Source: Acidobacteriaceae bacterium (GTDB lineage Bacteria; Acidobacteriota; Terriglobia; Terriglobales; Acidobacteriaceae). From it: a DNA stretch of 32,971 bases. The notes beneath the pieces are model-generated. The model was given only the letters and a program-made list of their open reading frames with translations, ran no database searches and was not told the origin of the DNA. How positions within the stretch are numbered: the stretch's first letter is position 1; every line of letters begins with the position of its first letter. Made by a program: the position numbers and the translations under genes. Positions 1 to 32,971 of the stretch are shown in pieces. Location of the stretch: positions 1 through 32,971 of the forward strand of contig JASHNS010000008.1 in the NCBI GenBank assembly GCA_030041515.1. The letters run 5' to 3'.

Positions 1-73
1 TTGGCCGAGGCCGAACGAGCGGCTGCGCAATTTCCAGACCGCTCGCCCGCGCCGCGCAAAAGCCATATTCGCG

Positions 74-1684
74 ATGCTACACTTCGTGAAATTGCGATAC
101 TCGACCGCGCCCCAGCGCACCCCTTCCGCCGCTCTTCGTCTGGGTCTGCTTCTGGCCCTCGCCGCCCTGGCCGCCGTTCCAGCCGGCGCCGCACTTCCTC
201 ATCATCATCGCGGCCGCAAATCGCTCGCGAAACAAATCCGTGCCATCGTGGCGGATCCTTCGATTTCCCGCGCGCATTTCGGCATTTCTGTGGTCACTGC
301 GGACGGTCAGCCGGTGTATGCGCTCAACGACGGCCAGTATTTTCAGCCCGCATCGAATGCGAAGCTGTTCACCACGGCGGCCACGCTGGCGTTGCTGCCT
401 TCGAACGTGACCTGGACCACGGACGCCGTCACGTCCGGCACTGTGCAGGACGGCACGCTGCGCGGCAATCTGGAGATCCTCGGCGTCGGCGATCCGACCA
501 TGTCCGGGCGGCAGTATCCCTATGCCAGCCACACCGAGCGCCCCAACCCGCCGCTTCAGGCGCTGCAGAGCCTGGCCGATCAGATTGTCGCCGACGGCAT
601 TCACCACATCGACGGCGACATCATTGGCAACGACACCTGGTTTCCGTGGGAGCCCTATCCCGGCGACTGGACCTGGGACGATCTGGAATGGGATTACGGC
701 GCGCCCATCTCTGCGCTCACCGTCAACGACAACATCGTCTTCCTGAATATCGAGCCATCGGCGCCAGGCGCGCCCACCGCTGTCACGTGGAATCCCGATG
801 TCCCCTATTACTCGCTGGAGAATTCTCTGACCGCGGTTCCCGGCGACGGCCCCGCCAGCTACGGAATGGATCGCGCTCCCGGCAGCATGACCATCCGCCT
901 GTACGGCTCCATCAATCAGAACGGGCTGCATGAAAGGCTCGCGATTCAGGATCCTGCCCGGTTCGCGGCCATCGCATTGCGCCAGATGCTGCTGGCGCGT
1001 GGAGTCGAAATTACCGGCAACGCCATGGCCCAGCATCGCGAGGACATTGACACCCGGCACTTCCGCGAGGAAATCGATCAGCCCGTCGTGTTGCATCCGC
1101 TGACCCTCGCCACCATTCGCCAGCCCGAAACCGGCCTGCGCGTGCTTGCCACGCATGTCTCGCCGCCGCTCAACGAGGACGTCACTGTCACGCTGAAGGT
1201 AAGCCAGAACCTGCATGCGGAGCTCTATCTGCGCCTGCTGGGACGGCTCGAGGCCGACGACGGCTCCATCGCGCAGGGGGCGCGCGTGGTGCGCTCATTT
1301 CTTACCGAGGACGTCGGCGTCAATCCCGACGATTTTGTGTTCGTCGACGGCTCCGGCCTGTCTCGAGCCGATCTGATCACCCCCCGCGCCGCCACCACGT
1401 TGCTGGTCTATGCCTCGCATCAGCCGTGGGGACAGCTGTATCGCGATTCGCTCCCCGAGGGCGGCGTGGATGGCACGCTGGCTGATCGCTTCCATGGTCT
1501 CCTGCGCGGCCGCGTCTTCGCCAAGACCGGCACGCTCGGCGAGGCGAGCGCGCTCAGTGGATACCTGATCGCGCGCAGCGGCCGCACGATTGTTTTCTCC
1601 ATCCTGTGCGACCTGCACAATCCCTACGCGCACGCGACCGAGGCCATCGACAAAATTGTGACGGCCATCGCAGAAAATGACTGA
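74..1684 (+). CDS. dacB: D-alanyl-D-alanine carboxypeptidase/endopeptidase, PBP4 family (peptidase S13)
   Basis: This 536-residue periplasmic penicillin-binding protein trims or cleaves peptidoglycan peptide cross-links. A signal sequence spans about residues 20-40 (Leu/Ala-rich core, then an AGAA-type cleavage region). All three active-site motifs of the S13 family are visible: SxxK as SNAK at 94-97 (nucleophile S94, K97), SxN as SQN at 377-379, and KTG at 484-486. The DGSGLSR segment near 425-431 is also typical of DacB. The large insertion between SxxK and SxN is the usual PBP4 architecture, and the length is normal for the family. The ATG at 74 has no convincing Shine-Dalgarno, but it gives a sensible signal peptide. 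The gene is followed within six bases by a G-rich heptad repeat and then by a lipoprotein cytochrome gene on the same strand. The family call is firm; the exact start is less certain. Confidence 0.93.
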
Positions 1685-1689
1685 GCCTG

Positions 1690-1717
1690 GGGTATACGGT
1701 ATTCGTTCCGGGGTGAG
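1690..1717 (+). repeat. Heptad tandem repeat just downstream of the dacB stop
   Basis: Four 7-base units start six bases after the dacB TGA. The first two, GGGTATA and CGGTATT, are clear; the next two are degenerate. On the dacB coding strand they match in sequence and orientation the heptads found after the stop codons near 18549, 21012 and 25178. They lie upstream of the preferred start of the next gene at 1746. Repeat status rests on the comparison with the other three sites; this is the most degenerate copy. Confidence 0.5.
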
Positions 1718-1745
1718 CGTTACGAGCGCGAACAGGGAGGGCTTC

Positions 1746-2105
1746 TTGCATTGGAAACAGGTGTTTTCCGTCGCAGTGGTGGCCGGCGCGGCTCTGCTTG
1801 CCGGCTGCAAGCCGTCCTACCCGCCGGCGAAGCCCATCGGCCAGCTTAATCCGCAGGAATCCCGCGGTTATCAGGTCTATCAGCGGGCCTGCGCCAGTTG
1901 CCATTACGCCGATCACTCCGGCGATCTGCACGGGCCGAGCCTGTATGCCATGTACGACAAGAAATATCTGCCCAGCGGCGCGCCCGCGAATGACGCTCGC
2001 GTCTCCGCAGCCATCATGGACGGGCACGGCATCATGCCCGGGTTCGGGAATCAGCTGAGCCAGCAGCAGCTTCAGGACCTGCTGGCGTATCTGCACACGT
2101 TATGA
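1746..2105 (+). CDS. Lipoprotein cytochrome c (single heme, class I type)
   Basis: This is a predicted 119-residue membrane-anchored periplasmic c-type cytochrome, probably a small electron carrier. I chose the TTG at 1746 because GGGAGG lies five bases upstream (1735-1740) and because this start gives a textbook lipoprotein signal: a short basic N-terminus (HWK), a hydrophobic stretch, and the lipobox LLAGC at residues 17-21. An in-frame ATG at 1677 would overlap dacB, add 23 residues and bury the signal. The heme-binding CxxCH appears as CASCH at 49-53, and the likely axial methionine is M97 in a GIMPGF motif. Downstream helices (QQLQDLLAYLHTL) match the C-terminal helix of cytochrome c domains. 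The redox partner cannot be told from the context. Confidence 0.85.
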   Translation: MHWKQVFSVAVVAGAALLAGCKPSYPPAKPIGQLNPQESRGYQVYQRACASCHYADHSGDLHGPSLYAMYDKKYLPSGAPANDARVSAAIMDGHGIMPGFGNQLSQQQLQDLLAYLHTL

Positions 2106-2144
2106 TGCTGAAGTGAACGCACTCCATTCCGCCGTCCTTCGCGC

Positions 2145-2507
2145 ATGAGCCCGGAAAAGCAGCCCGCACCGGGCCCGGATGAGCGAGTCAGGCTTCTGCC
2201 CGGCCTCGCTGCCATCGGCCTGTGGATGTTCTTCCTCTGCCTGATGTGCCTGCTCGGGGTCAGCCTGCACCGGCTCCCACACCTGTTTTTGCTTTTCTCC
2301 GTGGCCTTTGCCTTCGCCGGCCAGGGGTTGATTCGCCTACGTCGCTGGGGATGGGCGCTCACCCTCGCCACCGTCTTTCTCTCGGCGCTGTGGAGCCTCT
2401 GGACGATGATCCACTCCCACCAGATTGACTGGATCGCCATGGTGATCATCAATGCGGTCCTTTTCCTTTACCTGATCCGCCCCGAGGTCGTGACGCGCCT
2501 GCGTTAA
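2145..2507 (+). CDS. Small membrane protein, unknown function
   Basis: This 120-residue protein has a hydrophilic, Pro/Glu-rich N-terminus (about 1-18) followed by three or four hydrophobic segments, near residues 19-41, 45-63, 69-88 and 95-112. Basic residues (RLRRWGW) between the second and third segments suggest a cytoplasmic loop. No family is recognised. The gene lies 39 bases after the cytochrome gene on the same strand, so the two could be co-transcribed. Its last 59 bases overlap the 3' end of the glycosylase gene on the opposite strand. Consistent hydrophobic periodicity supports a real gene, but no catalytic motif is visible. Confidence 0.65.
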   Translation: MSPEKQPAPGPDERVRLLPGLAAIGLWMFFLCLMCLLGVSLHRLPHLFLLFSVAFAFAGQGLIRLRRWGWALTLATVFLSALWSLWTMIHSHQIDWIAMVIINAVLFLYLIRPEVVTRLR

Positions 2508-3279
2508 CGCCTCGCTTCCTCAGATCGAATTCCAGCGCGCACCCCTCACAGCGTGCGACGCGTCCGCAATGCGCCTTGCCCACCTGCACCACCAGGGCGT
2601 GAAACTCGTTGTAGTGCCGCGCCAGCTCTTCCCGGCTCTCGCGCGCGGCGTCCTGCGCGAAGGCCGATTCGGCCACCGCCTGAATCTCAGCGTATTTGGC
2701 TCGTTCGGGCACGAGCCCGTGCCGCACCGTTACTCGACGCAGGTACTCGTCCACCACCATGGCCGGACTATCGAGCGCGTACAGCAGGATCGCGTCCGCC
2801 GTCTCGTCGCCCACCCCCGGCAGCGCTAACAGCTCCTCGCGAACGCGCGCCTGATCCTCTGTAGCCGCCCACCGCAACCGTTTCATATTGCCGCGATAAT
2901 GCGTCTCGAGAAACCCGGCAAACGCTTTCAGCGCCGCCGCCTTGCGCAGCATGAAGCCTGATGGCCGAATCAGTTGCTGCAGGTCTCCTTCATCCACCGC
3001 CCGTAGCCCCGCCGGCGTGAGCAAACCCCGCGCCTCCAGATTTGCAATCGATCGCTCCACGCTCGTCCAGGCCGTGTTTTGCGTCAGATAGGCGCCCACC
3101 ACCACCTCGAAGGCGCTCTTCGCCGGCCACCATTGCTGCGGGCCGAAGCGGTCCACCAGATGTTGATAAAGCTTGCGCAGGCGGCGCGCCGCATTGTGCC
3201 GCTGCGTCTTTTGCCGCGCGCTGGTTTTCTCCTGCGGGCTATTTCGTGACGACGCCATTCCTTCCGATCTTAAAATCAT
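2449..3279 (-). CDS. HhH-GPD DNA glycosylase, endonuclease III-like (MagIII-type)
   Basis: This 276-residue base-excision-repair glycosylase has the helix-hairpin-helix LPGVGDETAD at about 153-162 and the GPD catalytic aspartate D177 (VVDEY). The bifunctional endonuclease III lysine (GVGRKT in E. coli Nth) is replaced by E159, so a lyase activity is not expected. The pattern GVGxETADAILLYA followed by VVDEY resembles the MagIII 3-methyladenine glycosylase branch. The C-terminus has three cysteines (C238, C244, C247) in place of the four-cysteine C-x6-C-x2-C-x5-C iron-sulfur motif, so a normal [4Fe-4S] cluster is doubtful. The first ATG (3279) lacks a Shine-Dalgarno; a second in-frame ATG is at 3258. 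The basic tails at both ends are unusual. Substrate assignment is inference. Confidence 0.82.
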   Translation of the reverse strand: MILRSEGMASSRNSPQEKTSARQKTQRHNAARRLRKLYQHLVDRFGPQQWWPAKSAFEVVVGAYLTQNTAWTSVERSIANLEARGLLTPAGLRAVDEGDLQQLIRPSGFMLRKAAALKAFAGFLETHYRGNMKRLRWAATEDQARVREELLALPGVGDETADAILLYALDSPAMVVDEYLRRVTVRHGLVPERAKYAEIQAVAESAFAQDAARESREELARHYNEFHALVVQVGKAHCGRVARCEGCALEFDLRKRGVNAGASRPRGGSGKGKGPH

Positions 3280-3310
3280 TGCTGGCTGCGAATCGTTTGC
3301 AGGCCCGGCC

Positions 3311-3330
3311 GACTCTTATTCAGCAGAGTC
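3311..3330. promoter_or_regulatory. Short inverted repeat between divergent genes
   Basis: GACTCT (3311-3316) and AGAGTC (3325-3330) form a perfect 6-bp inverted repeat with an 8-base spacer. It lies in the 121-base divergent gap between the glycosylase and the aldo/keto reductase. It could be an operator or chance; no regulator is encoded nearby. Confidence 0.25.
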
Positions 3331-3400
3331 CCTCTTCAGGGCGTGGCCTGCGCGGGTGCGCTGCCATCACCCGTTTCATTCTCTCTTTTGAGGAGCCGTC

Positions 3401-4399
3401 ATGGACTACGTGAATCTCGGCAAAACCGGCCTGAAAGTCTCCCGCATCTGCCTCGGCTGCATGAGCTACGGCGCGCCCATCGGCGATCTCAAGCCCGGCC
3501 GCCAGGCGTGGGCGCTCGACGAGCAGCAGAGCGAGCCCTATTTCCGCCAGGCTCTCGATCTCGGCATCAATTTCTTCGATACGGCCAACGTGTACTCCGG
3601 CGGAGCCAGCGAAGAAGTCCTCGGCCGTTTCCTGAAAAAGGCCGGGGTGCGGCGCGAATCGGTCGTGATCGCGACGAAAGTCAATGGGCTCATGCGCGAT
3701 GAGCCCAACGGCCAGGGACTTTCCCGCAAAGAGATTTTTCACGAACTCGACGAGAGCCTGCGCCGCCTGCAAACGGACTTCGTCGATCTCTATCAAATCC
3801 ATCGCTGGGACTACCAGACGCCGATCGAGGAAACGCTCGAAGCTCTGCACGACGTTGTGAAGGCCGGAAAAGTGCGCTACATCGGCGCATCCTCGATGTA
3901 CTCCTGGCAGTTCGCCAAGGCGCTGTATCTGGCCGATCTGCATGGCTGGACGCGCTTCGTCTCTATGCAGAACCACTACAACCTGATCTATCGCGAAGAA
4001 GAGCGCGAAATGATCCCGCTCTGCCGCGCCGAAGGCATTGGCCTCATTCCATGGAGCCCGCTCGCCCGCGGCCGCCTGGCGCGCCCGTGGCAGAGCGAAC
4101 AAACGAAGCGCGCCGAGACCGACGTCTTCGGCAACCGGATGTACGCGAAAACCGAAGAGGCCGACCATAAGGTCGTCGATCGCCTCGCGGAGTTGACGAA
4201 GCAGCGCAACACTCCACAGGCCACGCTGGCCCTGGCATGGATGCTGGCGAAACCGGGCATCGATTCGCCCATTGTCGGCGCAACGAAGCCGCATCATCTG
4301 AAGGACGCCGTCGCCGCGCTCGATGTGAAGCTCACACCCGACGAGATTGCCCGCCTGGAAGAGCCGTACGTTCCGCACCCGGTGCTCGGCTTTAGCTGA
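3401..4399 (+). CDS. yajO: Aldo/keto reductase, YajO-like
   Basis: This 332-residue NADPH-dependent TIM-barrel oxidoreductase has the classical tetrad D60, Y65, K93 and H134, in the contexts FFDTANVYS, ATKV and QIHRWD. From memory, long stretches (LGKTGLKVSRICLGCMSYG, TPIEETLEALHDVVKAGK, the NHYNLIYREEERE region, and the PHPVLGF C-terminus) closely follow E. coli YajO. YajO has been linked to thiamine/1-deoxyxylulose 5-phosphate metabolism, but its physiological substrate is uncertain. The ATG is well supported by AGGAG at 3391-3395, five bases upstream. The gene stands alone, converging on motB with a 24-base gap. The family is certain; YajO orthology is likely. Confidence 0.88.
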   Translation: MDYVNLGKTGLKVSRICLGCMSYGAPIGDLKPGRQAWALDEQQSEPYFRQALDLGINFFDTANVYSGGASEEVLGRFLKKAGVRRESVVIATKVNGLMRDEPNGQGLSRKEIFHELDESLRRLQTDFVDLYQIHRWDYQTPIEETLEALHDVVKAGKVRYIGASSMYSWQFAKALYLADLHGWTRFVSMQNHYNLIYREEEREMIPLCRAEGIGLIPWSPLARGRLARPWQSEQTKRAETDVFGNRMYAKTEEADHKVVDRLAELTKQRNTPQATLALAWMLAKPGIDSPIVGATKPHHLKDAVAALDVKLTPDEIARLEEPYVPHPVLGFS

Positions 4400-4423
4400 G
4401 GCCTCAGGAAGGCCCAGCCCCGG

Positions 4424-5206
4424 TCAGGGCTGCGTCTTCTTCCCCGGCAAAACGCTGATGCGCGGCAGCACGATAATGTCGACGCGCCGGTTCTCCCCGC
4501 GCCCTTCCGCTGTATCGTTATCGGCCACCGGGTGGTACTGCGCGTACCCCGCTGCCGAGATCCGCCCCGGGGCAAAGCCGTGTTCGACGATCAGGATCTT
4601 CGCCATCTCGGTGGCGCGCGCGGTGGAAAGCTCCCAGTTCGAGGCGAACTGGGCCGTGTGGATCGGCACGTTGTCCGTGTGACCCTCAATGCGCAGATCG
4701 TACGGCTCGGCCTCGAGGGCCGCCGCAATTTTGCCCAGCGTCGCCTGCGACGAGGCGTGCGGCACCGCCGAACCGCTGTCGTAAAAGCCCGCCTCGCGCA
4801 AAGAGATCGTTAACCCATCGCGGCCCAGCCGCAGCGCCACCACGTGCCCGGCCACCTGGTTCGACAAGAGGCCGGTGAGCTTCGTCTGCAGGGCGCGCAG
4901 ATCATGCTGCACCTGGGGCGATGCGGAAAGATCGTCGCCCAGGATCACATTGACCGGCGCCACCGGATCCTGCGAGTCCGCCAGCGCTCCGGAATGCTGC
5001 ATCGACGGAATGGAGGATGGAAACAAACCGAGGACCTGAAAGGCCTGTTCGATCGAGTGCGCAATCTGCGTCTGCTTCTTCTGGTCGGTTTGGGAACTGG
5101 CGTAGAGCACCACAAAAAACGCGAACAGGAGGGTGATGAAGTCGGCGTACGACACCAGCCACCGGTCGCGGTGCGCATGGTCGGCCATCTTCCGCTTCTC
5201 TTTCAT
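4424..5206 (-). CDS. motB: Flagellar motor stator protein MotB
   Basis: This 260-residue stator subunit anchors the motor to peptidoglycan and carries the ion-conducting aspartate. A single membrane helix runs from about 16 to 37 (WLVSYADFITLLFAFFVVLY), with the essential channel Asp at D22. Residues 38-120 form the plug and linker, and an OmpA-like peptidoglycan-binding domain covers about 130-248, with HTDN at 176-179, the SNWELSTARA segment and NRRVDI at 239-244. Its start overlaps the motA stop by four bases, implying translational coupling in flbD-motA-motB. Ion specificity (H+ or Na+) cannot be decided from the sequence by eye. Confidence 0.95.
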   Translation of the reverse strand: MKEKRKMADHAHRDRWLVSYADFITLLFAFFVVLYASSQTDQKKQTQIAHSIEQAFQVLGLFPSSIPSMQHSGALADSQDPVAPVNVILGDDLSASPQVQHDLRALQTKLTGLLSNQVAGHVVALRLGRDGLTISLREAGFYDSGSAVPHASSQATLGKIAAALEAEPYDLRIEGHTDNVPIHTAQFASNWELSTARATEMAKILIVEHGFAPGRISAAGYAQYHPVADNDTAEGRGENRRVDIIVLPRISVLPGKKTQP

Positions 5207-5973
5207 TTGCGTGGTCCCGCTTCCCTGCCGCCGCCTGCCCGAAAGCCTTCCAGCTTCACTTCGATCATCCGCGGATTCATGCCCTCGATGATCGAGACCA
5301 CGCCTTCCAGCGCCATCTCCTTCAGCCGCTGCTCGTCGCGCGCACGGTGCCGCAGCTTGCCCGCGGCCGGGAGGAAGAAGATGTTCGCCGACCCGACCCC
5401 ATAAATCGTCGCCACGAAGGCCACCGCGATCCCGCGCCCCACTTCGGCCATGTGGTCCAGATGCTGCATCACCTGGATCAGCCCAATCACGGCCCCGATG
5501 ATGCCGATGGTTGGAGAGAATCCACCCGCCGACTCGAAAACTGCCGGGATCCGCGACTCGTTTTCCGTCGCGTTTTCCATCTGGACTTCCATGATGCGCC
5601 GCAATTCGGCGGGCTCGGTTCCGTCGACGGCCAGGGTCAGCGCCTGGCGCAGGAAGGGATCCTGGATCTTTTCAAGGTCGGCGTCCAGCGAGATGATCCC
5701 GTGGCGGCGCGCCTTGATCGCAAAGGCCACAATCTGGCGCAGCAGGGCTTCGGCCCCGTCGCCTCGGTGCAGGAAGAGCCGCGCCAGCCGCTGGCCGGCC
5801 GTCGCCACGGTCCTGAATGGAAACTGCAGCATGACCGCGCCCAGCGTGCCGCCGAAGACGATCATCGCCGCGGTGGGCTGCAGCACCTGGCCCAGATGGC
5901 CGCCCTCCAGCAGAAGGCCGGCCAATATGCCGGCCACCGCCAGCAGAATCCCTCCCAGGCTGCCTGCGTCCAT
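5203..5973 (-). CDS. motA: Flagellar motor stator protein MotA
   Basis: This 256-residue proton/sodium channel subunit of the stator forms a complex with MotB. Four membrane helices are visible, at about 4-22, 35-53, 149-168 and 180-200. Between helices 2 and 3 lies a long cytoplasmic domain rich in charged residues, which contacts FliG in the rotor. The GGFSPTIGIIGAVIGLI segment starting near residue 149 carries the conserved proline at the base of helix 3. The MotA/TolQ/ExbB family signature is clear, and the partner motB follows at once (ATGA overlap), which excludes ExbB/TolQ. The gene sits 15 bases after flbD. The length is slightly short of enterobacterial MotA (295) but normal for other phyla. 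Confidence 0.94.
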   Translation of the reverse strand: MDAGSLGGILLAVAGILAGLLLEGGHLGQVLQPTAAMIVFGGTLGAVMLQFPFRTVATAGQRLARLFLHRGDGAEALLRQIVAFAIKARRHGIISLDADLEKIQDPFLRQALTLAVDGTEPAELRRIMEVQMENATENESRIPAVFESAGGFSPTIGIIGAVIGLIQVMQHLDHMAEVGRGIAVAFVATIYGVGSANIFFLPAAGKLRHRARDEQRLKEMALEGVVSIIEGMNPRMIEVKLEGFRAGGGREAGPRK

Positions 5974-5988
5974 GCGTCCCGCCTCGTA

Positions 5989-6285
5989 TCAGTCCCGCGC
6001 TCCGCCTGGATTGCGCGGGTTCCTGCGCTTCTCCTCCGCCGCGTCCGTGCTTTCCGGAACGGCGCGCGCGGCTTCGATGGAGGGCAGCCACACTCCCGCT
6101 GTCGTGCCAAAGACCTGGGCCCGGTATTCCACCGTCCGGCGCACCACTTCGGCGCAGCTCTCCAGCACGACGATCTTTTCGCCGTTCACCAGCGTCAGCA
6201 CGGTGTCCGGCGAGGACTCGGCGTATTTAATCAGGTCGCTGTTGACCACCAGTGGATTGCCGTTCAGCCGTGTGAGCTGGATCAT
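5989..6285 (-). CDS. flbD: FlbD/SwrD family flagellar protein
   Basis: This 98-residue cytoplasmic protein has its N-terminal 60 residues matching the FlbD/SwrD family (MIQLTRLNGNPLVVNSDLI, SSPDTVLTLVNGEKIVV, then a C-terminal helix). In Bacillus the homologue SwrD increases flagellar motor power; its position as first gene before motA-motB fits a stator-related job. It is unrelated to the Caulobacter response regulator also called FlbD. I chose ATG 6285 over upstream in-frame codons because homology begins exactly there and because the predicted sigma-28 promoter lies immediately upstream. GGAGGG sits about 12 bases before the ATG, a long spacing. Residues 65-98 form a charged extension not seen in most family members. 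Confidence 0.88.
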   Translation of the reverse strand: MIQLTRLNGNPLVVNSDLIKYAESSPDTVLTLVNGEKIVVLESCAEVVRRTVEYRAQVFGTTAGVWLPSIEAARAVPESTDAAEEKRRNPRNPGGARD

Positions 6286-6313
6286 GCGTTGGGCCCGCCC
6301 TCCGTCACCGGAG

Positions 6314-6341
6314 TTATCGGCGCAAATCACAAGGCAGTTGA
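6314..6341 (-). promoter_or_regulatory. Sigma-28 (FliA)-type promoter for flbD-motA-motB
   Basis: On the minus strand an exact GCCGATAA -10 element (6321 down to 6314) is preceded, 16 bases upstream, by TCAA (6341-6338), a 3-of-4 match to TAAA. Transcription would start near 6307, leaving a leader of about 20 bases that contains the GGAGGG before flbD. Motility-gene context and the full -10 match support it; the spacer is one base longer than the consensus 15. Confidence 0.6.
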
Positions 6342-6446
6342 AGCGGGCGGGGCTTCTGGCTGTTTTTCGAAACGTGTTCGGCCGCGGGTGCCCGTGGGCT
6401 GCATCGTTTTCCCGCGCACGTTGCCTGCCAAAGCCGCCGCGCACCA

Positions 6447-6473
6447 TAAAGGTGTCAGGGGCTGCGCCGATGA
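6447..6473 (+). promoter_or_regulatory. Sigma-28 (FliA)-type promoter for fliC
   Basis: TAAA (6447-6450), exactly 15 bases, then GCCGATGA (6466-6473). This differs from the consensus TAAA-N15-GCCGATAA by one base. Transcription should start near 6480, giving a leader of about 80 bases before the flagellin ATG at 6563. Confidence 0.72.
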
Positions 6474-6562
6474 AGCCACTGAGTCCAGCGGTTCCCGGGG
6501 GCGGCCGGGCATGCGGTTCGGCGCTCCGTTCAGGAACCCAACATCAGTAAGGAGAAATCGTT

Positions 6563-7819
6563 ATGGCATTGGGAGTCCTGAACAACATTTCGGCGGTCTA
6601 TGCCGAGAACAACCTGAACCAGACGCAGGCGAACCTGCAGACTACGCTCCAGCAGCTTTCGTCCGGTTCGCGCATCAACTCGGGCGCGGATGACGCGGCC
6701 GGTCTGTCCATTGCGGACGGCCTGGCGGCGAACTCGGCTGCTCTTGACCAGTCTTCCAGCAACGCCAGCGCCGGTGTCGGATTCCTGCAGGTGGCCGACG
6801 GCGCGCTGTCGCAGGTAACCAACTTGCTGAACCGGGCTGTCACGCTCGCGACCGAGGCCGGCGGCGGCACGCTGGACAGCGCGCAGCTCTCGGCGGCCAA
6901 TCAGGAGTATCAGGACATCCTGACCCAGATTGGGACCATCGGCAACACGACCGAGTACAACGGCATCGGCATCTTCAACACAGCCGCGCCCTCCACCGCC
7001 GTCACCCTGACCGACGCCGCCAAGACCGTCACCAGCGGAGCCATCACGGCCGGCGACAATCTCAGCGGCTCGATCACGCTGACCGATGCGACGGCGGGCA
7101 AGTCCGGCACCATCGACATGTCGGATTACAGCGGGTTGACGACCGCCTCGACCGAAGCGGCAACGCTGGCCTCCCTGAACACAGCCCTGGCGGCAACGCC
7201 GCTGGCCGGACTGGTCACGGCAACGTACGCCGGCGGCGTCCTCACCTTCACCGATTCCACCAATGACCTCACGCACACGGGCACGCTGGACGAGGCCAGC
7301 GCCACGCCCACCGCCAGCAGCATGGACATCTACACCAGTGATGGAACGTCCACCGGCAGCTTCAACTACGGCGTCAGCGTCGGGATCCTGACCGACTCGA
7401 GCGTGGGCACGTCGGACACCGGCTCGGCAGCGGGAACCGCGATCAGCCTCACAGTGGGCACTTCCACCGGAACCGGCGGCACGACAGCCGGCGCGGGCGT
7501 GGGCACCAGCCTCACCGGAACCCAGCTCGACGACCAGGCAGACGCCGAAGCCGCTCTGCAGACCGTCACCAATGCCATCAGCGCCGTTGCTTACCAGCGC
7601 GGCCAGGTGGGCGCCAACATCAACACCCTGACGGCCGCCTCCAACATCGCCAGTTCCGAAGAGACCAACGTGCAGTCGGCGCAGAACAACATCACGCAGA
7701 CCGACTACGCTTCGGCCACTTCCAACCTGTCCAAGTACGAAATCCTGACCCAGACCGGCATCTCCGCTCTGGCCCAGGCCAACTCCACCGAGCAGATGGT
7801 CACCAAGCTGCTCCAGTAA
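6563..7819 (+). CDS. fliC: Flagellin
   Basis: This 418-residue filament subunit is exported by the flagellar type III system. The conserved D0/D1 N-terminus covers about 1-140, including LQQLSSGSRINSGADDAAGL and a long helical region with NLLNRAVTLATEA. The conserved C-terminus runs from about 330 to 418, with the helix ending STEQMVTKLLQ. The centre (about 140-330) is a Thr/Ser/Gly-rich variable region that forms the surface-exposed domain. AAGGAG lies eight bases before the ATG (6549-6554), a strong ribosome site suited to an abundant protein. A sigma-28-type promoter is upstream and a strong hairpin terminator follows, so it is probably a monocistronic transcript. fliD and fliS follow on the same strand. 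Confidence 0.96.
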   Translation: MALGVLNNISAVYAENNLNQTQANLQTTLQQLSSGSRINSGADDAAGLSIADGLAANSAALDQSSSNASAGVGFLQVADGALSQVTNLLNRAVTLATEAGGGTLDSAQLSAANQEYQDILTQIGTIGNTTEYNGIGIFNTAAPSTAVTLTDAAKTVTSGAITAGDNLSGSITLTDATAGKSGTIDMSDYSGLTTASTEAATLASLNTALAATPLAGLVTATYAGGVLTFTDSTNDLTHTGTLDEASATPTASSMDIYTSDGTSTGSFNYGVSVGILTDSSVGTSDTGSAAGTAISLTVGTSTGTGGTTAGAGVGTSLTGTQLDDQADAEAALQTVTNAISAVAYQRGQVGANINTLTAASNIASSEETNVQSAQNNITQTDYASATSNLSKYEILTQTGISALAQANSTEQMVTKLLQ

Positions 7820-7835
7820 CCTTCCTCCGGGCTGC

Positions 7836-7883
7836 GGGGAGCCTGCGGCGAACACTCGCCAGGCTCTCCGCATCTTTTTCTTA
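7836..7883 (+). terminator. Intrinsic terminator of fliC
   Basis: GGGGAGCCTG (7836-7845) pairs with CAGGCTCTCC (7860-7869) through one G-T wobble, and an inner GCGA/TCGC pair closes an ACAC loop. The T-rich tract CTTTTTCTT follows at 7874-7882. It sits 16 bases after the flagellin stop. Confidence 0.85.
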
Positions 7884-7942
7884 ACTTTCTCTAAGTTCCC
7901 GCCCTTGTTCCCGGCTGCTTTTCTGCTGGCTTCGTATCCGGG

Positions 7943-7969
7943 TAATGGTCCGCCCGGAAAGTGACGATA
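7943..7969 (+). promoter_or_regulatory. Possible sigma-28-type promoter for fliD
   Basis: TAAT (7943-7946), exactly 15 bases, then GACGATAA (7962-7969): one mismatch in each box against TAAA-N15-GCCGATAA. The predicted transcription start (about 7975-7978) falls at or just before the preferred fliD ATG (7978), so the transcript would be leaderless or nearly so. It is weaker than the fliC promoter. Confidence 0.4.
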
Positions 7970-7977
7970 ACCAGGCC

Positions 7978-9372
7978 ATGAGCAATGTCGGCATCTCCTT
8001 TGGGTCTCCTACCAGCGGCCAGGGGTTTGACGTCTCCTCCACCGTCTCCGCGATGGTGGCGAACCTGCAGGCGATTGAAACCCCCTGGAAAAATCAGCTC
8101 ACCACCCTCGAATCCCAGGACACCGCGCTGACCTCGATCGGCACCGACCTCAGCAGCCTTTCCACGGCGCTCAGCTCGCTCACCGACGTTGACGGGGATT
8201 TCTCCCAGATGGAAGGGTCCAGCTCCGATCCATCCGTGGTGGATCTGACCGCGGCGAATGTCGGCGCCGTTCCCGGAACCTACACCGTCGTCGTCAGCCA
8301 GCTGGCGCAGGCATTTTCCTATCTGAGCAGCTCCATCAGCTCCACCGACACGCTCAGCGGCAGCCTCAGCATCGGAGGCCAGACCATCACCTTGTCCGAC
8401 GGCACGGCCACGGACGCCAGCGGCAACACGATCCCCCAGAACGACACCCTCTCCACGCTGGCGGCCTACATCAACGCGGGCGATTACGGCGTGACCGCGA
8501 CCGTGGTCGCCGGCTCATCCGGCTCCGAACTGGCCCTGCTGAGCGACACCAGCGGCGCCTCCGGCGCGGTCACGATCGACGCCAGCGATCTCACCGACTC
8601 CACCACCGGCAGCGCGGTCACTTTCAGCCAGCAGCAGGGCGGTCAGGATGCGGAGTTCAGCGTGGATGGCGTCTCGATGACGAATTCCTCCAACACCGTC
8701 AGCACCGGGATTCCCGGCGTCACCATGCAGCTGCTGGAGGCTTCTCCCAATGAGTCCGTCCAGGTGGAAATCGCCGCCGACACAAGTCAGGTGGAATCCG
8801 CCGTGAGCTCCTTCGTCAGCGCCTACAACACAGTGGTCGGCGATTTGAACACGCAGGAGGGCGACGATTCCTCCGGCAATCCTGAGCCGCTCTACGGCAA
8901 TCCGAACATGGCCATGATGCAGGAGCAGCTCCAGGAAGCGCTCACCTCGGGAACTGCTTCGGGAACTATCAGTTCGCTGTCCCAACTGGGGATCACGGCC
9001 AACGATGATGGAACGCTGAGCCTCGACAGCAGCACGCTGGACAGCGCGCTGACTAACAACTACCAGGACGTGGTGGGTTACTTTCAGGGAGAGAACAGCT
9101 TCGGTTTGAATCTGAGCACAGCTCTGACGAACCTGGGCAACAGCGGCCCGGACGGGCTGGTGTATCTCGCCCTGCAGCAGGATTCCACCGAAGAATCGGG
9201 ACTGAATACGAACATCACGAACGAAAACACGATCATCAGCAACGACCAGACGCAGCTGACCACGGAGCTGAACGAGGCGAACTACACGCTCCAGGAGATT
9301 CCGAGCCAGATTGACGAGGTTGACGAGCTATACAGTGCGATCACCGGCTATAACGAGAACCCCAATGGCTGA
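7978..9372 (+). CDS. fliD: Flagellar filament capping protein FliD (hook-associated protein 2)
   Basis: This 464-residue cap protein promotes flagellin assembly at the filament tip. The N-terminal FliD domain (about 10-105) has the SGQGFDVSSTVSAMVANLQAIE-like pattern. The C-terminal FliD domain (about 215-450) ends in coiled-coil helices with a Gln/Asn/Glu-rich heptad pattern (TNITNENTIISNDQTQLTTEL). An in-frame ATG at 7945 would add 11 residues (starting MVRPESDD), but family homology starts at MSNVGISFG, and a promoter-like sequence covers the upstream codons, so 7978 is preferred. No strong Shine-Dalgarno precedes either start. fliS follows after 21 bases, the usual fliD-fliS pairing. Confidence 0.92.
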   Translation: MSNVGISFGSPTSGQGFDVSSTVSAMVANLQAIETPWKNQLTTLESQDTALTSIGTDLSSLSTALSSLTDVDGDFSQMEGSSSDPSVVDLTAANVGAVPGTYTVVVSQLAQAFSYLSSSISSTDTLSGSLSIGGQTITLSDGTATDASGNTIPQNDTLSTLAAYINAGDYGVTATVVAGSSGSELALLSDTSGASGAVTIDASDLTDSTTGSAVTFSQQQGGQDAEFSVDGVSMTNSSNTVSTGIPGVTMQLLEASPNESVQVEIAADTSQVESAVSSFVSAYNTVVGDLNTQEGDDSSGNPEPLYGNPNMAMMQEQLQEALTSGTASGTISSLSQLGITANDDGTLSLDSSTLDSALTNNYQDVVGYFQGENSFGLNLSTALTNLGNSGPDGLVYLALQQDSTEESGLNTNITNENTIISNDQTQLTTELNEANYTLQEIPSQIDEVDELYSAITGYNENPNG

Positions 9373-9393
9373 CGAGGAGCAGCGGGACGAGCA

Positions 9394-9846
9394 ATGAATT
9401 ATCAGCAGCAAACCCTGGCCGGGATGAACCCGGTGGAACTGGTCGTCGCGCTCTACGACGGGATGGTGCGCTTTCTCTATCGAGCCATTTCTGCGATCGA
9501 GCAGCAGGACCCGCGCGAGCGTCGCGCCGCCGTCGGGCGCGTGCTGCAAATCCTGATGCACCTGCAGTCCAGGCTGCGCATGGACGTCGGTGGCAATTCC
9601 GCCAAAGCGCTCTCGGAGTTCTACGCTTCCATCTTTGCGCTGTGCCTGGAAGGCTCGCGTCTGGAATCCGCGGTGCGCCTGAAGGAGGCCATTGGCTGTA
9701 TCCGCGATGTCCGCGAAGCGTGGAGTGTTGCTGCTCGCGACCCGGAGGTCCTGCGCATGCTGGGCGAAAATTACGTCCCGCCAGAACAAGTGATCGCAGC
9801 CGCCAGCGCGCCCTCCGAGCAGGTCCACACCCGCTGGACCGCCTGA
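9394..9846 (+). CDS. fliS: Flagellin export chaperone FliS
   Basis: This 150-residue cytoplasmic four-helix chaperone binds the C-terminus of flagellin and prevents premature polymerisation. The family signature PVELVVALYDGMVRFLYRA is at about 11-29, followed by helices with the expected Ala/Leu/Arg pattern. The last 25 residues (PEQVIAAASAPSEQ and onward) look unstructured. It is the partner of fliC and fliD immediately upstream and is probably co-transcribed with fliD. It converges on the ABC exporter gene with only three bases between the stop codons. The ribosome site is weak (GAGGAG 14 bases upstream), so translation may be coupled to fliD. Confidence 0.92.
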   Translation: MNYQQQTLAGMNPVELVVALYDGMVRFLYRAISAIEQQDPRERRAAVGRVLQILMHLQSRLRMDVGGNSAKALSEFYASIFALCLEGSRLESAVRLKEAIGCIRDVREAWSVAARDPEVLRMLGENYVPPEQVIAAASAPSEQVHTRWTA

Positions 9847-9849
9847 CCC

Positions 9850-11613
9850 CTACCCGGAAACGGCCAGCTCTTCTTCGAGCAGCTGCTTCCGGAACAGCTC
9901 CGCGTAATAACCATTCCGCGCCAGGAGTTCGTCGTGCGTACCCAGCTCGGCGATGCGTCCCCGCACCAGCACCGCGATGCGATCGGCGTTGCGCACCGTC
10001 GAGATACGGTGAGAGATCAGGATTGTCGTCCGCCCCTGCATCACTCGCCGTAACTCCTCGAGGATGCGTTCTTCGGTATAGGTGTCCACGCTGGCCAACG
10101 CATCGTCCAGGATCAGAATTCGCGGATCGCGCACCACCGCACGCGCCAGCGCCGTTCTTTGCTTCTGCCCTCCGGAAAGCGTCAGACCCCGCTCTCCCAC
10201 CATGGTCTCGAAGCCATGCGGGAACTGCTCCACCTCCTCGCGGATGTGCGCCGCCTCCGCCGCACGCAGAACTCCAGGCATCTCCGCATGTTCAACGCCG
10301 AAAGCGATGTTCTCGCGGATCGTGGTGCTGAACAAAAAAGTCTCCTGAGGCACCAGGCCCACCGCGCGCCGCAGAGTGTCCAGCGGATACGCGCGCACGG
10401 GCCGTCCGTCCACCAGGACACTCCCCGGCGGGGCATCGTAAAGGCGCGGAATCAGGCTCACCAGCGTCGATTTTCCTGAACCGGTTGGGCCCACCAGGGC
10501 CAGGCTGCTGCCTGCGGGAACGGTCAGCGAAATCCCGTGGAGCACCTCCACCGGGTCGCCCGTTTCCACGGGATATGCAAAATGCAAATCGCGGAATTCG
10601 ACTTCTCCCCGAATCTCCGTCTCCGCGGCCACAGTCGCTCCGCGATCTTCGATGCTCGGCTCGGCGGTCAGGAGTTCGTGGATGCGCATCATCGAGGCTG
10701 TCCCGCGCTCGAACAGGTTGATCACGTAACCCAGAGCGATGATGGGCCACATCAGCATGTACATGAACATGGTGAAGGTGATGAACTGCCCGATGCCGAT
10801 GCGGTGCGCGAGCACCTCGTGGCCGCCCACCAGCAGCGCGATCACCATGGAAAGGCCGAGCACGAATTCGAGCGTCGGCCACAGCATGCCCATCAGCCGC
10901 ACCAGGCGCAGGGCGCGCCGGATGTATTCCTGGTTGGAGCGCTCGAAGGCCTGGATCTGCGCTTCTTCCTGGGCGAAGGCGCGCACCAGGCGCGCCCCGG
11001 AGAAGTTCTCCTGCGCCTGCGCGGAGATGTCGGAGAACATGGCCTGGATGCGCTCGAAGCGCTCGTGGATCTTGCGGCCCATGTACTGGATGAGGATGCT
11101 GACGAGCGGCATGGGCGCCAGCGCCGTGAGCGTCAGGAAGGGACTGATGCGCAGCAGGTAATACAGCGCCATGGCCGAGAACATGACCGTGTTGGCGGTG
11201 TACATGATGGCCGGCCCCAGCACGTTCCGCACCGCGCTCAGGTCATTCGTCATCCGCGCCATGATGTCGCCGGTGCGGTGCTCCTGATAATACGAGGACG
11301 ATTGCTTTTCGAGCTGCCGGAACAGGTCGTTGCGCAGATCGAATTCGATGTCGCGCGAGATGCCGATGAGAATCCAGCGCATCAGGTAGAGCAGGATGCT
11401 GTAGGCGATCGCGATGACGATCAGCTCGCCGGCGTAGTGGTAGATCTTCTGCCAGGTGACGCCCTTCTTCAGCATGTCGTCCCCGGCCGCGCCGAGGATG
11501 CGCGGAATCTGCACGCGGATGGCGTTAGCCGCCACCGTGCACACCGAGCCGACCACGTACCCGCGCCAGTATTTGCGCATGTAGGGCAACAGCGGATTGA
11601 GCTTCGTCCACAT
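9850..11613 (-). CDS. ABC exporter, fused membrane and ATPase domains (MsbA/MdlA-like)
   Basis: This 587-residue half-transporter has a six-helix ABC type-1 membrane domain (about 15-310) and a nucleotide-binding domain (about 337-575). Walker A is GPTGSGKST at 375-383, the Q-loop PQE is at 422-424, the signature LSGGQ at 479-483, Walker B ILILDDA at 499-505, and the switch histidine is H535. The catalytic Walker B glutamate is replaced by Asp (LDDALASVD), as in MdlA-type and other heterodimeric exporters. The gene begins 15 bases after the fused lptF-lptG gene on the same strand, so a role as lipid A/LPS flippase (MsbA-like) is plausible. Sequence alone fits a multidrug/lipid exporter; the substrate is inference. 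Confidence 0.88.
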   Translation of the reverse strand: MWTKLNPLLPYMRKYWRGYVVGSVCTVAANAIRVQIPRILGAAGDDMLKKGVTWQKIYHYAGELIVIAIAYSILLYLMRWILIGISRDIEFDLRNDLFRQLEKQSSSYYQEHRTGDIMARMTNDLSAVRNVLGPAIMYTANTVMFSAMALYYLLRISPFLTLTALAPMPLVSILIQYMGRKIHERFERIQAMFSDISAQAQENFSGARLVRAFAQEEAQIQAFERSNQEYIRRALRLVRLMGMLWPTLEFVLGLSMVIALLVGGHEVLAHRIGIGQFITFTMFMYMLMWPIIALGYVINLFERGTASMMRIHELLTAEPSIEDRGATVAAETEIRGEVEFRDLHFAYPVETGDPVEVLHGISLTVPAGSSLALVGPTGSGKSTLVSLIPRLYDAPPGSVLVDGRPVRAYPLDTLRRAVGLVPQETFLFSTTIRENIAFGVEHAEMPGVLRAAEAAHIREEVEQFPHGFETMVGERGLTLSGGQKQRTALARAVVRDPRILILDDALASVDTYTEERILEELRRVMQGRTTILISHRISTVRNADRIAVLVRGRIAELGTHDELLARNGYYAELFRKQLLEEELAVSG

Positions 11614-11628
11614 TGTTCCGCGTCCTCC

Positions 11629-13947
11629 CTACGTCGGCGTGCGCAGCAGCAGGTAGGCTCCGGCCAGCCCGAACAGAAAGTCCGGAGACCAGGCCGCCAG
11701 CATGGGCGGCAGCCAGTTCACGTCACCCATGTTCTCGAAGAGGGCGGAGACCATGTAGTAAGCGATGGCCACGCCAATCGCCACCGCGATGCCCGACAAC
11801 GAGCCGCGCCGTCCCATCGACAACGCGAACGGAATGGCCAGGACGCCCATCACGAGAGTGATCAGCGGATAGGCGAGCTTATGGTTGAGCTGCACCCGCA
11901 GCGGCACGGTGTTGAAGCCGCTTTGACGGAGCGAATGAATGTAGCTGGCCAATTCGCTGAAGCTCATCTCCGATGACTGCCGCACCTCACGCGTGAAATA
12001 GCCGGGAGGCTCGCGAATCTCTGGAAACGTGCTCACCGAAAATGGCTGGTAACTCGCGATCTCGTCGCCGGAAAATGTTCGCACCCATCCGTCCTCAAAG
12101 ACCCACGTATTCAGATGAGGCTCCCACTGGGCCGTGGAAGCAAAGATGCGCTTTTGGATCCGGAACGATCCCGGCGCAAATTCAAAAACCGTGATGTTGC
12201 CGAAGGTGTTGATGTCCGGGTCGAAGTATTCGTAATAGAAAATCCGCGCTGGTTGTCCTTTCTCCTGCGCGCCGAAGATCCATCGCCTCCCGGGGTGCTC
12301 GACGCTCTCCGGCGGCTTGCCTTTGATCACGTCGCGCAGCGCCTCCTGCCGCCGGTTAGCCTGCGGCAGATACAGCTCGTCGAAGGCGAAGAGTGACGCA
12401 GACAGGATCGCTGCGATCGCCAGCACCGGCACGGCGATACGGTAGAGGCTGATACCGGTCGCTTTCATGGCCGTGAACTCGCTGTTGCGGTTCATCACGC
12501 CGAAGACCACCAGCACCCCGATCAGCACGCTCAGCGGCGTGATCAGGTAGATCATGCTCGGCGTCAAATCGATCAGATATTCACCCACCGTCACCAGCGG
12601 CGTCTGGTTTTTAATGATGTCGCTCAGCAGCTCGAAGAACGTGAACACCAGCATCAGCATGACGAAGCTGACCAGCACCATGGCAAAGGTGCGCACGAAT
12701 TCACGAAGTACGTACTCGTCGACAATGAGCGGGAACCGCCCTCGCGGCGCGCGCCGCCGAATAACTCGCGGCGCGGGCCCCGTGACTGTCGTCACCTTCT
12801 CCGCACGCAGCCGCAGCCGGTTGCCCAGCGACTGGAGCGCGGTCAGCATCGCGCCGCCTTTCGCCATCTGCCGCAGAAGGATCACCCCAACGATCGCGAA
12901 CAGAATGTTCGCTTCCCAGACCCCGGCCCATACAGGCAGCTTGTTTTGTCGCGCCAGCGTCGTTCCGGTCGAAGAAAGGAAGTAATAGACGAAGACCAGC
13001 CCGATGGTAAGGACAAATCCAGCGCTCTTGCCCCCGCGCCGCGACGACATGCCCAGCGGAACGCCTACCAGCAGCAGCACCAGACACGCCGCCGGATAGG
13101 CCAGCCGTTTATCGAATTCGATCTGGTAGATCCGGCCGTTCTTCCCGCGAGCGTGCGCCAGCAGTTCCTGGTCATTCATGGCCAGAATCGGCGTGTCGCT
13201 GTGCCCCAGATGGACTTCTTCCTGCGCCCCGGTTTGCAGCGGCAGATCGGTCTGCGCAAAGGTGGACACCGTGTAATTGTTCGGCTGGTCCGCCGTAGTT
13301 TCGTGTTCGGTCCCGTTCCTCAGCCGCATGGTGATGGTTTGGTTCGGTCCATTCACCACGGTCGCGCTGGCCGCGGTCGTCACCTTGGGCTCGTTCGGAT
13401 CCGTCACATCGGCGAGAAATACTTTGCGCCACTCCGCCGCGTGCCTGGCTGCACGCACGTCTTCGACGTAGAGCACGTAGTCCTTGAAGTCCTCGTAAAA
13501 GACTCGTGGCTGCACCTCGAACGAGGCCTGTGCGCTGGCCAGCGCGTTCTCGTCACCGATCATCGCCGCGGTTGCCCTCGGCGCAAAGTACAGCGTGTTG
13601 GCAAGGCTCAGCAGCCACGCCGCCACGGCAACCAGTCCCACCGTCCGTACAAAGCTCCAAACGCCGATGCCCGAGGCGCGCATCGCCGTGATCTCGCTGT
13701 CCGACGCCAGCCGGCTCAGCCCCAGCAGAATGCCCACCAGCACCGCCATGGGGATGGTGAAGATCAGAATGTCCGGCAACAGAAACGCCACGATCGCCGC
13801 TACAGCACCCATCGAAGAGCTGTTGCGCACCACCAGGTCCAGCAACTCCGGCAGATACCGGATGAAAAGGACAAAGGTGAAGATCACGCCACCGATGAGC
13901 GCGTGCGACAGAACTTCCTTCAGGATGTATCGGGTGAGGATCCGCAC
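11629..13947 (-). CDS. Fused LptF-LptG LPS export permease
   Basis: This single 772-residue protein contains two consecutive YjgP/YjgQ (LptF/LptG) units. Unit 1 (about 1-360) begins MRILTRYILKEVLSHAL and has the usual helices near 15-37, 55-77, 100-120 and three more after a periplasmic beta-jellyroll (about 140-275). A basic linker (about 375-406, including RVIRRRAPRGR) leads to unit 2 (about 408-772), which repeats the pattern: DEYVLREFVRTFAMVL, helices, a periplasmic domain around 520-670, then three helices. LptF and LptG are normally separate proteins pairing with LptB2 to extract LPS from the inner membrane; fusion enforces 1:1 stoichiometry. No stop or frameshift interrupts the frame. 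The gene starts 18 bases after copA, and an ABC exporter follows. Confidence 0.9.
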   Translation of the reverse strand: MRILTRYILKEVLSHALIGGVIFTFVLFIRYLPELLDLVVRNSSSMGAVAAIVAFLLPDILIFTIPMAVLVGILLGLSRLASDSEITAMRASGIGVWSFVRTVGLVAVAAWLLSLANTLYFAPRATAAMIGDENALASAQASFEVQPRVFYEDFKDYVLYVEDVRAARHAAEWRKVFLADVTDPNEPKVTTAASATVVNGPNQTITMRLRNGTEHETTADQPNNYTVSTFAQTDLPLQTGAQEEVHLGHSDTPILAMNDQELLAHARGKNGRIYQIEFDKRLAYPAACLVLLLVGVPLGMSSRRGGKSAGFVLTIGLVFVYYFLSSTGTTLARQNKLPVWAGVWEANILFAIVGVILLRQMAKGGAMLTALQSLGNRLRLRAEKVTTVTGPAPRVIRRRAPRGRFPLIVDEYVLREFVRTFAMVLVSFVMLMLVFTFFELLSDIIKNQTPLVTVGEYLIDLTPSMIYLITPLSVLIGVLVVFGVMNRNSEFTAMKATGISLYRIAVPVLAIAAILSASLFAFDELYLPQANRRQEALRDVIKGKPPESVEHPGRRWIFGAQEKGQPARIFYYEYFDPDINTFGNITVFEFAPGSFRIQKRIFASTAQWEPHLNTWVFEDGWVRTFSGDEIASYQPFSVSTFPEIREPPGYFTREVRQSSEMSFSELASYIHSLRQSGFNTVPLRVQLNHKLAYPLITLVMGVLAIPFALSMGRRGSLSGIAVAIGVAIAYYMVSALFENMGDVNWLPPMLAAWSPDFLFGLAGAYLLLRTPT

Positions 13948-13965
13948 AGTGATTCCTCTGCCAGT

Positions 13966-16221
13966 TTACGACGGTGCGAATCTTCTGAGGCGCAGGCTGT
14001 TTGCGAGCACGCTGACCGAACTCAGCGCCATGGCTGCACTGGCGATGGCCGGGCTCAGGAGAATGCCAAAGGCCGGATAGAGAACGCCCGCCGCTATGGG
14101 AATACCCAGCAGGTTGTAGCCGAAGGCCCAGCCCAGATTCTGCCGCATGGTCCGCAACGCGCGCCGCGCCAGCAAAACCGCCTCGAGGATCTGTTGCGGC
14201 TCGCCGTGCAGCAGAATCGCGTCGCCCGCCTCACGCGCCAGGTCTGCGCCGGTGCCCATTGCCAGGCCCGCGTCCGCCTGCGAAATCGCCGCCGCGTCGT
14301 TGATGCCGTCGCCAGCCATCGCCACGCGCCGCCCCTGGCTCTGAAGGTCGCGAATCTTTTCGAGCTTTTGCTCCGGCAGCAGCCCCGCCCAAACCTCGTC
14401 AATGCCCGCGGCTCGGGCAATCGCCTGCGCTGTCGGCTGCGTATCGCCCGTCAGCATCGCGGTGCGAATACCCAGCCTCCGCAGCCCAGCGATCGCCTCT
14501 TTCGCCGACGCGCGCAGTGTGTCCCGCGCCTCGATCGTGCCGAACACCGCGCCGTCCTGCGCCACAAACATTCGCGTCGTTCCCGGCTCCGGTTCGCCGC
14601 CCGTCATCGGAGCCATGCCCATTTCCCGCAGCAGGGCCTCGTTGCCGGCTGCTGCGCTTCGCCCGTCCACGATCCCCTGGATGCCCTTGCCCGGCATCGC
14701 GCGCACCGATTCCGCTGCCTGCGCCGGCACGCCGCGATCTTCCGCCGCGCGCACAATCGCCCGCGCCAGCGGATGCTCCGACCGCCGCTCCAGCGCAGCC
14801 GCGAGCGCGAGCACCTCCTCTTCGCGGAAGCTCTGCTCCGCATGAACCGCCGTCACCAACGGTTTGCCCTCGGTCAGCGTACCCGTTTTGTCGAAGACCA
14901 CCATGTCCGCCCGCGCCACGCGCTCCAGGCCCTCCCCGCCCTTGAAGAGCACGCCCAGTTGCGCGCCGCGCCCAATCGCCACGGTCAGCGCCGCTGGAAC
15001 CGCCAGCCCCATCGCGCACGGGCACGCAATCACCAGCACCGCGACCGAAACAGCAAACGCCCGCCCCGCACCGCCACCGAACGCGATCCACGCGACAAAG
15101 GTCAGCAATGCCAGCCCCAGCACAGTCGGCACAAACACCGCGCTCACGCGATCCGCCAGTTGCTGCATCGGCGCGCGCGACCCCTGCGCTTCCTCTACGA
15201 GGCGCATCATCTGGCCCAGCACGCTGTCCGCGCCGACGGAGGTCGCCCGATACTCCAGCGCGCCGTCGAAATTCAGCGACCCGCCGATCACGCGGTCGCC
15301 CGCCTGCCGCACCACCGGAACCGATTCGCCCGTGATCAGCGACTCATCGATCGAGCTCACCCCCGACAGCACCACCCCGTCCACCGGCACGCGCTCCCCC
15401 GGCCGCAGCACCACAACGTCTCCGGCGACCACCTCAGCCAGCGGCAGGTCCATCTCGTTCCCGTTGCGCAATACCCGTGCCTGCTGCGGCTGCAGTCGCA
15501 TAAATTCGTGCAGCGCGTCCAGGGTGCGCCGCTTGGCGCGCGCATCCAGCCATCGCCCCAGCAGCAAAAACCCAAGGATCAGCAGCACCGCGTCGTAATA
15601 CACATCCGCGCGCAGCCCATACCGCACAAAGATTCCAGGCGTCAGAGTCGCCGCCAGCGAATAGACGAATGCCGCGCCGGTGCCCAGCGCGACCAGCGTA
15701 TTCATGTTGGTTCCGCGGTGGATCGCCGCCGTCCACGCCTGGCGGTAGACGATCCCGCCGCCCCAGATCATTCCCGGCACCGTGATCACCAGCATCAGCC
15801 ATTCGAGCGCGCGATGCGGAGGCCCTCCAGTGCCCAGCCACCCCGGCGCATTGGCCAGCACCATCACCACTGTGCCGGCCACCAGCGTAAAAACTGCTTT
15901 CGCACGCAACCTGCCTTCGTCGCCCGGCTGGTCCACGCTCGGCGCACCCGCCTCCGCAGGCATCGCCGCGTCGTAGCCCGCCTCGCGCACCGAGGCGATC
16001 AGAGCCTCCGGCTTCGTCAGGCTCGCATCGAAGCTCACCCGCGCGGAATTTGTCAGCAGGTTGACGTTGGCTTCGCACACGCCGGGTGTGCCGCGCAGGG
16101 CGCGCTCCACGTGGCCCTGGCACGCCGCGCAGCTCATGCCCATCACCGGCAGCGTCACCGTGCGCACCCCCGCGCTCTTTGCCGCGGCGGTTTCCGGTTT
16201 CTCCACGCTGCTCGTGGGCAT
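13966..16221 (-). CDS. copA: Copper-translocating P1B-type ATPase
   Basis: This 751-residue inner-membrane pump exports Cu(I) from the cytoplasm. An N-terminal heavy-metal-associated domain (about 20-88) has the MSCAAC motif with C31 and C34. The actuator TGES is at 298-301, the transport-site CPC at 400-402, the phosphorylation motif DKTGT at 444-448 (D444), SEHPLA at 481-486, TGD at 591-593 and the hinge GDGIND at 637-642. The late helices carry YN (GYNLLG) and the MxxSS motif (MALSSVSV), which mark the Cu(I) subgroup P1B-1. Eight helices are expected. The HMA chaperone gene ends one base before its start and a two-component system lies upstream, suggesting a copper-responsive operon. Some P1B-1 pumps also handle silver. 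Confidence 0.95.
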   Translation of the reverse strand: MPTSSVEKPETAAAKSAGVRTVTLPVMGMSCAACQGHVERALRGTPGVCEANVNLLTNSARVSFDASLTKPEALIASVREAGYDAAMPAEAGAPSVDQPGDEGRLRAKAVFTLVAGTVVMVLANAPGWLGTGGPPHRALEWLMLVITVPGMIWGGGIVYRQAWTAAIHRGTNMNTLVALGTGAAFVYSLAATLTPGIFVRYGLRADVYYDAVLLILGFLLLGRWLDARAKRRTLDALHEFMRLQPQQARVLRNGNEMDLPLAEVVAGDVVVLRPGERVPVDGVVLSGVSSIDESLITGESVPVVRQAGDRVIGGSLNFDGALEYRATSVGADSVLGQMMRLVEEAQGSRAPMQQLADRVSAVFVPTVLGLALLTFVAWIAFGGGAGRAFAVSVAVLVIACPCAMGLAVPAALTVAIGRGAQLGVLFKGGEGLERVARADMVVFDKTGTLTEGKPLVTAVHAEQSFREEEVLALAAALERRSEHPLARAIVRAAEDRGVPAQAAESVRAMPGKGIQGIVDGRSAAAGNEALLREMGMAPMTGGEPEPGTTRMFVAQDGAVFGTIEARDTLRASAKEAIAGLRRLGIRTAMLTGDTQPTAQAIARAAGIDEVWAGLLPEQKLEKIRDLQSQGRRVAMAGDGINDAAAISQADAGLAMGTGADLAREAGDAILLHGEPQQILEAVLLARRALRTMRQNLGWAFGYNLLGIPIAAGVLYPAFGILLSPAIASAAMALSSVSVLANSLRLRRFAPS

Positions 16222-16431
16222 TTATTTCTCCACGGCTGTTACTGGATAGCCCATCTCCTCGAGCGCGCCCACCAGCGTTTCATCCGGCATCTCTTCGGGC
16301 GCCTGCATGCGCGCCGCACCGATGCGCACTTCCCCCACCTTCACGCCGCTCAGCTTGCCCAGCCTTTGGCTCACACGCCGCACGCAGCTGTCGCAGTGCA
16401 TGTTGCCGATTCGCAGCGTCACTTCCCGCAT
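16222..16431 (-). CDS. Heavy-metal-associated (HMA) domain protein, CopZ-like copper chaperone
   Basis: This 69-residue cytoplasmic ferredoxin-fold metallochaperone has the metal site MHCDSC (C13 and C16), then the usual alpha-beta pattern ending in EEMGYPVTAVE. It presumably delivers copper to the ATPase encoded directly after it, with no bases between stop and start. A GTG at 16440 is in frame, but ATG 16431 is better placed, five bases after the AGAGGTGA ribosome-binding sequence. The loop PEEMPDETL is a normal HMA feature. The metal identity is inferred from the neighbour; mercury-binding MerP-like proteins share the fold, but no mer genes are present. Confidence 0.9.
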   Translation of the reverse strand: MREVTLRIGNMHCDSCVRRVSQRLGKLSGVKVGEVRIGAARMQAPEEMPDETLVGALEEMGYPVTAVEK

Positions 16432-16492
16432 GATTCTCACCTCTCCTTACCATCGTAGATGCGGCAGGGCTCCCGGGGACTCACAACCCGGC

Positions 16493-16786
16493 CTACGGTC
16501 GAACGGCCACCACCAGCGCCAGGCTCACCACGCTCAGCACCACCGCCCACCACGACAGGCGCTTCTCGTCTTCCCAGATCAGCGCACCGACGCCCAGCAA
16601 CAGCGCTACCGGTGCAAACATGTAGCAGGCATACGCCGCGCCCTCCACCCACCACTGCGACGCATAACGCAGATTAAAGTGCGAAGCCAGCAACAGAGCC
16701 AGCCACAGCCAACCCAGACCCAGGATCGCCAGGGCCGCCGTTGCCATGGGGTTCACATGAATTGCCTCTTTCATGCCGCTGCGCAT
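16493..16786 (-). CDS. Small three-helix membrane protein, unknown function
   Basis: This 97-residue protein has hydrophobic segments at about 13-36, 50-72 and 78-97, and a charged WEDEKR turn between the second and third. No cysteine or methionine cluster suggests direct copper binding, though W, Y and H residues are frequent. It lies between the response regulator (four bases upstream) and the HMA chaperone on the same strand, so it is likely part of the same transcript. An alternative ATG at 16774 would shorten it by four residues and has better spacing from AAGGA. No family is recognised. Confidence 0.65.
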   Translation of the reverse strand: MRSGMKEAIHVNPMATAALAILGLGWLWLALLLASHFNLRYASQWWVEGAAYACYMFAPVALLLGVGALIWEDEKRLSWWAVVLSVVSLALVVAVRP

Positions 16787-16790
16787 TCCT

Positions 16791-17519
16791 TCATCCCTCT
16801 TCCGTTGGATTCGGCAGGAACCGGTAACCGACGCCTCGCACCGTTTCCAGGTGCCGGGGCTTCGACGGGTCCTCCTCGATATAACGCCGCAACCGGACCA
16901 TGAAATTATCGATCGCCCGCGTATCCGTGTCGTCCCGCACATGCCATACCTGTTCCAGCAGCTCCTTGCGCGAGACAATCCGCTCGCGGTTCTTCACCAG
17001 ATACCGCAGAAGATCCGCTTCCATCAGCGTGAGCCGCACTTTGCGGTCCGGGGCCTCCAGTTCGAGAGCATCGAAGTCGATCCGCCGGCCTGCAAAGGCG
17101 AACTCCCCGGGCTCATCCGGCCCCGCGTTTCCGTTCATTGCAGCCGGATGCGGCCAGGTCATGCGCCGCAGCAGCGCATTCAGCCGCGCCAGCAACACCG
17201 CCAGATCGAAGGGCTTGGCCAGATAATCGTCCGCGCCGGCCGCGAAGCCGCGCACAACGTCTTCGGCGCGGCCGCGCGCCGTCAGCATCAGCACGGGAAT
17301 AAAATTTCCCGCTGCGCGTAGTTCTCCCGCGATCTCAAAACCGTTCTTCCCCGGCAACATCACGTCCAGCACCACTAAATGGAAGCCTCCGCCGCCGATC
17401 ATCTCCAGCGCCGTCTCGCCGTCGCCCGCCACTGCGGCCTCATGGCCTTCGGCCCGGAGGTTGAACTGCAGGCCCTCCGCCAGGTGCGCTTCGTCCTCGA
17501 CGATCAGGATCCGCGCCAT
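16791..17519 (-). CDS. OmpR-family DNA-binding response regulator
   Basis: This is a 242-residue two-component response regulator. The receiver domain (1-120) has the acidic pocket E8-D9, the phospho-acceptor D52 in VVLDVMLPG, T80 and K102. A linker (120-140) leads to a winged-helix DNA-binding domain (about 145-235), with LTLMEADLLRYLVKNRERIVSR and the wing sequence ETVRGVGYRF. ATG 17519 is preferred over an in-frame GTG at 17543 because the receiver beta-1 strand (ARILIVEDE) begins there and GGAG lies six bases upstream. The sensor kinase gene ends one base before it. Its neighbours suggest control of copper efflux, but the operator is not identifiable. Confidence 0.93.
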   Translation of the reverse strand: MARILIVEDEAHLAEGLQFNLRAEGHEAAVAGDGETALEMIGGGGFHLVVLDVMLPGKNGFEIAGELRAAGNFIPVLMLTARGRAEDVVRGFAAGADDYLAKPFDLAVLLARLNALLRRMTWPHPAAMNGNAGPDEPGEFAFAGRRIDFDALELEAPDRKVRLTLMEADLLRYLVKNRERIVSRKELLEQVWHVRDDTDTRAIDNFMVRLRRYIEEDPSKPRHLETVRGVGYRFLPNPTEEG

Positions 17520-17520
17520 A

Positions 17521-18459
17521 TCAGCTCCGCTGCTCCTGCTCATGCAGCTCCGGAGCAGCCAGGATTCTCGGCAACTGCACGATCATCGTCGCCCCGCGTC
17601 CCTCGCCGGCGCTCTCCGCCGTCGCGTCGCCGCCATGCTGCCGCGCGATCGTGCGCACCAGATACAGTCCCAGCCCCGTTCCTTTCGTCCGCAGCACGCT
17701 GCGCACCGGCACGCGATAGAAGCGCCGGAAAATGCGCTTCAGATGAGCCGGCGGAATCCCGATGCCGCGATCGGCGACGCTCACCCGCACCCACGCGTCA
17801 TGCTCCACGGTCAGCGTCACCGTAATCTCCGGACCATTCGGCGAGTATTTCACCGCATTGTTCAGGATATTCAACAGTACGGTTTGCAATTCCTCAGGAT
17901 CGCCGCGCACGGTCATGGGCAGCCGCGTCTCCACGATCTCCAGCGCGATCGCCTTCTCGTCCAAATGAAGCCGGGCGCGAGTAGTGCGCACACATTCCTC
18001 CACGACAGACCGCATATCGACCGCGACCCGCACATGGGAGCGCGCGCGCTGGCCCACTTCGCCGGCCTTCAGCACCTGCTCCACGGTGCCCATCAGCCGC
18101 TCGCTGTCTTCCATCATGCGCGCGTAAAACTCGCTGCGCTGCGCGTCGTCCATCGGCCGCCGCTGCAGCGTCTCCAGATACAGCCGGATCGAGGCCACCG
18201 GCGTCTTCAGTTCATGCGTCACGGCGCTCAGGAAGGCGTCGTGCCGCTCGTTCCGCCGGACCTCGCGCACCAGAAAGATGGTATTCAGCACCAGGCCGGC
18301 AATCAGCAGGATAAAGAAGGGAATTCCCAGAGCCATGGGCAGCACACTGCGCCAGTTGAGCACGATCCAGCTCACGTTCAGCACCACGGCGACTCCGATC
18401 AGGAGCACGCCGAGCAGCGTGAACAGCACCATGTTCCGTCTTCGCCCGCTGATTCTCAT
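17521..18459 (-). CDS. Two-component sensor histidine kinase
   Basis: This 312-residue membrane kinase has two N-terminal helices (about 11-33 and 40-64) with almost no periplasmic loop, so it may sense within the membrane or at its face. The phospho-acceptor is H82 in SAVTHELKTP. The ATPase domain has the N-box ILNNAVKYSP (N200/N201), G1 DRGIGIP at 230-236 and G2 GTGLGL at 260-265. ATGs at 18468, 18459 and 18432 are all in frame. I favour 18459 because it keeps the basic GRRRN before the first helix, but the first codons lie inside a 48-bp repeat also found at 20923-20970, so the start is uncertain. The partner regulator follows after one base. A copper role is inferred from the neighbours. 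Confidence 0.88.
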   Translation of the reverse strand: MRISGRRRNMVLFTLLGVLLIGVAVVLNVSWIVLNWRSVLPMALGIPFFILLIAGLVLNTIFLVREVRRNERHDAFLSAVTHELKTPVASIRLYLETLQRRPMDDAQRSEFYARMMEDSERLMGTVEQVLKAGEVGQRARSHVRVAVDMRSVVEECVRTTRARLHLDEKAIALEIVETRLPMTVRGDPEELQTVLLNILNNAVKYSPNGPEITVTLTVEHDAWVRVSVADRGIGIPPAHLKRIFRRFYRVPVRSVLRTKGTGLGLYLVRTIARQHGGDATAESAGEGRGATMIVQLPRILAAPELHEQEQRS

Positions 18460-18493
18460 GCAAAGCAAAAGCGCCCGCTCGCGCAGGCGCTTC
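18446..18493 (-). repeat. 48-bp direct repeat, copy A
   Basis: These 48 bases are identical, base for base, to 20923-20970 and in the same orientation, 2.48 kb apart. On the minus strand the repeat opens with a hairpin and T-rich tail and ends in about 14 extra conserved bases that are not needed for termination. Copies A and B bracket the two-gene ABC-2 transporter. Copy A also covers the alternative first codons of the sensor kinase gene. Confidence 0.85.
18461..18492 (-). terminator. Intrinsic terminator after the ABC-2 permease gene
   Basis: On the minus strand AAGCGCC (18492-18486) pairs with GGCGCTT (18475-18469) around a GC-rich 10-base loop, followed by TTTTGCTTTG (18470-18461). It lies about 57 bases after the permease stop codon and immediately before the sensor kinase start. 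Confidence 0.75.
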
Positions 18494-18508
18494 TATTCTC
18501 TCAGGTGC

Positions 18509-18543
18509 CGAACCCTATACCGTAAACCGTGGCCCGTATCCCC
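18509..18543 (-). repeat. Heptad tandem repeat after the ABC-2 permease stop
   Basis: Five 7-base units in perfect register start six bases after the permease TAA on the coding (minus) strand. GGGGATA is the first, and CGGTTTA and CGGTATA the third and fourth. They share consensus and orientation with the elements at 1690, 20972 and 25151. The terminator hairpin of the 48-bp repeat follows 15 bases later. Confidence 0.7.
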
Positions 18544-18548
18544 TGCCT

Positions 18549-19853
18549 TTACGAGAATTCCCACCGGCGGGCGATGCGGCGGGCCGCCACAAACATTGCC
18601 AGGCCGATGGCGAGCAGCACCGAGACCTGCGGCCAGAGCGAGATCAGAGGCAGGTCGCGCCAGAAAACCTTTGTGAAGCCGTCGATGGCCCACGCGTTGA
18701 TGGTGAACAGCCCGGCCTTCTGCATCGCCGCCGGCATCATGAATCGTGGAAACATGCTGCCGCCCACCGCTGACATCACCAAAATCAGCAGGGTCGACAT
18801 GGCGCCGAGCTGGCCGCGCGTCCGGCACAGGCTGGCCAGCGGCATGCCAAACGCAGCCACGGCAAAGGCGGTACACAGGCCCATCACGATAAAGCCGGGA
18901 ATGTGGCCGAAAAATTCGAGATGGAAGAGCGCCCAACCCCATAGAAACATCACCACAAGTTGAACGAACGCCAGCATGGTGTTGAACGCCAGCTTGCCCG
19001 CCAGCAATTTGGTCATCGTGACGCGCGAGCTCAGCACCCGGTCCAGCGTGCCGCTCTCCGCTTCATCCAGCAGCGAGCCGGAGGAGCCGCTGGCGGTGAA
19101 CAGCAGGAACATCACTCCGATGGCCGCGGCATAGAAGGAGATCAGCGACTTGTTCTGATGCTCGCCCACCACTGCGCGCGTGTCGACCGCAATGATACCC
19201 CCGCTGCCGAAGCCGGAAGAGGATGACGCTTGCGCCTCCGGCTTATTTGCGCGATCCTTCTGGAGCTGCTCGAGATAGTTGAGGCTTTTTTGCCAGTTCT
19301 GCCGCTGCTCCGGCGTGAAGGTCCCCAGATACTTCTGCGTGTACTGCATGCCCTCAGCGGCCATCGATGCCGGCATGGCCATCATCGCCGCTTTCTGGAG
19401 CATTCCGTTGACGATTTGCGGCGCGATGGGATCGCTTTGGTCGCTGAGCAACTCGATCTTCGGCGCCTGCTGCTCATCCGGGCCAAAGGCCATAGGGTGC
19501 GCACCCCATCCGGCGGGAACGATGAGCGCGACTGGCGCATCGCCGCGCTTCACGGCCTCCTCGGCGGACCGGGCCGTGTAGTCGGGAGGCGCCGGCTGAT
19601 TGCGGCTCGCCTCCGGATGTGTGCTCACGAGCAGAGAGCCTTCCCGCTCCAGCGCGCGGATCAGCTCGCGCGAGGCGATGCTCTGATCCTGGTCCACCAC
19701 AATCAGGTGAACTTGCGGGATGGTATCGTGTTCGCCGCCGAAGACCATGGCGAAGATGGAGAAGAACGCGACAGGCAGGACGAAGGAGAGCGCCAACGCC
19801 GCCCGGTCGCGGCGCAGTCCAGTGATCGCGGTGCGAACGATGGCGGAGATCAA
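18549..19853 (-). CDS. ABC-2 type transporter permease
   Basis: This 434-residue integral membrane protein has one N-terminal helix (about 18-38), a large extracytoplasmic domain (about 40-235) and five helices in the C-terminal half (about 243-265, 295-315, 325-350, 358-380 and 402-425). This is the layout of ABC-2 exporters of the YhhJ/YbhR type. The conserved LLDEAESGTLDRVLSSRVT cytoplasmic segment before the third helix is characteristic. Its start overlaps the end of the ATPase gene by four bases, so the two form one exporter. The substrate is unknown; relatives move drugs, polysaccharides or sodium. The gene ends in the heptad repeat and hairpin described separately. Confidence 0.9.
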   Translation of the reverse strand: MISAIVRTAITGLRRDRAALALSFVLPVAFFSIFAMVFGGEHDTIPQVHLIVVDQDQSIASRELIRALEREGSLLVSTHPEASRNQPAPPDYTARSAEEAVKRGDAPVALIVPAGWGAHPMAFGPDEQQAPKIELLSDQSDPIAPQIVNGMLQKAAMMAMPASMAAEGMQYTQKYLGTFTPEQRQNWQKSLNYLEQLQKDRANKPEAQASSSSGFGSGGIIAVDTRAVVGEHQNKSLISFYAAAIGVMFLLFTASGSSGSLLDEAESGTLDRVLSSRVTMTKLLAGKLAFNTMLAFVQLVVMFLWGWALFHLEFFGHIPGFIVMGLCTAFAVAAFGMPLASLCRTRGQLGAMSTLLILVMSAVGGSMFPRFMMPAAMQKAGLFTINAWAIDGFTKVFWRDLPLISLWPQVSVLLAIGLAMFVAARRIARRWEFS

Positions 19854-20803
19854 TCTCGCAGCTCCCTTCCCGTCAGGTGCAGAAAGACGGATTCCAGGTT
19901 GGGCCGGCGCAGCGAAACGTCCGCCGGCTCAAATCCGGTCGCGGCGGCGCTGTCCAGCAGAGCGGCAATCTCCGCCGGCTGCTGGAGCGTGAAATGCGCG
20001 ACGCCGTCGTTCAGTGTTCCGCCACGAGCGGCCACCCACGCGGCCAGGCCCTCCGCCGGACCGCTGAAGCGCGCTACTACCTGCGTGCTGTTGCCGAAGG
20101 CGCTGCGCACCAACTCCTCATGCGCGCCCTCGGCAATGATCCGTCCGTGGTCGATGACCGCGATCCGGTTGCACAGCCGCTCGGCCTCTTCCATGTAATG
20201 CGTGGTGTAGAGGATTGAGGCGCCCTGCTCGCGCAGCGTCTCGATCATCTCGAAGATCCGGATGCGCGACTGCAGATCCACGCCCACCGTCGGCTCATCC
20301 ATCAGCACAACGCTGGGGTGGTGGATGATACCTGCCGCCATGTTCAGCCGCCGCTTCATGCCGCCGGAGAGTTGCTGCGTGGGCTCGCCCGCCCGGTCGG
20401 CCAGAGCCGCCCATTCCAGACACCAGGCCGCGTGATTGTCGAGTTCTTTTCCGGACAGGCCCTGGTATCGGCCGAAGGCCATCAGATTTTCCCGGCAGGT
20501 GAGCCGCGGGTAAATGGCCAGCTCCTGCGGCACCCAGCCGAGGGCCTTGCGAGCTGCGTGCGTTCCAGCATTCGCGCCGAAGATGCAGATGGATCCGGCA
20601 TTCGGCAGCACGCGCCCCACGATTCCACGGATCAGCGTGGTTTTTCCCGCGCCATTCGGACCCAGCAACCCCAGGCACTCCCCCGCGCGCAGAGATAGCG
20701 AAACGCCATTCACGGCCGCATGGGCGCCGAAGCGCTTAACAAATCCTTCCACCTCAACCGGCGGCGCACACACGGCAGCCGCGGCGGAAACAGCTGTTGC
20801 CAT
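19850..20803 (-). CDS. ABC transporter ATP-binding protein (ABC-2 partner)
   Basis: This 317-residue cytoplasmic ATPase has Walker A GPNGAGKTT at 48-56, the Q-loop PQE near 92-94, signature LSGGM at 145-149, Walker B VVLMDEP at 165-171 with a normal catalytic Glu, and the switch His H202 in TTHYMEEAE. The C-terminal 80 residues form the DrrA/CcmA-type extension. GGAGG (20808-20812) four bases before the ATG is a good ribosome site. It pairs with the permease gene it overlaps. The whole operon lies between two identical 48-bp repeats, which could allow its loss or movement by recombination. The substrate cannot be assigned. Confidence 0.92.
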   Translation of the reverse strand: MATAVSAAAAVCAPPVEVEGFVKRFGAHAAVNGVSLSLRAGECLGLLGPNGAGKTTLIRGIVGRVLPNAGSICIFGANAGTHAARKALGWVPQELAIYPRLTCRENLMAFGRYQGLSGKELDNHAAWCLEWAALADRAGEPTQQLSGGMKRRLNMAAGIIHHPSVVLMDEPTVGVDLQSRIRIFEMIETLREQGASILYTTHYMEEAERLCNRIAVIDHGRIIAEGAHEELVRSAFGNSTQVVARFSGPAEGLAAWVAARGGTLNDGVAHFTLQQPAEIAALLDSAAATGFEPADVSLRRPNLESVFLHLTGRELRD

Positions 20804-20922
20804 GGAGCCTCCGACGAAGCCCTGCTACCGGAACAACATTGCGTTCCCAGGAGAGATACGGAGAAGAAGTGGATTCCGTTCCCGGGGCCGAAATCGCCGC
20901 CACGGCGCCCGACACCAGGACT

Positions 20923-20970
20923 CCGCTGATTCTCATGCAAAGCAAAAGCGCCCGCTCGCGCAGGCGCTTC
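20923..20970 (-). repeat. 48-bp direct repeat, copy B
   Basis: Identical to 18446-18493. Here it lies downstream of the desaturase gene and does not enter a credible coding region, although a short frame beginning MLCMRISG (the same residues as the sensor kinase N-terminus) can be read through it. It follows the desaturase heptads by one base. Confidence 0.85.
20938..20969 (-). terminator. Intrinsic terminator after the desaturase gene
   Basis: Same hairpin as copy A: on the minus strand AAGCGCC (20969-20963) pairs with GGCGCTT (20952-20946), followed by TTTTGCTTTG (20947-20938). It sits about 43 bases after the desaturase stop. Confidence 0.75.
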
Positions 20971-20971
20971 C

Positions 20972-21006
20972 ATTGTCCTATACCCTACACCCTATCCCCT
21001 ATACGC
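20972..21006 (-). repeat. Heptad tandem repeat after the desaturase stop (G-quadruplex potential)
   Basis: Five units are in register on the coding (minus) strand, three of them nearly identical: GGGGATA, GGGTGTA and GGGTATA. Together with a GGG just after the stop codon, the coding strand has four runs of at least three G, with loops of 9, 3 and 4 bases, which could fold as a G-quadruplex in the transcript. This is the cleanest of the four heptad loci. Confidence 0.72.
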
Positions 21007-21011
21007 TGCCC

Positions 21012-21959
<948 letters not shown>

Positions 21960-22194
21960 TTCTGCAGAAAGAATGGGGACGTCGTGCCTGCCGCCTGCGT
22001 GGGGCGCATACGAAATACGATGCGCTGCCTTTTTTCATCCTTTCACGCCGGGCCCTGCCCGGGATGTAACACTTTTGTAAGCCGCTCCCGGTGGTAGGCT
22101 GGAATGCGAAAACCGCGAGGGGCACCCCTGGGCACCACTTGCGCGGCACGTTCCCCTTTACCTTCCTGTAACCCGCTCCGGAGAGCCTGAATCC

Positions 22195-25101
22195 GTGATG
22201 AAACTCCCCCTCCTGCGCCTCGTCCGTTGCTCGCTGCCATTGTTCGCCACCGCACTCTGCGTCGCCCAAAGTGTCCACTCGCCCATCCATCTCCCCTCCA
22301 GCAAGGAAATTCTGCCGCCGGTCCCGGGCTCGCCGCGCGCGCTCAACAGCCTGCCCATGACGGCCGCATGGTCGCCCGACCATCGCTACCTCGCGCTCGT
22401 GAACGCCGGCTATGGCACAGTGGAGTCCAATTACGAGCAATCCGTCGCCATTCTCGATACGGCCACCGGCCGCCTGACGGATTTCCCCGATGCGCGCACC
22501 GCTCTGTACGCGCCGCAGACCATGTACTCCGGCATTGCCTTCTCCGCCGATGGCCGCCGGCTCTACGTCAGCTTCGACTCGCTCACCGCGCCCAATGGCG
22601 TCCCACTGGGGCGAGCGGGGCGGCCCGCCCGCAAAGACGATCAGCCAGTCGCCACAGGCAATGGCGTCGCGGTCTACCGCTTTACGCCCGGCTCAGAGAC
22701 AACCCCGCCATCCCTGATACCCGAACGCATCCTGCACATTCCCCTGCGCAGCCTCACCGGCGACCAGCTCCAGCACCACGGCGAGCTCGAGCTCCCGCAA
22801 AACGAGGCCATCCCTGCGCCGGCCGGCCTCGCCGTCGTTCCCGGCCGCCACGAAAAACTTCTTGTCGCCGACGAGTACTCGGATGATGCCGTCCTCCTCG
22901 ACGTAAAGAGCGGCAAGCTCCTCACCCGCTTCGATCTCGCATCCGGCCCGGTGATTCCCTCCACCTACCCGGTCGCCGTCGTCGCCGGGCCCCACGGCCG
23001 GCGCGCCTGGGTCTCGCTGTGGAACGGCTCCGCCGTCGCCCAACTCGATCTCCGCGATGGAAAAGTTGTGCAGCTACTGCCGCTGCTGCCGCCCGCCCGC
23101 GACATCGATCCCAGCTCCCATCCGGTCGACATGGTGCTCAGCCCTGACGGCAAAACCCTCTACATCGCCCTCGCCAACCGCGACGCTGTCGCCGCCGTGC
23201 AGCTCGCCGGCCGCCACATGCGGCTCGACGGCTTCTACGACACGCGCCTCCCCGGCCAGACTTACTTCGGCGCCATGCCCGACGCCGTCGCCCTCTCACC
23301 CGACGGCCAAACCCTCTACGCCGCCAACTCCGGCTCCGACGCCGTCGCTCTCTTCGATCTCGGCACGCCTCTCCAGCCCCATCTCTTCGGCAAGCCTCTG
23401 GGCTTCATCCCGACGGAGTGGTACCCCACAGCGCTCGCCGTCGGACCCGCGCGCCTCTACGTGGCGACCGCCAAAGGCAAAGGCACCGGGCCGAATGTCG
23501 CGCCGCAGCCCATCCCCGCGAATCCCCCGCCCAGCATTCAGCGAGATCTGCATCGCCCGCATACGTACATCGCCTCCATGCTCCACGGCTCGCTGGCCAG
23601 CATCGACATCGCCGAGGCGCGCGCGCAGCTGCCCAAACTCACCGGCGAAGTGATGCAGAGCAATCTGATGAGCGCCGCGCAGCAGACCGTCCATTTCCAG
23701 AACGGCGGCGATCCGATCAAACACGTGATCTACATCATCAAGGAGAACCGCACCTACGATCAGATCCTCGGCGATCTCGGCGTCGGCAATGGCGATCCTT
23801 CGCTCACCATGTACGGCGAGGACATCACCCCCAACGAGCATGCACTTGCCCGCCAGTTCGGCGTCCTCGACGACTTCTACGACTCCGGCGAAGTCTCCGG
23901 TGACGGACACGTCTGGTCCACCGCGGCGATCAACAGCGACTACCTCGAGCGCACCTGGCAGATCAACTACCGCGGCGGCGAGCGCCCCTACGACTTCGAA
24001 GGCGTCGTTGAGGAGGGCTTCCCTCTCCGCGAGCACATCCCCGACGTCGACGAGCCGGAGAGCGGCTACATCTGGACCGACCTCGCCAGGCACCACATCT
24101 CCTACTTCCACTTCGCCGAGTACATCTCGACGCAGTACTGCAACTCGACCGGCAATGCGCCCAAGGCCATGCTGCCCCAGCAGGGCGGCACGCCGGAGGG
24201 CGTGCACGACTGCTCCCACCCCTATATCCACTTCGGCGATCCCATCCCCGCGCAGTACGGCGGCGGCGTCAGCCATTATCCCTGGAACATTCCGTTCATC
24301 TATAAAGATGTCGCGACTAAGCCGGCGCTGGTCGGCCATTTCGATCCCGACTACCCCGACTTCGGCCTCGACTTCCCCGATCAGCTGCGCGTAAATGAGT
24401 TCCTCAACTACTTCCGCCGCTGGAGGGCCGACGCCAAAGCCGGGCACGACACCATGCCTGCCTTCGTCATGCTCCGCCTGCCCAACGACCACACCGCCGG
24501 CACGCGTCCCGGCTGGCCCACGCCGGAGGCTTCCGTGGCCGATAACGATCTGGCCGTAGGCCGCGTCGCCGACGTCGTCTCCCACTCGCCCTATTGGGGA
24601 TCAACCGCCATCTTCATCCTCGAAGACGACGCGCAGGATGGCGCCGACCACGTCGATGCCCACCGCTCGCTCTGCCTCGTCATCAGCAAATACGCGCCGC
24701 GCCGCGCCACGCCGTATGTGGACAGCCACTTCTACACCACGGTCAGCACCGTGCATACCATTTTGACGCTGCTGGGCGCGCCGCCCATGAACAACAACGA
24801 CGCGCTGGCTCCGCTCGAGTCCCCGGAGTTCAGCGGCGCCGGCGACCAGCCTGCCTACAACGCCGACTACCGCAACCAGAAGAATGGCCTCATCTACAGG
24901 GCGAACACGCCGAAATCCTACGGCGCCAGGGAGTCCGCGCGCATGGATTTCTCCCACGAGGATCGCGCCCCCGTCCGCGAGCTGAACATCATCCTCTGGA
25001 AGGACGCGATGGGCACCAAACCCGTGCCATACCTGCTGCTGCATCCTTTCGCCCCGCGCGGCGGCAAAGCCGCGAAGGACGATGATGACGATGGGGATTG
25101 A
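22195..25101 (+). CDS. Secreted YncE-like beta-propeller fused to a phosphoesterase (alkaline phosphatase superfamily)
   Basis: This 968-residue exported protein has a signal peptide at about 1-25 (hydrophobic core, cleavage near ALC-AQS). Residues about 50-440 form a seven-bladed YncE/NHL-like propeller with recurrent SPDG-YVA-type blades (LSPDGKTLYIALANRDAVAA, LSPDGQTLYAANSGSDAVAL). The C-terminal half (about 505-905) is a Phosphoesterase-family domain related to phospholipase C and acid phosphatase: IKENRTYD at 515-522, TPNEH at 545-549, and EDDAQDGADHVDAHR at 810-824 as likely metal and active-site residues. The tail ends in five consecutive Asp. GTG 22195 lies 9 to 11 bases after GGAGAG (22180-22185); ATG 22198 is an alternative. 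The substrate is unknown; phosphate ester cleavage in the periplasm or outside is the family expectation. Confidence 0.9.
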   Translation: MMKLPLLRLVRCSLPLFATALCVAQSVHSPIHLPSSKEILPPVPGSPRALNSLPMTAAWSPDHRYLALVNAGYGTVESNYEQSVAILDTATGRLTDFPDARTALYAPQTMYSGIAFSADGRRLYVSFDSLTAPNGVPLGRAGRPARKDDQPVATGNGVAVYRFTPGSETTPPSLIPERILHIPLRSLTGDQLQHHGELELPQNEAIPAPAGLAVVPGRHEKLLVADEYSDDAVLLDVKSGKLLTRFDLASGPVIPSTYPVAVVAGPHGRRAWVSLWNGSAVAQLDLRDGKVVQLLPLLPPARDIDPSSHPVDMVLSPDGKTLYIALANRDAVAAVQLAGRHMRLDGFYDTRLPGQTYFGAMPDAVALSPDGQTLYAANSGSDAVALFDLGTPLQPHLFGKPLGFIPTEWYPTALAVGPARLYVATAKGKGTGPNVAPQPIPANPPPSIQRDLHRPHTYIASMLHGSLASIDIAEARAQLPKLTGEVMQSNLMSAAQQTVHFQNGGDPIKHVIYIIKENRTYDQILGDLGVGNGDPSLTMYGEDITPNEHALARQFGVLDDFYDSGEVSGDGHVWSTAAINSDYLERTWQINYRGGERPYDFEGVVEEGFPLREHIPDVDEPESGYIWTDLARHHISYFHFAEYISTQYCNSTGNAPKAMLPQQGGTPEGVHDCSHPYIHFGDPIPAQYGGGVSHYPWNIPFIYKDVATKPALVGHFDPDYPDFGLDFPDQLRVNEFLNYFRRWRADAKAGHDTMPAFVMLRLPNDHTAGTRPGWPTPEASVADNDLAVGRVADVVSHSPYWGSTAIFILEDDAQDGADHVDAHRSLCLVISKYAPRRATPYVDSHFYTTVSTVHTILTLLGAPPMNNNDALAPLESPEFSGAGDQPAYNADYRNQKNGLIYRANTPKSYGARESARMDFSHEDRAPVRELNIILWKDAMGTKPVPYLLLHPFAPRGGKAAKDDDDDGD

Positions 25102-25108
25102 CCGGACG

Positions 25109-25143
25109 GCGCCGCGGCCATGCGAACCGCGGCGCGTCTTTCA
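25109..25143 (+). terminator. Hairpin terminator after the propeller/phosphoesterase gene
   Basis: GCGCCGCGG (25109-25117) pairs perfectly with CCGCGGCGC (25127-25135) across a 9-base loop, followed by GTCTTTC. The stem is strong and the T-tract weak. It lies eight bases after the stop and before the convergent SDR heptads. Confidence 0.6.
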
Positions 25144-25150
25144 GCTTTCC

Positions 25151-25171
25151 TCAACCGTATCCCGTAAACCC
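25151..25171 (-). repeat. Heptad tandem repeat after the SDR stop
   Basis: Three clear units in register on the SDR coding strand (GGGTTTA, CGGGATA, CGGTTGA), beginning seven bases after the TAA. A fourth degenerate unit may follow. Same consensus and gene-relative orientation as at 1690, 18509 and 20972, but without the 48-bp hairpin unit. Confidence 0.62.
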
Positions 25172-25177
25172 TGGCGT

Positions 25178-26068
25178 TTAGTACGGCGTCCGTCCCCCCG
25201 TCGCGCCATAAATCTCGGCCGTCACATACGTCGCGTCCTCCGAGGCCAGAAAGACGAAGAGCGGCGCCAGTTCCGCCGGCTGCGCGGCCCGCTCAAACAC
25301 CGTGTTCTTCCCAAATTCCTTCACCTTGTCCTTCGGCATCGTCGACGGGATCAGCGGCGTCCACACCGGCCCCGGCGCCACGCCATTCACGCGAATCTGC
25401 TTCTTCCCCAGCGCCTTCGCCATCAGCTTAGTCAGGCTCACGAGCGCGGCTTTGCTCGGCGCGTAAGCGACAAGGTTCGGGCTCGGCTCAAACGACTGGA
25501 TCGAGCACGTATTGATGATGCATCCGCCCTTCGGCAGCTCCTCCGCCGCGGCCTGGGATAGAAAAAACGTCCCAAAGACATTTGTGCGGAACGTCCGCTC
25601 GAACTCATCCTCCGGCACGTCGGCAATGTCGTCGTAGGTGCGCTGGAAGCCGGCGTTGTTTACCACGATGTCCAGCTTGCCCAGCCGTTTCGTCGCCGTC
25701 TCCACCAGCTTCCGGCAATAGTTCTTTTTGCCGATGTCGCCGGGAACGAGCACTGCCTTGCGGCCGGCCTGCTCCACCCAGCGCGCCGTCTCCCCTGCAT
25801 CGTCTTTTTCTTCCGGCAGGAAGCTCAGCACCAGATCCGCGCCCTCGCGGGCAAAGGCAATCGCCACGGCGCGGCCAATGCCGCTGTCGGCTCCGGTAAT
25901 GATGGCGGCTTTGTCGCGCAGTTTGCCGTTGCCGCTGTAGCTGTCCTCGCCGTGATCCGGTTGGGGACCCATCTTCGCGGTCTTGCCTGGGGGTGGCTGC
26001 TTTTGCGATGAATACGGCGGCTTCGGCTCGGCTTCCTTCGGATGCGGGTGCGCTGCGTGTCTCGGCAT
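25178..26068 (-). CDS. Short-chain dehydrogenase/reductase, YghA/general-stress-39-like
   Basis: This 296-residue NAD(P)-dependent oxidoreductase has a Rossmann domain with TGADSGIG at 58-65, NNAG at 137-140, and the catalytic S189, Y202 and K206 (YAPSK). The Pro-rich N-terminal 45 residues, with the KMGPQPDHGEDSY segment, are diagnostic of the YghA/GSP39 branch, whose members are typically about 290-300 residues. I chose ATG 26068 because the length and N-terminus then match the family; an in-frame GTG at 26122 adds 18 Gly/Arg-rich residues. The substrate is not known; relatives are stress-induced. It diverges from the kinase gene over 158 bases. Confidence 0.92.
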   Translation of the reverse strand: MPRHAAHPHPKEAEPKPPYSSQKQPPPGKTAKMGPQPDHGEDSYSGNGKLRDKAAIITGADSGIGRAVAIAFAREGADLVLSFLPEEKDDAGETARWVEQAGRKAVLVPGDIGKKNYCRKLVETATKRLGKLDIVVNNAGFQRTYDDIADVPEDEFERTFRTNVFGTFFLSQAAAEELPKGGCIINTCSIQSFEPSPNLVAYAPSKAALVSLTKLMAKALGKKQIRVNGVAPGPVWTPLIPSTMPKDKVKEFGKNTVFERAAQPAELAPLFVFLASEDATYVTAEIYGATGGRTPY

Positions 26069-26163
26069 AGGCGGTAAGATGCGCGCGCCGCGCCCGGCTG
26101 CGCCGCCAAAACGGCCACGCACGAGCGCCCGCCGCGGTTGCCTCAGCGGTTCTACATCTTTCG

Positions 26164-26192
26164 TTGACTCGCGATTCCCCGGCCCGTAAGAT
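26164..26192 (+). promoter_or_regulatory. Sigma-70-type promoter for the Ser/Thr kinase gene
   Basis: TTGACT (26164-26169), a 17-base spacer, then TAAGAT (26187-26192). Transcription would start near 26199, 28 bases before the ATG at 26227. It also argues against the in-frame TTG at 26164 being the start codon, since that TTG is part of the -35 box. Confidence 0.5.
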
Positions 26193-26226
26193 CACCACCA
26201 ACGCCGCGCAGCCCCTGATCCGCGCC

Positions 26227-29118
<2,892 letters not shown>

Positions 29119-29164
29119 CCGCAGGCTCAATCGTGGCGCGCGGCCTCCCCTCAACGCTGATGGG

Positions 29165-29310
29165 GTGCCCGGATAGTAATCAAAGCTCTCAAATCGCAGT
29201 CCGAATACTAGTAATTCATGAGTAATAGGGAGTTATTTCCTGTGCACTCTATTAAGAGCACCGATACCAGCCTTTATTTTCAATGAAGTATACTATTTCG
29301 TCACTCCCTG
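29165..29310. other. AT-rich intergenic patch between convergent genes
   Basis: About 145 bases are markedly richer in A/T (roughly 60%) than anything else in the window. They lie in the 263-base gap between the 3' ends of the kinase gene and the small minus-strand gene at 29382. The patch contains the palindrome AGTATACT (29288-29295), which reads as TATACT on either strand, and a 7-bp interrupted hairpin (GTG-CTCT / AGAG-CAC, near 29241-29261). I see no open frame, terminator or known RNA in it. Confidence 0.45.
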
Positions 29311-29381
29311 GCCCAACACATCGGATACCGTCATGGAGTACCCGTGCCTCCCTGCACAACAGCGCGTGCAGCGCCGGCAGC

Positions 29382-29657
29382 CTACTTCTGGGCGGGCGTG
29401 GCTTCGACAGCGGGCGGCTCGGGCTGCGGCGGGATCAGGGGCAGCTCCTCGACCACCTGCAGACCGGCGCGCCTCAGCAACTGGAGCACGATGGGCCTGG
29501 TCAGCCGGGTCGCGTCGTACTCCACGCGGACGGTCTTCCACTCCTCATCGACCTGAAGCCGGCGAATGCCGTAGACCTCGCGCATGTTGCCGAGCGCGAA
29601 CATGGCCGCCTCTGTGGGATGGCCTTCGTACCGGTAGAGGACATCGAGCTGCGTCAT
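29382..29657 (-). CDS. Small HMA/ferredoxin-fold-like protein without metal cysteines
   Basis: This 91-residue soluble protein has a beta-alpha-beta-beta-alpha-beta pattern (MTQLDVLYRYEG, MFALGNMREVYGIRRLQVD, TVRVEYDATRL, PIVLQLLRRAGLQVV) that resembles a heavy-metal-associated fold. The metal-binding CxxC is absent; there are no cysteines. A Pro/Glu-rich tail occupies about residues 73-91. It follows the glyoxalase II-like hydrolase by 42 bases on the same strand, so the two may be co-transcribed. The fold assignment is by eye; the function is unknown. Confidence 0.65.
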   Translation of the reverse strand: MTQLDVLYRYEGHPTEAAMFALGNMREVYGIRRLQVDEEWKTVRVEYDATRLTRPIVLQLLRRAGLQVVEELPLIPPQPEPPAVEATPAQK

Positions 29658-29699
29658 GCTTCGATCATACCAGGGCAGCGAACAGCCGGCACGCGACGT

Positions 29700-30341
29700 T
29701 TACAACTGCACGCCCGGCTGGAGGAAGGGGTTCGTCGCCCGCTCCTCGCCGATGCTGGTTTCGGCCCCATGGCCGGGAATCACTCGCGTGGCATCGGGCA
29801 GGGCGAGCAGCCGGTCGTGCAGGGAGCGCAGGATCTGGCGCGAGTCGCCGCCGGGCAGATCGGTGCGGCCGATCGATCCCGCAAAGAGCGTGTCGCCGGC
29901 CAGCAACAGACCATCCGGCTCGAAGTAAAGGCAGATGCTGCCCTGCGTGTGGCCGGGCGTGTGGAGCACGCGGGCCGGATGGGCGGCGAGCCCGACCAGC
30001 AGGTCCTCTTCGGCGCTCTCATCCGGCGGAGCCACTTCGGGCGTGGCAATCCCCAGCCAGGCAGCCTGCATCTCCATCATCTTCAGCAGGGGAAGATCAT
30101 TCTGATTCAGCAGGATCGGCGCGCCAGTGGCTCGCTTCAGCTTCAAAGCGCCGCCAACGTGGTCGATATGGCCGTGGGTGACGACGATCTGCTTCAGGGT
30201 GAGCCGATGCTCGGCCAGCCGCGCCAGGATCTGCGGGATGTTGTCGCCCGGATCGACGACGATGGCCTCACCGCCGGGCTGATCGCCCAGCAGCGTGCAG
30301 TTACAGGCAAGTGGGCCGACCGGGAAGGTTTCGAGGATCAT
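29700..30341 (-). CDS. Metallo-beta-lactamase fold hydrolase, glyoxalase II-like (YcbL type)
   Basis: This 213-residue cytoplasmic di-metal hydrolase has THGHIDH, with H56, H58, D60 and H61, then H131 (HTPGHTQGS), D150 (LLAGDTLFAG) and H191 (VIPGHG), completing the glyoxalase II-type metal site. The short length without the C-terminal helical substrate domain of true glyoxalase II places it with the YcbL-like group. I chose ATG 30341 because family homology (ETFPVGPLACNC) begins there; the in-frame extension upstream has no family features. Probable substrates are thioesters such as S-lactoylglutathione, or other small thioesters; this is inference. Confidence 0.9.
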   Translation of the reverse strand: MILETFPVGPLACNCTLLGDQPGGEAIVVDPGDNIPQILARLAEHRLTLKQIVVTHGHIDHVGGALKLKRATGAPILLNQNDLPLLKMMEMQAAWLGIATPEVAPPDESAEEDLLVGLAAHPARVLHTPGHTQGSICLYFEPDGLLLAGDTLFAGSIGRTDLPGGDSRQILRSLHDRLLALPDATRVIPGHGAETSIGEERATNPFLQPGVQL

Positions 30342-30474
30342 GTTCTCATTGTGCACCTTACGCGCCAGGTGCTTTGAGACGCCTGGTTGCGCATCGCAGA
30401 TATCCGCAACAAGCCCCACCGGTGAGCGTCTATACCCCTGCAGTCTCGTGTTGATCCTCAATCCAGGAGGAGAT

Positions 30475-31188
30475 ATGCATTTTCTTCGGAATCCTGCGAC
30501 ATGGATCCTCGTTGCATTCGCACTGACTCTTTTCCCGGTGAGTTCGAGGGCGCAAACCGATATCGCGGGAAGCCTTTACGGCGCTTTCGGCGGCACAACG
30601 ACGAACAATGGCACGCAGCAGAGTCCTGCCAATCAGGCGGGTGGTCTGATCGAACTGCGCCACATCGCGAACCCCATCCTCGGATTCGAAGCGACGTATT
30701 CGTTCAATCGAGCCAATCAAACTTACACGAGCCAGCCTGGCGCTTGTCCCGCTTTCGGATGCACGATTTCAACGGAGTCCGTGAGCACGAACGCCCACGA
30801 GATCACCGGCGACTGGGTGCCCTCGCTGCACATCGCCAACCTGCGTCCGTTCGCGGTGCTTGGAGCGGGGATTCTGCTGGATGTGCCGGTAAACAGCCAG
30901 GCAACGGTGACCACGATCGCGCCCTGCATCGGCCTGCCGTGCTGCCTCACGTGTGCTCAGCCTGTTTTAACAACAACGACTACCAGCACCAGCCCGACCC
31001 AGACCACCGCCAAGCCGGTATACGCGTATGGAGCCGGGGTGGATTGGGGATTGCTGCCGCACATCGGCGTGCGGCTGCAGTATCGCGGCAATCTCTACTC
31101 GGCGCCCAATGTCACGAAGCTGTTTGCCTCCACCAATGCGTTCACGCATACGGCAGAGCCGATGGCGGGCGTCTACCTGCGTTTTTGA
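30475..31188 (+). CDS. Outer-membrane beta-barrel protein
   Basis: This 237-residue protein has a clear signal peptide (about 1-26, cleavage SSRA-QTD) and a series of amphipathic beta-strands ending in the outer-membrane signature GVYLRF with C-terminal Phe. It resembles the small OmpA/OmpW-like porin-fold family. AGGAGGAG (30466-30472) just before the ATG is a very strong ribosome site, and it excludes the longer in-frame reading from 30295. Extracellular-loop regions carry six cysteines (GACPAFGC and CIGLPCCLTC) and a Thr-run (about residues 165-180), unusual for such a barrel. It diverges from the hydrolase gene. The function is unknown. Confidence 0.82.
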   Translation: MHFLRNPATWILVAFALTLFPVSSRAQTDIAGSLYGAFGGTTTNNGTQQSPANQAGGLIELRHIANPILGFEATYSFNRANQTYTSQPGACPAFGCTISTESVSTNAHEITGDWVPSLHIANLRPFAVLGAGILLDVPVNSQATVTTIAPCIGLPCCLTCAQPVLTTTTTSTSPTQTTAKPVYAYGAGVDWGLLPHIGVRLQYRGNLYSAPNVTKLFASTNAFTHTAEPMAGVYLRF

Positions 31189-31221
31189 AAAGCAAAACGG
31201 GCAGGCTTTGCAGCCTGCCCG
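31188..31221 (-). terminator. Intrinsic terminator of secG
   Basis: On the minus strand CGGGCAGGC (31221-31213) pairs perfectly with GCCTGCCCG (31206-31198), then TTTTGCTTTT (31197-31188). It lies 24 bases after the secG stop and abuts the outer-membrane protein gene's stop, so it may slow opposing transcription too. Confidence 0.85.
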
Positions 31222-31245
31222 GTCGCGCGTCGCTGAGGAAAGAAC

Positions 31246-31536
31246 CTACCTTCTGGCCGGTGCGCTTTGCGAGGAGCCAGACAGCACCGAAGTGGGATGC
31301 CCCGCATGATGCTGGTACATCACCGTAAGTGCCATGGAGACGACAAAAAAGGTGACGGCGAGCCAGGCAGTCGTCTTCGTGAGCAGATTAGCGGCGGAGC
31401 GCGGACCGAAGGCGGTCTGGGAGCCCTGGCCGCCGAAAGCCGCGGCGAGGTCGGCACTCTTGCCCTGCTGCAGCAGGACGATCACGATGATCAACAGACA
31501 AACAATGACGTGGACGGCGATCAGTAGATAAAGCAC
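31246..31536 (-). CDS. secG: Preprotein translocase subunit SecG
   Basis: This 96-residue accessory subunit of the SecYEG channel has two membrane helices (about 2-23 and 53-73), joined by the conserved cytoplasmic loop QQGKSADLAAAFGGQGSQTAFG. That loop is diagnostic of SecG. The C-terminal tail is short and Ser/Arg-rich. The start codon is GTG at 31536, with GAGG about ten bases upstream. A tRNA-Leu gene lies 32 bases upstream on the same strand, and an intrinsic terminator follows. Confidence 0.95.
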   Translation of the reverse strand: MLYLLIAVHVIVCLLIIVIVLLQQGKSADLAAAFGGQGSQTAFGPRSAANLLTKTTAWLAVTFFVVSMALTVMYQHHAGHPTSVLSGSSQSAPARR

Positions 31537-31568
31537 TTGAAGCGAACCTCAGGGCGCGGCGGAGAATT

Positions 31569-31654
31569 TGGTGCGGAAGGGGGGACTTGAACCCCCATGC
31601 CTTTTGGGCGCCACCCCCTCAAGATGGTGTGTCTGCCAATTTCACCACTTCCGC
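31569..31654 (-). tRNA. tRNA-Leu (anticodon GAG)
   Basis: The 5' GCGGAAG (31654-31648) pairs with CTTCCGC (31579-31573) as the acceptor stem, followed by discriminator A and an encoded CCA (31571-31569). The anticodon stem CCATC/GGTGG holds the loop TTGAGGG, with anticodon GAG at 31620-31618. The T-arm GGGGG-TTCAAGT-CCCCC is perfect. A long variable arm (CGCCC-AAAA-GGC type) marks a class II leucine tRNA. It reads CUC and CUU codons. Confidence 0.95.
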
Positions 31655-31676
31655 ACGGGAGACGATCTTCCTGAAA

Positions 31677-31705
31677 AGTATAGCAGGGGCAGCCTAGGGA
31701 AGGAA
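31677..31705 (-). promoter_or_regulatory. Probable promoter of tRNA-Leu (and secG)
   Basis: On the minus strand TATACT (31682-31677) is a strong -10 box, and TTCCTT (31705-31700), 17 bases upstream, is a weak -35. Transcription would begin near 31670, about 16 bases before the mature tRNA 5' end. Confidence 0.5.
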
Positions 31706-31727
31706 TGCGCAAAGTGGACCTTCCCTA
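31695..31727. promoter_or_regulatory. 9-bp inverted repeat at the tRNA promoter
   Basis: TAGGGAAGG (31695-31703) and CCTTCCCTA (31719-31727) are perfect reverse complements with a 15-base spacer. One arm overlaps the -35 of the tRNA promoter. It lacks a T-tract; it may terminate the small gene at 31757 or be an operator. Confidence 0.4.
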
Positions 31728-31756
31728 CGGTCTTACGGGCGGATTTCCGGCGCGAT

Positions 31757-31894
31757 TTAGTGATCCTTCGCGACTACCGAAAGGTCTTCGTTGTCAGCGT
31801 CAGACGGGTGACCGCGGGTCGCCCAGGCAACGCAGACGCCAAAGATCGCCGGAAAGAGCAGAAGCGCACCGAGAGTTGCGAGAGCTTCTTCCAT
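31757..31894 (-). CDS. 45-residue single-helix membrane peptide
   Basis: This short frame begins MEEALATLGALLLFPAIFG and has one hydrophobic helix (about 5-31), then a hydrophilic, acidic tail (RGHPSDADNEDLSVV). GGGAG lies seven bases before ATG 31894, a good ribosome site; an in-frame ATG at 31915 is possible. It stands between the DUF6314-like gene and the tRNA on the same strand. No family is recognised; small accessory subunits of oxidases or transporters look like this, but no such partner is nearby. Its reality rests on the ribosome site and helix only. Confidence 0.45.
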   Translation of the reverse strand: MEEALATLGALLLFPAIFGVCVAWATRGHPSDADNEDLSVVAKDH

Positions 31895-31994
31895 GACAAC
31901 GCTCCCGGTTTTCATTCTGCGCTGGGCCCGGGGGGGTGGGTGAGAGATTCTGCCACGCGGCCGTGACGAAGGTAACGGGCTGGCGATACCCCGA

Positions 31995-32450
31995 TCAGGA
32001 GCTGCGGCTGGCGCGACGGTAGACTGTGCGGACGACATAGTTTTTGTTGGGGCCGGTGACGGCGTGCTCGACGTGCAGGCGGTAGTGAGCATCGAGAACA
32101 AAGCGCGAGACGTAGCGGTCGGCGCCGCAGACGTGTTCGGCGTCAGCGCGGAGGCTGCCGTCCGGCTCGGGATGAAAATCGAGCCGTTCGAAGAGCTCCC
32201 CAGTATCAGCGAAGAGAACATCGAAGCCGTTGGCGGGCGGCGCCAGGCGCTTATAGCGATAGCTTTGGCTGCCGGTGAGGGAAGTTCCGTCGGCGAGGCG
32301 CACGCGGGCAGTTTCGTCGTAGCGGGCGCGGTCGGCGCTGGTCGGAACGATGTGCGCGCGTCCGGTGATGGTGGCTTTGCCCGGAACCTCGCGCACGAAC
32401 TTCCACTCCCCCTGGAGTCGATCGAGAATGTGCGGCGCGGAAGAGGTCAT
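31995..32450 (-). CDS. DUF6314-like protein, unknown function
   Basis: This 151-residue soluble protein has alternating beta-strands as expected for a small lipocalin-like barrel. It begins with LDRLQGEWKFVREV; other recognisable segments are SYRYKRL, a central HVCGADRY (HxCGxD) and VTGPNKNYVVRTVYRR near the end. These match the DUF6314 pattern I recall (LxGxW, HxCGxDxY, GPxKdY). The start lies 13 bases after the HIT gene's stop, so the two are probably one transcript. No catalytic role is known for the family. Confidence 0.78.
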   Translation of the reverse strand: MTSSAPHILDRLQGEWKFVREVPGKATITGRAHIVPTSADRARYDETARVRLADGTSLTGSQSYRYKRLAPPANGFDVLFADTGELFERLDFHPEPDGSLRADAEHVCGADRYVSRFVLDAHYRLHVEHAVTGPNKNYVVRTVYRRASRSS

Positions 32451-32463
32451 GATGAGTTGGCCC

Positions 32464-32971
32464 TCAGTCTTTGTTTTTGGGAGGAACTTCGGTGGAAGCG
32501 AGCGCCGTGCGGACGCGCTCCCACGTGGTGCTCAGATCTTCCGGGAGCAGGCGAGTTTCGCCCAGGGAGGTCAGGAAATTGGTGTCGCCCACCCAGCGCG
32601 GCAGGACGTGGAGGTGAAGGTGTCCGGCAACGCCGGCGCCCGCGGCTTTGCCGAGGTTCAGTCCGATGTTGAAGCCGTCCGGGTGGTAGAGGGAACCGAG
32701 CGCGCGCTCCGTCCGCTGGGCGAGGTTCATCATTTCACTGGCAGCCTCGGCGGAGAGGGCACTGAGTGCGTTCTCGTGGTCGTAGGGGACGATCATGATG
32801 TGGCCGGAAGTGTAGGGAAAGCGGTTGACGCAGATGAAGTTGTGGCGCGCGCGGAGGACGATGCCGCTCAGGCGTTCCGTTGCAGCGCGATCCATGCCGT
32901 GCTCGATCGCGTAGTCCGTGGCCGCGATCATGTTGCAGAAGACGCAGCCTTTGTCGCCGGGCCACGCGGCC
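32464..32971 (-). CDS. HIT-family nucleotide hydrolase/phosphorylase (5' end outside window)
   Basis: This histidine-triad protein acts on dinucleotide polyphosphates or related nucleotidyl substrates. The HIT motif is GHLHLHVLPRW, with the usual RxPYTSGHxMIVPYxH segment before it and GDTNFLTSLGETRLLPEDL after it, as in the Ap4A phosphorylase-like bacterial group. The first ATG inside the window is at 32931, but the frame stays open to the right edge and upstream codons read KGCVFCN, the CxxC zinc motif of the HIT N-terminus. The real start therefore lies beyond base 32971 and the gene is partial here. The DUF6314-like gene follows. Confidence 0.92.
   Translation of the reverse strand, partial: AAWPGDKGCVFCNMIAATDYAIEHGMDRAATERLSGIVLRARHNFICVNRFPYTSGHIMIVPYDHENALSALSAEAASEMMNLAQRTERALGSLYHPDGFNIGLNLGKAAGAGVAGHLHLHVLPRWVGDTNFLTSLGETRLLPEDLSTTWERVRTALASTEVPPKNKD

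Follow-up and report, generated by a model that had tools for sequence, protein, structure and literature searches.

The window, by which the whole analysed stretch of 32,971 nucleotides from a soil acidobacterium is meant, contains three heptad arrays, each located directly behind the stop codon of a gene, and both the arrays and their genes lie on the minus strand. The first array (18509..18543) follows an ABC-2 type permease gene (18549..19853, PF12698) at a distance of 5 nt; it was recognised in the sequence and by a pattern of three consecutive SGGKNTA units, and, read from 18545 down to 18515, it has the form CAG-N4-TAC-N4-CAC-N4-TAC-N4-TAG and comprises 31 nt. The second (20979..21006) lies 5 nt behind a fatty acid desaturase gene (21012..21863, PF00487), was detected by Tandem Repeats Finder with period 7 as well as in the sequence and by the pattern, and reads CAG-N4-TAG-N4-TAG-N4-TAG-N4-TAG from 21008 down to 20978, which again gives 31 nt. 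The third (25151..25171), seen in the sequence and matched by the pattern, begins 6 nt after the stop of a short-chain dehydrogenase (SDR) gene (25178..25972, PF13561) and is shorter, with CAG, TAC and TAC followed by GAG. With up to 2 mismatches allowed, the three-unit pattern gave 6 overlapping matches in the window, all of them inside these three arrays, and none in 100 dinucleotide shuffles of the window. Two-unit matches at the same tolerance reached 18, against a shuffle mean of 11.0, and 5 of the 100 shuffles contained at least 18. The first-pass annotation had listed a fourth array, behind dacB (1690-1717), which consists of a single two-unit match with 1 mismatch and has no three-unit match; it is at chance level and was dropped, while the other three stand. 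The same annotation placed the genes on both strands. As all three real arrays lie on the minus strand, this fails for the window and is true for the genome as a whole.

Behind the ABC-2 array, a terminator-like hairpin with a GC stem followed by a T-rich stretch can be read from the sequence (18469..18492, minus strand). It is not built from heptads, and a second copy, found as a direct repeat, occurs behind the desaturase array (20946..20969, minus strand); both hairpins belong to the 55-nt direct repeat D3, whose copies are 96% identical.

In the entire genome, the exact three-unit SGGKNTA pattern was found 44 times, 25 times on the forward and 19 times on the reverse strand, compared with 2 matches (2 forward, 0 reverse) for the reversed pattern used as a control. 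The placement of arrays was analysed in 41 stretches (826 kb), where 25 of the 40 fetched stretches came from contigs known to carry matches, using 44 arrays with no more than 1 mismatch and 300 draws of random placement as the null. The 5' end of a sense array lay within 12 nt after a stop codon in 20 of the 44 cases (null 6.5, largest draw 12), and in 5 of these 20 the array overlapped a TAG stop; reversed arrays, with the 3' end in the same interval, accounted for 3 of 44 (null 6.3). This confirms the predicted enrichment downstream of stops on the coding strand, and with it the earlier view of an oriented, repeated element at the 3' ends of functionally unrelated genes. Antisense arrays whose 5' end lay up to 12 nt upstream of a start numbered 8 (null mean 3.9, largest 9). 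In relatives, 53 of 133 arrays started in sense orientation within 12 nt after a stop (null 9.3, largest 17; reversed 3), and 25 lay antisense within 20 nt before starts (null 14.4, largest 25); these 133 are what was used of 145 arrays after 12 with an ambiguous YAG strand had been left out. Antisense placement before starts is therefore weakly above chance. The lag-7 autocorrelation after stops, calculated for 15 stretches of the own genome from three large contigs, was weak (0.277, neighbouring lags 0.268-0.271).

The 145 arrays were intergenic lag-7 arrays around the ribosomal protein L6 gene in 80 relatives, where each of the other lags from 4 to 12 gave at most 7. The same preference for seven was visible in the stretches of the own genome (35 intergenic arrays at lag 7, no more than 3 at any other lag) and in 40 further genomes (99 at lag 7, other lags up to 8). 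Isolates of array-rich species are, for example, Acidobacteria bacterium AB60 (L157) and Edaphobacter aggregans DSM 19364 (L183). Within the genus, 60 of 182 gaps hold lag-7 arrays, other lags do not exceed 3, and the heptads in the same gaps differ between species. The unit sequence, taken in the first-pass annotation as the conserved feature, proved to be variable: the relatives carry other heptads at the same junctions, such as CAGTGRT, CAGGGRT, TAGCTNN and CAGAGCW. The L6-L18 gap alone presents ten different consensus heptads, the desaturase gap contains GGGKNTA in the own genome and CAGTAGT in another (G401), and outside Acidobacteriaceae the units are often not of the YAG type. The G-rich sequence of the own genome is merely one dialect among heptads. 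Since the same gaps in relatives hold units of the same 7-base length and unlike sequence, conservation seems to concern length and location and not sequence. Dispersed insertion of one sequence, which had also been suggested, does not fit a gap whose heptad differs from species to species. Remnants of the own arrays are, moreover, present in a close relative (G396) at the ribosomal L3-L4 and L23-L2 gaps, which means that inheritance with loss also occurs. We propose a heptad element at gene edges that belongs to Acidobacteriaceae and is patchy across the phylum.

The usual arm of the family consists of four units followed by YAG or YAC, that is 31 nt. The array length peaked at five YAS, or four units plus YAS, in 24 of 43 own arrays and 61 of 126 arrays of relatives; short arrays are missed by the detection threshold, which partly shapes this peak. 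In the own genome the first unit is of the CAG type. Positions of the unit core are constant, and positions 6 and 7 are variable. Among 50 gaps with two arrays, 35 were convergent, 2 divergent, 2 parallel and 11 ambiguous, and in a few of the 50 (e.g. L135 and L200) the second segment is not a complementary arm. Many arrays are single, with no second arm. The two arms of one gap are alike beyond the dialect of their genome, with a likeness of 0.722 against 0.709 as the largest of 500 permutations (31 pairs, 7 genomes). The order of units in the two arms is uncoupled. Identity in the stem register fell below the unit-shuffled mean, and 299 of 300 shuffles reached it (38 pairs), but the energy test of arm pairing in 39 gaps gave p 0.22, and for this reason no more than uncoupling is claimed. 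In the own L6-L18 gap the units are mirrored, an order that did not prove to be general (55 of 300 shuffles).

Ordinary simple-sequence repeats, which arise by replication slippage of 7 nt and are tolerated beside genes and purged elsewhere, might produce such arrays. Heptamers are over-represented among bacterial repeats and polymerase slippage has been proposed for them (reported via PMC4692102 and PMC4679880), and some arrays are long and uniform, such as one of 13 units (L076, 8739). Nevertheless, adjacent units (separation 1) show no more likeness than shuffled ones, and neighbours hardly resemble each other more than distant units do, which speaks against simple slippage. The length peak at four units plus YAS, in place of a fall-off, the asymmetry of sense and antisense arrays at stops and the core common to both arms of one gap argue in the same direction, and growth by slippage is unlikely. 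In relatives, the difference at separation 4 (1.85, n 13) exceeded the shuffled range, which extended to 1.77; this hints at a degree of serial growth.

The folding of intergenic regions was strongest where two arrays were present: the median z was -5.1 for two-array gaps (46), -2.6 for one-array gaps (50) and -0.8 for array-free gaps (60). Folding predictions thus indicate that convergent paired arms can form hairpins. Such stems may be maintained by selection as an RNA element, or a multi-site RNA-binding protein may recognise the arrays by their YAG at 7-nt intervals. The constant core with variable positions 6 and 7, the matching arms of one gap, folding far better than in shuffles, a preferred arm size and placement that follows the gene strand are all in agreement with selection. 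The switching of heptads between congeners at the same gap and the frequency of single arms are difficult to reconcile with it, and 7-nt units are unneeded for a mere stem; we consider a selected RNA element possible, though rather doubtful. UAG motifs separated by 4-nt spacers are the target of HutP, and NAG repeats that of TRAP. The acidobacterial arrays resemble these sites in the regular spacing of YAG or NAG, and differ in that they mostly comprise five sites and are often base-paired. HutP (PF09021) was found over the cut-off in 0 of 24 genomes, with weak matches (E up to 1) in 3 of 24, and HutP sites were rejected as a general explanation.

Other roles in RNA were suggested at first, among them transcription termination and G-quadruplex formation. 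Intrinsic termination is unlikely as a general role because arrays are present between genes inside the ribosomal operon and because, of 50 two-array gaps, 7 show TTTT in the 12 nt that follow the 3' array; the arrays as a set thus lack the stem with a following T tract that marks intrinsic terminators. G-quadruplex elements, as put forward for Xanthomonas and Nostoc, agree with many own arrays, of which 37 of 44 fit the looser two-layer and 16 of 44 the three-layer sequence pattern. The arrays of relatives occupy the same place with the same period and length, yet fit these patterns in 30 and 19 of 133 cases, respectively; the three-layer form was dropped as a general explanation, and a G-quadruplex role is highly improbable. 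Even less credit is given to back-up stop codons in all three frames. These occur in 26 of 44 own arrays, but in 42 of 133 arrays of relatives and in 19 of the 53 that lie directly after stops. CAG dialects disfavour this reading, and the convergent second arms are left unexplained by it.

REP/BIME elements, associated with RAYT transposases, are intergenic hairpins after genes. The acidobacterial arrays are likewise hairpin-prone and intergenic, and they might be REP-like elements moved by a hairpin-acting Y1/RAYT transposase. The mean count of Y1_Tnp (PF01797) was 4.75 in 12 array-bearing genomes versus 1.54 in 28 without arrays (p 0.049), array presence being scored in the fetched stretch of each genome, and the own genome has 6. 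The link is weak when genome size is taken into account (partial rank correlation 0.29, p 0.07), one genome has 11 arrays and no Y1_Tnp (G261), and another 11 Y1_Tnp and no array (G386). Moreover, a BLAST search of one own array region against the own genome found no common sequence beyond the heptads. Mobilisation of this kind is quite improbable.

The explanation that we favour, tentatively and with a probability of roughly 0.4 for the whole, is that the window arrays are the local dialect of a heptad element without a fixed sequence, whose arms would be written de novo at gene edges. In many gaps a second arm lies nearer to the next start and points back, so that the two arms converge and the intergenic mRNA could fold into a long stem. 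The most likely mechanism is a process that acts on DNA and measures 7 nt, which would make each arm by lengthening 3' ends directed inward from the gene edges, the arms being probably neither copied from another locus nor grown by slippage. Inserts would survive at gene edges, and the stem may then act as a passive intercistronic RNA hairpin that provides insulation or protection from 3' exonucleases. Trimming back to gene edges must be assumed, and no candidate enzyme was found; to our knowledge, no enzyme is known for such heptad writing. In favour are the lone 7-nt period, the location behind stops, the convergence, the arm length, the likeness of the two arms in a gap, the switch of heptad at one gap between sister species and the missing similarity of neighbouring units, all of which were observed; the writing process and any RNA function are inferred from them. 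The many single arrays, the weak start-side placement, the separation-4 hint, the influence of the detection threshold on the length peak, the non-YAG units outside Acidobacteriaceae and the inheritance seen in the close relative count against writing. A putative telomerase-like process, itself an improbable specification, would write 7-nt units onto DNA 3' ends at an intergenic break or gap, extending both ends inward by about four units from one degenerate template before they are joined. If true, it would account together for a ruler that stays fixed while the sequence changes, for two arms that converge and match in their core but are uncoupled in unit order, for the preferred arm length, for the CAG-type unit that comes first in the own genome and for gaps used again by different heptads in sister species.

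Earlier heptamer reports, as far as described in the two sources, each concern a single sequence explained by that sequence, be it a G-quadruplex, a protein site or horizontal transfer (PMC4692102; PMC4679880). Unlike heptads at the same place within one genus mean that the sequence is hardly the point, and that period, length, polarity and place are. This raises the question of what measures seven bases and begins at gene edges, and the ribosomal operons of sister species provide material for following how arrays are gained, lost or switched. Should there be a writing enzyme, it would represent a new kind of bacterial DNA synthesis; if selection is responsible, the arrays would be an intercistronic RNA element in essential operons that was not previously known. 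The sequence-agnostic rule and the reuse of slots seem to be new. At the gathering score, Rfam matched no array from five sources, the one match being Acido-Lenti-1 (L249, 1242-1288), away from arrays. Open-licence PMC papers yielded nothing that pairs heptanucleotide repeats with acidobacteria, and no paper combining acidobacteria, tandem repeats, intergenic location and heptamers.

Cyanobacterial heptanucleotide repeats, named at the outset, are the right comparison; the STRR of Calothrix are heptanucleotides repeated in tandem, like the acidobacterial arrays. Xanthomonas, Nostoc and Beggiatoaceae are already known to carry heptamers at gene edges (PMC4692102; PMC4679880). In marine Beggiatoaceae and in some Cyanobacteria and Bacteroidetes, MacGregor (2015, PMC4679880) described direct repeats of a single unit, TAACTGA, which lie mostly upstream of starts; a translational regulator together with horizontal transfer was offered as the explanation, and related heptamers are reportedly rare there. 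These direct repeats share with the acidobacterial arrays the 7-nt unit, the location at gene edges and the vicinity of ribosomal protein genes. The CAGTNNN core of one locus (L157) also occurs in TCAGTTA, the reverse complement of TAACTGA, but no consensus unit equals TAACTGA, to which CAGTGAT and similar units come near. The G-rich heptamers of Xanthomonas and Nostoc, GGGNATC and GGGGA(C/T)T, are presented as one sequence per organism, interpreted as G-quadruplexes, and Xac retains 83% of the Xcc repeats (Rehm et al., 2015, PMC4692102). According to the same report, these repeats occupy the 50 bp that follow a stop (sense) or precede a start (antisense); by this measure, the placement of the acidobacterial arrays is strong on the stop side and weakly above the null on the start side. 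Both systems have a 7-nt unit, variants mixed within an array, a preference for four units and convergent inverted pairs. The acidobacterial arrays differ from the units described by Rehm et al. (2015), with SGGKNTA in the own genome and units of many kinds, mostly not G-quadruplex-like, which switch between congeners at one and the same gap.

The first-pass annotation had placed heptad repeats after the stop codons of four unrelated genes. This held for the ABC-2 permease (18509-18543), the desaturase (20979-21006) and the SDR (25151-25171), all on the minus strand, while at dacB (1690-1717) the pattern counts could not be told apart from the chance level given by shuffles. The three-unit pattern SGGKNTA was matched six times in the window, in overlapping positions at the three arrays, and in none of 100 shuffles. 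Two of the three arrays, as read off the sequence, share the form CAG-N4-YAS-N4-YAS-N4-YAS-N4-YAG and start 3 nt past the stop. The window is contig C121 of a 4.77-Mb genome, whose L6 ribosomal protein shares 91% identity with L6 from the nearest Acidobacteriaceae MAGs and 82-84% with L6 from Silvibacterium and Acidipila. In the whole genome, exact three-unit matches numbered 44 and matches with one mismatch 130; the reversed pattern gave 2 and 17, respectively. In 41 stretches sampled from it (826 kb, 699 genes from a home-made gene caller), 51 arrays with at most two mismatches were found (control, 18), and eleven such arrays lie within 20 kb in the S10-spc-alpha operon (contig C105); these densities are biased, since 25 of the 40 fetched stretches lie on contigs already known to contain matches. 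Among 44 arrays with at most one mismatch, 20 were sense-oriented with the 5' end no more than 12 nt past a stop (null 6.5, largest 12), and 8 were antisense and no further than 12 nt upstream of a start (null 3.9, largest 9), a start-side count weakened by the rough start sites of the gene caller. The opposite orientations accounted for 3 arrays on each side. Across the phylum, the exact pattern occurred very unevenly, in 31 of 396 genomes; in one family, f28 (loci L102-L106; genomes G288, G083, G034, G358 and G138), the arrays are of a separate type, with CGGTGTA/CGGTTTA and GGGTCTA units.

The unit sequence is not the constant feature of these arrays. The L6 region was compared in relatives, mostly Acidobacteriaceae (best 80 of 280 candidates), with ten junctions read for the first 28 loci. 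In the gap between the L6 and L18 ribosomal protein genes, ten loci each had a different consensus heptad; heptads read at this gap include the GGGTATA type of the genome studied, GGGTGTA (L135), TAGGGAT (L146), CAGGGAN (L142), CAGTGAT (L157) and CAGGTTG (L170). A motif-free self-similarity scan at lags 4 to 12 gave 145 intergenic lag-7 arrays in the 80 L6 regions, against at most 7 at any other lag, and 35 against at most 3 in the stretches of the genome studied. In coding DNA lags 6, 9 and 12 dominated, as codon structure requires. At the junctions, 99 of 1424 gaps held a lag-7 array, with no more than 6 at each of lags 5, 6, 8, 9 and 10. Stretches from 40 further genomes yielded 99 lag-7 arrays and no more than 8 for each of the other lags; the presence of lag-7 arrays was patchy (10 of 37 genomes outside the family, two of three inside), and units outside the family included ATTGCGG, CATTCAC, AATGAGT and others lacking YAG. 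Many of the relatives are MAGs, and arrays are present in isolates too (L141, L144, L157, L183).

The heptad at S10-operon gaps also differs among species of one genus, where a lag-7 array was present in 60 of 182 gaps at a threshold of 8 and no other lag gave more than 3. Nine relatives were putatively assigned to this genus from matching coordinates (G396, G398, G400 to G406). At the desaturase gap, the GGGKNTA heptads of the window are replaced in G401, whose desaturase is 93% identical, by CAGTAGT heptads with a lag-7 score of 7.5, which is under the threshold of 11 applied elsewhere. No array was found there in G396 (94% identical) or in eight other same-genus orthologues examined, and the terminator-like hairpin that follows the array in the window is discernible in the nearest orthologues. 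At the permease gap, the SGGKNTA array (score 7) corresponds to TAGCCGG-type heptads in G405 (18) and G399 (7.5), and an array is absent in G396, G398, G400 and G402; orthology is uncertain, since the permeases other than that of G396 show only 55-58% identity and are not on the same contig as the desaturase. Two orthologues examined at the SDR gap gave no lag-7 array. Separately, the ABC transporter genes (18549-20803) lie between two copies of a 55-nt direct repeat of 96% identity (18446-18500 and 20923-20977), which contains the terminator-like hairpin. The permease has no match in G401, an 88% complete genome, where the desaturase is directly followed by sequence resembling that behind the permease of the window; the transporter may therefore have been inserted along with duplication of the 55-nt segment. 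An Acido-Lenti-1 RNA (RF01687) was also observed in an S10-operon stretch of genome G084 (L249, 1242-1288).

The arrays share a common anatomy. Within the family, YAG recurs in at least 75% of units in 126 of the relatives' 145 arrays, the next trinucleotide class reaching 92, and arm length peaks at five YAS (24/43 arrays in the genome studied, 61/126 in relatives). The first YAS lies 2 or 3 nt past the stop in 24 of 52 stop-side arrays of relatives and 8 of 20 of the genome studied, and is the stop TAG itself in 4 and 6, respectively. In the latter genome, the first YAS starts with C in 30/43 arrays and inner YAS with T in 134/145. Two segments occur in 50 of 115 array-bearing co-directional gaps, 35 being convergent, 2 divergent, 2 parallel and 11 ambiguous, and arms of one gap are more alike than arms from other gaps of the same genome. 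Two-array gaps are predicted to form much more stable folds than their shuffles, with a median z of -5.1 over 46 gaps, compared with -0.8 for 60 array-free gaps. The predicted stem of the L6-L18 gap in the genome studied consists mainly of 5-bp helices split by 2x2 internal loops, because unit positions 6 and 7 are the most variable; more continuous stems are predicted elsewhere, for example in a gap of L170. A selected RNA stem would account for the pairing of arms and perhaps for their placement, but it leaves the 7-nt build of the stems and the existence of single arms unaccounted for. The order of units in the two arms of a gap is uncoupled, and adjacent units differ as much as shuffled ones (1.24 vs 1.21 in relatives, 1.44 vs 1.42 in the genome studied), only separation 4 in relatives (n=13 comparisons) exceeding the shuffled range. 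The arms therefore resemble neither inverted copies of each other nor plain serial duplications. Slippage offers no easy explanation for the missing neighbour similarity or the peak in arm length.

The description of the arrays by period, length, polarity and place is firm; their de novo origin is proposed with moderate confidence. Units look as if each had been drawn on its own from one degenerate core, and the arms are of preferred length, directed inward from gene edges and different in sister species at one gap. Most array features would be explained by a process acting at the DNA level that writes on 3' ends with a 7-nt ruler, with trimming back to gene edges as an assumed step. A telomerase-like version is the boldest reading. 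One common unit of the genome studied, GGGTTTA, is equivalent to the plant-type telomere repeat TTTAGGG; this match, noted for its bearing on end extension, is probably a coincidence. Genomes with arrays carry somewhat more Y1_Tnp transposases (mean 4.75 vs 1.54, p 0.049; p 0.07 once genome size is allowed for); given this modest surplus and exceptions in both directions, a role of the transposase is no more than possible. The genome studied has six Y1_Tnp (PF01797) matches.

No earlier description of acidobacterial heptamer repeats was found in the open-licence PMC literature. Heptamers of Xanthomonas and Nostoc are described as G4 repeats (PMC4692102), and TAACTGA heptamers of Beggiatoaceae are located at gene edges, including those of ribosomal operons (PMC4679880). 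The former match the acidobacterial arrays in placement, four-unit preference and convergent pairs (PMC4692102), and both groups are defined through their sequence (PMC4692102; PMC4679880). The acidobacterial arrays are a variant of the kind known from Xanthomonas, Nostoc and Beggiatoaceae, and, judged from the acidobacterial genomes alone, they suggest that the heptamers already described may all be dialects of a single phenomenon.
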